DNA of 49,178 nt, taken from positions 1 through 49,178 of the forward strand of contig JAGBXB010000068.1 of the NCBI GenBank assembly GCA_017629515.1. Reading direction: 5' to 3'. Below, in pieces: positions 1-49,178 of this stretch. Under the pieces are notes generated by a model that was not told the origin of the DNA, ran no database searches, and saw nothing but the letters and a program-made list of their open reading frames with translations. Position 1 is the first letter of the stretch; every line of letters starts with the position of its first letter. Source of the stretch: Lentisphaeria bacterium. GTDB taxonomy: Bacteria; Verrucomicrobiota; Lentisphaeria; Victivallales; UBA1829. Made by a program: the position numbers and the translations under genes.

Positions 1-1233
1 ATTTCCGTAAAGGATCAGCCCTGCACATGTGCTTCAAAGATCCTGGAAAACTTTGTTTCCCCTTATGATGCCACAGTCATCACCAAATTGAGAAATGCCG
101 GTATGGTGCTTATGGGAAGAGCCAACATGGATGAATTTGCCATGGGTTCTTCCTGCGAAAACAGTGCCTATCAGAAAACAGGGAATCCCTGGGATATTTC
201 CAGAGTTCCCGGCGGTTCCAGCGGTGGATCTGCTGCAAGTGTCGCTGCCGGTGAAACGGTGATCGCGCTTGGATCGGATACCGGCGGATCCATCCGTCAG
301 CCTGCCTCTTTCTGCGGGATCGTGGGGTTGAAGCCTACCTACGGGCGTGTCTCCCGTTTCGGACTGGTGGCTTTTGCCTCTTCTCTTGACCAGATCGGTC
401 CCATGAGCAAGGATGTGCGGGATGCCGCCGCCATGCTGGATCTTATCTGCGGGGAAGATGAAAGAGATTCCACAAGTCTGCCTGTGAGTACTCCGGAAGG
501 GGGATTCCTTGCTGCATTGGAAAGAAGTTCATCTGACCTTAAAGGGGTGAAGATCGGTATTCCCAAAGAATATTTCAATGTGGAAGGGGTAACTTCCGGC
601 GTGAAAAAGGTGACAGAATCCGCTATGGAGAAATTGAAATCTCTGGGTGCGGAATTTGTGGAGATCAGTCTTCCCCACACCAAATATGCCATGGCATGTT
701 ACTATATTATCGCTCCTGCGGAAGCAAGTGCCAACCTTGCCAGATTTGACGGTATCCGTTACGGGTTCCGCAATGAGGAATCCGGGGATCTGGTGAAGAC
801 CTACTTTGATTCCCGCGGGGAAGGGTTCGGCCCGGAAGTGACAAGACGGATCATGCTTGGTACTTACGTATTGAGCAGCGGCTATTATGACGCCTATTAT
901 GTGCGTGCCCAGAAGGTGCGTACTCTTATCCGTCAGGATTTTGTCAATGCTTTCAAAGAGTGTGATATTATCTTTACTCCGGTGGCCCCTGCACCTGCTT
1001 TCCGGTTCGGCGAAAAATCCGATCCTATGCAGATGTATCTTTCTGACGTGTTCACAACGGCATTGAATCTTGCCGGCAACTGCGGGATAAGTGTTCCTGC
1101 GGGCATTGATGAGGAAAGCAACATGCCCTCCGGGATCCAGTTGATTGCTCCGGATCTTGCGGAAGAAAAACTTTTCCAGGTGGCGTATGCCTTTGAAAAG
1201 GCAAGGGGAGAATTCCCTGTTTCCGCACTGTAA
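1..1233 (+). CDS. gatA: Glutamyl-tRNA(Gln) amidotransferase subunit A, 5' truncated
   Basis: GatA is the amidase subunit of GatCAB, which releases ammonia from glutamine to convert Glu-tRNA(Gln) (and often Asp-tRNA(Asn)) to the amidated form in the cytoplasm. The reading frame is open from base 1, so the gene starts outside the window. The visible part contains the amidase-signature motifs GGSSGGS (211-231, cis-Ser) and [10 protein letters not shown] (277-306, nucleophilic Ser codon at 289-291). The catalytic Lys of the Ser-cisSer-Lys triad should lie just upstream of base 1, because the first residues ([18 protein letters not shown]) align immediately after the usual KDN motif. The C-terminus looks complete and is followed by a strong terminator, so this is the last gene of its transcript. 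Family assignment is secure. Confidence 0.96.
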
Positions 1234-1266
1234 AAAAGAAAAAAGTATTTTACTTTTGTGATCTTT

Positions 1267-1311
1267 GATCCGGATGAATTGAAAAATATTTATCCGGATC
1301 TTTTGCTTTTT
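1267..1311 (+). terminator. Rho-independent terminator after gatA
   Basis: GATCCGGAT (1267-1275) and ATCCGGATC (1292-1300) form a perfect inverted repeat. The stem extends inward to 13 bp including one G-T pair, with an 8-nt A-rich loop, and is followed by a T-rich tract. It separates gatA from the next gene. Confidence 0.85.
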
Positions 1312-1374
1312 TTCCGGCTTCTGGCGGTGAAAAAGCAAAGGAAAAAGATTATTATTGAGGAAAAGAGGAAAAAT

Positions 1375-2523
1375 ATGATAGGAAGAAAAAAAATTGCTCT
1401 CTTTTATCTGATGAGTATTTTTATATATTTCTGCGGAATGGATCTATTGCCTTTTTATGCTGTGGAACCGGGGGAAAGATTGCCGGGATTGCGGGGGGAA
1501 AAGTGGTACAGTAAAGAACAGGAAAGCGGGAAACTTTTACAGATAGTTTTGCTTCTCGATCTTACTTCTTCTGATACCTTTCCTTTGCTTCGTATGCTGG
1601 AAAATATGAAAATATCCACATTGGGGAAAAATCTTTCCATCACCCTTTTTGCAATGAATGATGAGAAAACTGCCGATGCAATAATGAAAAGTTCCGGTGG
1701 AACAAGTTTTTCTGTGGGATTGGACAGCCGTTTGAAAATGCGCAATCTTCTGGCAGAAGATATCTCTCTTTTCCCACATGCCATTCTTGCAAAAAACGGG
1801 ATCGTCCAGTGGCGGGGGATGCCTACGGAACTGGAACTGGTTGCGGAAAAGATCTTAAAGGGCAGTTTTTCATTGGAAAAACAGAAGAAAGTGGAGGGGA
1901 TGCGCAAAGAATTGCAGATCGCCATTCAGTCCGGGCTTCCTGTGGTGGTTTCCTCCACTGCGGACAGGATCCTTGCCATATTGCCGGATGACCGCCTTGC
2001 CATCCAGTCCAAACTTTTCGCCTTTAATGCCATGCGGCAAAATGATGAAGCGGAAAAGTTTATTGAAAAAATCTGCCGTAATAATCCGGAGGATATGCGT
2101 TTAATGGTCATGCAGCTGGATTTTCTTTTACGGGAGGGAAAAATTGCCTCTTTCCTGAAAAAAGTTGGTGAAGGATGCAGAAAATTGAAAAAAAACAGTG
2201 ATATGCTTCTTTTCCTTTCTTTTGTATTGGAAAATGCTCCTTTCGGAACTCTGGATGTGAAGGAACTTCTTCCGGTTGCCTTTTCCGTGTATGAAAAACT
2301 GGGGAAAGAAGAAAAAATTTCTTCTGCGGATAAAGCTCTTGCCGCAGAAGTTCTGGCAAGGATTTACAGCATGGCGGGGCGTCTGGCAGATGCGGTGAGA
2401 TTGCAGAACGATGCCTGTAAGATCCGTAAAGGGGGAAATCTGGAAAAAGCGGCAAATGACCGTTTGAAATATTACCGGGATGCTCTTGAAGCGGGCGGAA
2501 TGAAATTGCCCGGAAAGAAATAA
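1375..2523 (+). CDS. Exported thioredoxin-fold protein with helical-repeat C-terminus, function unknown
   Basis: A 382-residue protein. The start at 1375 is preferred over an in-frame start at 1258 because it follows an AGAGGAAAA ribosome site, begins a signal-peptide-like segment (MIGRKKIALF, then a hydrophobic stretch to about residue 27), and the 1258 start would lie inside the gatA terminator. Residues about 45-165 resemble a redoxin/thioredoxin-like fold (beta strand LLQIVLLLDL, a P near the third strand in LFPHAIL, then GIVQWRG and an ILKGSF helix), but no CxxC or peroxidatic Cys is visible where one would expect it. Residues about 180-375 are helical and TPR-like. It follows the gatA terminator and precedes thiI by 24 bases. 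A periplasmic or lipid-free envelope role is an inference; the redox activity is probably absent. Confidence 0.6.
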   Translation: MIGRKKIALFYLMSIFIYFCGMDLLPFYAVEPGERLPGLRGEKWYSKEQESGKLLQIVLLLDLTSSDTFPLLRMLENMKISTLGKNLSITLFAMNDEKTADAIMKSSGGTSFSVGLDSRLKMRNLLAEDISLFPHAILAKNGIVQWRGMPTELELVAEKILKGSFSLEKQKKVEGMRKELQIAIQSGLPVVVSSTADRILAILPDDRLAIQSKLFAFNAMRQNDEAEKFIEKICRNNPEDMRLMVMQLDFLLREGKIASFLKKVGEGCRKLKKNSDMLLFLSFVLENAPFGTLDVKELLPVAFSVYEKLGKEEKISSADKALAAEVLARIYSMAGRLADAVRLQNDACKIRKGGNLEKAANDRLKYYRDALEAGGMKLPGKK

Positions 2524-2547
2524 TAAAAAAATGATAAAGGAAATAGA

Positions 2548-3768
2548 ATGATGAATGAATATAGATCCATAGCCTGCCGTTATCACGAGATTGCAACAAA
2601 GGGGCATAACCGTTCCATGTTTGAGGAAAGGCTTGTTGCCAATATCCGTATGCTTGCTGCCTATGATAAAATCGAAGAGCTTACGGTACAGAGAATGAGG
2701 GGCAGGATCTTTATCCGGAAAAAGAAAAATATGCCTTTTACGCAGGAAGAATTGGAAAATATCAAAAAAATGCTTTCCCGGGCATTCGGGATCGAATCCT
2801 TTTCTCCGGTACTGGAAACAAGTCCGGAGCTGGAAAATATCCTTGATCTTGCTGTGAAATGTGCTTCTTCCCTTATAGAAAAGATGCTGGAAAAAAAAGA
2901 ATATATTACATTCCGGACACGGGCAAGAAGAAGCGATAAAAGTTTTCCTCTGAAATCCAAGGAACTGGAAATCGAGATCGCCAAAAGATTGTGGAGTATC
3001 TTCGGGGAAAAATTGAAAATCGATCTTACTTCCCCGGATGTTTCTGTTGGAGTGGAAGTCCGGGATAAGATAGCACTGGTATATTATGAAACTTTCAAAG
3101 GACCGGGCGGACTTCCTGCCGGATGTAATGGAAATGTGCTTGCGCTTCTTTCCGGCGGGATCGATTCTCCTGTTGCCTGCGGTATGACGATGAAACGGGG
3201 TTGTAATGTGGAGTTTCTCACATTCCACAGTTACCCTTATACGCCCATGGAATCATTGGAAAAGGTGAAAAACATTGCATCCAGATTGAATCTTTATCAG
3301 AAAAAAGGCAGACTTTTTGCCTGTAATCTTTCCGAATTGCAGAAATTGATCCGGGATAATTGCAATCCCCGTTTCCGGACGGTATTGTACCGGCGCATGA
3401 TGTTCCGCATAGCGGAAATGGTGTGTCACCGTTACCGGCTGGGAGCGATCGTTACCGGGGATGCTGTGGGGCAGGTGGCAAGTCAGACACTTATAAATAT
3501 GAGTGTCATTAATGATGTAACAAAAATGCTTGTGTTGCGTCCCGTCTGCGGGATGGATAAACTGGAAACCATCGACCGGGCTGTGGAACTGGGGACATAC
3601 GATCTTTCCATTATTGATCTGCCGGATTCCTGTACGGTTTTTGCGCCGGATTCCCCGGCGGTTGCGGCAAAATATTATCTTGTGGAAGCGGAAGAGAAAA
3701 AGATTCCCAATCTGGAAGAAGCATTGGAGGAAACATTCCGCAATATTGAAAGGTTTGATGATCTGTAA
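2548..3768 (+). CDS. thiI: tRNA 4-thiouridine synthetase ThiI
   Basis: ThiI adenylates U8 of tRNA and directs sulfur insertion to make s4U; in many bacteria it also supplies sulfur to the thiamine thiazole. The 406-residue protein has the expected order: an N-terminal ferredoxin-like part, a THUMP domain (about residues 60-170), and a PP-loop adenylation domain with SGGIDSP at residues 202-208 and the FHSYPYT segment. The Cys in DLPDSC (C362) sits at the position of the conserved AANH-domain cysteine. There is no C-terminal rhodanese domain, so this is the short form, which takes sulfur from a dedicated cysteine desulfurase. Two adjacent ATGs (2548 and 2551) follow an AAAGGA site. It lies 24 bases after the preceding gene. 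Confidence 0.93.
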   Translation: MMNEYRSIACRYHEIATKGHNRSMFEERLVANIRMLAAYDKIEELTVQRMRGRIFIRKKKNMPFTQEELENIKKMLSRAFGIESFSPVLETSPELENILDLAVKCASSLIEKMLEKKEYITFRTRARRSDKSFPLKSKELEIEIAKRLWSIFGEKLKIDLTSPDVSVGVEVRDKIALVYYETFKGPGGLPAGCNGNVLALLSGGIDSPVACGMTMKRGCNVEFLTFHSYPYTPMESLEKVKNIASRLNLYQKKGRLFACNLSELQKLIRDNCNPRFRTVLYRRMMFRIAEMVCHRYRLGAIVTGDAVGQVASQTLINMSVINDVTKMLVLRPVCGMDKLETIDRAVELGTYDLSIIDLPDSCTVFAPDSPAVAAKYYLVEAEEKKIPNLEEALEETFRNIERFDDL

Positions 3769-3801
3769 AGAAGAGGGAACAACCTCATAGAAAGGATTTT
3801 T

Positions 3802-4584
3802 ATGTTTGACGGAAAAAAAGTAGCCATCGTAATGCCCGCATATAATGCGGCGGAAACACTTGTAAAAACCTATGAAGAGTGTGTAAATCAGCCCTTTGTG
3901 GATATGGTCATCATTGTGGATGATGCGTCAAAGGATTCTACGGAAAGTATCGGAGAAAAACTTGCGGAAAATGAAAATACCTTTTATCTGCGCCATGAAG
4001 CGAATAAAGGGTATGGCGGTAATCAGAAAAACTGTTACCGTATTGCTCTGGAACACGGGGCGGATATTGTGATCATGGTACACCCGGATTATCAATATAC
4101 CCCTCTTCTCATCCCTGCCATGGCAAGTATGATCGGCAATGGGCTGTATCATTGCGTACTTGGTTCCCGGATCCTGGGCGGTTTTGCGTTGAAAGGGGGA
4201 ATGCCCCTTTATAAATATATCTGCAACCGCTTCCTTACCTTTTTTGAAAATCTTTTTACCGGGGCAAAATTATCGGAATACCATACCGGATACAGGGCGT
4301 TTTCTGCTGAATTGTTAAAGAAACTGGATTTTACATATAATTCCGACGATTTCGTTTTTGATAATGAAATGCTTGTGCAGATATTGTGGACGGGAGTACG
4401 TATTGCGGAGGTGAGTTGTCCCACAAAATATTTTGAAGAGGCATCCAGTATCAATTTCATCCGCAGCTGCAAATATGGCATCGGTTGTGTATTTCTTTCT
4501 CTTCTTTACCGGCTGTGCCGTATGGGACTTTGGAAAGATAAGAGATTGAGGGCAGAAAATAAAAATATTTTTGCAGAGGAATAA
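3802..4584 (+). CDS. Family 2 glycosyltransferase (dolichyl-phosphate-mannose synthase-like)
   Basis: A 260-residue GT-A fold enzyme. Visible motifs are the N-terminal VAIVMPAYNAAETL strand-loop, DDAS at residues 40-43 (nucleotide-sugar binding), KGYGGNQK at 69-76, and HPDYQY at 94-99 in the place of the metal-binding DxD. It is of the DPM1/UDP-glucose-undecaprenyl type. There is no membrane anchor, although the C-terminus is basic and moderately hydrophobic. The next gene begins only 4 bases after its stop and encodes a GT-C membrane glycosyltransferase, which would use a polyprenyl-phosphate sugar. The natural reading is that this enzyme charges the lipid carrier and the next protein transfers the sugar outside the membrane. 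The sugar is unknown. Confidence 0.85.
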   Translation: MFDGKKVAIVMPAYNAAETLVKTYEECVNQPFVDMVIIVDDASKDSTESIGEKLAENENTFYLRHEANKGYGGNQKNCYRIALEHGADIVIMVHPDYQYTPLLIPAMASMIGNGLYHCVLGSRILGGFALKGGMPLYKYICNRFLTFFENLFTGAKLSEYHTGYRAFSAELLKKLDFTYNSDDFVFDNEMLVQILWTGVRIAEVSCPTKYFEEASSINFIRSCKYGIGCVFLSLLYRLCRMGLWKDKRLRAENKNIFAEE

Positions 4585-4588
4585 AGCA

Positions 4589-7500
4589 ATGAGTAAAAAA
4601 ACAGGTTTTTTGATTTTTCTTACAGTCTTTCTTGCCTGTTCCTGGTTCTTTTCCACCGGAGGCTGGAATCAGATCTCCCGTATAGATGCGATCATGTCTT
4701 TTGTGGAATTTCCTGTGGAAAAAAGAAAAAATCCTGATTTCCTTTCTTTCCGTATCAATCACTTTGTTACTGCACCGGAAAAAGGGTATAATACAGGGGA
4801 TTGGTCTTTTTACAAGGGGAATTACTACTCCAATAAAGCCCCCGGTCCATTGTTCCTGGGCATCCTTGTTTACGCTCCGCTGCATTGTCTGGAATATCTT
4901 ATATTTGGTTTTCTGGATGATATCCTTACGGATGTGATCAATATGTATATTGTCAATCTTGTGCAAAGTGCCCTGCCTGCGGCTCTTGGTGCATGGATAT
5001 TGTTTTATATCCTGCAAATGCTCGGGACGGGGAAAAATGCCTCTGCTTTCTGGTCACTATCCTATGGATTGGCTACTCCTGTATTTTGTTACAGTTCCAT
5101 GATGTGGGGGCATGTGCTTGCGGCTGCATCTTTCATGTTTGCCATATATTTTTACTTGAAAAACAGTAATAAAAGCACTTTTTTCTGTGGGCTTTTCTGC
5201 GGATATGCGGTATTGTCGGATTATCTTTGCGGGGTGCTCGTTCCGGCTTTTGCTGTTATGCTTTTTCTGCGGGAAGTTCAGGAAAGGGAAGGAACAAAAA
5301 AAGAAAAAATATATGGAGCGGTAAAAAAACTCCTGTATTTTGCGCTGGGAGGACTTCCCATGCTTCTTCTTTATGCCATGTATCATAAAATCTGTTTCGG
5401 TTCATTCTTTACACCTGCAACGGTCTTCAATAATCCCGTCTTCCATGATAAAGAGATGCTTGGAGGTACATTCGGCAGTTTTAAGCCTTTCATCATTTTG
5501 AAACTGCTTTTCAGTCAGCACAGGGGATTGCTTTTCTATTCCCCCATCCTTCTGGCATTCATCCCGGGATTTTTCAATATGATCCGGGGGAAAAAAGAGA
5601 CCCGGATTTTGGGATGGGGCTTGGGTTTTATTATTGCTTTTACTCTTATTGCGACAGCGTCTTTCAATGGCTGGCACGGCGGACACGCTTTTTCTGCAAG
5701 GTATCTGATCTGTGTCATTCCGGCTGTGGCGGTTCTTTGCGGGAGTGTTCCTTTGAATACTCTTTTCCGGAAAATTCTTGCTGCCGGTGCATTCATTCTT
5801 TCCTTTTTCTATATGCTTATCATTACTTATCTCAATCCTCTCATCAATGAGATGGTACAGGAGCCTTTCTGGGGGCTGGCGGCTGATTGTCTGAAAAGCA
5901 CGGCGAAGACTCTGCCTCCGCCGCATCTTATGCGGATGTATGGAATGATTGAAAATCTGAAAGCAGAAGCCTTCTCCTATTCTTCTTTTTCTCTTGGAGA
6001 ACTTTTTGGACTTTCAGGTTATGGAAGCATGATTTTACTTACGATCCTTCTTTGTGTACTTATCGGCATGATTTTCCGGGAAAATATAAAAAATCTTTCT
6101 GTTTTCAAAGAAAAGATCCGGAAGTTAAATTCTTACAATTTCCAGTTTTCTTTTTCTGCACTATTGTTTTGCATGCTTCTTGTATTGCTTTTTGCCTTTC
6201 CCGGGATGACGCCATGGATCAATGATGAACCCTCTTTGCTTTTCAGGGCAATAAAAAATAATGATGCATTGACTTTTGCTGTGCGGGGATTGACCGGTTC
6301 GGTGGGATTTTTTTACGGACCACTTGCTGTATGGTTCTATCAGGGGCTTCTGCTGTTGACTTTTGAGCCTGCCTCGCTTGTCATATTGAAAGTTCTTGTT
6401 ACTGTCCTTGCATCACTTTGGGCAATCAGGAATATTTGCAATACCGTGGTTCTGGACTGGAAGAAAAGTTTTGTTTTCCTCTTTGCTTCTCCTTTTGCGT
6501 GGCATTATACGAGAGTATTGTGGGATAATGTATTATTGTTTCCCCTTTCTTTGTGTCTGCTTGCTTTTGTATGCAGATTTTTGCGTGAGGAAAAAAGTAC
6601 TTTCAAAAATGCTGTGGGTGCGGGACTTTGCGGGTGCGGGATGCTTTTGCTTCATCCCATGAGTTTGCCTGTGGTTGCCCTTTTTCCCTTTGTGCTTTTT
6701 GCGGATATCCTTCTGCGGAAAAAAGGCGAATGGAAAAAGATCAAGTCCTGGGGAAGTATCTTCTTTGGCGGAATGATCGCTGCATTACCTGCATTGTATT
6801 TTTATCTGCCGCAGGTTGTTGCCGGACATGGAAAAACTGGAACGATTCTTTCCGGAAATGTGGAAAGTATGAAAAGTGTTTCCCCGGATAAGATATTTTC
6901 TTATATGGAAAATCTTTCCGGATTCGGGTATGGAAAATGGTTTATTCCGGAATTGTGTGGCGGGAACAAGGGAATCATTTATTCCGCAGCGGGAATTGTT
7001 CTCCTCTGTCTGTTGACTTTCTGTTTGCTTATCGGTGTCATTAATATTGGTAAGAAGGCTTTGAAAAAGGATTATTCCATAGAAACATTATTCGGAGGAT
7101 TCTGTATATGTGTTCTTCTTGCCAAAATCGTAATGGAATATGCGTTAAAATTGAAAGTATATCCCCATTATCAGATGCCCTATGTGCCTGTTGCCGGATT
7201 TCTTGTGCTTATGGGGGCAAAATATATCTGGAAAAACGGCAGGGGATTTATGATAATAACAGTAAGTAACTGCGTCCTTCTTCTGATGACATTTTCCCTT
7301 TTCCTCACCATTTATTTCCATGACGGGACAAAATCTTTTGTTTACGGCCCTACATTGGGAAATCAGTTTGAAATGGTGAGAAAGGTGGAGAAAATGATCC
7401 GGTTCGGCGTTATTCAGTCCTTCCGGCATGGCGTGGGCAATTACCGGGCATTTCCTCAGGCTCTGGAAACATTGTTTTTACTCAATGCCCATATTTATAA

Positions 7501-7651
7501 GGCGGTGGAAAAAGAGTTGCCGCCCAAAGATGTGAAATATAATGTGATTTTGCGTTATGTTTCCACTGATCCGGCATCCGGATTGCTGGGGTTGGATATA
7601 GATCAGGTTGCCGGAGTGCAATATGATATAGGTAAAAAACTGGAGGAATGA
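4589..7651 (+). CDS. Large polytopic membrane protein with two GT-C-like modules
   Basis: A 1020-residue membrane protein. ATG at 4589 is chosen because GCAGAGGA lies 8 bases upstream; an in-frame TTG at 4571 lies inside the previous gene. The first half (about 1-500) has an N-terminal hydrophobic segment, acidic residues in the first external loop (RID33 and GDW around D71), then many transmembrane segments, as in polyprenyl-phosphate-dependent GT-C glycosyltransferases. A second, similar layout begins at about residue 520: a new hydrophobic segment followed by an NDEP loop (N545-D546-E547-P548, compare the DE loop of ArnT/PMT enzymes) and about ten more hydrophobic segments. This looks like a duplication or fusion of two GT-C modules. 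It is coupled to the upstream GT2 gene. Substrate and acceptor are not predictable. Confidence 0.7.
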   Translation: MSKKTGFLIFLTVFLACSWFFSTGGWNQISRIDAIMSFVEFPVEKRKNPDFLSFRINHFVTAPEKGYNTGDWSFYKGNYYSNKAPGPLFLGILVYAPLHCLEYLIFGFLDDILTDVINMYIVNLVQSALPAALGAWILFYILQMLGTGKNASAFWSLSYGLATPVFCYSSMMWGHVLAAASFMFAIYFYLKNSNKSTFFCGLFCGYAVLSDYLCGVLVPAFAVMLFLREVQEREGTKKEKIYGAVKKLLYFALGGLPMLLLYAMYHKICFGSFFTPATVFNNPVFHDKEMLGGTFGSFKPFIILKLLFSQHRGLLFYSPILLAFIPGFFNMIRGKKETRILGWGLGFIIAFTLIATASFNGWHGGHAFSARYLICVIPAVAVLCGSVPLNTLFRKILAAGAFILSFFYMLIITYLNPLINEMVQEPFWGLAADCLKSTAKTLPPPHLMRMYGMIENLKAEAFSYSSFSLGELFGLSGYGSMILLTILLCVLIGMIFRENIKNLSVFKEKIRKLNSYNFQFSFSALLFCMLLVLLFAFPGMTPWINDEPSLLFRAIKNNDALTFAVRGLTGSVGFFYGPLAVWFYQGLLLLTFEPASLVILKVLVTVLASLWAIRNICNTVVLDWKKSFVFLFASPFAWHYTRVLWDNVLLFPLSLCLLAFVCRFLREEKSTFKNAVGAGLCGCGMLLLHPMSLPVVALFPFVLFADILLRKKGEWKKIKSWGSIFFGGMIAALPALYFYLPQVVAGHGKTGTILSGNVESMKSVSPDKIFSYMENLSGFGYGKWFIPELCGGNKGIIYSAAGIVLLCLLTFCLLIGVINIGKKALKKDYSIETLFGGFCICVLLAKIVMEYALKLKVYPHYQMPYVPVAGFLVLMGAKYIWKNGRGFMIITVSNCVLLLMTFSLFLTIYFHDGTKSFVYGPTLGNQFEMVRKVEKMIRFGVIQSFRHGVGNYRAFPQALETLFLLNAHIYKAVEKELPPKDVKYNVILRYVSTDPASGLLGLDIDQVAGVQYDIGKKLEE

Positions 7652-7655
7652 GAAA

Positions 7656-8190
7656 ATGGAAAAAAGAGATGTAATACTTTCCTGTATGGAAAAAAAGAAG
7701 AAGTTGCCGTAATTTCAAAAGCGATATGATCCCCTCTGACATTCTGGAAAAGATCCTCCGTGCCGGAACTTTTGCCGCAAGTGGAAGAAACCGCCAGTCT
7801 CCTGTTATTATTGCCGTTACAAATAAAAAATTGCGGGATGAGATCTCTCTCTGGAACAGAAAAATCATGGGAACGGATTCTGATCCCTTTTATAACGCGC
7901 CTGTGATCCTTATTGTCCTTGCAGATAAAAATGTTCCCACTTACTTATATGATGGCAGTTTAGTCATGGCTAATCTCATGCTTGCCGCCCATTCTTGCGG
8001 CGTGGCAAGCTGCTGGATACACCGGGCAAAGGAGGAATTTGATAGTGATGAGGGAAAACTCCTTCTGAAAAAACTGGGGATCAGCGGTGAGTATGAGGGG
8101 ATCGGGCATTGTGCATTGGGGTATAGTGCTGTTCCTCTGCCGGAGGAAGCTCCTCCCCGGAAAAAAGATTATATTTATTATGTGGATTGA
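7656..8190 (+). CDS. Nitroreductase-family protein with a frameshift near its N-terminus
   Basis: Nitroreductases are FMN-dependent NAD(P)H oxidoreductases. The ATG at 7656 has a GGAGG site in the end of the preceding gene and encodes MEKRDVILSCMEK, but that frame stops at 7710-7712. The rest of the protein is in another frame: upstream of the first downstream ATG (7726) that frame reads RRSCRNFKSD, which is exactly the RRSxRxF FMN-phosphate-binding start of the family. Skipping one A in the seven-A run at 7690-7696 joins the halves into a normal 177-residue protein. The body shows TFAASGRNRQSPV, the NLMLAAHSCGVASCWIHR segment and a C-terminal LGY. As written, translation could restart only at 7726, giving 154 residues lacking the FMN-binding arginines. 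Sequencing error, real mutation or slippage-dependent expression are all possible. Confidence 0.75.
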
Positions 8191-8233
8191 CCGGATATCC
8201 CCCCGGCAATACCATAAAGAAAAAGGATAAAAA

Positions 8234-9505
8234 ATGTTTTTCTCCCGGAAATTTTTACCATATTTTACAGTTTTCTTCTTCGGCGCATTCAATGACAATA
8301 TGTTCCGGAATGCCCTTGTGGTTATGATCACTTATCAATCCGGATTTTCTCCGGAAAAGGCTTCCGGGCTTTCTTTCCTTGCCATGGCTTTATTGATGCT
8401 GCCCTTTTTTCCTTTTTCCGCATTGGCAGGGGAGGCTGCGGATAAATTTTCCCAGAGAAAGATGTTCCGCATCGTAAAAATCGCGGAAGGAATTTTGATG
8501 CTTCTCACGTTTGCGGCATTTGCCGGCAAATCTTTTCTTTTTCTTATGATCCTGCTTTTCCTGATGGGAACTCAATCGGCGTTTTTCAGTCCTTTGAAGT
8601 ACTCCTATATGCCCCGGAATCTGGAAAAAGGCGATCTTTTGAGAGGAAACGGTTATGTGAATGCGGGTACTTATGCGGCGATCCTTGTCGGCACACTTGC
8701 AGGCAATACGCTTATTGAATTGCCCGATGGCAGATTGTGGACAGGGGGCATTTTGGTTCTTTTTGCCCTTGCCGGTATTGCCGGAGCATGGTTCGTGCCG
8801 GAAAAGATGCCGCCCTCTCCGGAGATACGGATGGATTGGAATATTGGACGCAGTACCTTTCAACTGTTGAAAAATATATTCAGGAATAAAAATCTTTTAC
8901 GCTGTACTCTGGGATTGTCCTCTTTCTGGATGACCGGAGCATTGTATGTTTCCCAGCTTGCCGGGTTCTGCAAAGATGTGCTTTGCACCCAATCCCGGCT
9001 TATTCCCTTGCTGTATGCGGTATTTTCCGTGGGGGTGGCTCTGGGATCACTTTTCTGCGGACTTGCGGGAAAAAAGAAGAACGCTATGCTTTTTGTATTC
9101 CCCGCACTGATCCTTATGGCACTTTTTACTTCTGATCTCTATCTGCTTTCCCTTTCCTGGAAAGGGGATCCTGCCAACTTATACACTCTATCCCAACTTT
9201 TTGCCATACCGGGATTTTACAGGATCATTGCCGATCTCTTTTTCCTCGCCCTTTGCGGCGGATTTTATTCAGTTCCTTTAAATACCTTTTTACAGAAAAA
9301 TACTCCTGTAAAAGAGACGGCAAGGATCATTGCCGGAAATAATGTACTGAATTCTGCGGCGATCGCAGTGGGGACAATTATTGTCTCCTGCCTGATGGGG
9401 ATAAAATTATTAAGTATTTCCGGCGTATTTCTTGTGGTAGCCGCAGTGAATGTGCTTACAGCATTCTACCTGCTTCCCCTGATACGGCAGAAAGAAACAT
9501 TATAA
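8234..9505 (+). CDS. MFS transporter, LplT (lysophospholipid flippase)-like
   Basis: A 423-residue transporter with about 12 hydrophobic segments. The N-terminal FFFGAFNDNMFRNALVV (from about residue 14) is characteristic of the LplT/Aas-type major facilitator branch, which flips lysophospholipids inward for re-acylation. A typical MFS basic loop between TM2 and TM3 is visible (AGEAADKFSQRK). It has its own AAGGA site 43 bases after the nitroreductase gene. It lacks the fused acyltransferase domain seen in some Aas proteins, and no acyltransferase partner is adjacent. Its stop is only 3 bases from the end of the convergent AraC gene. The MFS assignment is firm; the substrate is inferred from the N-terminal signature. 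Confidence 0.8.
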   Translation: MFFSRKFLPYFTVFFFGAFNDNMFRNALVVMITYQSGFSPEKASGLSFLAMALLMLPFFPFSALAGEAADKFSQRKMFRIVKIAEGILMLLTFAAFAGKSFLFLMILLFLMGTQSAFFSPLKYSYMPRNLEKGDLLRGNGYVNAGTYAAILVGTLAGNTLIELPDGRLWTGGILVLFALAGIAGAWFVPEKMPPSPEIRMDWNIGRSTFQLLKNIFRNKNLLRCTLGLSSFWMTGALYVSQLAGFCKDVLCTQSRLIPLLYAVFSVGVALGSLFCGLAGKKKNAMLFVFPALILMALFTSDLYLLSLSWKGDPANLYTLSQLFAIPGFYRIIADLFFLALCGGFYSVPLNTFLQKNTPVKETARIIAGNNVLNSAAIAVGTIIVSCLMGIKLLSISGVFLVVAAVNVLTAFYLLPLIRQKETL

Positions 9506-9508
9506 AAT

Positions 9509-10381
9509 TTATTCTTTCAGGGTTTTCAACAGTTCCTCTTCACGGAATTTTCCGGGGGAGAGGGAAAAATGTTTTTTAAATACTTTTGCAAAATAGTTGC
9601 CGTTGTCAAAGCCGCATTTTTCCCCGATTTCCCCGATACTGCCTTTTTCATCCAGCAGAAATTGTTTTGCTTTGTTCAATCGGTAAATACATAAATAGTC
9701 CCGGAAAGAAAATCCGGTTGAAGCATGGAAAACTCTGGAAAAATGATATTTGCTCACATTCAGATATTCTGCGATATCTTCCAGATGCAGCTTTTCCGGA
9801 TAGTTCCTTGCAATATAATTTTTTGCTTTTTCCGCAATGATCCGGGGGGACAAGGGAGTGCTTTTCGTACAGGAAGCAGGGGAGGCGGGGGGAGTGGAAA
9901 AAGGATGGATATCCAAATAGAACAGAAGAAGAATATTCAGAAGCCGGACATTTTCTATTGCCTGACCGCAACCGGCATGGACATTATCAAAACGCATCCT
10001 TTCCGCAATCATTTTGATTTCTGTAACGGTCTCTTCTGAAAGAAGTTTGAATTGGGCGTTATTGAAATCCCGGAAAAATTCCGGAGCATCCCAGGAAAAA
10101 TTTACATAAAGGACCTTCAGATCTTCTTTAAAATCAAAATCGTCCCTGTGCAGTGTTCCTGCCGGGACGATCAAAGATTCACCGGGAGAAGCAAAATACT
10201 CCCGGCGTCTGCCTTCTTCCTGAAAGATCAGACGGATCTTTCCGCTTAAAACATGGAGAAATTCATGGTTTCCGGATTTATGGAATTTTTCAGCCCAGGT
10301 GGAATCATAAACGATCCCCGCCATATACCGGATGGAGGGCACACACTTGAAAAATTCCATACATTCCTGCTTTTTCACCAT
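9509..10381 (-). CDS. AraC-family transcriptional regulator with cupin sensor
   Basis: A 290-residue regulator. Residues about 15-110 form a cupin-like effector domain (NHEFLHVLSGKIRLIF, then SPGESLIVPAGTLHRDDF). Residues about 190-285 form the two helix-turn-helix AraC domain, with LEDIAEYLNVSKYHFSRVFHASTGFSFRDYL as first HTH and IGEIGEKCGFDNGNYFAKVFKKHFSLSPGKFR as second. The start at 10381 lacks a good ribosome site; a start at residue 8 (10360) follows GCAGGA and is a credible alternative. It lies 22 bases downstream of thyX on the same strand, so it is probably read from the upstream kinase-like gene promoter. No sugar-utilisation gene adjoins it on its own strand, so the target is unknown. 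Confidence 0.88.
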   Translation of the reverse strand: MVKKQECMEFFKCVPSIRYMAGIVYDSTWAEKFHKSGNHEFLHVLSGKIRLIFQEEGRRREYFASPGESLIVPAGTLHRDDFDFKEDLKVLYVNFSWDAPEFFRDFNNAQFKLLSEETVTEIKMIAERMRFDNVHAGCGQAIENVRLLNILLLFYLDIHPFSTPPASPASCTKSTPLSPRIIAEKAKNYIARNYPEKLHLEDIAEYLNVSKYHFSRVFHASTGFSFRDYLCIYRLNKAKQFLLDEKGSIGEIGEKCGFDNGNYFAKVFKKHFSLSPGKFREEELLKTLKE

Positions 10382-10403
10382 TTTTTATGGGGAAAGATTT
10401 TTC

Positions 10404-11105
10404 TTACCACTCATCTCCAATGCTTTTATAGTATTCCGCCACATTGGGGATAATGGGCTTGATGAGAGTTTTGATCGCCTGTGCATACTGACGGATCTCC
10501 CACTGGGCGTGGTCGCTGTCCCGCAAAGAAAGGAAGTGAAGAAGATTGTTGAGATCCACAGTTCCCCAGAATGTTACCATCATGTTCTGGGGAAGAACGC
10601 CTCTTGCCTGTTCACGGCAGACTCCGCCATCCAGAAGTTTGTTGTAAAGAGCCAGAGAATCCACATTCTGTTTCCGGATCATTTCCAGATAGGTCGCATC
10701 ATCAAAATCCGGGCTGTCCACAGAAGCCTGTCTGTTGGTTTCCGCCTGTTTGCGCAATTTCCCGGGAGTATAGAATTCCAGGTCGATTTCTGTATAACGG
10801 CGGGAGATTTCATTATAAGACCATGTACGGTGACGGTGCCACTGACCACGGATGAAAAGGGGACAGTGGATACTGAATGTAAAGACCAGATGTTCCAGAG
10901 GACTTGTGTGGCGGTTTTCAATAAGATATTTGAGCAATGTCACATCCCGTTCTTCCATGGTGCTTTTCAGTTTGCCGAAAGAGACTCTGGCGGCATTGAC
11001 GATGGTCGTTTCACTGCCCAGATGGTCGATAAGTCCCACCCAACCCTGTCCGTCAAGGACTTTTACATGATTTTCCGGGGGGATGTTCAAGTGTTGTGTA
11101 CTCAT
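10404..11105 (-). CDS. thyX: FAD-dependent thymidylate synthase ThyX
   Basis: ThyX methylates dUMP to dTMP using methylene-tetrahydrofolate and FAD/NADPH, replacing ThyA. The 233-residue length is typical. The signature RHRX7S is present at residues 91-101 (RHRTWSYNEIS), followed by RRY. HTSPLEH at 66-72 is the conserved FAD-contact segment, and RGVLPQNM at about 170 matches the dUMP-binding region. A strong AAGGAG site precedes the ATG. It sits 31 bases downstream of the pseudokinase gene and 22 bases upstream of the AraC gene, all on the same strand. Confidence 0.95.
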   Translation of the reverse strand: MSTQHLNIPPENHVKVLDGQGWVGLIDHLGSETTIVNAARVSFGKLKSTMEERDVTLLKYLIENRHTSPLEHLVFTFSIHCPLFIRGQWHRHRTWSYNEISRRYTEIDLEFYTPGKLRKQAETNRQASVDSPDFDDATYLEMIRKQNVDSLALYNKLLDGGVCREQARGVLPQNMMVTFWGTVDLNNLLHFLSLRDSDHAQWEIRQYAQAIKTLIKPIIPNVAEYYKSIGDEW

Positions 11106-11136
11106 TTTTTTTCTCCTTTTATATATGAATTTGAGT

Positions 11137-12198
11137 TTATTCTTTCAATTCCTGGGGCAGAGCCTCATCCGCTTTGATCAACGCTTCAAGAAGTTCCAGA
11201 CGGGAAGAAAATCTTTCTGCCGGATCTTTTCTGGTCATTTTATCCAGAATTTCCTGCGTAAGTGTACTGATCTTCACCGGAAGATTTTTCCCGGATACAG
11301 GGGGCAGAGTTTCTTGCAGATGGGCTTTCTTCTGAGCTTCGGCAGTATCGGCATAGAAAGGGAGTACGCCGGTCAGAAGCCGGTAGAAAATGATTCCCAG
11401 GGAATACATGTCGCTCTGCCAGGAAATTTCCCCTCCGGTAATATATTCCGGGGAAGAATAGAAAAATGTTTCCTTCGGGAATACGGTATCTCTTTCCTTT
11501 ACAAAATGCGGCATCAATCCCATATTCAACAGAAAAAGCGGCTTCTTCATGGCAAAAAGGATTTTTGACGGGGTAAGCCTTCCATGAGGCCCCCATTGGG
11601 AATAGGCTTGATCCAGTTTTTCCGCTGTTTTATAAATGGTAAAAAGTGCCTTGTGTTCATTCAACGGGGCTTTTGCCTGAATGAAATATTCCAGAGAGGG
11701 CTGTTCCACATATTTTGTGATGATATAACAATACCCGGAATCATCCAGCCCCCAGGAAAGGATCTCCGGAGTGACCCTTGTTTCCGCTGTTTGCAGAGAA
11801 CTTACCGCAGAAAGTTTTTTCATAAGAAGGAGAAAATCTTCCGCTTTGTCCGGCCGGGGGAAAAGTTGCAGTACCGCGGAATCCGGATTATTCTGCAATT
11901 CCGCATTTGTTTCGGGAACGGCAAGAAAGGTCAGGGAGGAAGGGGATAAACATCTTGCAATAACATAATCTTTGAAAATATTTCCCTGCTGTAACAGGAG
12001 TTTACCGGAACTCTGGAAATTGGAATGCCCCGGAACCGTAAACGGCTGGGGGGTACGGAATCTATCTGTTTTTGAGGCGATTCCGGCAAGCCGTGCAGCG
12101 GAGAGAATGCCGGGGGAAAGGAAATTGCCGGCCCCCTGATTATTTTCCCATAAAGACTTTCTGGTGCTTTGTAAATTTTTATCTGTTTTACTGCTCAT
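11137..12198 (-). CDS. Protein kinase-fold pseudokinase
   Basis: A 353-residue protein with a serine/threonine kinase fold of the bacterial Pkn2 type but without the catalytic residues. The glycine-rich loop reads ARCLSPSSLTFLAV with no glycine. The VAIK lysine is replaced by Q111 (AVLQLF), the HRD loop by H205-G206-R207 (then LTPSKIL), and the DFG by N225-M226-G227. Structural motifs remain: SSPEYITGG at 248-256 in the APE position and SDMYSLGIIFYRLLTGVLPF at 262-281. No transmembrane segment is visible, and the first 70 residues are low in recognisable structure. It has its own promoter (12240-12268) and a GGAGAG ribosome site, and it heads the group with thyX and the AraC gene. Likely a scaffold or regulatory partner; the partner is unknown. 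Confidence 0.8.
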   Translation of the reverse strand: MSSKTDKNLQSTRKSLWENNQGAGNFLSPGILSAARLAGIASKTDRFRTPQPFTVPGHSNFQSSGKLLLQQGNIFKDYVIARCLSPSSLTFLAVPETNAELQNNPDSAVLQLFPRPDKAEDFLLLMKKLSAVSSLQTAETRVTPEILSWGLDDSGYCYIITKYVEQPSLEYFIQAKAPLNEHKALFTIYKTAEKLDQAYSQWGPHGRLTPSKILFAMKKPLFLLNMGLMPHFVKERDTVFPKETFFYSSPEYITGGEISWQSDMYSLGIIFYRLLTGVLPFYADTAEAQKKAHLQETLPPVSGKNLPVKISTLTQEILDKMTRKDPAERFSSRLELLEALIKADEALPQELKE

Positions 12199-12239
12199 GG
12201 CTCTCCTGAATCTTCTGCCGGTGAAGAATATTGTTTTAA

Positions 12240-12268
12240 ACTATAATAATAAAGAACGATTTTTTCAA
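12240..12268 (-). promoter_or_regulatory. Sigma-70-type promoter for the pseudokinase-thyX-araC group
   Basis: Read on the minus strand: TTGAAA (12263-12268), 17-bp spacer, TATAGT (12240-12245). It lies 41 bases upstream of the start codon. Confidence 0.65.
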
Positions 12269-12321
12269 GCAGGAAAGAAGAAAAAATCCGGAAAAAATTT
12301 TTATTGGCGTTCATTTGAATA

Positions 12322-12350
12322 TTGAAAAATCAAAAAAGAAAATGTAAATT
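12322..12350 (+). promoter_or_regulatory. Sigma-70-type promoter for hisF
   Basis: TTGAAA (12322-12327), 17-bp spacer, TAAATT (12345-12350), 35 bases upstream of the hisF start codon. Confidence 0.6.
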
Positions 12351-12385
12351 ATAAGATACTGAAAAAATACAAAGGAGTAAAGAGT

Positions 12386-13150
12386 ATGGAAAAAGAAGTT
12401 GTGATCATGCCCTGTCTGGATATGCAGAACGGCCGTGTGGTGAAAGGCGTGCATTTCGTAGATATTGCTGATGCCGGTGATCCGGTGGAATGTGCAAAGG
12501 CTTATTGTCAGGCAGGGGCCGATGAACTTGCTTTGCTTGATATTACTGCGACAGTGGAAAACAGAGGTACTCTGCTGGATGTGGTAAAGAGAGTTGCAGA
12601 AGTTTGTACAGTTCCCTTTACCGTTGGCGGCGGGATCTCTGATGTGAAAAGTGCCGGTTCTGTTCTTGCTGCCGGAGCAAATAAAGTATCTGTTTCCAGT
12701 GCTGCGTTCCGCAATAAAGGGATCATTCCTGCCATGATAAAAGAGTTTGGCGTGGATGCCGTGACCGTGGCTATCGATGTGGATGTGAATCCCGCATTGC
12801 CCTCCGGATATGAAGTATATATCGATGGCGGCAGAACTGCCACAGGAAAAGACGCTCTGGAATGGGCAAAAGAAGTGGATGGTATGGGCGTAAAAGTCAT
12901 CCTCCCCACAAGTAAAGCAGGTGACGGGGCAAAGACCGGCTATGATCTTCCTGTGATCAGAAAGATGGCAGAAGTCTGCTCTGCTTCCATCGTTGCTTCC
13001 GGCGGAGCTGGAAAAATGGAACACTTTCTTGAAGCAGTACAGGCGGGGGCAAATGTCCTGCTTGCCGCTTCTGTTTTCCACTTCCACATGATCGATATTC
13101 CTGAATTGAAGAAATATCTTGCGGCAAACGGAGTAAAAGTAAGACTTTGA
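12386..13150 (+). CDS. hisF: Imidazole glycerol phosphate synthase cyclase subunit HisF
   Basis: HisF, with the glutaminase HisH, converts PRFAR plus ammonia to imidazole glycerol phosphate and AICAR in histidine synthesis. The 254-residue TIM barrel has MPCLDMQNGRVVKG (catalytic Asp of the CLD motif), the first phosphate-binding FTVGGGIS, the second catalytic Asp in TVAIDVD, and the C-terminal phosphate site IVASGGAGKMEHF. The usual ILLTSMDRDGTKDGYD segment is here ILPTSKAGDGAKTGYD, a divergent version that keeps the DG and GYD positions. It is a single-gene unit with its own promoter and an AAAGGAG site, away from any other his gene. It converges on uvrB across a shared terminator. Confidence 0.92.
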   Translation: MEKEVVIMPCLDMQNGRVVKGVHFVDIADAGDPVECAKAYCQAGADELALLDITATVENRGTLLDVVKRVAEVCTVPFTVGGGISDVKSAGSVLAAGANKVSVSSAAFRNKGIIPAMIKEFGVDAVTVAIDVDVNPALPSGYEVYIDGGRTATGKDALEWAKEVDGMGVKVILPTSKAGDGAKTGYDLPVIRKMAEVCSASIVASGGAGKMEHFLEAVQAGANVLLAASVFHFHMIDIPELKKYLAANGVKVRL

Positions 13151-13163
13151 TCGCGGGGGAAAC

Positions 13164-13203
13164 GTACGGATAAGTACGGATAAGTACGGATAGGTACGGA
13201 AAA
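13164..13203 (+). repeat. Four tandem 10-bp repeats (GTACGGATAA)
   Basis: Four consecutive copies start at 13164, 13174, 13184 and 13194. Copies one and two are identical, copy three has one change, and copy four diverges at its end. They lie between the hisF stop and the shared terminator. Too short and spacer-free for a CRISPR array. Confidence 0.85.
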
Positions 13204-13209
13204 ATGCAA

Positions 13210-13250
13210 AAAGAGCCGGTATCTTTGGTGCCGGTTCTTTATTTTTTTTT
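13210..13250. terminator. Bidirectional terminator between hisF and uvrB
   Basis: AAAGAGCCGG (13210-13219) pairs with CCGGTTCTTT (13231-13240) with one G-T pair; a T-run follows on the plus strand (13242-13250) and a T-rich stretch on the minus strand. It serves both convergent genes. Confidence 0.85.
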
Positions 13251-15393
13251 ATTTTTGTTTTTGCTGTTCCGCCAGTGCTTTTTCCGCAGCTTTCAAACGG
13301 TCGCGCAACTGGGCTGCCCGTTCAAATTCCAGTGCTTCTGCAGCAGCAAGCATCTCTGTTTCCAATGCCGTAATGACCTGTTGGGGGTCAAGTCCCTCCC
13401 AGTTGTCCAACGAGGAACTTTGAATGATTTTCCCTTTACTGATCCGGTTTTTGCCGGATTTCTTTTCTTCACGGCTCTCATATTCCGTATGTTTTTCAGC
13501 GATCCCGAAAGCAGAACGGAAGAAATCTTCTTCTTTCCTTTCTCTGGAAGAATAAAGACTTTTTGCATTGGACGCATTTTCCCCTTCCCGGCTGATAAGC
13601 CCCAGAACATCGGTAATGGTCTCCCTTTGGGATTTAACGATGGTTTCGGGGATTATTCCATGTTTATCATTATATTCCTGCTGTTTTTTCCGCCGTTCTT
13701 CTGTGGTTCTTATAACTTCTTTCATGCTGTCTGTAACTTTATCCGCATAGAATATGACTTTGCCTTCCGCATTTCTTGCCGCTCTGCCCGCCACCTGGGT
13801 AAGAGATCTTGTGGAACGCAAAAATCCTTCCTTATCCGCATCCAGAATGGCAACAAGTTTGATTTCCGGCATGTCGATACCCTCTCTCATAAGATTGATG
13901 CCGATGATGCAGTCAAACTCTCCTTTCCGCAGTTCGGAAAGAAGTTTCACCCGTTCTATTACATCGATATCCGAATGAAGATATTTGACTTTCAACCCCA
14001 GATCGCAAAGATAATCGGACAATCTTTCCGCACTTTTCTTTGTAAGAGTGGCAACCAGTGTCCTGCCGCCGCTTTCCGTACATTTTCGGATCTCTTCCAT
14101 CACATCGTCGATCTGATTGGAAAGAGGGTGAACTTCTATGGGGGGATCAAGCAGTCCGGTGGGGCGTACCACCTGTTCCACAACCCGCCCCTGTGAAAGC
14201 TCCAGTTCAAATTGCCCCGGAGTGGCTGAAACAAAGATCACATCCCCTATCAATTCCATAAATTCCTCAAAGGTGAGCGGCCGGTTATCCAGTGCTGACG
14301 GCAGCCGGAACCCGTAATCCACCAGAACCTGTTTTCTGCTGCGGTCGGCTTTATACATGGCTTGCAGCTGGGGAATGGTCACATGGGATTCATCAATGAT
14401 GGTAAGAAGTCCTTTGGGATAAAAATCCAGCAGGCAGTAGGGGCGGCTTCCCGGCTCGCGCCCGGCAAGATGGCGGGAGTAGTTTTCGATCCCCTGACAG
14501 TAGCCGATCTCCCGCATCATCTCCACATCATAATTGACTCTCTGATAAAGTCTCTGTGCCTCCACAAGTTTGCCCTGTTTTTCAAAATTACGGACGCACT
14601 CTTTCATCTCATCAAGGATATTGCCTATGGCAAGTTCTATTTTTTCCTGGGACATGACAAAATGTTTCGGCGGGAAGATGACCGCATTGGAGGGGCGGGA
14701 TTTTACTTTGCCGGTAATAAGTTCGCACCGGGAGAGACTGTCAATGGTATCCCCCCAGAACTCCACTCTTACAAATTCCTCCCTGTGGGCAAGGAAGATA
14801 TCCACCACATCCCCCCGGACACGGAACTGACCCCGTTCCGGTGCTGTATCATTGCGTTCAAACTGCATTTCCACAAGTTTGTGCAGCAATTCCGTACGGG
14901 AAATATCCTGATTTATTTTCAGTTCCACGGACATTTCCTGATAGTCTTCTCTTGCGGTCAAACCGTAAATACTTGAAACACTTGCCACAGTAAGCACATC
15001 CGGGCGTTCCAGCAGAGAAACCGTGGCAGAAAGACGCAATCTTTCAATATTATCATTGATCCCGCAATCTTTTGCAATATAGGTATCCGTCTGGGGAATA
15101 TAGGATTCCGGCAGGTAATAGTCATAGTAACTGATAAAATATTCCACAGCATTGGCAGGGAGAAAGGCTTTGAACTCACTGTATAACTGGGCGGCAAGAG
15201 TTTTATTGTGGGAAAGAAGAAGAACCGGGCGTTTGACCGAGGCAAGAAGATTGGCTAATGTAAAGGTCTTTCCGGAACCTGTCACCCCCAGAAGGGTCTG
15301 GAAACGGCGTTTTTCCTTCAATCCCTGCATCAATTCCGCAATGGCTTTGGGCTGATCACCCGCAGGTTTGTACTCTGAAAAAACATGAAACAT
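13249..15393 (-). CDS. uvrB: Excinuclease ABC subunit B
   Basis: UvrB is the damage-verifying DNA helicase-like subunit of nucleotide excision repair, loaded by UvrA and cut by UvrC. The start at 15393 is chosen because GAGGAGAAG precedes it; 13 further in-frame codons upstream run into the previous terminator. The 714-residue protein has Walker A GVTGSGKT at 36-43, the beta-hairpin region (YYDYYLPESYIPQTDTYI), the DESH helicase motif II, the C-terminal helicase motifs (INLMREGIDMPE, QVAGRAARN) and a C-terminal UVR motif at about 672-706 for UvrC contact. The beta-hairpin carries the normal tyrosines. All expected domains are present. Confidence 0.97.
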   Translation of the reverse strand: MFHVFSEYKPAGDQPKAIAELMQGLKEKRRFQTLLGVTGSGKTFTLANLLASVKRPVLLLSHNKTLAAQLYSEFKAFLPANAVEYFISYYDYYLPESYIPQTDTYIAKDCGINDNIERLRLSATVSLLERPDVLTVASVSSIYGLTAREDYQEMSVELKINQDISRTELLHKLVEMQFERNDTAPERGQFRVRGDVVDIFLAHREEFVRVEFWGDTIDSLSRCELITGKVKSRPSNAVIFPPKHFVMSQEKIELAIGNILDEMKECVRNFEKQGKLVEAQRLYQRVNYDVEMMREIGYCQGIENYSRHLAGREPGSRPYCLLDFYPKGLLTIIDESHVTIPQLQAMYKADRSRKQVLVDYGFRLPSALDNRPLTFEEFMELIGDVIFVSATPGQFELELSQGRVVEQVVRPTGLLDPPIEVHPLSNQIDDVMEEIRKCTESGGRTLVATLTKKSAERLSDYLCDLGLKVKYLHSDIDVIERVKLLSELRKGEFDCIIGINLMREGIDMPEIKLVAILDADKEGFLRSTRSLTQVAGRAARNAEGKVIFYADKVTDSMKEVIRTTEERRKKQQEYNDKHGIIPETIVKSQRETITDVLGLISREGENASNAKSLYSSRERKEEDFFRSAFGIAEKHTEYESREEKKSGKNRISKGKIIQSSSLDNWEGLDPQQVITALETEMLAAAEALEFERAAQLRDRLKAAEKALAEQQKQK

Positions 15394-15405
15394 CTTCTTC
15401 TCCTC

Positions 15406-15440
15406 AAAAAAAATCCGGCATATATTGGACATGCCGGATC
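15406..15440 (-). terminator. Terminator of the acyl-CoA synthetase gene
   Basis: On the minus strand ATCCGGCAT (15431-15439 read in reverse) and its perfect complement at 15413-15421 form a 9-bp stem followed by eight Ts (15406-15413). It ends transcription about 12 bases before the uvrB start codon, so uvrB must have a promoter within or across this element. Confidence 0.8.
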
Positions 15441-15461
15441 TTTCCTAGTTCCCTTACCGGA

Positions 15462-17102
15462 TCATTTGATCTCGTTCTGCTGTGCCACAAGCTGATCCGC
15501 ACCGTAAAGTTTCCGCAATTTGGGTTTTTCGATCTTCCCTGTGGGATTGCGGGGCACCTGGGCAAAAATGATCTTCCGGGGTCTCTGATACCGGGGCAGT
15601 CTCTGACAGAAATTGTTGACCTCTTCTTCCGTAAGGACTGCGCCATCTTTGACCTGAATGATGGCGGCGGCGATCTCTCCCAGACGGGCATCCGGCAAAC
15701 CGATGACTGCCACATCGTTGATGGCATCATGCTTGCGCAGATAATCTTCGATCTGCACAGGATAGAGGTTTTCCCCACCGGTAATGATCACATCTTTCTT
15801 TCTGTCCACAAGGTAGATGAACCCGTCTTCGGATTCTTTTGCCATATCTCCTGTATAAAGCCAGCCGTCTTCGGACAATACTTCATTGGTGGCTTTTTCG
15901 TCTTTATGGTAACGGAGCATGACGCCGGCACCTTTGAGTGCAAGTTCCCCTACTTCCCCACGGGCGACCGTTTCCCTTTTTTCATTGACGATCTTTGTCT
16001 GCCAGCCGTAACCGGCAATTCCGATTGCCCCCACATGTTCAATATTTTCCATTCCCAGATGCACCGCACCCGGCCCGATGGATTCACTTAAACCGTAATT
16101 GGTATCGTAAAGGTGATGGGGGAATACTTTTTTCCACCGTTTGATGAGACTGGGAGGGACGGGCTGGGCGCCGATGTGCATAAGTTTCCACTGGGCAAGC
16201 TGATACTCTTCCAGTTTGATTTCCCCACGGTCAATGGCATCAAGAATATCCTGCGCCCAGGGAACAAGAAGCCAGACGACCGTACACTTTTCTTCGGAGA
16301 CCGCTCTTACGATCCATTCCGGCTTGATCCCTTTGAGAAGGACGGCTTTGCCTCCTACAAGGAAACTGCCGAACCAGTGCATTTTCGCCCCGGTATGGTA
16401 AAGGGGAGGGATGCACAGAAAAGTATCCTCTTTTGTCTGCCCGTGATGTTTCTGTTCCACAATGGCGGCATGCATCAGACTGCGGTGGGCGTGGACGATG
16501 GCTTTGGGGAAACCGGTCGTCCCGGAGGAAAAATATATGGCGGCTTCATCAAAATCGGAGAGGGGGATACGGGGGGAACGGTCGGAGCAGTAGGAAACGA
16601 TCCTGTTGTAGGATTCGGCAAAACTGGGACAATCCTCCCCGACATAAAGAAGGGATTTCACTCTGGGGATGGCGTCACAGATCGCCTCCACTCTTCCGAT
16701 AAAAGATGAACCGAATACCAGTACATCCGCATCTGCCAGTTCCAGGCAGTATCTGATCTCTTCGGAAGAATAACGGAAGTTGAGAGGAACAGCCATTGCT
16801 CCGCTTTTCAGGATCCCGAAATAGATGGGCAGCCATTCCAGGCAGTTCATGAGAAGAATGGCAACTTTCTTGCCTTTGCCGATCCCTCTTGTCAAAAGCA
16901 GATTCGCCATTCTGTTGGCTTTTCTGTCAAATTCCCCCCATGTGATCTCGGAACGGAAAGAGGCGGCGGGAGAAGATTCGATAAGAGAATATTCTTTCCA
17001 TGTAGTATGTCTGTTTTCCAGTTCCTGGGGATTGATTTCCACAAGAGCAATGTCATTTTCATATAACGCGGCATTGCGTTCAAGAATCTCTGTAATAGGC
17101 AT
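15462..17102 (-). CDS. Acyl-CoA synthetase / AMP-dependent ligase
   Basis: ANL-superfamily enzyme that activates a carboxylic acid as acyl-AMP and transfers it to CoA. The start at 17102 follows CCCGGAG and lies 28 bases downstream of the promoter -10; the longer frame would start inside the promoter. The 546-residue protein shows the P-loop YFSSGTTGFPK at 190-200, the LYHTGAKMHW segment, YGLSESIGPG (A5-like motif), DGWLYTGDMAKESEDGFIYLVDRKKD (A7-A8 hinge), GGENLYPVQIED, and the C-terminal PTGK lysine (K523). The family resembles fatty-acid or cyclohexanecarboxylate-type ligases, but the substrate cannot be read from the sequence. Monocistronic, with its own promoter and terminator. Confidence 0.87.
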   Translation of the reverse strand: MPITEILERNAALYENDIALVEINPQELENRHTTWKEYSLIESSPAASFRSEITWGEFDRKANRMANLLLTRGIGKGKKVAILLMNCLEWLPIYFGILKSGAMAVPLNFRYSSEEIRYCLELADADVLVFGSSFIGRVEAICDAIPRVKSLLYVGEDCPSFAESYNRIVSYCSDRSPRIPLSDFDEAAIYFSSGTTGFPKAIVHAHRSLMHAAIVEQKHHGQTKEDTFLCIPPLYHTGAKMHWFGSFLVGGKAVLLKGIKPEWIVRAVSEEKCTVVWLLVPWAQDILDAIDRGEIKLEEYQLAQWKLMHIGAQPVPPSLIKRWKKVFPHHLYDTNYGLSESIGPGAVHLGMENIEHVGAIGIAGYGWQTKIVNEKRETVARGEVGELALKGAGVMLRYHKDEKATNEVLSEDGWLYTGDMAKESEDGFIYLVDRKKDVIITGGENLYPVQIEDYLRKHDAINDVAVIGLPDARLGEIAAAIIQVKDGAVLTEEEVNNFCQRLPRYQRPRKIIFAQVPRNPTGKIEKPKLRKLYGADQLVAQQNEIK

Positions 17103-17136
17103 TTTATACTCCGGGTTGTTTGTTTGCGTTCTTCTA

Positions 17137-17165
17137 AATATAGCACTTTCTCTCATGTATTGCAA
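17137..17165 (-). promoter_or_regulatory. Sigma-70-type promoter for the acyl-CoA synthetase
   Basis: Read on the minus strand: TTGCAA (17160-17165), 17-bp spacer, TATATT (17137-17142). Confidence 0.65.
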
Positions 17166-17203
17166 ATATTTTCAGCCTGAAAATACACTAAAAAAGACCT
17201 TTG

Positions 17204-17289
17204 TTGTGTTAAAAAGAACTATTTATTGTTTTCTCCCTTGAAAAAACACTGTTTCCGGGGTAAATTACTTTGTAAGAATTTTAACACAA
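17204..17289. promoter_or_regulatory. Paired inverted 11-bp sites bracketing a promoter
   Basis: TTGTGTTAAAA (17204-17214) and its perfect inverse TTTTAACACAA (17279-17289) lie 75 bp apart centre to centre, about seven helical turns. They bracket the plus-strand promoter at 17238-17266, the second copy falling just downstream of the predicted start site. The arrangement fits a repressor that loops the DNA, but no regulator gene adjoins it. Confidence 0.5.
17238..17266 (+). promoter_or_regulatory. Sigma-70-type promoter for the Gfo/Idh-isomerase operon
   Basis: TTGAAA (17238-17243), 17-bp spacer, TAAATT (17261-17266), about 50 bases upstream of the start codon. Confidence 0.6.
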
Positions 17290-17314
17290 TACCGTTAAAA
17301 AAAAGGAAAGAAAA

Positions 17315-18481
17315 ATGGAAAAATTCCGTCTTGCCATTATCGGAACAGGGGTGATGGGCAGTGGCCATATCCAGTTTGTCAGTGCATTGGAAAACTGCTG
17401 TATCACTGCTCTGTGTGATACCGATCCCGCCAAACTTGAAAAACACAAAAAACTTGAAAATTGTGCATTTTTCACTTCCGATGATGAATTTTTTGCCAAC
17501 AGCGATCTTTATGACGGAGTGCTTATCGCCACTCCCCATTATGACCATGTCCCCCTTGCCATCCGTGCAGTGGAACTGGGAAAACATATCATTGTGGAAA
17601 AACCTGTTGCCGTACAGAAATCCGAAGCGCAGAGATTGATTGATACGTTGAAAAAACATCCGGAAGTGAAAGCTGCCGCCATGTTCTGTTTGCGTCAGAT
17701 CGAAGCACATAAAAAGATCAAACACCTTATCGACTCCGGCGAACTTGGCGAACTGCGCCGGATCAACTGGATCATCACCAACTGGTTCCGCACCCAGTAC
17801 TACTATAACTCCGGTGCATGGCGGGCAAGCTGGAGAGGTGAGGGCGGCGGCGCACTGCTCAATCAGTGCCCCCATCAGCTTGACCTTATGCAGTGGTTTT
17901 TCGGGATGCCTTCCAAAATCACCGCCCACATGAGTTTCGGGAAATATCATGATATCGAAGTGGAGGATGATGTAACTGCATTCCTGGAATACCCCAATGG
18001 GGCAACAGGGGTGTTTGTCACTTCCACTGGTGAGTTCCCCGGTACAAACAGGTTGGAAATCACTGGTGAAAGAGGTAAATTGGTGTATGAAGACGGCAAA
18101 ATCAAATTCACCCGCAACGAGTTCAGTATGACGGAACACTCCCGTACAACAAGTGAAAAATTTGCCGGTCCCCCTGTATGGAATGTTGAAATCCCCGCCG
18201 CCTCCTCCAATAATCACATGCACAGGGATATTATTGAAAACCTTGTCAATGCCGTTCAGAAAGGCGATAAACTCATCGCCGGAGCGGAAGAAGGGATCAA
18301 TGGATTGGAATTGTCCAATGCCATGCTTCTTTCCCAGCTGGAAGGGCGTACCATTGAACTGCCTATTGATGCGGCCCTTTTCGATAAACATCTTCAGAAA
18401 CTTATTGATTCCTCCCGTTATCAGAAAACAATTGTGGCAGAAGGGGAAAAAGGGGATCTGGGATCTTCTTTCAGCAAGTAA
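17315..18481 (+). CDS. Gfo/Idh/MocA-family NAD(P)-dependent oxidoreductase
   Basis: These enzymes oxidise or reduce sugars, inositols and related polyols in the cytoplasm. The 388-residue protein has the Rossmann motif GTGVMG at 10-15, the EKP motif at 95-97 (IIVEKPVAV, catalytic Lys), and the conserved NQCPHQLDLMQW segment (H187, D190) in the C-terminal alpha/beta domain. There is no Tat signal, so it is a cytoplasmic form rather than the exported type common in this kind of organism. An AAGGAAAG site precedes the ATG. The next gene, a sugar isomerase/epimerase-like TIM barrel, starts 25 bases after the stop, and the pair ends at a terminator, so they form a two-gene operon for one substrate. 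The substrate is unknown. Confidence 0.9.
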   Translation: MEKFRLAIIGTGVMGSGHIQFVSALENCCITALCDTDPAKLEKHKKLENCAFFTSDDEFFANSDLYDGVLIATPHYDHVPLAIRAVELGKHIIVEKPVAVQKSEAQRLIDTLKKHPEVKAAAMFCLRQIEAHKKIKHLIDSGELGELRRINWIITNWFRTQYYYNSGAWRASWRGEGGGALLNQCPHQLDLMQWFFGMPSKITAHMSFGKYHDIEVEDDVTAFLEYPNGATGVFVTSTGEFPGTNRLEITGERGKLVYEDGKIKFTRNEFSMTEHSRTTSEKFAGPPVWNVEIPAASSNNHMHRDIIENLVNAVQKGDKLIAGAEEGINGLELSNAMLLSQLEGRTIELPIDAALFDKHLQKLIDSSRYQKTIVAEGEKGDLGSSFSK

Positions 18482-18506
18482 GAAACAATAATTCAGGAGA
18501 ATAAAA

Positions 18507-19430
18507 ATGTTTTATACAGGTTTTGCAGATGAAGCGGCAAACAGTCTGGAAAGACAGCTGGAAGCCACAAAAGCATTGGGTTGGAAACATATTGAAGTAA
18601 GAATGATCGACCGTATCTTTCTGGGCAAAATGACCGATGAACAGTTCGATAAAGTACTGGAAACAATGAGCAATACCGATATTACTTTCAACTGTTACGG
18701 CAGCGGTGTTGCCAACTGGAACTGCCCCCCTCTGGATGAGGAAGCCTATCAGGCAACCAAACAGGAATTGCTTATCTCCATTCCCCGTATGCAGAAACTG
18801 GGGATCAAACAGTTGCGGGGAATGAGTTTCAAAGTGGATCCCAAAGAGAGAGTGGACTCTCCTGAACAGGAAAGATTCATCTTTGACAAGGTGAATGAAC
18901 TTGTCTCCATCTGCAAGGATGCGGGGATCGTTTACGGACATGAAAACTGTATGAATTACGGCGGTCAGTCCTGGTTCCATGCCTGTAAATTGCTGGATAA
19001 TATCAAACATGATAACTTTATGTTCATTTTCGATACCGGTAATCCCACCTTTTTGCAGAGCCGTATGGGACTTCCCCCTTATGATGTGCAGAATGCCTGG
19101 GAATTTTATACCCATGTACGGGAAAAAATCGGCTATGTGCATATCAAAGATTCCATTACCAAACTCAATGAGGATGGCAGTGTGAAAGAACGGGAATTCA
19201 CCTATGCCGGGGATGGAAATGGTTTTATCCCGGAGATCCTTACCGACCTCTTCAAACGGGGGTATGACGGTGGATTCTCCATGGAACCCCACATCCAGAG
19301 TGTGTTCCACGAGGGGGATGATACCAATGATGAAGCCCTTAAAGAACAGAGAAAATTTGAGACTTACATTGAATACGGCAAACGCTTTGAGGCACTTGTT
19401 GCCAAATGCAAAGCCGCTGCTGCCAAATAA
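18507..19430 (+). CDS. Sugar phosphate isomerase/epimerase-like TIM-barrel protein
   Basis: A 307-residue member of the xylose isomerase-like/AP endonuclease 2 superfamily. The metal-site positions of the fold are visible as GHENCMNY (Glu), FDTGNP (Asp), YVHIKDS (His, Asp) and a C-terminal SMEPH (Glu, His). A good AGGAG site lies 8 bases upstream. It is co-transcribed with the Gfo/Idh dehydrogenase in front of it, an arrangement common in inositol or ketosugar catabolism, so it may isomerise, epimerise or dehydrate the keto product. No residue singles out a particular substrate. Confidence 0.85.
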   Translation: MFYTGFADEAANSLERQLEATKALGWKHIEVRMIDRIFLGKMTDEQFDKVLETMSNTDITFNCYGSGVANWNCPPLDEEAYQATKQELLISIPRMQKLGIKQLRGMSFKVDPKERVDSPEQERFIFDKVNELVSICKDAGIVYGHENCMNYGGQSWFHACKLLDNIKHDNFMFIFDTGNPTFLQSRMGLPPYDVQNAWEFYTHVREKIGYVHIKDSITKLNEDGSVKEREFTYAGDGNGFIPEILTDLFKRGYDGGFSMEPHIQSVFHEGDDTNDEALKEQRKFETYIEYGKRFEALVAKCKAAAAK

Positions 19431-19448
19431 TCTGTCTTTTTAAAAACC

Positions 19449-19492
19449 GCCGCTTTTGTTTCTTTGAATATAAAGAAGAAAAGCGGCTTTTT
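19449..19492 (+). terminator. Terminator of the Gfo/Idh-isomerase operon
   Basis: GCCGCTTTT (19449-19457) and AAAAGCGGC (19479-19487) form a perfect stem, followed by five Ts. Confidence 0.85.
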
Positions 19493-19579
19493 CCTGTCTC
19501 TTGAAAGCGGGAAAAAAGGGGAAAAAAGCTCCTTGAAGAAAAAAAATCAAAAAAAATCCTTTTTCGGGGATTTTTTATA

Positions 19580-19608
19580 TTGAAATTGTAAAAAAAGGCG
19601 TGTATTTT
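19580..19608 (+). promoter_or_regulatory. Sigma-70-type promoter for the diaminobutyrate genes
   Basis: TTGAAA (19580-19585), 17-bp spacer, TATTTT (19603-19608). An overlapping alternative is TTGTAA (19586-19591) with TATAGT (19608-19613) at 16 bp. Confidence 0.55.
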
Positions 19609-19774
19609 ATAGTCATGGTTTTTTGAAGATTTTTCTCTTTTTGCCGGATGAAAAGGAAAAGGGAAAAGTTTTCTTTTTGAGTTGTCTTTTGTAAAGACAG
19701 CCCTTGAACAATCTACTGTGAACAAAAAAACGGAAGAAGAAGTATATTCCGGAACAGAGAAGGGTTCTATTCTG

Positions 19775-21196
19775 ATGATGGAACTTAAAAATGACGTGCA
19801 GAATATGCAGAATGGGCAGGGATCAAGTGCCTGCAAATGTGGGAAAATGCCTGTAAGCAATGCTGAGTACATGGCAAGACAGGAGAATACGGAATCCAAT
19901 GCAAGAAGTTATCCGAGAAAGTTTCCCTTTTCTCTGGTAAAAGCAAAAGGATCCTGGGTGGAAGATGTGGAGGGGAACCGCTATCTGGATTTCCTCTGCG
20001 GTGCCGGTACACTGGCTCTGGGACATAATGATCCGGAAGTGAATCAGGCTATGGTGGAAATGCTCACCAGTGATGCCCCCCTGCATACCCTTGACCTGAT
20101 GACTCCTGTAAAGGATACATTCGTTCAAACTCTTATTTCTCTTCTTCCCCCCGGACTGAAAGAAAATGCCAAAGTGCAGTTTTGCAGTCCCTCCGGAACA
20201 GATGCCACCGATGCTGCGATCAAACTTTGCAAAACGGCAACAGGACGCCGGACGGTCATTGCTTTCCACGGCGGTTATCACGGAATGGGGCATGGCGCAC
20301 TGGCTCTGACCGGAAATCTTGGCGCAAAAGAGAAAGTCGCCTCCCTTATGCCGGATGTGCATTTCTTCCCCTATCCCTATTCCTATCGCTGTCCTTTCGG
20401 ACTGGGCGGGGAAATGGGGGTGAAAGCCTGCTGTGAATATTTTGAACGCACTCTGAAAGATCCTGAAAGCGGGATCGTCAAACCTGCTGCCGTGATCCTT
20501 GAACCCATTCAGGGTGAGGGCGGAGTTATTCCCGCACCTGTGGAGTTTTTGCAGACCGTAAGGAGAGTGACCGAAGAACTGGATATCCCCATGATCGTGG
20601 ATGAGATCCAGTGCGGTGTGGGAAGAAGCGGTAAATTCTTTGCTTTTGAATATGCTGATATCGTGCCTGATGTGATCCTTGTTTCCAAGGCTATCGGCGG
20701 GACACAGCCCATGTCAGTTGTTGTTTACAATAAGAAACTGGATAAATGGACACCCGGTGCCCATGCCGGTACATTCCGGGGCAATCAGCTTGCCATGAAA
20801 GCGGGTACTGTGGTTATGAACCGTGTCTCCAAACCGGAATTCCTGGCGGAAGTTGTGGAAAAAGGTGCGATGATCCGCGGCAGAGTCAATGCTTTGAAAG
20901 AAAAAGTATCCATTATCGGCGATGTCCGTGGCAAAGGATTGATGTTCGGCTGCGAATTCATTGATCCCCGCGGTGCGAAAGATTCCCTGGGTTCTTTCCC
21001 CGGAAGCGGAGAAATCGCAGCAAAAGTACAGCACATGTGTTTTGAAAATCATCTTGTCATGGAACGGGGCGGCAGAAACGGTGCAGTAATGCGTTGTCTC
21101 TGTGCTTTGAATGTGACAGAAGAAGATGTGAATATCATGCTGGATACCTTTGAAAAGGTTGTTTTGAGCGTGGATAAGGAAATCACAGGAAAATAA
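19775..21196 (+). CDS. dat: L-2,4-diaminobutyrate:2-oxoglutarate aminotransferase
   Basis: Class III PLP aminotransferase making L-2,4-diaminobutyrate from aspartate semialdehyde. It closely resembles the Acinetobacter/Vibrio Dat type: ESNARSYPRKFPFSLVKAKG, the LCGAGTLALGHNDPEV segment, LHTLDLMTP, FCSPSGTDATDAAIKL, GGYHGMGHGALALTGN, and VSKAIGG with the PLP lysine K305. The start at 19775 follows GAGAAGGG; a second ATG is at 19778. The N-terminal 40 residues (with CKCGKM) are extra relative to the core. The next gene encodes the matching decarboxylase, so the pair makes 1,3-diaminopropane, a precursor of norspermidine-type polyamines; siderophore use is a less likely alternative because no siderophore synthetase adjoins. 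Confidence 0.9.
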   Translation: MMELKNDVQNMQNGQGSSACKCGKMPVSNAEYMARQENTESNARSYPRKFPFSLVKAKGSWVEDVEGNRYLDFLCGAGTLALGHNDPEVNQAMVEMLTSDAPLHTLDLMTPVKDTFVQTLISLLPPGLKENAKVQFCSPSGTDATDAAIKLCKTATGRRTVIAFHGGYHGMGHGALALTGNLGAKEKVASLMPDVHFFPYPYSYRCPFGLGGEMGVKACCEYFERTLKDPESGIVKPAAVILEPIQGEGGVIPAPVEFLQTVRRVTEELDIPMIVDEIQCGVGRSGKFFAFEYADIVPDVILVSKAIGGTQPMSVVVYNKKLDKWTPGAHAGTFRGNQLAMKAGTVVMNRVSKPEFLAEVVEKGAMIRGRVNALKEKVSIIGDVRGKGLMFGCEFIDPRGAKDSLGSFPGSGEIAAKVQHMCFENHLVMERGGRNGAVMRCLCALNVTEEDVNIMLDTFEKVVLSVDKEITGK

Positions 21197-21213
21197 ATTT
21201 TCCGGAATATCAC

Positions 21214-21253
21214 AGACCCGTCAGACTCCTTTTGTCCGGCGGGTCTTGTTTTT
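21214..21253 (+). terminator. Terminator or attenuator between dat and ddc
   Basis: AGACCCG (21214-21220) and CGGGTCT (21240-21246) form a perfect 7-bp stem, extendable by two pairs, followed by TGTTTTT. It lies inside what looks like a two-gene operon. Confidence 0.65.
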
Positions 21254-21283
21254 CCCGGGAAACAGGCAGGAAAGCAGAAAAAT

Positions 21284-22744
21284 ATGGGTACTGAATTTGA
21301 ACATTTGGTTTTGACGGAAAAAGAAACCGACAAAAAAGAATATCAACGCATGATCCATCTGACGGTGGAAAAAATCCTTGCTTCTCTGGATTCCGGAGCA
21401 GCTTACAAGGGAATGACACCGGAAAAACTGCGGGAGAGAGTCCATCTGGAAGAGTTGCTTCCTGAAAAAGGTCTTGGCTTTGATTCGGTTCTGGAAGAGG
21501 CTTCTGAAAAGATCCTGCCTAACTTCCTCCGTCCTTTTTCCACCTCCTATATGGCACATCTGCACAGTTCCGCACTGTTGGAATCCATTGTTTCTGAACT
21601 TATCCTTTCCACATTCAATCAATCCATGGACAGTTGGGATCAAGCCCCTGTGGCGACCGAGATCGAAGTGGAGGTCATCCGGCATTTGTGCAAACTTTAC
21701 GGTTACGGAGAGGGCAGTGACGGCGTATTCACTTCCGGCGGTTCCCAGTCCAATCTTTCCGGACTTCTGCTTGCCCGGGACTGGTTCTGCAATACTGCTC
21801 TTTCCTGGGATGTAAAGAAGTATGGTTTGCCTGCTTCCTACCGTAAATTCCGGCTTTATGCGTCGGAAATATCTCATTTTTCCATGGAAAAAAGTACGCA
21901 TTTAATGGGGTTGGGGTATGATTGTGTAGTGAAAGTGCCGGTAAATGATGCCATGCAGATGGATGCGGATAAACTGGAAAAACTTATTGTGCAGGATCTG
22001 GAAGATGGAAATCTTCCCTTCTGCATAGCCGCAACGGTAGGGACGACGGACTTCGGCAGTATCGATCCTCTCGGCAAACTTTCGGAAATCGCCAAAAAAT
22101 ATTCTCTGTGGCTTCATGCGGATGCGGCATATGGCAGCGGCGTAGTTCTGTCTGAAAAGTATGCTCACAAGGTGAAAGACCTTTCGTTGTGTGATTCCAT
22201 TACTGTTGATTTCCATAAGATGTTTCTTCTTCCTATTTCCTGCAGTGCTTCTCTGGTAAAAGACGGGAAAAATTTTGAAACACTCACTCTCCATGCCGAT
22301 TACCTCAACCGGGAGGAAGATGAGGAAGATGGCTATATAAATCTTGTGGATAAATCCATGCAGACCACCCGGAGATTTGATGCTTTGAAAGTCTGGTTCT
22401 CTTTCCGTGCAAGGGGGAAAGAGGGGTGGTCGGCAATGATTACAAGATTTATGGAAAATGCCCGGTATCTTTATGAAAAACTTTCTGCAAATTCCGATTT
22501 TGAAGTGGCGGTGGAGCCGGAAATCAGTTCTGTGGTATTCCGTGTCCTTCCCGGTGCGGACAGGAAGGAGAGCGCAGATGATATGAATAAGAGGATCAGA
22601 CGCAAACTTCTTCATGAGCATGGTGTCGTTATCGGGCAGACTGTTTGCAAAGGGAATGTCTGTCTCAAATTTACTCTCCTCAATCCTCTCCTTACCCATG
22701 AAAAATTGGATGAATTACTTTCTCTTATCCTTTCTTTGAGATAA
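21284..22744 (+). CDS. ddc: L-2,4-diaminobutyrate decarboxylase (group II PLP)
   Basis: Decarboxylates L-2,4-diaminobutyrate to 1,3-diaminopropane. The 486-residue protein has the group II decarboxylase layout: MAHLHSSALLESIVSELILSTFNQSMDSWDQAP near residues 87-120, FTSGGSQSNLSGLLLARD (PLP phosphate contacts), HADAAYGSG (Asp pairing with the pyridine nitrogen), and the PLP lysine K312 in VDFHKMFLLPISC. The closest known architecture is the Acinetobacter/Vibrio Ddc and RhbB family rather than glutamate or aromatic decarboxylases. An AGGAAAG site precedes the ATG. The preceding gene makes its substrate, but a hairpin with a T-tract separates them, so its level may be reduced relative to the aminotransferase. 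Confidence 0.87.
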   Translation: MGTEFEHLVLTEKETDKKEYQRMIHLTVEKILASLDSGAAYKGMTPEKLRERVHLEELLPEKGLGFDSVLEEASEKILPNFLRPFSTSYMAHLHSSALLESIVSELILSTFNQSMDSWDQAPVATEIEVEVIRHLCKLYGYGEGSDGVFTSGGSQSNLSGLLLARDWFCNTALSWDVKKYGLPASYRKFRLYASEISHFSMEKSTHLMGLGYDCVVKVPVNDAMQMDADKLEKLIVQDLEDGNLPFCIAATVGTTDFGSIDPLGKLSEIAKKYSLWLHADAAYGSGVVLSEKYAHKVKDLSLCDSITVDFHKMFLLPISCSASLVKDGKNFETLTLHADYLNREEDEEDGYINLVDKSMQTTRRFDALKVWFSFRARGKEGWSAMITRFMENARYLYEKLSANSDFEVAVEPEISSVVFRVLPGADRKESADDMNKRIRRKLLHEHGVVIGQTVCKGNVCLKFTLLNPLLTHEKLDELLSLILSLR

Positions 22745-22757
22745 AAAAATATATAAA

Positions 22758-22806
22758 AAAACTCCCGACAGGTTTATTTTTGTACTGGTCGGGAGTTTTG
22801 TTTTTT
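22758..22806. terminator. Bidirectional terminator between ddc and the GNAT_C-type gene
   Basis: AAAACTCCCGAC (22758-22769) and GTCGGGAGTTTT (22788-22799) form a perfect 12-bp stem; T-runs follow on both strands. Confidence 0.9.
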
Positions 22807-22834
22807 GAATTTGCCTCGAAAGAAAAGAGGGCGG

Positions 22835-24145
22835 TCAAATCCTGTTTTCTTCCACGATCTTTTTCTGTATTGCAATATTGTTGAGGTAATATTTGCTCCC
22901 GACCTTATCTGCATCTGCGGAGAGAATGAAGAGTGCGCCGGAACGCAGAGTACCTTTTTCTTTGTAGATTTTTACAAGCGTTTCCTCCATTTTATTGTTG
23001 CAGGAAATCTTTTCCAGATCCACTTTTCCATTTCTTCCGAAAACGAAAAATACTCCATCCTGACTTCCGGGAGTTATCCCGCCCCATGCCGGGATCTTGT
23101 AGCCCTGATCCTGAAAGAATGTCATATTGGAAGAGGGGAGAAATTCCTGTAAATCGGGATTGAGGATCCAGGAATAACAGCCGTAAAGTTTGGGAACGAA
23201 CCCCAGAAACTTTTTGAAAAAGGCATTTGCCTTTGTAAAAGAGGCAATGACCTCTTCTTTATCCATTCTTTCCCCGCCGGGAATATGTACGGAGGGAACG
23301 ATCTCCCACGGGGAACATAAAGGCTGCCATTCTTGCAGAGAGAGGCGGATATATTGATCCGGATGGGAAGAGCCGTCCGGCAGAATGGGACAGCCTGTAA
23401 CAAAACCATCTTCCTCTTTGCAGATGACTTTTTTACAATTTTCCGTTTCCTTATACATTCTTCTGCCATCTTCCCTGACAAATGAGCCATCTTTATGAAA
23501 GGCAATGACTGTACCCTCTTTGTTGACATAAATACAGGGAAGCCATTGGATATAAGTATGCAGTAGAAATTCAAATCTTCCGATCCGGAAGAGCGTTTTT
23601 TTGCTGTAATGTCTGATCCAGAGAGTTTGTGTGAGGGTATGCCCGGGTATTCCGTTATGTGCCGCACCATAAATTTTGATTGTTCCATTGATCCATTTGC
23701 CGACGCTTTGCAGGGAAGTTTCCGGCAGGGAGAGTTCTTTACAGGCTTTTTCGATGTTGGGAAAATTACTTTCGGCAATGAGAAGATTGAATATCCCGGA
23801 ATTTTCTCCGAAGATCTTTGTTGTTTCCGGAAGTTCTCCCATACGGCAGGGTTCTTCTCTTATGAAAAAGGCATAATGGAGGATATTGGCAAAAAATGAG
23901 GCAAAAGGATCTTGTTCAAGGATCTTTTCCACGTTCTGCATCCGTTGGAGGATATCTTTGTCATTATTTACAAGAGCGTGCCATTTTGTATAAAAATTTT
24001 TTTCAGCAAAAAACGGGAGTCTGCAATCACAATTTATACAGAATTCCTCCCAGTAAGCGGCAAAAAATGTATAAAAATCCTTTTGGGAAAACCCCATGTG
24101 ACTGCAAAATTCTTCTGCTGTAAAGGGAAAATTTTTTTCTTTCAT
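22835..24145 (-). CDS. Putative acyltransferase-domain protein (NAT_N/GNAT_C type), function unknown
   Basis: A 436-residue cytoplasmic protein. The start at 24145 follows AGGAAACAGG; the frame extends 22 codons further but with a weak site. The general pattern, a helical N-terminal half and a C-terminal half with VPSVHIPGGERMDKEEVIASFTKANAFFKKF followed by CYSWILNPDLQEFLPSSNMTFFQ, matches proteins annotated as N-acyltransferase N-terminal plus GNAT-like C-terminal domains. The PGG segment may be the acyl-CoA loop. No catalytic assignment is available. It is divergent from rhaA (175 bases apart) and its mRNA ends at a bidirectional terminator. The family call rests on recall of the pattern, not on a search. 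Confidence 0.5.
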   Translation of the reverse strand: MKEKNFPFTAEEFCSHMGFSQKDFYTFFAAYWEEFCINCDCRLPFFAEKNFYTKWHALVNNDKDILQRMQNVEKILEQDPFASFFANILHYAFFIREEPCRMGELPETTKIFGENSGIFNLLIAESNFPNIEKACKELSLPETSLQSVGKWINGTIKIYGAAHNGIPGHTLTQTLWIRHYSKKTLFRIGRFEFLLHTYIQWLPCIYVNKEGTVIAFHKDGSFVREDGRRMYKETENCKKVICKEEDGFVTGCPILPDGSSHPDQYIRLSLQEWQPLCSPWEIVPSVHIPGGERMDKEEVIASFTKANAFFKKFLGFVPKLYGCYSWILNPDLQEFLPSSNMTFFQDQGYKIPAWGGITPGSQDGVFFVFGRNGKVDLEKISCNNKMEETLVKIYKEKGTLRSGALFILSADADKVGSKYYLNNIAIQKKIVEENRI

Positions 24146-24252
24146 ATCCTGTTTCCTTTCCATTCTGCTTGTATCAGGTGAAAAATATATCCGGTTTTTC
24201 ATGGAAAACAAATATAATACACTACTTTCCTGTAAAAAATTTCTTCAAAAGT

Positions 24253-24281
24253 TTGCAAAAACCTTTTTTCTGTTGTATTTT
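24253..24281 (+). promoter_or_regulatory. Sigma-70-type promoter for rhaA
   Basis: TTGCAA (24253-24258), 17-bp spacer, TATTTT (24276-24281), 39 bases upstream of the rhaA start codon. Confidence 0.6.
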
Positions 24282-24320
24282 TATAGAGTAAGAAAAATTT
24301 TTAACGGACAGAGGTGAAAA

Positions 24321-25577
24321 ATGAATACAAGTGAAAAGATATTTGATTCTGTAAAAGAACAGTATGCGGCATTGAATGTGGATGTGGAAAAGGCATTGGC
24401 AAAACTCGATTCCATTTCTCTGGGTATTCACGCATGGCAGGGGGATGATGTGAAAGGATTTGAATCGGATTCTTTCAATCTTACCGGCGGATGTCTTGTA
24501 ACCGGGAATTATCCCGGATGCGCCAGAAATGCCGATGAATTGCGTAAAGATCTGGATGTGGCATTGCGCCTCATTCCCGGAAAACATAAAGTGGGATTGC
24601 AGGGGCATCAGGTGGATAAGATGTTCCCCGGAGTGGACAGAGATGCTTTCAGTATCGAAAACTTCCGTTCCTGGCTGGATTGGGCAAAGGAAAAGAAGAT
24701 CGGTCTGGATATTGCACCGGCTTTTTACGGTCATAACAAACTTGACCACAATCTTTCTCTTTCCCATCCCGATCCCGCTATCCGGGAATTCTGGATCAAT
24801 CACGGGATCAATATAAGAAAAATTGCGGCGGAATTCGGTAAAGAACTCGGCTCACCCGCCATTGTCAACTTCTGGATGCCTGACGGATATAAAGATACTC
24901 CTGCCGACCGTTTCGCCCCCCGGCAGAGAATGATGGAATCTCTGGATAAATGTTTTGCTGAAAAACTCGATCCCGCTTACGAAAAGGATACGGTGGAACA
25001 GAAACTTTTTGGTATCGGTGTGGAATCCTGTACTGTAGGCTCCCATGAGTTTTTCATGCTGTATGCGGCAAAACGCAACAAGATCCTCTGCTTTGATACC
25101 GGGCACTTCCACCCCACTGAACAGGTGGGTGATAAACTTTCCTCTGTTCTTTCCATGATGGATGAGATCTTTCTGCATGTGAGCCGTGGCGTCCGCTGGG
25201 ATTCCGACCATGTGATCACCATTAATGATGATCTGCTTTCCCTTGCAAGAGAGTCTGTTGCCTATGGATATCTTGACCGCATCCATTTCGGCCTGGATTA
25301 CTTTGATGCAACCATCAACCGGGTCGCCGCATGGGTGATCGGGGCAAGAAACTTCCAGAAAGCTCTTCTTATTGCTCTTCTGGAACCTGCCGCCGCAAGA
25401 GATGCGGAAAACTCTTTTGATTACACAAGCCGCCTTGCTTTGCAGGAAGCAGCTAAAACTCTCCCCTGGGGTGTCGTCTGGGAAGAATATTGCAGAAGAA
25501 AGAATGTTCCTTCTGATTTTGCCTATATGAAGGAGATCAAAGAGTACGAAAAAACTGTTCTTAATGAAAGAATGTGA
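24321..25577 (+). CDS. rhaA: L-rhamnose isomerase
   Basis: RhaA interconverts L-rhamnose and L-rhamnulose in the cytoplasm, the first step of phosphorylative rhamnose catabolism. The 418-residue length and motifs match the family: HAWQGDDVKGFE near residue 37, LTGGCLVTGNYPG, the hallmark PDGYKDTPADR, KLFGIGVES, CFDTGHFHPTE (metal ligands), WDSDHV and the FDATINRVAAWVIGARN segment. A GAGGTG site precedes the ATG. No kinase (RhaB), aldolase or regulator adjoins it, so the rest of the pathway is elsewhere. Its single promoter lies in the gap shared with the divergent GNAT_C-type gene. Confidence 0.95.
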   Translation: MNTSEKIFDSVKEQYAALNVDVEKALAKLDSISLGIHAWQGDDVKGFESDSFNLTGGCLVTGNYPGCARNADELRKDLDVALRLIPGKHKVGLQGHQVDKMFPGVDRDAFSIENFRSWLDWAKEKKIGLDIAPAFYGHNKLDHNLSLSHPDPAIREFWINHGINIRKIAAEFGKELGSPAIVNFWMPDGYKDTPADRFAPRQRMMESLDKCFAEKLDPAYEKDTVEQKLFGIGVESCTVGSHEFFMLYAAKRNKILCFDTGHFHPTEQVGDKLSSVLSMMDEIFLHVSRGVRWDSDHVITINDDLLSLARESVAYGYLDRIHFGLDYFDATINRVAAWVIGARNFQKALLIALLEPAAARDAENSFDYTSRLALQEAAKTLPWGVVWEEYCRRKNVPSDFAYMKEIKEYEKTVLNERM

Positions 25578-25597
25578 AGAAAAAGCATTTTTTGAAC

Positions 25598-25626
25598 TTG
25601 TAAAAACCATTTTGAAGCATTAAATT
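25598..25626 (+). promoter_or_regulatory. Sigma-70-type promoter for the Nfu-tsaB pair
   Basis: TTGTAA (25598-25603), 17-bp spacer, TAAATT (25621-25626). Confidence 0.55.
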
Positions 25627-25665
25627 TATAGGACACGAAACAAAATAAAATATGAGGTGAATAAA

Positions 25666-25896
25666 ATGGAAGAACTGGAAAAAGAGATCAGAGAAAGATT
25701 GGATCTTCTCCGTGGCGCATTGCAGAATGACGGCGGGGATCTGGAATGTGTTGCTGTTGAAGGAAAAGTAGTGAAAGTGCGTCTCCGCGGTGCCTGCGGC
25801 TGCTGTCCTCATGCCATGGCTACTCTCAAAGGATATATCCAGCAGGATCTCAATGAGACCATTGATGCGGATATCGAAGTAGAGCGGGTTGAATGA
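25666..25896 (+). CDS. NifU C-terminal (Nfu)-type Fe-S cluster scaffold/carrier
   Basis: A 76-residue stand-alone Nfu domain. Such proteins hold a [4Fe-4S] cluster between subunits and deliver it to target enzymes. The hallmark NDGGDLECVAVEG and RGACGCCPHAMATLKGYI segments are clear; the cluster motif CxxC is C44-G-C46-C47, so an additional cysteine replaces the glycine usually found within CSGC. The ATG at 25666 is preferred to an upstream in-frame GTG (25657) because GAGG lies 8 bases before it. It is followed 16 bases later by tsaB. Confidence 0.88.
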   Translation: MEELEKEIRERLDLLRGALQNDGGDLECVAVEGKVVKVRLRGACGCCPHAMATLKGYIQQDLNETIDADIEVERVE

Positions 25897-25911
25897 TTTT
25901 GGTGCAGAATT

Positions 25912-26595
25912 ATGTTGAAAGCGGGATTTGATTATTCCTGGGCGGAGGCTTCTTTCGCCTGTATGGATGAAACGGGCAAGGTGATTTTTGATGAAAATAT
26001 CGCTCTTCCGCCCAGAAATGCCTCCACTCTGCCCGATTGGATGGAAAAATGCCTTGCTTCCCATAATTTGAGCATCAATGACATCGGTGAATGGAGCGTG
26101 GGCAATGGTCCCGGCTCCTTTACCGGATTACGCCTTGCCGCTGCCTTTGTCATGGGGCGTGCCTTTGCAAAGGAAAATATAGCAAGGCGTGCTGTTCCCA
26201 CAGCCGCGGCTATGGCGCATACGGCGTTCAAGGCGGAAAGTGTTTCCGGGAAGAAAGTTGCGGCACTTTTTGACGGCAGACGGGAAGAGATCCTCCTTTA
26301 CGGAATGGAAGAAAAAGATGGTTCTTTTATCCCCGGAAAAGAGAATGGGGTTCTTTCTGCTTCCGATTTAAGTATGCTGAATTCTTTTGATTATTTTGTG
26401 GCTTTGGAGCGTGACCGGGAACAGATTGAATCTGTTACCAAAAATATGTTGCAGGATAGAATTGTTTATATAGACCACATCAAGGCATCCTTTCTTATCC
26501 TGAATACTCCCGGGGATTTCTCCCATCCCCTTACAGAACTTGTTTATCTGCGTCCGGCAGTATTTGTTGAGCCTGTTGTTCCCAGAAAAGTATAA
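25912..26595 (+). CDS. tsaB: tRNA threonylcarbamoyladenosine biosynthesis protein TsaB
   Basis: TsaB partners TsaD and TsaE in transferring the threonylcarbamoyl group to A37 of ANN-decoding tRNAs. The 227-residue protein has the ASKHA-like N-terminus (AGFDYSWAEASFACMD), the signature GNGPGSFTGLRLA at residues 64-76 and the C-terminal YLRPAVFVEP that precedes the tail. Identity is well supported although the protein is divergent in the middle. It lacks an obvious ribosome site and starts 16 bases after the Nfu stop, which suggests translational coupling. It converges with the AraC gene, 11 bases between stops, without a visible terminator. Confidence 0.85.
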   Translation: MLKAGFDYSWAEASFACMDETGKVIFDENIALPPRNASTLPDWMEKCLASHNLSINDIGEWSVGNGPGSFTGLRLAAAFVMGRAFAKENIARRAVPTAAAMAHTAFKAESVSGKKVAALFDGRREEILLYGMEEKDGSFIPGKENGVLSASDLSMLNSFDYFVALERDREQIESVTKNMLQDRIVYIDHIKASFLILNTPGDFSHPLTELVYLRPAVFVEPVVPRKV

Positions 26596-26606
26596 CAACT
26601 TTTCTT

Positions 26607-27434
26607 TCAGGAATTTGTGTGTTTCATTTTTCTATATTGTGCGGGCGTGATCCCGCACTCCCGCCGGAATGCTTCTATAAGATATTTTTCGTGGTGAAAA
26701 GGTGTTTTTTCCGCCAGTAAAGATAAGGGCGTATCCGGATATTTCAGAAGCAGTTCTTTTGTGAAAAGGATCTTTTTTTCCAGAAGAAGTTTTACCGGAG
26801 AGAGCTTTTTTATTTTTTTACAGGCATGGAAAAGAGTCGTTCTTTCCACCTGTAAAGTAGAGGCTATACAGTTGATGTTGAGTTCCAGATTCCGGGAATC
26901 GGAAAGTAAAAGCATAAATTCTTCCACAAGACTTGCCGCATCTTTTCTTACGGAAAGCTGTTCTGTTTTCAGAAAAGCGATCAGATCAAGGAGGAGAGAA
27001 GCAAAAACACCTTCCAGTGTATCGTTTTTCATGGCAAGAAGCCAGAAATGAAGAAATTTATCTATGACCATCTCTTTGAAAGGAATTTTCGTCCTTACGA
27101 TATTTTCTTTTGAGAATCCTGCATATTCTGTAAGTTTTTCCGCATCCGGGCCTGTAATATCTATCCAGCAGAAACTCCAGGGGGAAGAGTCTTTTCCGGA
27201 ATATTTCACTTTGATCCCCGGCAGCAGGCAGAACATATCCCCTCTCTGTAAAAAATAGTCCTTTCCATTGCAGGAAATATGACCTGTTCCGGAAAGTACG
27301 ATGTGCAAACTTACAAAGCCGCCGTAAAAATATACTCTTCTGCTGTCCGTGATCCTGCCGGTTGTTCTGGGTTTGAAGCGGCATCCTGGAGCATAGGGAA
27401 GGGACACAAGGGAACGGGATATATCGTTTTTCAT
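26607..27434 (-). CDS. AraC-family transcriptional regulator
   Basis: A 275-residue regulator: residues about 30-110 form a cupin-like ligand domain (YGGFVSLHIVLSGTGHISCNGKDYFLQRGDMFCLLPG), and about 180-272 form the AraC DNA-binding region (INCIASTLQVERTTLFHACKKIKKLSPVKLLLEKK then LLAEKTPFHHEKYLIEAFRRECGITPAQYRK). The second HTH is more degenerate than usual. The start at 27434 has an AAGG site; the upstream ATG at 27473 is an alternative with very tight spacing. It is divergent from the 1138-residue glycoside hydrolase-like gene, which is its likely target, and has its own promoter at 27511-27538. Confidence 0.85.
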   Translation of the reverse strand: MKNDISRSLVSLPYAPGCRFKPRTTGRITDSRRVYFYGGFVSLHIVLSGTGHISCNGKDYFLQRGDMFCLLPGIKVKYSGKDSSPWSFCWIDITGPDAEKLTEYAGFSKENIVRTKIPFKEMVIDKFLHFWLLAMKNDTLEGVFASLLLDLIAFLKTEQLSVRKDAASLVEEFMLLLSDSRNLELNINCIASTLQVERTTLFHACKKIKKLSPVKLLLEKKILFTKELLLKYPDTPLSLLAEKTPFHHEKYLIEAFRRECGITPAQYRKMKHTNS

Positions 27435-27510
27435 GACAGAAACCTTTTTTTTGACCTTGCTTTTAAGGTACATTTCCTGTATGGAAAAATCAAGTTCTCA
27501 ACAAAAGAAA

Positions 27511-27538
27511 ACTATATAAAATATAAAAATGTATTCAA
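27511..27538 (-). promoter_or_regulatory. Sigma-70-type promoter for the AraC gene
   Basis: Read on the minus strand: TTGAAT (27533-27538), 16-bp spacer, TATAGT (27511-27516). It lies in the divergent gap shared with the promoter at 27609-27637. Confidence 0.5.
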
Positions 27539-27608
27539 AAATATTCTGTTTCGTTTATAATTTCAACAAAATCTTACCATTGTGCAACATTATTTCCTTT
27601 TTTTGATA

Positions 27609-27637
27609 TTGTTATGGCATTGTCCCGGTTGTATAGT
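27609..27637 (+). promoter_or_regulatory. Sigma-70-type promoter for the large glycoside hydrolase-like gene
   Basis: TTGTTA (27609-27614), 17-bp spacer, TATAGT (27632-27637), ending 25 bases before the start codon; the AAGGAG ribosome site is at about 27648-27653. Confidence 0.55.
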
Positions 27638-27662
27638 AAAAAAAAACAAGGAGAATAAAATC

Positions 27663-30600
27663 ATGTTTGACAGCAGAAATTTTTATACTGTATTTGAAAA
27701 AGATTTCCGGACAAAAGAAGGAGATGCTTCCGTTGATGGTTTTGAAGAGATAAAATGCATTCCCCATAAAGGACTTATGCGTTTTCCGCAGGGGATTGCA
27801 GTTATTCTTCCGGAAAATCCCTGTTTTGTCAGAACGGAAGATTTGAGGGATTTCCGTATGACCCTTCACATTGCTGAAAGTATGGAAACAAGGGAGGATT
27901 TTACTTTCCATTTTTACTTCCGTTTTGATCCTTCTTCCGGCAATGGCGGTGTGCTGTGTATAGAAAATGACGGCAGAAATATGCTCTGTTCCATAGGAGT
28001 ATGTGAGAAAAACCGTACAAGTTATGTTTCTGAAATGAAATGGTATCTGAAAGATGCCCGCAAATTGGAGATCCTTGTTTCCGGCAATGAACTGGATCTT
28101 TGCGGGAAAAAGTTTCAGATCCCGGAAAATGTCCCGGAAAAAGGAAGGATCGGATTCCGGCATCTCAACAGAGCCCACCGGTATGAGCCTTTGATGATCC
28201 AATACCTGAAAGTGGACTCTCCCGATCGGTGGGAAGAAAAAGTAAGTATGTGCAGTGTAAGATTTCCCCGGCATACTTTTTACACCATGAGTGATTGGGA
28301 TTTCCATTTTGCGTTTTGTAAAAGTAAGAATGTCAGCAGAATCTCTTCCGTTCTTTCCGGCGGTCCTGTCTATGCAAAGAACCGTAATACATTTTATACA
28401 AAACATCCGGCAAATGAGCTTTTGGAAAAGCCTTATTTCCGCATCGTTTATCCGGACGGAAGCATGGGGGATAAACAATATATATATTACGGCAGTATCG
28501 GTTTTTGTGAAGATTGGGCTACCAGACAGCCCGCATTGCCGAAAGCGGATATCCAGTGCCCTGTAAAACAGGATTTTTATTTTCCCCCATTGCCGGAAGA
28601 GATAAAGATCCTGCTGGGCGTTGAGCATTACAACAGGGAAGATTGTCAGAATCTCCCCAAGGGCGGCTGCGAAATGCTTTTTGATCCCTGTACGGGAAAA
28701 ATTCTCACATCAAGAAAAATCCAGCATGAGTCTTTCCATATCCAACTGGACTCCGGATGTGATAAAAAGATCGTGAAAATGATCCCGGAAAATATTCCCA
28801 TGTATGAGGAGGCAAAGTCCTTTGCCATACACAATCACTACTTTTTTGAGGATGAAAAGTGTGTTTTTACCATAAAAGGGGATTTGCCGGAAAAGTACTG
28901 CTCTCCTGAAGAACTTTCTTTCCGCATCACTCTGGAAGATGTGTTCAGAGAAGAGATAAAACCCTCTTTTATTCTTCAGTATCTTACTGTGGAAAAAGGG
29001 GCTTTTCCCGGTGAAAAAACAATACAGGCGGAAGTGGATCTTGCCACGCTTCCGGTAGGGGTATATCATCTGAAAGTGGAAATGCTTATGGGGGATAAAG
29101 TTCTGCATTTTGTCAGGCGTGCCTTTGAAGTCATGCCGGAAAAAGAAGGGGATTTATCCGCCCCGATGAAAAGCGGACTGCCTTTCCTTCTTTCCGCCCA
29201 GACAGATTTTGAAACCGACAGTAACTCCTTTGATCCCAGAAGTGAGGAAGATGTGGATCTTTCCCACTATTTTTCCTGTTCGGGTATGCACGTTCTGCCT
29301 GCTGAAGAACGCCGGGAATGGGAACTTCTGAAATATTACAAAAGAGATCTTTTTACCTGGATTCTGGAACGATCCACGCCCACGCCGACTGTGAAAGATC
29401 ATCTGGAAATATCCCGTAATTCCAAATATCTTGCCCCCGGGACATGGCGTTTCCTTGTCAATCAGCTTTCTGCCTATTCCGGAAAATATAAAGAAAAACT
29501 CCACCGTTTCCTTTTGGAAAAAGGGGAACTGGATATCCCTGAAGAGGTAAAAAATACCACAGAAACGATCTCAATAGAATTTCTGGAAAAGTTTTTGAAA
29601 AAATATGCGTATTCCTGGGCTGTCTTTATTGCAGAAGACCGGAACCGGGAAAAGAAAGAAATATTTGAAAATTATGCAGAAATGGGCATTGATCTGTCCA
29701 CTATGTGCAATTACTCCTGCGCCCCCTTCTATGTGACCCATACAGGTACAGCCTTTACCGCGTTGCGTTACGGTTGGGATTTGCGGAATATGGATATTTC
29801 CGAATACAGAAGTTTTTCCCTTGCGGAAGATTATCCCTATCTGTGCGGTTATCCGCTCACCTGTACGCCTTTTGCCATGGCGAACCTGAAACTGGATGTC
29901 CCGCAGATGCGGCTCTTTCCGGAACTTTTCGGGATCTGCGGAATACCCCAGGATCATGCCACTATCTCTGGAAATCCCCCTCTTGGCGTAATGAAAACCG
30001 GAATCAGACGCAAACGCTTTTTTGATGCAAAGTACAGAACAAGTTATTATAAAGACGGGAAATTCCACTACTGGAACGATGATGGGTTCCATGTCCGCAA
30101 TACCTCTATGGAAGATATGGATAATCTTCTGGAAAGCTGGAAGATCATCCGGAAAATGAAAGCGGCAAGACCGTTAAAGACCATGGCTGTTGTCGGCGGT
30201 GCGCAGTGTATTCTGAAACATCCCCCCAGAGTGGAAAAACGCCAGTATCCCCATTGGAAAAATGCACAGCTTGATCTTTTCAGTACGGCTGAAGACTTCC
30301 CCGCATGGGTTTGGAATCACAGCAGACTCAATGGCTTGCCCAATCCCTTTGCATTGAGAAGTTGTGATATAAAAAATCTGAAGCCGGAAGATCTTTCCAC
30401 TCTTGTTCTGCCGCCAATGGATTGCTTTACCCCGGAAGAAATTTCTGCCATACGCGCTCTTTATGAAAATGGGGTAAATCTTCTCTGTTCGGAAAATGCC
30501 GCAGGTTTGGAGGATATTTTCGGTGTGGAAAAATGTGGGGAAACACATCATGTGAACTCTATTGAGGGGGAGGTAACTACATCTCCCTGCAATATGGTAA

Positions 30601-31079
30601 ATTATTCCCCTCTGCCCGGAACAGATATTCTTCTTTCCGATGCAGATAACATCCCCCTTCTCACTCTGAAAAATGGAGAAAACGGAAGAGGGAAAGCTGC
30701 CTTCTTCACCTTTGCCCCCACCGCTTTTCAGAGGATCAAGGGGACAGCCTTTGAATCTTACAGCAAATGCCTTAATAAAGTCCTGCTGGATTTGAGCAGG
30801 ATCCTGGATGAGGAAAATGCCCCGGTAAAACTTTCCTGCGGGCGGCTTACAGCATTCACGGATGAAAATAATATTCTTTCCCTTGTCGTTATGGAGGATG
30901 CCCATCCGGAGAAAGGGGAAAAGATCACTCCCTTGATTACCCTGAATGGCGATTACAGAAATTACCGTATTGAATCGGATGCGGATTATTCTCTTGTGTC
31001 ATCGGATGAAAAACAAACACTCATCCGCCTTACTCTTGATGTGGATGAAGTACGGTATTTCCGGTTTCTGTCAAAGTAA
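27663..31079 (+). CDS. Large multidomain putative glycoside hydrolase, uncharacterised
   Basis: A 1138-residue protein without a signal peptide at the preferred start. The ATG at 27663 follows AAGGAG; an in-frame GTG at 27582 would add a hydrophobic leader but lies upstream of the promoter. Domains, from sequence texture: a beta-sandwich like LamG/GH-associated modules at about 1-185, a second beta-rich region with a beta-bulge to about 500, a helix/strand region that may be a TIM barrel at about 510-860 (with SFSLAEDYPYLCGYP, GKFHYWNDDGFHVRN), and a Rossmann-like trimerisation-type domain near 870-1010 (MAVVGGAQCIL, LVLPPMDCFTPEEISAIRALYENGVNLLCSENAAG), then a C-terminal beta domain. The layout is that of GH42/GHL-type enzymes. 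Catalytic residues cannot be placed. A divergent AraC regulator probably controls it. Confidence 0.65.
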   Translation: MFDSRNFYTVFEKDFRTKEGDASVDGFEEIKCIPHKGLMRFPQGIAVILPENPCFVRTEDLRDFRMTLHIAESMETREDFTFHFYFRFDPSSGNGGVLCIENDGRNMLCSIGVCEKNRTSYVSEMKWYLKDARKLEILVSGNELDLCGKKFQIPENVPEKGRIGFRHLNRAHRYEPLMIQYLKVDSPDRWEEKVSMCSVRFPRHTFYTMSDWDFHFAFCKSKNVSRISSVLSGGPVYAKNRNTFYTKHPANELLEKPYFRIVYPDGSMGDKQYIYYGSIGFCEDWATRQPALPKADIQCPVKQDFYFPPLPEEIKILLGVEHYNREDCQNLPKGGCEMLFDPCTGKILTSRKIQHESFHIQLDSGCDKKIVKMIPENIPMYEEAKSFAIHNHYFFEDEKCVFTIKGDLPEKYCSPEELSFRITLEDVFREEIKPSFILQYLTVEKGAFPGEKTIQAEVDLATLPVGVYHLKVEMLMGDKVLHFVRRAFEVMPEKEGDLSAPMKSGLPFLLSAQTDFETDSNSFDPRSEEDVDLSHYFSCSGMHVLPAEERREWELLKYYKRDLFTWILERSTPTPTVKDHLEISRNSKYLAPGTWRFLVNQLSAYSGKYKEKLHRFLLEKGELDIPEEVKNTTETISIEFLEKFLKKYAYSWAVFIAEDRNREKKEIFENYAEMGIDLSTMCNYSCAPFYVTHTGTAFTALRYGWDLRNMDISEYRSFSLAEDYPYLCGYPLTCTPFAMANLKLDVPQMRLFPELFGICGIPQDHATISGNPPLGVMKTGIRRKRFFDAKYRTSYYKDGKFHYWNDDGFHVRNTSMEDMDNLLESWKIIRKMKAARPLKTMAVVGGAQCILKHPPRVEKRQYPHWKNAQLDLFSTAEDFPAWVWNHSRLNGLPNPFALRSCDIKNLKPEDLSTLVLPPMDCFTPEEISAIRALYENGVNLLCSENAAGLEDIFGVEKCGETHHVNSIEGEVTTSPCNMVNYSPLPGTDILLSDADNIPLLTLKNGENGRGKAAFFTFAPTAFQRIKGTAFESYSKCLNKVLLDLSRILDEENAPVKLSCGRLTAFTDENNILSLVVMEDAHPEKGEKITPLITLNGDYRNYRIESDADYSLVSSDEKQTLIRLTLDVDEVRYFRFLSK

Positions 31080-31092
31080 TATGGAATATAAG

Positions 31093-31137
31093 AGTCCGGG
31101 GAGAGAAAAGATCTCTGCCCCGGACTTCAACTTTTTT
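31093..31137 (+). terminator. Terminator of the large glycoside hydrolase-like gene
   Basis: AGTCCGGGG (31093-31101) and CCCCGGACT (31118-31126) form a perfect stem with further AGAGA/TCTCT pairing inside, then a T-run at 31132-31137. Confidence 0.85.
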
Positions 31138-31159
31138 CATGCTTTTTGAGACGCTTTTT

Positions 31160-32623
31160 TTATTTTACAGAAGCAAGAGCTTTTTTCACTTCTTTAAGTT
31201 TTTCACATTCCGGCATCATTTCCTTATAAAATGGGTCAAGGGGGTAACAGCCGGAAAATAATCCGCTTCTGGGGGCGGTGGTGCAATCTCCAAAGGTACG
31301 GCAGATGCGTCTGGGATCAATGGAGCCTTTTTCCAATGTATCTGCACAAATATCCGGATAGGCAATGACCATTCTGCCGATCCCCACAAAGTCCGCTTTG
31401 CCATCCCGTACCATTTTCTGCCCTGCATGAGGTAAAAATTCCTGTAAACAGGTCATGCCGGAAGAGATGATGAGAAGACGGCTGCCGAAATATTCTTTGA
31501 TCTTTGCCACTGCCTCCATCTGACGGGCAGCTCCCCGTATGGGCTCTTCCGGCGGGAGGTAGCCGTCGGAAACAGGAAAATAGGCGGGCCGTTGGAAATG
31601 GGGATTGTAATAGGGACTGCACGCTGTGCTTCCGATAAGGCGTACACCCAGACTTTCCGCTAATTCCAGAAAGCGGATGGTTTCTTTCAAATCATAACCA
31701 AGTCCTGTGCCGTCGCCGCCGAATGCGTAAGGATAGGCTCCCGCTTTGACTTCCCCCCGTTCCATGGGAATTCCCACTTTATCCCCGCCTTTTTCAAAGG
31801 GGATACAGTCAAAAAGGGATAACCTTACTCCAATGGGGAATCCGGGAACTTCCGTATGGATCGCTTCCACGATTTCCCGGAAAAATCTTGTACGGTTTTC
31901 AAAACTCCCTCCGTATCGGCCGCTGCGGGTATAAGCACTTAAAAATTCATGCCCCAGATAGCCGTGCGCCATTTTTACATCCACAAAATCAAACCCCGCC
32001 TCCTTTGCAAGGTGGGCGGCTTTGGCAAAATGGGCAATGATTCCGGGGATCTCTTCATCCGTTACCACATTATTTCTGTCATTATGGAATCTTTCATCTA
32101 AAAGAGGGTGACTGTATGCCGTTACCGATTCCAGACGGGCATCATTGTGAGGGTGGCTGTACCGCCCGGAATGGGTGAGCTGCAAGCCGATCATAAGATC
32201 ATCGGAAGAGCCGAACCTTTCGGCATGTTTTTGCCGCATTTCCCCGCACAATTCTTTTATGGCGGGCATGGTTTCTTCCGTTATCATCAACTGCCTTGTA
32301 TTGCTTTTGCCGCTTTCCATAACGGCACAGGCTTCACAGCCGAAAAGAAGTTTTGCCCCGCTTTTTGCAAAGTTCAGCCATCTTCTTCTGGTGAGGGGGG
32401 AGGGCGCACCATTGGGCAGGCAGTCCCACCCCTCCATCGGGAGGATACACCATCTGTTGCCTATCCTTTTTCCGTAACACTCAATGGGGGCGGATAAGGG
32501 GGAATCTTTGCCGGAAAGGATGGTATCATCAATGGCAAGAGGTATATTTTCCTTTTCCAAATGTTCTCTGAACTCTTCCACAGATTTGAAAGAGGCTATT
32601 TTCGGGTAATTTTTCACAGCCAT
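31160..32623 (-). CDS. NADH:flavin oxidoreductase, Old Yellow Enzyme-like
   Basis: A 487-residue FMN-binding TIM barrel of the OYE/2,4-dienoyl-CoA reductase type. Visible signatures are the FMN-contact GLQLTHSGRYS segment, VKMAHGYLGHEFLSAYTRSGRYGGSFENRTRF (His in the active-site region and the conserved YGGSxENRxRF), and GIGRMVIAYPD in the C-terminal phosphate site. The C-terminus has RICRTFGDCTTAPRSGLFSGCYPLDP with scattered cysteines but not the standard C-x2-C-x3-C Fe-S pattern, so I would not claim a cluster. The start at 32623 follows GAGGAG inside the end of the previous gene. It is the last gene of the four-gene redox operon. The substrate is unknown. Confidence 0.85.
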   Translation of the reverse strand: MAVKNYPKIASFKSVEEFREHLEKENIPLAIDDTILSGKDSPLSAPIECYGKRIGNRWCILPMEGWDCLPNGAPSPLTRRRWLNFAKSGAKLLFGCEACAVMESGKSNTRQLMITEETMPAIKELCGEMRQKHAERFGSSDDLMIGLQLTHSGRYSHPHNDARLESVTAYSHPLLDERFHNDRNNVVTDEEIPGIIAHFAKAAHLAKEAGFDFVDVKMAHGYLGHEFLSAYTRSGRYGGSFENRTRFFREIVEAIHTEVPGFPIGVRLSLFDCIPFEKGGDKVGIPMERGEVKAGAYPYAFGGDGTGLGYDLKETIRFLELAESLGVRLIGSTACSPYYNPHFQRPAYFPVSDGYLPPEEPIRGAARQMEAVAKIKEYFGSRLLIISSGMTCLQEFLPHAGQKMVRDGKADFVGIGRMVIAYPDICADTLEKGSIDPRRICRTFGDCTTAPRSGLFSGCYPLDPFYKEMMPECEKLKEVKKALASVK

Positions 32624-32630
32624 ATTTCCA

Positions 32631-33155
32631 TCAACTCCTCTGTTCTTTTTTGATATGCAATAACAGGATCTCACTTTCCTGCTGTGCTTCGTATGTATGT
32701 TCCAGAAGCGCATCAAAACGGATGCTTTCATCTTTTTTGAGAATGTGTTTTTCCGTAGGCAGAGTCAGCAGTAATTGACCGGAAAGTACCCAGCAGATCT
32801 CAAAATCATCTCCATGGACGGCGGGACGGGATACTTTCCCTCCTTTGGGGGCTTTCCCATAAAGACACTCCATATTTTTATACCGTATCTTACGGAAAAA
32901 GAACTCCTCCGAAGTGTGAGTTGTCACTTTCACCGGAACGGTCATACCTGTTTCTGCCAAATTCAGGAGTTCCGTACAGCTCATCTTGAATACTCTTGCT
33001 ATTTTATATAATGTATCCAGTTCCGCTTTCGTCCGGTTGCGTTCCAGTTTGGAGATCACGGGGGCGGATACTCCGCTTTTTTCCGCAAGGAAAGTAATAC
33101 TCATATTATGCTTCTTCCGTAAGGAACGGATAATGGAAAAATCAAAGAGTGCCAT
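32631..33155 (-). CDS. XRE-family regulator with C-terminal cupin
   Basis: A 174-residue regulator with an N-terminal XRE helix-turn-helix (IRSLRKKHNMSITFLAEKSGVSAPVISKLERNRTKAELDTLYKIARVF) and a C-terminal cupin (VSRPAVHGDDFEICWVLSGQLLLTLPTEKHIL). This class usually senses a small metabolite. The start at 33155 overlaps the end of the FAD gene by 14 bases (stop at 33142), showing translational coupling, and follows GGAGAG. It sits between the FAD oxidoreductase and the OYE-like gene and probably regulates this operon. Confidence 0.88.
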   Translation of the reverse strand: MALFDFSIIRSLRKKHNMSITFLAEKSGVSAPVISKLERNRTKAELDTLYKIARVFKMSCTELLNLAETGMTVPVKVTTHTSEEFFFRKIRYKNMECLYGKAPKGGKVSRPAVHGDDFEICWVLSGQLLLTLPTEKHILKKDESIRFDALLEHTYEAQQESEILLLHIKKEQRS

Positions 33156-35016
33156 TTTTATAGATCTCTCCTTCCCTGTATTCTTTCCAGATATTTTCAA
33201 ACCACCCGTCCGGTTCAGGAAGGGGACGGCGGGGGACAAAGGAGGAGGCAACTACCCCGTTTTCCATAACTGTTTCCAATACTTTTTCCCGGAAAGAAAT
33301 ATTTTCATTCATAAAGTTGCCGTTTTCATCTGTGACAGCCGCCGATCCTCTGGACCCCACAGCATTTTCCACCTGGAAAAGAATACTTTTCAGATAGACA
33401 AAATGGGCAAAAACAAGATGAAAATTGATAAGGCACTGGTGGGGAATATCGCTTTTATACCCCTCATGGAAGACCTCTTCGACCATCTTTTCCGCTTCCG
33501 ATACAGCAAGACGGAGTTTTTCTCTGTTCCGCAGGTGGCCGGCGTATTTTGTCATGCGTTTTTGCAGGATCATTCTGTCTTCTTTCCAGGATCGGACACC
33601 CTGCAATCTCTTTTGGATGTCTTTCAGAAGTTTTTCCGCTTCTCTTTCCGCTTCCTCCATATCGAGGGTATCATTCTGACAGCGATTCTTTATATATTCA
33701 GAAGCCCTGAATGCCCCCACCTGACCGGAATTGAGGGCACTTCCCCCGGGCCGGCATACCCCGTGAGAACCATTGACCTCTCCAATGGGGAAGAGATTGG
33801 GAATATTTTCCGATTGCCAGAATTTATCCCCCGCAAGTCCGCCGTTATTGTGTTGGGCGCATAATGCGATTTCCAGCATTTCATTTCTTAAATCTATGTT
33901 ATGATCTTTGTATAATGCGATTGCCCCCGGATTCATTTTTGCAAGGCGGTCAAAGGGGGTGCCGAAACAGGCTCCGGATTTGGCAAGATAACCGTATGCT
34001 TCCCTGGATAGGAGTGTATAATCCAATCCGTAAGAAGAATTTGTGCGGAAATCCAGGAAGACTCTTCTGCCCTTTATCACTGTTTCTTCATATACTTTCA
34101 TGTCGATCCAGGAAGAGCCATCCGGATATTTTTTTACATCAAATGGCCACTGATACCCTTTGAGAAAAATAAGAGAATGGATTTTGCCGGGATCTTTTTC
34201 CGACTCAAAAAGAAACTCTTTTTCATCACTTTTTCCGTCGGATGAAGTGGAAACGAACCGGGGAAGAACCTGCATATATGTTCCGGAAACATTCCAGCGG
34301 AATTTAGTAGAGGCAAGTCCGAACTGGGATTCGGGAAGATTGCGCGCCTTTGCTCCGATCTTCAATGCCGCCCCTATCGCCCCGGTATGACAGGAGGGAT
34401 ATACACTTGCTTCATATAATCCACCAGGCCCGCCAACGGCAAAAACAGTGTTTTCCGCAAAGACGCACTCCAATTCCCGGGTGTTCCTGTTATAAAAAAC
34501 AGCCCCTCCGCAGCGGCCGTTTACTTTGATAAGTTCTGCAAGAACCCGTTTTTCCCATATTTCCATGCCTGTCTTTTTCAGTTCTTTTATCAGGGCAAGG
34601 CACATCTCTTTGGAGGTGTATGGACCGCAGCTTGTCGCCCGTCTCCTGGGGTCATGGTCGGTTTTGTAACCGATGTACTGCCCGAACTCATCACAGGGGA
34701 ATGGTACTCCCAGATTTACAAGAAACTGAAAACAGCGTACAGAAAGAGCTGCTTCCGTTAGCGCCAGATCCCCGTGCATACTGCCGGTACCAAAGAAAGA
34801 GTGTGCCAGATCATGGATGCTGTCCGGTTCATGGCCGTAAATGCCTAATTTATAATAGGTTTGCTTGTCACTTCCTGTATTGATGGATGTCCCCATCTGC
34901 AAGCCTTCCGTTACAAGAAGAGTACTTTCCACTCCCAGAGTGCGAAGCCGTAAAGAAGCACATAAGCCGGAAGCGCCGGAACCGATAACGAGAGTATTTA
35001 CTTTTTTCTTTATCAT
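33142..35016 (-). CDS. FAD-dependent oxidoreductase, SdhA/fumarate reductase flavoprotein-like
   Basis: A 624-residue flavoprotein with the FAD-binding GSGASGL at 12-18, a GYKTDHDPRRRATSCGPYT active-region segment, the second FAD motif TVFAVGGPGGL, and the C-terminal IPNLFPIGEVNGSHGVCRPGGSALNSGQVGAFRASEYI typical of succinate dehydrogenase/fumarate reductase-like flavoproteins. There is no signal peptide and no FMN or cytochrome domain, so it is a soluble cytoplasmic member, as with 3-oxosteroid or urocanate-type reductases and L-aspartate oxidase-like enzymes. It follows the SDR gene by 15 bases and overlaps the XRE-cupin gene. The electron donor and substrate are not readable from the sequence. 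Confidence 0.82.
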   Translation of the reverse strand: MIKKKVNTLVIGSGASGLCASLRLRTLGVESTLLVTEGLQMGTSINTGSDKQTYYKLGIYGHEPDSIHDLAHSFFGTGSMHGDLALTEAALSVRCFQFLVNLGVPFPCDEFGQYIGYKTDHDPRRRATSCGPYTSKEMCLALIKELKKTGMEIWEKRVLAELIKVNGRCGGAVFYNRNTRELECVFAENTVFAVGGPGGLYEASVYPSCHTGAIGAALKIGAKARNLPESQFGLASTKFRWNVSGTYMQVLPRFVSTSSDGKSDEKEFLFESEKDPGKIHSLIFLKGYQWPFDVKKYPDGSSWIDMKVYEETVIKGRRVFLDFRTNSSYGLDYTLLSREAYGYLAKSGACFGTPFDRLAKMNPGAIALYKDHNIDLRNEMLEIALCAQHNNGGLAGDKFWQSENIPNLFPIGEVNGSHGVCRPGGSALNSGQVGAFRASEYIKNRCQNDTLDMEEAEREAEKLLKDIQKRLQGVRSWKEDRMILQKRMTKYAGHLRNREKLRLAVSEAEKMVEEVFHEGYKSDIPHQCLINFHLVFAHFVYLKSILFQVENAVGSRGSAAVTDENGNFMNENISFREKVLETVMENGVVASSFVPRRPLPEPDGWFENIWKEYREGEIYKNGTL

Positions 35017-35031
35017 ATTTCTTCCCCTTGA

Positions 35032-35790
35032 TCAGAGCCGGGCAATATCCATGCCGCCGCCTACATGGATGACCTGACCTGTGGAATAGGCAAGATCCCC
35101 CCGCAGAAGCATGGCAACCGCTTTTCCTATATCTTCCGGCAGTCCCCAGCGGGGTTGGAGTGTAAGACCTTCCGCAATGAGTCTGTCATATTTTTCTTTG
35201 ACCGTTTTTGTCATATCGCTGGAAATGATCCCCGGCCGGATCTCGTAAACATTTACTCCAAATTCCGCCATTTTTACAGCAAATAAACTTGTCATCATGC
35301 CGATACCCGCTTTGGAAAGACAATATTCACCTCTGCTTATGGAACTAACGGTTGCGGAAATGCTTCCAATATTTACGATTGTCCCTTTTATTCCATTTTC
35401 CGCAAAATATTTTCCGATTTTCTGGGTAAGGAAGAATGGTCCTTTCAGATTGATATTCATTACTCTGTCGAAACTCTCCTCCGTCATTTCCAGAAGATCA
35501 TTGCGTACAAGGGGGGCAACTCCCGCATTGTTTACAAGAGCGTCCAGAGTGTCGAATTTTTCCAGAATACGCCTGAAAAGAGTTTCCCTGTCTCTTCCGG
35601 AAGAAATATCCGCCTGTATATATAATGCTTTTATGCCGTATTTTTCTTCCAGTTCTTTTACTCTTGTTTGTTGTTCCGCTTCTTCCGTTCTGCCGCAGAA
35701 AACAATATTCCAGTTTTCAGAGGCAAGTTTTTCCACGATCCCTGCGCCGATACCTCTGTTCCCCCCTGTGACCAAAACTGTCTTTGCCAT
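35032..35790 (-). CDS. Short-chain dehydrogenase/reductase (SDR)
   Basis: A 252-residue classical SDR with the nucleotide motif TGGNRGIG at 8-15, NNAG at 87-90, the catalytic Ser in GSIS (S143), Tyr156 and Lys160 (EYCLSK), and the RPGIISSDM loop after the beta-6 strand. FabG-like and therefore generic in substrate. It is the first gene of the redox operon, has a GGGAG ribosome site and is preceded by a strong promoter at 35837-35864. It would supply the alcohol-to-ketone chemistry for the flavin enzymes downstream. Confidence 0.9.
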   Translation of the reverse strand: MAKTVLVTGGNRGIGAGIVEKLASENWNIVFCGRTEEAEQQTRVKELEEKYGIKALYIQADISSGRDRETLFRRILEKFDTLDALVNNAGVAPLVRNDLLEMTEESFDRVMNINLKGPFFLTQKIGKYFAENGIKGTIVNIGSISATVSSISRGEYCLSKAGIGMMTSLFAVKMAEFGVNVYEIRPGIISSDMTKTVKEKYDRLIAEGLTLQPRWGLPEDIGKAVAMLLRGDLAYSTGQVIHVGGGMDIARL

Positions 35791-35836
35791 TTTTTTTCTC
35801 CCGATAAAATTTCTTTAAGATTATTATTTTATCAAA

Positions 35837-35864
35837 AATATAGCATGGAAGAAAAAATATGCAA
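35837..35864 (-). promoter_or_regulatory. Sigma-70-type promoter for the redox operon
   Basis: Read on the minus strand: TTGCAT (35859-35864), 16-bp spacer, TATATT (35837-35842). It lies 46 bases upstream of the SDR start codon. Confidence 0.6.
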
Positions 35865-36038
35865 GGAAAAAACGAAAAAGTTTTCCACAGATTTTATATT
35901 GGTGCAAAGTGTGGATGAAACAGGATGAAGGTCAAAGGAAGACGGAATCCATACGCCCGTAAAGAACGGCTGGATTTTACCGGGAAAGTTTGAGAAATAT
36001 TCAGGCATCCCCGAAGAAACATCCCCGAAAAAGTTGCA

Positions 36039-36090
36039 GCCCCTGAACTTTCCCGAAAATGAACTTTTCCATTTTCCGGAAAGCAGGGGC
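36039..36090 (-). terminator. Terminator of the GH67_N-like gene
   Basis: GCCCCTG (36039-36045) and CAGGGGC (36084-36090), then, after a 2-base bulge, CTTTCC (36048-36053) and GGAAAG (36078-36083), form a long stem. On the minus strand a short T-tract follows at 36028-36032. Confidence 0.6.
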
Positions 36091-36118
36091 GTAATAAAGA
36101 AAAACGATATCTTTTCTC

Positions 36119-38266
36119 TTACAATTCAATCATTTTTCTGTATGCTTTTATTTCCAGAAGCATACTTTCCATCTGGCGGTTTTTCCATTCCAGATGCCAT
36201 TTGTCGCAAACATATTCCATACTCGGTTCCCAGCCGATACGGGAGTCTGCAATTACATGGGGGATGGTGGAGGCAGCATTTTCCATTTCGCCTGCGGCAA
36301 GTGCTTCCAGTTTGTCCAGAAGGGAAAGCATCTCCTCCTTGCAGGAGGAAGCCTGCAATTTTGTATTGAGAAGCCACCATTCTTTAATGTTGCTTGTGGT
36401 AATGATGGAGTGTTTGATAAAGGAGCCGAGAGCAAAAAGTCTTTCCATATTTTCTTTCTGGAAAGCCATACATTCCGCTTTTTTCATGGTTTCTTCCAGA
36501 ATGGCAAGCCCTTCTTCCCAGATGCGGAGCATTTCTTTCAGATCTTTAAGTTCCAACGGATAACGCAACGGCCCGGGGGACTGATTCTCATTTTCATAGG
36601 GCATATACAAGGTTTTTATGATCCTGTTGCCGAAGTGTGCCGTTTCTTCTGCCGGGAAGGGAATCTCTTTACTGCCCATGGTACGGGTGATGTTGGGCTG
36701 GAAAATAAAGGGATAGGAGGGTCCGGTACGCCAGGGGCCGTACTGATCTTCATTGGATGCCACATAATGATCCATGGCACTGCTCCATATTTCCCATACT
36801 TTTACAATATTTTCCGCGGCTTCCTTACCGAAATCCCTTCCGGCCAGTTTCAGAAGGAATCTATCAAGATCACTTTCGCCGGAAATATTGAAGATCTCTT
36901 TTTCCAGATCGTTCATCACATTGGGTGTCCAGCCGTAATGGTGGTTATCGTAGAAACTTTTCACGCCGCACTCTTTCAGATACTTTTTCAGAATAAGCAT
37001 CTTTTTGATCCATCTCTGGGGAACAGGTACAAAGGGTGCTGTTCCGAAGTCCCAGGTACAGCCGGCAAGGTTGGCGGTTGCCCGGATGGGAATACCCAGG
37101 GAGGAGGCGATTTCCGCTTCAGAAGTAAAATAATAGCCCGGTTCAACTGCGGAAATTGTGTAATCCATTACCGGACAGGCAAGGGGGCCTCTGCGGTTCT
37201 GTTTGAAAATTTCATAAGTGATCTGCAATGTGATCCCTTTGGGGAATCCTTCAAGGAATTTTTTTCTTATTTCATAAGGTGCCCAGCCCCAGTTATAGGT
37301 ACTGAAGATGACTTCAATATCTTTATTCACATTATGGACTGCATCACGGATCCGGGAGAGGTAAGCAGGGTAGTCATAACAGGGATACCAGCCGGGACTG
37401 GGACGGGTATCACGAATACCGTCCACCATGCTTTCACGCCATCTTTTGCCGGTGGTCGCAGGATCTTTACTGGGAAATTCCAGAGATTCCCCTACAAGGC
37501 TTATGGCTTTGGCTTTGGGATAACGTCTTGCCACTTCTCCGTAAATGGAATCGAAAAATGCCACAGCATCCGCATCATCCGGGTGTTTGAAAGAGCGTAT
37601 ATAGTTATACAGGACTACACCGATACCATATTTATCCGCATCGTCGATAAGGGATGCCACATCACAATGCCCCCAGGAAACTGTGTCGATCCCTTTCAGA
37701 AAGAGGTCAACCGCATTGAATCCTGCGTGGAGAATGGCATTGAACTGCCAGTCGGGAAATTTATCCACACCGGCACCGGAATGTATGCTTCTCATTCTTG
37801 TAAGATCTTCCCGCAGACATTTTTTCATGGGGAGGATGGGGGCATTCAGCAGATTCATACAGTCTTCCATGTAGACCATGGCATAAAGAAGACTGTTGTC
37901 ACCGTTACCGCAGAGAAGAACCTTGTTTTTTGTGATTTCCACGGTAAAAGAACCCGCTTTTTCCGGAAGAAAAGATAATTCTCCTTTATATTCCTCTTTT
38001 TTGAGAAAACAGATACACTTTTCCCCGTTTGCCTCATCATTGAGTTTGATGATTGGGAGAGACAAACCCATACTTACAAAAAGATAATCCTGAAAATCCA
38101 GAACCGCGCGCATTGCCTTTTCAGAGGGCGTACTGCTTACTGCGATCTTCCAGGAATCATCAATAACAATATCATTTTCGCTTCCGGTAACAGAGTGATC
38201 CCGTCTGTCCGGTATATGGATTTGCCGCATTCTTTTCAGAAAGTCATAATTTTTTTCCTTAAGCAT
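36119..38266 (-). CDS. Putative glycoside hydrolase with GH67_N-like domain, uncharacterised
   Basis: A 715-residue protein with no signal peptide. ATG at 38266 follows AAAGGAG; the frame extends eight codons upstream but without a site. Residues about 40-150 resemble the N-terminal beta/alpha domain of alpha-glucuronidases and GH20-type proteins (SEKAMRAVLDFQDYL, then CGNGDNSLLYAMVYMEDCMN). Residues about 160-480 look like a TIM barrel (FNAILHAGFNAVDLFLKGI, GIGVVLYNYIRSF, AKAISLVGESLEF, IEVIFSTYNWGWAPYEI), and the rest is helical. It is the last gene of the xseB-XRE-rlmI run, 36 bases after rlmI, and ends in a terminator. Neither substrate nor catalytic residues are identifiable. Confidence 0.6.
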   Translation of the reverse strand: MLKEKNYDFLKRMRQIHIPDRRDHSVTGSENDIVIDDSWKIAVSSTPSEKAMRAVLDFQDYLFVSMGLSLPIIKLNDEANGEKCICFLKKEEYKGELSFLPEKAGSFTVEITKNKVLLCGNGDNSLLYAMVYMEDCMNLLNAPILPMKKCLREDLTRMRSIHSGAGVDKFPDWQFNAILHAGFNAVDLFLKGIDTVSWGHCDVASLIDDADKYGIGVVLYNYIRSFKHPDDADAVAFFDSIYGEVARRYPKAKAISLVGESLEFPSKDPATTGKRWRESMVDGIRDTRPSPGWYPCYDYPAYLSRIRDAVHNVNKDIEVIFSTYNWGWAPYEIRKKFLEGFPKGITLQITYEIFKQNRRGPLACPVMDYTISAVEPGYYFTSEAEIASSLGIPIRATANLAGCTWDFGTAPFVPVPQRWIKKMLILKKYLKECGVKSFYDNHHYGWTPNVMNDLEKEIFNISGESDLDRFLLKLAGRDFGKEAAENIVKVWEIWSSAMDHYVASNEDQYGPWRTGPSYPFIFQPNITRTMGSKEIPFPAEETAHFGNRIIKTLYMPYENENQSPGPLRYPLELKDLKEMLRIWEEGLAILEETMKKAECMAFQKENMERLFALGSFIKHSIITTSNIKEWWLLNTKLQASSCKEEMLSLLDKLEALAAGEMENAASTIPHVIADSRIGWEPSMEYVCDKWHLEWKNRQMESMLLEIKAYRKMIEL

Positions 38267-38302
38267 AATAACTCCTTTTTTTATATACATATTGCTTTAC
38301 TC

Positions 38303-39487
38303 TTAAAAAACGATCCCGCCGAAACCTTTCAAATACCTGCCTTCCGGGAAATTGCCGGAGACGGGATGGTCGGAAGCCTGGGAAAGAAAATGGGTGATCC
38401 TGTAATCTCTTTTTGCATCCATTGCCGCAGAATCCACTACTTTGCGGAAAAGATCATCATCCATTGCCCCGGAACAGGAGAATGTGAAAAGGAATCCTCC
38501 CTTATCCAGTAATTTCATTGCCAGAAGATTGATATCTTTATAGGCACGGGCGGCTTTCTCTTTCTGTTTGATGCTTTCCGCAAATTTCGGCGGATCAAGG
38601 ATAATGGCGTCAAATGTTTTTCCGCAATCCCGGCATTTGCGTAAAAAGGAGAATACATCGGCACATTCTGTAAGAAACTCTTCTTCTGTAAAACCATTCA
38701 ATACCGCATTTTTTCTTGCCTGTTCCAATGCAGGCAGGGAGGAATCTATATTGAGAACTTTTTCAGCCCCCCCTTTAAGGGCGGCAAGACCGAATCCGCC
38801 TGTATAAGCAAAAGTATTGAGAACATTTCTGCATCCTTTCAGGCAGTTCATCACCGTTTTACGGCTCTCTTTCTGGTCAAGATAGAAGCCTGTTTTGTGA
38901 CCGTTTACCGGATCCATGGCAAAACGGATACCATTTTCTGTAAACAGGATCTCCTGCGGAAGTTCCTCTCCGGCAAGATGACCTTTTCTCTGTTCAAGGA
39001 AATCTTTTTCCCTGCTTTCCACATCGCTTCTTTCATAAACTCCTGCTGCATAATCCAGCAGCAGTTCCCCGATCATATCCCGGAAATGATCCATTCCCGC
39101 AGAGGTGATCTGGATGACCGCATATTTCCCATAAATATCTGCAATGAGTCCGGGCATGGCATCGGATTCCGCATTCACCAGGCGGTAGGCTTCCGGCAGA
39201 TCATTGCCGTAGATCTTTTTCCGCAGAAGAGAGGCGTCAGAAAGTTTCCTCCGGAAAAATTCCTTATTGATCTCTTCTTCCTCCTGAAATGTCCAGACCT
39301 TTACCGGAATGGAAGAGGATCTGCTGAATGCTCCTTTTGCCAGAAAAGTTTTATCATGGGCACAGATTTCAATAATTTCCCCGCTTTGCAGTCCTTCCGG
39401 CATCCTTTCAATGGCTCCGGAATAGATCCAGGGGTGTCTTTTTTCCAGGGAGCGTTCCCTGCCTTTTTTCAGATAGATCTTTTTCAT
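38303..39487 (-). CDS. rlmI: 23S rRNA cytosine-C5 methyltransferase RlmI-like
   Basis: RlmI methylates C1962 of 23S rRNA with S-adenosylmethionine. The 394-residue protein has the N-terminal PUA region (IYLKKGRERSLEKRHPWIYSGAIERM), the middle EEI-type domain (RSDVESREKDFLEQRKGHLAGEELP), the SAM motif NTFAYTGGFGLAALKGGAEKV and the catalytic-region ILDPPKF, followed by FTFSCSGAMDDD. The last motif includes the Cys in the SCS context expected for an m5C methyltransferase. ATG at 39487 begins the conserved N-terminus; the 28 upstream codons overlap the previous gene. The ribosome site is weak, 25 bases after the XRE-cupin stop. Confidence 0.87.
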   Translation of the reverse strand: MKKIYLKKGRERSLEKRHPWIYSGAIERMPEGLQSGEIIEICAHDKTFLAKGAFSRSSSIPVKVWTFQEEEEINKEFFRRKLSDASLLRKKIYGNDLPEAYRLVNAESDAMPGLIADIYGKYAVIQITSAGMDHFRDMIGELLLDYAAGVYERSDVESREKDFLEQRKGHLAGEELPQEILFTENGIRFAMDPVNGHKTGFYLDQKESRKTVMNCLKGCRNVLNTFAYTGGFGLAALKGGAEKVLNIDSSLPALEQARKNAVLNGFTEEEFLTECADVFSFLRKCRDCGKTFDAIILDPPKFAESIKQKEKAARAYKDINLLAMKLLDKGGFLFTFSCSGAMDDDLFRKVVDSAAMDAKRDYRITHFLSQASDHPVSGNFPEGRYLKGFGGIVF

Positions 39488-39512
39488 ATTCGTATATTCC
39501 GCAATTTTTTGA

Positions 39513-40085
39513 TCATTGTTCCGCAGGGGCATACAGCAGAAGTGCTTTTGCATGGGGGCAGGAATCTGCAAGAGTCACTCTGTGGGGGATATTGGCCTGC
39601 ATATACAGGAAATCGCCTTTTTTCATCCTGCGGATATTTTTGTCATCCATAAGGTGATAATCCAGTTCCCCTTCCAGAAGAAGGAAAAATTCTTCCGTAT
39701 CGTGCATCATAAAATCCCGTTCCTCCTTTGATGGGGTGTATTCAATAACAAAAGGATTCATCTTTCTGCAGATGTGACTGTAAGCAAGGGCAAAATACCG
39801 TATGCCGAATGTGAGATTATCATCCCGGAAAATTTCCTCCCCCTCTTCCAGTGTTCCAAATGTATAGGGCGGGGATTTCTGTTCCTGCTGAAAAAGATCC
39901 GCAAGGGGGATGCCCAGAGCCTCTGTAATTTTATTCAATGCATTGAGGGAGGGGGTGAGTCGGAAATTTTCCACCTGGGAGATGAAACCCTTGCTGAAGC
40001 CGCTTCTGGTTGCAAGCTGCTCCACTGTCATTTTCTGGGCAAGCCGGGTGCTTCTGATATTTCTGGAAAGTTGAAGAAGATCCAT
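39513..40085 (-). CDS. XRE-family regulator with cupin domain
   Basis: A 190-residue regulator of the PuuR-like layout: XRE helix-turn-helix at about residues 7-65 (STRLAQKMTVEQLATRSGFSKGFISQVENFRLTPSLNALNKITEAL) and a C-terminal cupin (EFFLLLEGELDYHLMDDKNIRRMKKGDFLYMQANIPHRV). An AAGGA site precedes the start. It is the second gene in a row starting with xseB, which is an unusual place for a metabolite-sensing regulator. Its target may be the last gene of this run or the glycoside hydrolase-like gene at 40705. Confidence 0.87.
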   Translation of the reverse strand: MDLLQLSRNIRSTRLAQKMTVEQLATRSGFSKGFISQVENFRLTPSLNALNKITEALGIPLADLFQQEQKSPPYTFGTLEEGEEIFRDDNLTFGIRYFALAYSHICRKMNPFVIEYTPSKEERDFMMHDTEEFFLLLEGELDYHLMDDKNIRRMKKGDFLYMQANIPHRVTLADSCPHAKALLLYAPAEQ

Positions 40086-40109
40086 ATTTATTCCTTGAAA
40101 AGAGTTTTT

Positions 40110-40475
40110 TCAGAAGGGGACATCTTCATCATCATTATTTTCATTTTCTTGCCCCGGAACAGTTGATGCAGGAATTTCTTTTTCCTTTATTCCTGTACCA
40201 TTTTCATTGCCGAAAGGTGTCCACTTATAAGCGGCTGTCTGCCGGTCTTTACGCAGAATTTCGATTTTGGTTCGCAACGCATCCAGTTTTGCCTGACATG
40301 CGGAAGCAAGGATAGAACCTTTTTCAAAAGAAGTGATCATTTTCTCAAGGGGAGAGGAATTGCTTTCCATTTCATGGACGATCTCTTCAAGTTTCTGCAA
40401 TGCTTCTTCAAAAGAAAGTTGTTCCAATTCCTGCATAAGGGCATTGTTTTCGCTGTTTGATTTTTCTTCTGCCAT
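40110..40475 (-). CDS. xseB: Exodeoxyribonuclease VII small subunit with SSB-like tail
   Basis: XseB binds XseA to form exonuclease VII, which degrades single-stranded DNA. The helical core (residues about 16-80: LSFEEALQKLEEIVHEMESNSSPLEKMITSFEKGSILASACQAKLDAL) is clear. The protein has 121 residues whereas the family is usually about 80; the additional tail is polar and ends in NNDDEDVPF, strikingly like the acidic C-terminal tip of single-stranded-DNA-binding protein (DDDIPF). ATG at 40475 follows AAAGGA. It has its own promoter (40511-40539) and heads the run of genes. The xseA gene is not in the window. Confidence 0.88.
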   Translation of the reverse strand: MAEEKSNSENNALMQELEQLSFEEALQKLEEIVHEMESNSSPLEKMITSFEKGSILASACQAKLDALRTKIEILRKDRQTAAYKWTPFGNENGTGIKEKEIPASTVPGQENENNDDEDVPF

Positions 40476-40510
40476 TTTTCTATCCTTTATTGTGGAAATT
40501 TTCAACCTTT

Positions 40511-40539
40511 AATATACCATGCAATAAGGTATTTTGCAA
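40511..40539 (-). promoter_or_regulatory. Sigma-70-type promoter for the xseB run
   Basis: Read on the minus strand: TTGCAA (40534-40539), 17-bp spacer, TATATT (40511-40516). Confidence 0.65.
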
Positions 40540-40638
40540 TCTTTTTTTTGCCGGATATCGGGGTAATTTCAAAAGCACTCTTATAACAGTAAAATTCTCC
40601 TCTTTTGCGGTGGTTTTCCGGGGATGAAAAATTTCTGT

Positions 40639-40667
40639 TTGAAAAGATGTATCATAGAGAGTATATT
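40639..40667 (+). promoter_or_regulatory. Sigma-70-type promoter for the GHL6-like gene
   Basis: TTGAAA (40639-40644), 17-bp spacer, TATATT (40662-40667). The -10 lies inside the palindrome at 40651-40674. Confidence 0.65.
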
Positions 40668-40674
40668 CTATGAT
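40651..40674. promoter_or_regulatory. Palindrome overlapping the -10 (putative operator)
   Basis: ATCATAGA (40651-40658) and TCTATGAT (40667-40674) form a perfect inverted repeat around an 8-base centre. It covers the -10 of the promoter for the downstream gene, the classic position of a repressor operator. Candidate regulators are the XRE-cupin protein at 39513-40085 or the AraC proteins. Confidence 0.6.
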
Positions 40675-40704
40675 GGATTTGTAAAAAATATATGGAAAGG
40701 GCAA

Positions 40705-42705
40705 ATGATGAAGAATAATATATCTCAACGGATGGCAAGCTGGTGGCTCCGCAGGGAAATACTGGATTATCCGGATAAAAAAATAAGCGATGAGATCCGG
40801 AAACGGGCAGATGTGCTTGCAGAGGGCGGTTGCGACAGTGCTATTATGTTCGGCGCCCATTTCCGTTGGGATTATATGCCTGTATGGGAAAGATTGCATG
40901 ATTACATTGCGGAAGTGGTGGAAGTATTGCATGAAAGAAATATGGTTTTCTGGGATCACCATTCCTGCGTACTTACTGCAAGACCTTCCCACGGAAAAAA
41001 TGAGAGTTCAAGTCTGGCCAAAAGAGATCATGTTTTCCTTAAAGAGATAAATGAATTTGCGGAAAACTGGGAATTTATGGGGGAAAAACTCAATTCCTGG
41101 CGGATGAAAGATCTTTTTACCGGTCAGGCAGTTTTTCTTCCCCAGTACGCAGCAGATGAATTTTGTATCAATAATCCCTCTTTCCGTTCTGCCTACCGGA
41201 AATATCTGCAGAAACTTCTTGCCGAAACTTCCATTGATGCTTTGATGTGTGATGATGCCTTTTTCTATCCCGGATTCCGAGCCTGTATCTGCCCCCACTG
41301 CCTGGAAAAATTCGGGCAGGAAGTGCCTCCGCATACGGACTTGACTTTCTGGGGAAATTGGAATAATGAAGATTTCCGCAAATGGATCGCTTTCCGGTAT
41401 GCTTCCGTAGGGGATTTTAATCAATTTGTGCAGGCGTCCCTGCCGGAAAACTTCCCCCTTATGAACTGCTGTTCCGGAAGTGTTTCCGCCGGATGCAATA
41501 CCAACGCCCTTTCCGGTGAGGAATTTTTGAAAGGCGGCAACCGTATCATGCTGGAAATGTGCGGCAATACCCCTGCGGTTGACGGTACATACTGGAACAA
41601 TCTTTCTTCCCAGCTGCATCATCTTGCTCTGGCAAAAGAAAAAAATGCTTCCTGTATCGGACTTGGTTACGGTTTTTATCCGGATACGGCTCAATTTATC
41701 TGGGCTTTCAATAAATTCCTGGGTTCTGGAACATGGATCTCCACATTGAAACACCGTCTGGGGTTGCCTGATGAGATCATCTATAAAGAATTGCCGGATG
41801 AAGGGGAGATCATCAAAAAAGCGTTCAACTTTGAAAAAAATCATCCGGAATATTTTTCCGGTACACATAAAACGGATACAGCCGTATATTTTTCACGCTC
41901 CACGCATGATTTTGCCGGAGGTTGTCAGGTGGATTATGTGCTGGATTATATGAAAACAGTGCAGAACCTTTTTGAAGAAAATAAAGATTTTGATGTGGTC
42001 ACCTCCATTCCGGATGAAATGTCTTCCATCAGGGTTCTTTATCTGCCATCGGCTGCGTGTTTATCTCAAAATGAGAGAAAAGCACTGGATGGATTTTTAC
42101 AGCGGGGGAACAGGATCTACGCAAGCGGCCCCTGCGGAATATATGATGAAAACGGCAATAAAAGCAATGAAAACTGGATCGCCGAAACTTTGCTTCTTCC
42201 CTTTGAACGGGAAAAATTTTTCCCGGAAGGCTCTTTTATCTTTACGGAAAGAAATACCATTTTTTGCGGAAATGAAAAAGGGCTGCGTGAAGTACGGAAA
42301 AATCTTTTCTGGAATCCGGAACGGCAGTTTTCCGCAGAAGAAAGCAGGGAAAAACACTCTCTTCTACCCCGCTTTTTCCATAGAACATTCCTTTTGGAAA
42401 ACGGGAAAAAAGTCACTCATTTCCTATCTTCCAGTCTGAAATGTACCATTGATGAAGCCAACGAAAAGAAAAGAACTCTTCCTTTGGGTAATACTTTGAT
42501 CAATTCTCTTCTTCTTGCCTGTCAGGAAAAGGAAGAAGTGCTGCCGGAAAGTCTGGAAATACCTATTGAAACGAGGTATGATACAGTAAAACTCATCTTC
42601 CCCCTTGCCGGGGAAAATGGTATCATTACGGAAGAAAAAATAAAAGAGGGGAAAATCGTTGTTCCCCTCTCTCCTGAAAAATGGTACTTTATTATTGCTG
42701 AATAA
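40705..42705 (+). CDS. GHL6-like putative glycoside hydrolase with beta-galactosidase trimerisation-like domain
   Basis: A 666-residue cytoplasmic-looking protein. Two ATGs (40705 and 40708) follow GGAAAGG. The N-terminal region (about 1-400) resembles the GHL6 hypothetical glycosyl hydrolase TIM barrel: DSAIMFGAHFRWDYMP, VFWDHHSCV, and SIDALMCDDAFF with adjacent Asp183-Asp184 as possible catalytic residues, then a CPHC zinc-type pair (C196, C199). Residues about 420-520 form a Rossmann-like domain typical of GH42 trimerisation (VDYVLDYMKTVQNLFEENKDFDVVTSIPDEMSSIRVLYLPSAACLSQNERKALDGFLQRGNRIYASGPCG). A C-terminal beta domain follows. Probably acts on a fucose- or galactose-type glycoside. It converges with the amidohydrolase gene, 3 bases between stops. 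Confidence 0.68.
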   Translation: MMKNNISQRMASWWLRREILDYPDKKISDEIRKRADVLAEGGCDSAIMFGAHFRWDYMPVWERLHDYIAEVVEVLHERNMVFWDHHSCVLTARPSHGKNESSSLAKRDHVFLKEINEFAENWEFMGEKLNSWRMKDLFTGQAVFLPQYAADEFCINNPSFRSAYRKYLQKLLAETSIDALMCDDAFFYPGFRACICPHCLEKFGQEVPPHTDLTFWGNWNNEDFRKWIAFRYASVGDFNQFVQASLPENFPLMNCCSGSVSAGCNTNALSGEEFLKGGNRIMLEMCGNTPAVDGTYWNNLSSQLHHLALAKEKNASCIGLGYGFYPDTAQFIWAFNKFLGSGTWISTLKHRLGLPDEIIYKELPDEGEIIKKAFNFEKNHPEYFSGTHKTDTAVYFSRSTHDFAGGCQVDYVLDYMKTVQNLFEENKDFDVVTSIPDEMSSIRVLYLPSAACLSQNERKALDGFLQRGNRIYASGPCGIYDENGNKSNENWIAETLLLPFEREKFFPEGSFIFTERNTIFCGNEKGLREVRKNLFWNPERQFSAEESREKHSLLPRFFHRTFLLENGKKVTHFLSSSLKCTIDEANEKKRTLPLGNTLINSLLLACQEKEEVLPESLEIPIETRYDTVKLIFPLAGENGIITEEKIKEGKIVVPLSPEKWYFIIAE

Positions 42706-42708
42706 GGA

Positions 42709-43479
42709 TCAGGCAGTAAGACGCTCAAAATTCCTGAAAAAGATATTTTCCAGTTCAGAATCGGTAAGGGGTTCACTTAAAACCCCTCCCAGATTCATGC
42801 CCGGCGAACAGATGGGGAAGTCACTGCCGAAAAGGATCTTTTCGCTTCCGCAGATATTTACCGCATAACGCAGCATTCCCCAGCGGAAAAGACCTGTGCC
42901 GGAAATATCAATATGGGCATTGGGATATTTTGCAATCAGTTCAAAGCGTTTTTTTGCATTTCCCACATCTTCCGGATGGGCGACAACAAGGGGGAGGGTG
43001 GGAAAGTTTTTCAGGACATCTTCAATAACTGTCAGATCGGAACAATGGATATTTACCGGCATGGAAAGATCCCGCGCTGTTTCATAGATCTGCATCATTT
43101 TGGGTGAGTTGTAAATGCCTGTTTTCAAGGCATAATCCACAAGTTCCCCGATCCAGCGGACATGATGAAGGTGGTACATATCCTCCAATTCCTTACAGGA
43201 GCCTTCCACATCTGCTTCATGTATATGGATCCCCGGAACATATTCCGGGTGTCTTTCCCGTAACGCGAGGGCTGTACGGTTGAGTCCTTTGATCTCTTCA
43301 AAAGTGGCAGGTCCCTTCCGTAAAACAGAACCGCAAACTTTGGAAAAACCGCATTTTTTCAATTCGGCAAAAAATTCCTCTTCACTTTTTGTTACTCCGA
43401 ATGCGGCAATATTTATACTTTCATTCAGATCATCCGTAAAGGGGTGGATGTGAGAATCGATCATTTTTCCCTGATACAT
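42709..43479 (-). CDS. Amidohydrolase-family (Amidohydro_2) metal-dependent hydrolase
   Basis: A 256-residue TIM-barrel hydrolase. The metal site reads MIDSHIHPF (His-x-His), then VNIHC, VVAHP and FGSDFP (terminal Asp), the order of the Amidohydro_2 family that includes sugar lactonases and decarboxylases. ATG at 43479 follows AGAGGAAG; ATG five residues later is an alternative. It is the last gene of the right-edge operon, 13 bases after the alpha/beta hydrolase gene. A second amidohydrolase of the same family is encoded four genes upstream; the two probably act on successive or related intermediates. Confidence 0.85.
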   Translation of the reverse strand: MYQGKMIDSHIHPFTDDLNESINIAAFGVTKSEEEFFAELKKCGFSKVCGSVLRKGPATFEEIKGLNRTALALRERHPEYVPGIHIHEADVEGSCKELEDMYHLHHVRWIGELVDYALKTGIYNSPKMMQIYETARDLSMPVNIHCSDLTVIEDVLKNFPTLPLVVAHPEDVGNAKKRFELIAKYPNAHIDISGTGLFRWGMLRYAVNICGSEKILFGSDFPICSPGMNLGGVLSEPLTDSELENIFFRNFERLTA

Positions 43480-43492
43480 TTTTTTCTTCCTC

Positions 43493-44380
43493 TTACGCTT
43501 TTTCCCATGAGAAAAGTTCTTTATCCGCCAGATTTTTCGACCAGTCGATGGTAAGACGCTTACCGGCACAGGGGATGGATATCATACTTCCTGCAAGAAA
43601 ATCATCTTTCTTTTCATTGACGGAAGTTTTCAATACTTCCGGAATCATTTTTTTATACGCATCCAATTTATTTATTGTCGGCATAAGGTCATGTCCGCCG
43701 CCTTCATAATAAACAGCTTTTACTTCTTTATGCAGGTCTTTCAATGCTTTTTCCAGTTGGACTGCATGAAGGAAGTGCGGCACACTTCCATCATTCGTCC
43801 CCGCTTCCAGATAGACCGGACACTGGATCAAACATGCGTGTTCCACCACATTGCGTACACTTTTCTCCGCTTCCGAAAAATCCCGTTCTGCAAAGTTGTA
43901 AAGGGTTTCCCCTTCCTCCGGTATATGGGTCAGCGGACAGGAGGCATAGACAAATGCAAAGGTGGACGGAGCAAAAATACTGCTTAAAAGAACGATATGC
44001 CCGCCCTGACTGCCACCGTAGGCAAAAATCCTTTTTCTATTGAGAAATGGATAGATCTCCAGAACTTTCCGCAAAGAATTGATACAATCAAAGGTTTGCA
44101 GAAAACTTAAATCGTAAGGCTGATTCCATCCGCCGCCTTTCACCGGATCAAAGGCATAGCCGCTCATACGGTATTCCGGCGCAACACATACAAGATCAAA
44201 TTCATCACAAGAGTATTTCATCTTGTCAAAGTGCTGGCTTCTGTTACAGCCCCATCCGTGACAGAACATCATAAGGCCCGTATTTTCCGTAAATACATCC
44301 GGAATATACACGGTTGCTGTGATATTCTGCCCCTGACCGTATCTGTTGACAGAAAGAAAATTTATATCCATTTCTTTCAT
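43493..44380 (-). CDS. Alpha/beta hydrolase, prolyl oligopeptidase/acyl esterase-like
   Basis: A 295-residue alpha/beta hydrolase with nucleophile motif GGSQGGH (S124), Asp197 in GTNDGS, and His230 in GGGHDL, a complete catalytic triad. The FCHGWGCNRSQH segment supplies the oxyanion region. The family includes peptidases and carbohydrate esterases such as acetyl esterases; context favours removal of an ester group from a sugar. There is no signal peptide. A GAGGG site lies 6 bases before the ATG, 9 bases after the DegT stop. Confidence 0.87.
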   Translation of the reverse strand: MKEMDINFLSVNRYGQGQNITATVYIPDVFTENTGLMMFCHGWGCNRSQHFDKMKYSCDEFDLVCVAPEYRMSGYAFDPVKGGGWNQPYDLSFLQTFDCINSLRKVLEIYPFLNRKRIFAYGGSQGGHIVLLSSIFAPSTFAFVYASCPLTHIPEEGETLYNFAERDFSEAEKSVRNVVEHACLIQCPVYLEAGTNDGSVPHFLHAVQLEKALKDLHKEVKAVYYEGGGHDLMPTINKLDAYKKMIPEVLKTSVNEKKDDFLAGSMISIPCAGKRLTIDWSKNLADKELFSWEKA

Positions 44381-44389
44381 GGAAAGCCC

Positions 44390-45721
44390 TCAATTTTTTC
44401 TGCGGGTGAATGCCACCTGCCCGATAAGGGGAGTTGTATCATTGATTGCCAGAAGATCTTTATGATGTTCGGCTACTTTGTGGAATGCTTCAATAAATTT
44501 ATCCAGAATAGGGGTATCGCAATGTTTGAACCAGATGTCATTGATAACTTTATCATTGATCGTTGCGGTTACAGGAAGTTCCCCTGTAAGTTTGGCAAGA
44601 TCCACATCCGGCGGCAGGAATCTGGTTGCCGTTGCTCTTCCCTCGCCGAAAATATCAAAGGATGTGAAAAGAGAGGATTTATTCAGGGGGAGGGCGGCTC
44701 CGGGGATCACATAGGTATCGCACTCCTGGGCGACCGCATCGGAGAAAGTCTTGTTGGAAACTCCGGAAAAGGCTTCTGCATCATACATAAAGTGACTGGC
44801 GTACCACCCTGCTTTATCGCTGCCCGCTTCGGAGGGGTAGACCATCCGCAAACCGGGAATATCCTTTACCCCGTTCCAGAAATATTTCATGGCTTTGTCG
44901 ATTTCCGCTATTTCCGCTTCATATTTGGTCAACTGGACCAGCCCCACTGCCGCAGACATCTGGTGCATACGGTTTTTCACGCCGCCCACCGGGAGATTGA
45001 ATGTATCGGCAAACTCCTCTTTTTTGTAGCAGGCGGGGATTCTGTCATAATGTCCGAACCGGACGGCTTTGCGGAAGATCTCCTCATCATCGGTAAGAAG
45101 CATACCACCTTCACCGATGGCAAAGGATTTGCCGGACATGAGGGACATGGCGGCAACATCGCCGATAGTACCCAGCATTTTTCCTTTATAGTGTCCGCCC
45201 TGTGCGTGGGAAACATCTTCTATAACTTTGAGATTATGTTTCTTTGCTATGGGCATGATTTTATCCATGTCGCTGGGATAGGATTTATAATGGACTACCA
45301 CAATGGCTTTTGTACGGGGGGTGATACGTGCTTCGAGACTTGCCGGATCCATCTGCAAAGTAATGGGATCCACATCACAGAAAACCACACTTCCGCCGAG
45401 ATGAATGACGCCCAGACAACTTGCCCAGTAGGTGAGGGCGGGGGCAATGACTTCATCCCCCGGGCCGATGCCCATGCCATAGAATCCGGCAATAAGGGCA
45501 TTGGTTCCGGTATTGTGGGCAAGGGCATATTTTCTGTTGTGCCATTTTGCAAATTCATCTTCAAATTTCCGGGAAATATCGCTTCCGGACATATTGCCGT
45601 CTTCCAGAACTTGAAGAACATCTTTTCTCATCTGATCATTGACGATGGGCCAATGAATGAGTTTATCCGGACATTTGTCGATAACGGGGGTACCGCCGAG
45701 AATAGCTAATTTACTGCTCAT
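44390..45721 (-). CDS. DegT/DnrJ/EryC1/StrS-family PLP aminotransferase
   Basis: A 443-residue fold-type I enzyme. The PLP lysine is K198 in MSGKSFAIGEGGM. Other family hallmarks are HNTGTNALIAGFYGMGIGPGDEVIAPALTYWAS, VIEDVSHAQGGHYKGKMLGTIGDVAAMS (Asp pairing with the pyridine) and the C-terminal arginine-rich ATATRFLPP. Members normally convert a keto-sugar to an amino-sugar (or act in reverse or as dehydratases). Here it lies between catabolic hydrolases and not in a polysaccharide-synthesis cluster, which argues that it acts on an unusual amino sugar intermediate. An AAGGCAG site precedes the start. 16 bases separate it from the upstream amidohydrolase. Confidence 0.88.
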   Translation of the reverse strand: MSSKLAILGGTPVIDKCPDKLIHWPIVNDQMRKDVLQVLEDGNMSGSDISRKFEDEFAKWHNRKYALAHNTGTNALIAGFYGMGIGPGDEVIAPALTYWASCLGVIHLGGSVVFCDVDPITLQMDPASLEARITPRTKAIVVVHYKSYPSDMDKIMPIAKKHNLKVIEDVSHAQGGHYKGKMLGTIGDVAAMSLMSGKSFAIGEGGMLLTDDEEIFRKAVRFGHYDRIPACYKKEEFADTFNLPVGGVKNRMHQMSAAVGLVQLTKYEAEIAEIDKAMKYFWNGVKDIPGLRMVYPSEAGSDKAGWYASHFMYDAEAFSGVSNKTFSDAVAQECDTYVIPGAALPLNKSSLFTSFDIFGEGRATATRFLPPDVDLAKLTGELPVTATINDKVINDIWFKHCDTPILDKFIEAFHKVAEHHKDLLAINDTTPLIGQVAFTRRKN

Positions 45722-45737
45722 TTTTTACTGCCTTATT

Positions 45738-46619
45738 TTAATTTTCCGGGACAAGGTGGAGTGCATTTTCTGCATAGAGTTTTTTCAGGATCTCTTCCGG
45801 AAGATCCAGAGAGTTCAAAAGTTCCTGATGGGAATTGTCAAAGCAATCTCTGGCATAAAGGAATCTGTCCTGAAATTCTGTAAGAAGTTCTTTTGTGAAT
45901 TTTTTATCTCTGGAAAGAGCCATTCTTCCGGAACCTGCGGAAATATCGCAATACAAATTGGGATACTTTCTCAAAAGCCGGACAACTTCCCCGCCGGGAA
46001 CGATTTTATCCTTTTCAATATTGGGATAGGAATTGGTTTTCCAGAGTTCATCATTGGATATATGGATCCAGAATCCCGGAGCGTGACCGAGAAAAATGGT
46101 ATCGGGACACTCCTGCAATACTCTTTCCAGAGTATGGATCGAGCCTCCGTACCACTCTGTCCACGGGTCTTTATATGTTGTCTGCCTGTCATAATCAAAG
46201 TGCATGACTACCGGCATACCAAGTTCCCCGGCCGTATGGAAAAGCCGTATGCAGTCCGGGGAATCATACATGGTACGGATCTTTACTTCCCCGCAGATCT
46301 TTGCACCGTAGATCTTATTTGCCGCAATGAGCATTCTGCAAGCCTCTCTGTCACGGGGATCGGGAGAGTACCCCAGAATAAATCTTTCCGGAGCACGTTC
46401 TTTATAGGAAAGACATCTGGTGAAGGGGACGGGGCCGTCACTCATGCCGAGTACTGCTCCGCCCATGACTTCATTATAGATCACATTGTGTTCGTTACGG
46501 GGGCAGATGTGGGAAAGAAGCCAGCAGCGTTCAATATTATTTTTATCCATATTTTCCAGCATACGGGTAAAATCATGCCCCAGCCAGTCCGGGTGATTGT
46601 GTGCATCAATGATCCTCAT
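45738..46619 (-). CDS. Amidohydrolase-family (Amidohydro_2) protein
   Basis: A 293-residue metal-dependent hydrolase: IIDAHNHPD (His-x-His pair), VVMHFDYD, FLGHAPG and the C-terminal YARDCFD in the terminal Asp position. It has the same family layout as the product of 42709-43479. Its ATG overlaps the stop of the GH95-like gene (TAATG at 46617-46621), so the two are translationally coupled, and AAAGGATC supplies the ribosome site. Members are lactonases, decarboxylases or hydrolases of small carboxylic compounds, so a lactonase on an oxidised sugar is one reasonable guess. Confidence 0.83.
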   Translation of the reverse strand: MRIIDAHNHPDWLGHDFTRMLENMDKNNIERCWLLSHICPRNEHNVIYNEVMGGAVLGMSDGPVPFTRCLSYKERAPERFILGYSPDPRDREACRMLIAANKIYGAKICGEVKIRTMYDSPDCIRLFHTAGELGMPVVMHFDYDRQTTYKDPWTEWYGGSIHTLERVLQECPDTIFLGHAPGFWIHISNDELWKTNSYPNIEKDKIVPGGEVVRLLRKYPNLYCDISAGSGRMALSRDKKFTKELLTEFQDRFLYARDCFDNSHQELLNSLDLPEEILKKLYAENALHLVPEN

Positions 46620-49006
46620 TACAAGATCCTTTCAAGATTTTCTGTTATTTCAAGAGTTTCCCCGGCTTTCATGGAAAACTCCATATTGTTCAAATTTGCA
46701 AGAATGAATTTTCCGCCGTTGCGGGAATGGATTTTTGCATAAACGATCCTGCCGTCAACGATTTTTGAGGATACCTCAAAGCCGCCATTGGCAAGAAAAT
46801 TGGAAAATTCCCCTGTGAAATCCTGCGGTACAGCCGGGAAAAGCTGCAGAACTCCAAATTGACTTTGCAGAAGAAGTTCGGAAGCAAGGAATACAAGAGC
46901 AGAATTGCCTTCAATGACCGCCGGAGCAAGTCTTTTGGCATCCGGGTTTTCCGTTACGCAGGAAACATGGGAGATGTTGGGATCATTCTTATCCAGTCTG
47001 CCGCCGTCAGGATTGATCTGATTGCGGTACATCCTCTCTTCATTGCGTTTTTCATTTTCTTCACTTTCCTTTACCGGCCCGATAAGAATGGGATCGTGGG
47101 AAAAGAGTCCGTTTTCCTTTGCAAAAAGTTCCAGGAATCTGTGAACCCCTTTCCATCCTTTTTCCCGGTTGCCGGAACGCAGATTGGCGGCTGTGGTAAT
47201 GAAAACACTCCAATCATGGTTCATGTGGAAATTGTCATCAAAGTCGGCAAAGGTGCGTTCCACCGCTTCCTCCTCAATAAATTTCAAAGTCTTTTTCGCC
47301 GCATCAATATCATTTTCAATAGCGGCGGGGAAGAAGGGATAAAGGGTATGGCCTCCGTAGAAGAAATGATTCAGCGGCAGATCTGTTCCGCCCCAGTATG
47401 CTCCGTCAGGGCGTCTGGGCATATCCGGATAGTTTGCCAGTATTTCTTCCCATTGCAAGAGATATTTTTTATCTCTTTTAAGGAGTTTGGCTGCTTCGAT
47501 GGTGGTTTCAAGACACAGTTTGAACAAGGCAACAGTGGAAAGTTCATCTCTTGTCAAAGTAAAAATTTCCGGAGGAACGCTCCAATCCAGATGGTATTTT
47601 CCATCTTGCCCCTTGTGCATGATGTGGGTGTAAAAAAAGACAAACTCACGCAGGAGAGGATAAAGTTTTTCTTTGAGAAGCGTCACATCCTGTGAGTATT
47701 TCCACGCATAACAAAGCACCATTCCTGTATAGGCACTGCCGCAGAGGGAATAACGGTAAGACTTTGTGGGCGTTTCTTTTCCCAGCTGATTGGTGGAAAG
47801 AGGTATATAAATACCGTTGCAACCAAAGGTTTTCCGGGTATTTTTTTTCAAAAGTTTTGCTGCCGCAAGATAAGTATCGGCAAAGGCGTGAATAAGTTCC
47901 ACATGATTTGCCGGAATACTTCCCAATGCGGAGATCTGAACATTCTGGTCATGGGCATACCCCTGACAACCCACTCCCGGTACTCTTTCCGTAAGAGGGC
48001 CATACGCCATCCCGTTCAAACCGGGCATGGGGGCTTTGCCGAAAACACAGGCAAGTTCATACAAACTGAATGTATAATATTTCTGTAATTCTTTATATTT
48101 TCCGAAGTCCGCATATCCTCCATTGTTCCAGTAGGAGTGCCACCATTTTTTGTGTCCTTCTTCCAGAAGTTCAAAGGAGGCAGCATGGGCTTCTTCCAGT
48201 TCTTTTATTGCTTCTTCATAAGATTTTTCAGCATTTTTACTGGTTTTTACCGTAATATACAGATCGGTATTGCCGGTTTGTTCCAGTACGCCGCAACGGT
48301 CGTTTGCAGAAGAATAAGTAAATTTCTGTGCTTCACGGGGGCAGAAAAGCGCGGCGACAGTATAATAAGTTTTATTGTCCGGCAGAACTTGGGTAAAGGC
48401 AAGCATATTTTCCTTTTCCGTATGCCAGACGGGGGCTTTCAAACGGTCATCAGAGGGACGGACGATTTCCAGGATATGAGGGAGAACGCCATTAGCCGAT
48501 GTGCCGGAAAGGTGCATGGCAATAACTTCCTTACCTCTGGGAATAAACATTCTCACTCTCAAATGCAGATTGTGGGAATCCATCTCTTCTTCAAGGATGG
48601 CATTATAAAGATCGAGTTTTCTTTTTGTCACCGGTACGGGCGGCGCACTCCAACCGATTCCATACCAGGAACTCAACCGCACAACGGCACAACTTAAAGT
48701 ATCTCTGTGCCGTTTGCGCTTAAGAGGGGCATTTTCCAGTTCATTGAGGAAGTAGGTGTTTTTGGGATTCATATTTTCAATGCGGCGGAGAAATTCCTCA
48801 TGGGGAATGATCTTTTTGAGCAGATCCTCTTCCTGTGTGGGGTCGAAAACATCCACTTTATTGATGACATACTCCAAATGCCCCGGAGCGTAGGCAACCG
48901 CTGCAAGATCGCCGTTTCCCAGAAGCAGACCATCTCTCCAATCTCTGCCGCCTTTGACTTCTGTCCAGACCTGTTCTTTTATCAGTGTCCTGATACTGCT
49001 TTCCAT
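46619..49006 (-). CDS. GH95-like glycoside hydrolase ((alpha/alpha)6 barrel)
   Basis: A 795-residue protein whose shape matches the alpha-L-fucosidase family GH95 and relatives: an N-terminal beta-sandwich beginning WRDGLLLGNGDLAAVAYAPGHLEYVINKVDVFDP, a long helical barrel in the middle (GYAHDQNVQISALGSIPANHVELIHAFADTY, YLDW-type segment HLDWSVPPE), and a C-terminal region ending NSALVFLASELLLQSQFGVLQLFPAVP typical of the family. There is no signal peptide, so it would act on imported oligosaccharide. A GAGGAAG site precedes the ATG. It follows a partial gene whose stop is 27 bases upstream. Linkage specificity (fucose, galactose) is unproven. Confidence 0.75.
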   Translation of the reverse strand: MESSIRTLIKEQVWTEVKGGRDWRDGLLLGNGDLAAVAYAPGHLEYVINKVDVFDPTQEEDLLKKIIPHEEFLRRIENMNPKNTYFLNELENAPLKRKRHRDTLSCAVVRLSSWYGIGWSAPPVPVTKRKLDLYNAILEEEMDSHNLHLRVRMFIPRGKEVIAMHLSGTSANGVLPHILEIVRPSDDRLKAPVWHTEKENMLAFTQVLPDNKTYYTVAALFCPREAQKFTYSSANDRCGVLEQTGNTDLYITVKTSKNAEKSYEEAIKELEEAHAASFELLEEGHKKWWHSYWNNGGYADFGKYKELQKYYTFSLYELACVFGKAPMPGLNGMAYGPLTERVPGVGCQGYAHDQNVQISALGSIPANHVELIHAFADTYLAAAKLLKKNTRKTFGCNGIYIPLSTNQLGKETPTKSYRYSLCGSAYTGMVLCYAWKYSQDVTLLKEKLYPLLREFVFFYTHIMHKGQDGKYHLDWSVPPEIFTLTRDELSTVALFKLCLETTIEAAKLLKRDKKYLLQWEEILANYPDMPRRPDGAYWGGTDLPLNHFFYGGHTLYPFFPAAIENDIDAAKKTLKFIEEEAVERTFADFDDNFHMNHDWSVFITTAANLRSGNREKGWKGVHRFLELFAKENGLFSHDPILIGPVKESEENEKRNEERMYRNQINPDGGRLDKNDPNISHVSCVTENPDAKRLAPAVIEGNSALVFLASELLLQSQFGVLQLFPAVPQDFTGEFSNFLANGGFEVSSKIVDGRIVYAKIHSRNGGKFILANLNNMEFSMKAGETLEITENLERIL

Positions 49007-49033
49007 GACACACTTCCTCTCTGAACTTGCTTT

Positions 49034-49178
49034 TTATTTTGTAATGAGCTTTGCGGAAAAGTCCATATATTCCACACTTCCGCCGGCTTGCAGACCGAAA
49101 ACGATCCTGATTTCTTTGATTTTATCAGAACCGATCACAAATTTCTGGCTTATTTCGCTCCAGTCTTCGCCAACTTTA
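49034..49178 (-). CDS. 3' end of a protein with a possible carbohydrate-binding-module-like C-terminus
   Basis: Only the last 47 codons are in the window, with the stop at 49034-49036. They read as beta-strand-rich sequence (DWSEISQKFVIGSDKIKEIRIVFGLQAGGSVEYMDFSAKLI), reminiscent of the last strands of a CBM4/9-type jelly roll. The gene lies directly upstream of the GH95-like gene on the same strand and is probably the preceding gene of the same operon. The start and the rest of the protein are outside the window. Confidence 0.6.
   Translation of the reverse strand, partial: KVGEDWSEISQKFVIGSDKIKEIRIVFGLQAGGSVEYMDFSAKLITK

Follow-up and report, generated by a model that had tools for sequence, protein, structure and literature searches.

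A genus-level operon joining a DegT-family enzyme to metallohydrolases, an esterase and a GH95-like glycosidase in an uncultured gut bacterium of the Lentisphaeria

A five-gene operon encoding a GH95-like glycosidase, a metallohydrolase (AH1), a DegT-family PLP enzyme, an alpha/beta-hydrolase esterase and a second metallohydrolase (AH2) is confirmed in the genome of an uncultured herbivore-gut bacterium of the class Lentisphaeria. The operon is a composite specific to its genus. Its core is an old partnership of the DegT enzyme and AH1, often accompanied by the esterase, to which the GH95-like enzyme has been joined in this genus only, and AH2 likewise. Tentatively, and with slightly less than even confidence, the operon is read as a cytoplasmic route that breaks down a sugar derivative with an amine group and probably an O-acyl group, either an amino sugar or an aminocyclitol.

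Sequences and scope

The window, meaning the whole stretch of 49,178 nucleotides that was analysed, is one entire contig (C33) of an assembly of 2.9 Mb that is 82% complete. The genomes of its relatives are mostly fragmented MAGs, and their genes were called with a simple codon-usage caller made for this analysis. Two other species of the genus served for comparison, with locus L006 (genome G088, water buffalo rumen) and locus L005 (genome G087, sheep colon). A search of the open literature for DegT and amidohydrolase pairing, Lentisphaerae aminotransferases and sugar-aminotransferase catabolism returned nothing relevant.

Layout of the operon

The five genes lie head to tail on the minus strand in the order GH95-like, AH1, DegT, esterase and AH2 (5' to 3'), and the gaps between them are -1 (a TAATG overlap of the GH95-like gene and AH1), 16, 9 and 13 bases (Table 1). 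An earlier note on this DNA had described five complete genes and a partial one, running in one direction with gaps of 27 bases or less and one TAATG, and all of these are present. The partial gene is more precisely the end of a small secreted-protein gene. Its stop at 49034 falls 27 bases short of the GH95-like start, and the visible C-terminus of its product aligns closely with that of a 172-aa signal-peptide protein of L006, which is encoded immediately before the GH95-like gene there. The lack of an internal terminator also holds: the hairpin downstream of AH2 is the sole strong terminator-like match on the minus strand, and the intragenic matches are weak and at about the level of shuffled sequence. 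The five operon proteins have no apparent signal peptide, as the note had stated: their N-terminal hydropathy is at most 1.42, whereas the secreted protein encoded upstream in L006 reaches 2.55. Genes for Gfo/Idh/MocA proteins, transporters and kinases are absent from the operon in the window.

Table 1. Features of the operon and its borders in the window
Feature	Position	Strand	Basis
3' end of small secreted-protein gene	49034..49178	-	47 aa visible, contig end
GH95-like glycosidase, (alpha/alpha)6-barrel, 795 aa	46619..49006	-	Pfam, PDB profile match, invariant residues
AH1, Amidohydro_2 TIM-barrel metallohydrolase, 293 aa	45738..46619	-	Pfam, metal residues, model
DegT-family PLP enzyme, 443 aa	44390..45721	-	Pfam, PLP residues, PDB match
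Alpha/beta-hydrolase esterase, 295 aa	43493..44380	-	Pfam Peptidase_S9, triad, recurrence in L146 and L193
AH2, Amidohydro_2/TatD-like metallohydrolase, 256 aa	42709..43479	-	Pfam, invariant metal residues
Terminator-like hairpin after AH2	42642..42673	-	12-bp stem, T-rich tail; consensus match only

Three other parts of the window are recorded here. A 693-aa protein without a Pfam match (40624-42705, plus strand) converges on the operon, with the two stops 3 bases apart. Its gene is missing at the corresponding position in L006, and the protein is distant kin (25%, E 1.6e-30) of proteins near homologues of the GH95-like gene in L057 and L058. At 36119-38290 (minus strand), a 723-aa protein without a Pfam or NCBIfam match has 82% identity to the syntenic L006 gene product. 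The region 17315-22744 (plus strand) contains a Gfo/Idh/MocA oxidoreductase and an XI-TIM protein adjoining a class-III aminotransferase and a PLP decarboxylase.

Conservation in the genus and the AH1-DegT linkage

L006 has all five genes in the same order, at 72-88% identity, and the flanking genes are kept too. The G087 genome has one contig with AH1 (partial), DegT, esterase and AH2 (partial) and a second with the GH95-like gene and AH1 (partial), and the order is thus kept as far as the broken contigs extend. Because the full order recurs in L006 and part of it in G087, the operon is not a product of chance, and the search for the same gene order in related genomes, which had been suggested earlier, finds it there. 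Outside the genus, the five genes are separate. The idea of a single pathway stands for AH1, DegT and the esterase; the GH95-like gene and AH2 are linked to these in the genus only.

The AH1-DegT linkage extends far beyond the genus and lies far above chance, even when counted by genus. Among about 38 AH1 loci (relatives at >=56% identity), 13 have a gene of this DegT subfamily no more than 10 kb away, where about 0.3 would be expected. These loci span about six genera, with a binomial P of ~1e-18 by loci and ~3e-8 by genera; the counts were read manually from match tables, and the genomes, being related, are not independent samples. At five further AH1 loci, a second DegT paralogue (cl5) is adjacent, and the same pairing of cl5 and AH1 recurs in f43, another family of the phylum. 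Roughly half of all AH1 loci, some of them on short contigs, have no DegT nearby. Other Lentisphaeria carry more distant pairs of an amidohydrolase and a DegT enzyme, as do rumen Clostridia, which have Gfo/Idh/MocA and XI-TIM genes beside the pair, and the Clostridial cluster L021 also has an ABC sugar importer. Following that cluster, and ahead of the importer, a gene at L021:13837-15105 (plus strand) resembles a LarA-type lactate racemase by eye.

In the AH1 tree and in the DegT tree alike, the copies of the window and L006 are sister to those of L007 with strong support. Since the two trees agree independently, the pair was duplicated together, within the genus. The L007 sister copy lies in a fuller module that comprises cl5, Gfo/Idh/MocA, XI-TIM and a GntR regulator.

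The enzymes

AH1 matches Pfam Amidohydro_2 (9.5e-9), and its residues H7, H9, E111, H140, H179 and D258 are invariant in 24 homologues. The nearest PDB folds to its predicted structure (pLDDT 79.8) are Amidohydro_2 decarboxylases and hydrolases (Foldseek E 1e-10 to 1e-7). It shares the TIM-barrel fold of ACMSD, gamma-resorcylate decarboxylase and 2-pyrone-4,6-dicarboxylate hydrolase, but has only ~15% identity to them and carries the invariant E111 beside the HxH/H/H/D set. Such a glutamate is as expected for a two-metal hydrolase, which AH1 may be. AH2 matches both Amidohydro_2 (2.3e-17) and TatD (4.7e-7), and H10, H12, E112, H145, H168 and D220 are invariant. The TIM barrel and the HxH, H, H, D metal set of the Amidohydro_2 superfamily are found, and the assignment of both enzymes to Amidohydro_2 is retained, with the addition that AH2 is TatD-like as well. 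The AH2 family has three copies in its own genome and is present in 75 of 198 genomes of the class; its members lie in unrelated surroundings. AH2 probably represents a general paralogue that has been recruited, and its role as a pathway-specific enzyme is doubtful. Against the L-fucono-1,5-lactonase model NF052480 of NCBIfam, AH1 gives no match and AH2 scores 13.1 bits, the cut-off being 400, and a fuconolactonase assignment was dropped for both.

The DegT protein matches Pfam DegT_DnrJ_EryC1 (9.3e-70, 236 bits), and the residues expected of a PLP-dependent aminotransferase, D169 and K198, are invariant across the subfamily. Its best PDB match is 8gyh (E 7.9e-53), and it shares its fold family, the PLP lysine (K198) and D169 with 8gyh, perosamine synthetase 3bn1 and 2-deoxy-scyllo-inosose aminotransferase 2c7t. 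Among the DegT/DnrJ/EryC1/StrS aminotransferases, it differs in forming a distinct 443-aa subfamily that is linked to amidohydrolases. All NCBIfam equivalog cut-offs, those of known surface-sugar enzymes (PseC, ArnB, LegC type, WecE, RfbH) included, are missed by far, the best score being 161.4 bits against a cut-off of 423.5. Membership of the named cell-surface equivalogs was accordingly rejected. The best-characterised relatives are biosynthetic, which counts against a catabolic direction.

The esterase matches Pfam Peptidase_S9 (1.1e-9), and the complete triad reported for it, S124/D197/H230, is intact and invariant in 14 homologues. Its family is present in 18 of 198 genomes of the class, and in two other genera the gene is accompanied by DegT, an M55 peptidase and amidohydrolases (L146 in G096 and L193 in G131). 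M55 D-aminopeptidase genes are repeatedly seen within DegT/amidohydrolase clusters (L146, L142, L143, L144 and L193).

The GH95-like protein contains the same two Pfam domains as GH95 alpha-L-fucosidases (PDB 8zbv, 7zo0, 2eab and 2rdy), namely Glyco_hydro_95_cat (5.4e-15, 55.7 bits, cut-off 27) and Glyco_hydro_95_C (3.2e-8, 34.4 bits, cut-off 27.6), and the HDQN and SVPPE motifs of the catalytic region align. A family profile searched against the PDB finds GH95 alpha-fucosidases with a best E of 3.5e-22. In contrast to these enzymes, the window protein is remote, is covered only partly by Pfam over the catalytic domain, lacks a signal peptide and has N546 in place of an aspartate. As the structure model, made from two sequences, reaches a pLDDT of only 34, the active site was placed by profile alignment, in which D353, N355 and E480 are invariant in 13 homologues. 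The catalytic residues of AfcA are E566, N421/N423 and D766. At the position of the putative catalytic base, which aligns with D766, the window protein has Asn (N546), as does that of L006, and most homologues have Asp. Outside the genus, homologues (41-55% identity) adjoin GHL6-type glycosidases, GDSL/SGNH esterases or other genes, and none was found with AH1 and DegT in the neighbourhood comparison. A place for this enzyme in the old core was rejected on these grounds.

Proposed pathway and alternatives

The 120 neighbours of amidohydrolase and DegT genes, in a descriptive tally without a matched background set, include 18 Gfo/Idh/MocA, 12 GntR (11 Peripla_BP_3 matches), 3 XI-TIM, 2 PIG-L and 2 M55 proteins, and the 25 commonest neighbour families contain no glycosyltransferase or nucleotide-sugar family. 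L008 has PIG-L and SASA genes on the flanks of its DegT gene. L222, L223 and L225 have NagA-like and/or NagB-like genes in the vicinity of distant relatives of AH1 (37-40% identity), and L154 has a NagA-like gene close to AH1, though the NagA/NagB-like proteins score under the NCBI cut-offs. Together, these neighbours and the lack of a common glycosyltransferase point to the breakdown of a sugar or cyclitol that bears both an amine and an acyl group. The cytoplasmic, degradative setting proposed by the earlier note agrees with the Gfo/Idh/MocA, sugar-sensing GntR, XI-TIM and esterase neighbours. Its suggestion of an aminated and acylated sugar fits the esterase and the PIG-L, SASA and NagA/NagB-like genes of related loci. 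Overall, that first reading survives in part, as one unit of the genus in a degradative setting that may act on such a sugar, and is unsupported by these tests for fucose and fuconolactone.

From this, we infer a catabolic direction and an amine-bearing substrate, and the following order of steps is a guess. The GH95-like enzyme would free a terminal sugar from an imported oligosaccharide, and the esterase would take off an acyl ester. DegT would then move the amine onto a 2-oxo acid and so turn the sugar into a keto sugar. AH1 might hydrolyse an amide or a lactone bond, the choice being likewise guessed, and the redox step could come from a Gfo/Idh/MocA dehydrogenase whose gene lies at another place in the genome. 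NagA/NagB-like genes near distant AH1 relatives recall the NagA/NagB route, but the operon of the window lacks both, and the amine would leave by transamination instead of NagB-type deamination.

Gfo/Idh and DegT pairs occur in amino-sugar biosynthesis (NtdC/NtdA), and rhizopine (moc) type systems combine Gfo/Idh and XI-TIM. The DegT, Gfo/Idh/MocA, XI-TIM and regulator genes of L007 and L021 resemble these systems in gene content, and the additional metallohydrolases and esterase set them apart. With this precedent, and with biosynthetic aminotransferases as the best PDB relatives of DegT, the operon could instead make an amino sugar or aminocyclitol, as a small metabolite or surface sugar, in which DegT installs an amine on a ketone produced by a Gfo/Idh/MocA enzyme. 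This is unlikely, however, given the glycosidase and esterase in the operon, the sugar importer and GntR/AraC regulators of relatives, the NagA/NagB-like neighbours and the neighbour families described above. Loose co-transcription, by which unrelated hydrolases share one promoter and no pathway, agrees with the differing neighbours of the GH95-like gene and AH2 in other genera; it is quite unlikely in view of the co-duplicated and linked AH1-DegT pair and the return of the esterase with DegT and an amidohydrolase in two other genera. An oxidative route for degrading a neutral or deoxy sugar, in which the GH95-like enzyme frees L-fucose or L-galactose, a dehydrogenase forms the lactone, AH1 and AH2 are lactonases and DegT is incidental, can draw on the GH95 homology, on 2-pyrone-4,6-dicarboxylate lactonase-like proteins among the amidohydrolase fold neighbours and on GHL6 proteins that adjoin GH95-like genes elsewhere and match alpha-L-fucosidase weakly, but is improbable, as neither metallohydrolase reaches the fuconolactonase cut-off, the GH95-like enzyme is remote from characterised fucosidases, the operon has no sugar dehydrogenase, dehydratase or aldolase, and AH1 is tied across genera to DegT and not to the GH95-like gene.

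Significance

The breakdown of an amine-bearing sugar derivative may extend beyond this operon. A bolder and rather doubtful proposal is that the amidohydrolase and DegT genes, with the esterase, Gfo/Idh/MocA, M55 peptidase, XI-TIM and GntR genes, form an undescribed catabolic pathway of Lentisphaeria, their relatives and rumen Clostridia, in which transamination, in place of NagB-type deamination, takes the amine off an amino sugar or aminocyclitol that carries an acyl group. The history of the operon is that of a conserved enzyme pair which was duplicated and coupled to a new glycosidase. If the catabolic reading of the operon is right, DegT, AH1 and the esterase would be a defined enzyme set for joint assay, and the Lentisphaeria of herbivore guts, about whose metabolism little is known, would possess a widespread and unannotated route for amine-bearing sugars.
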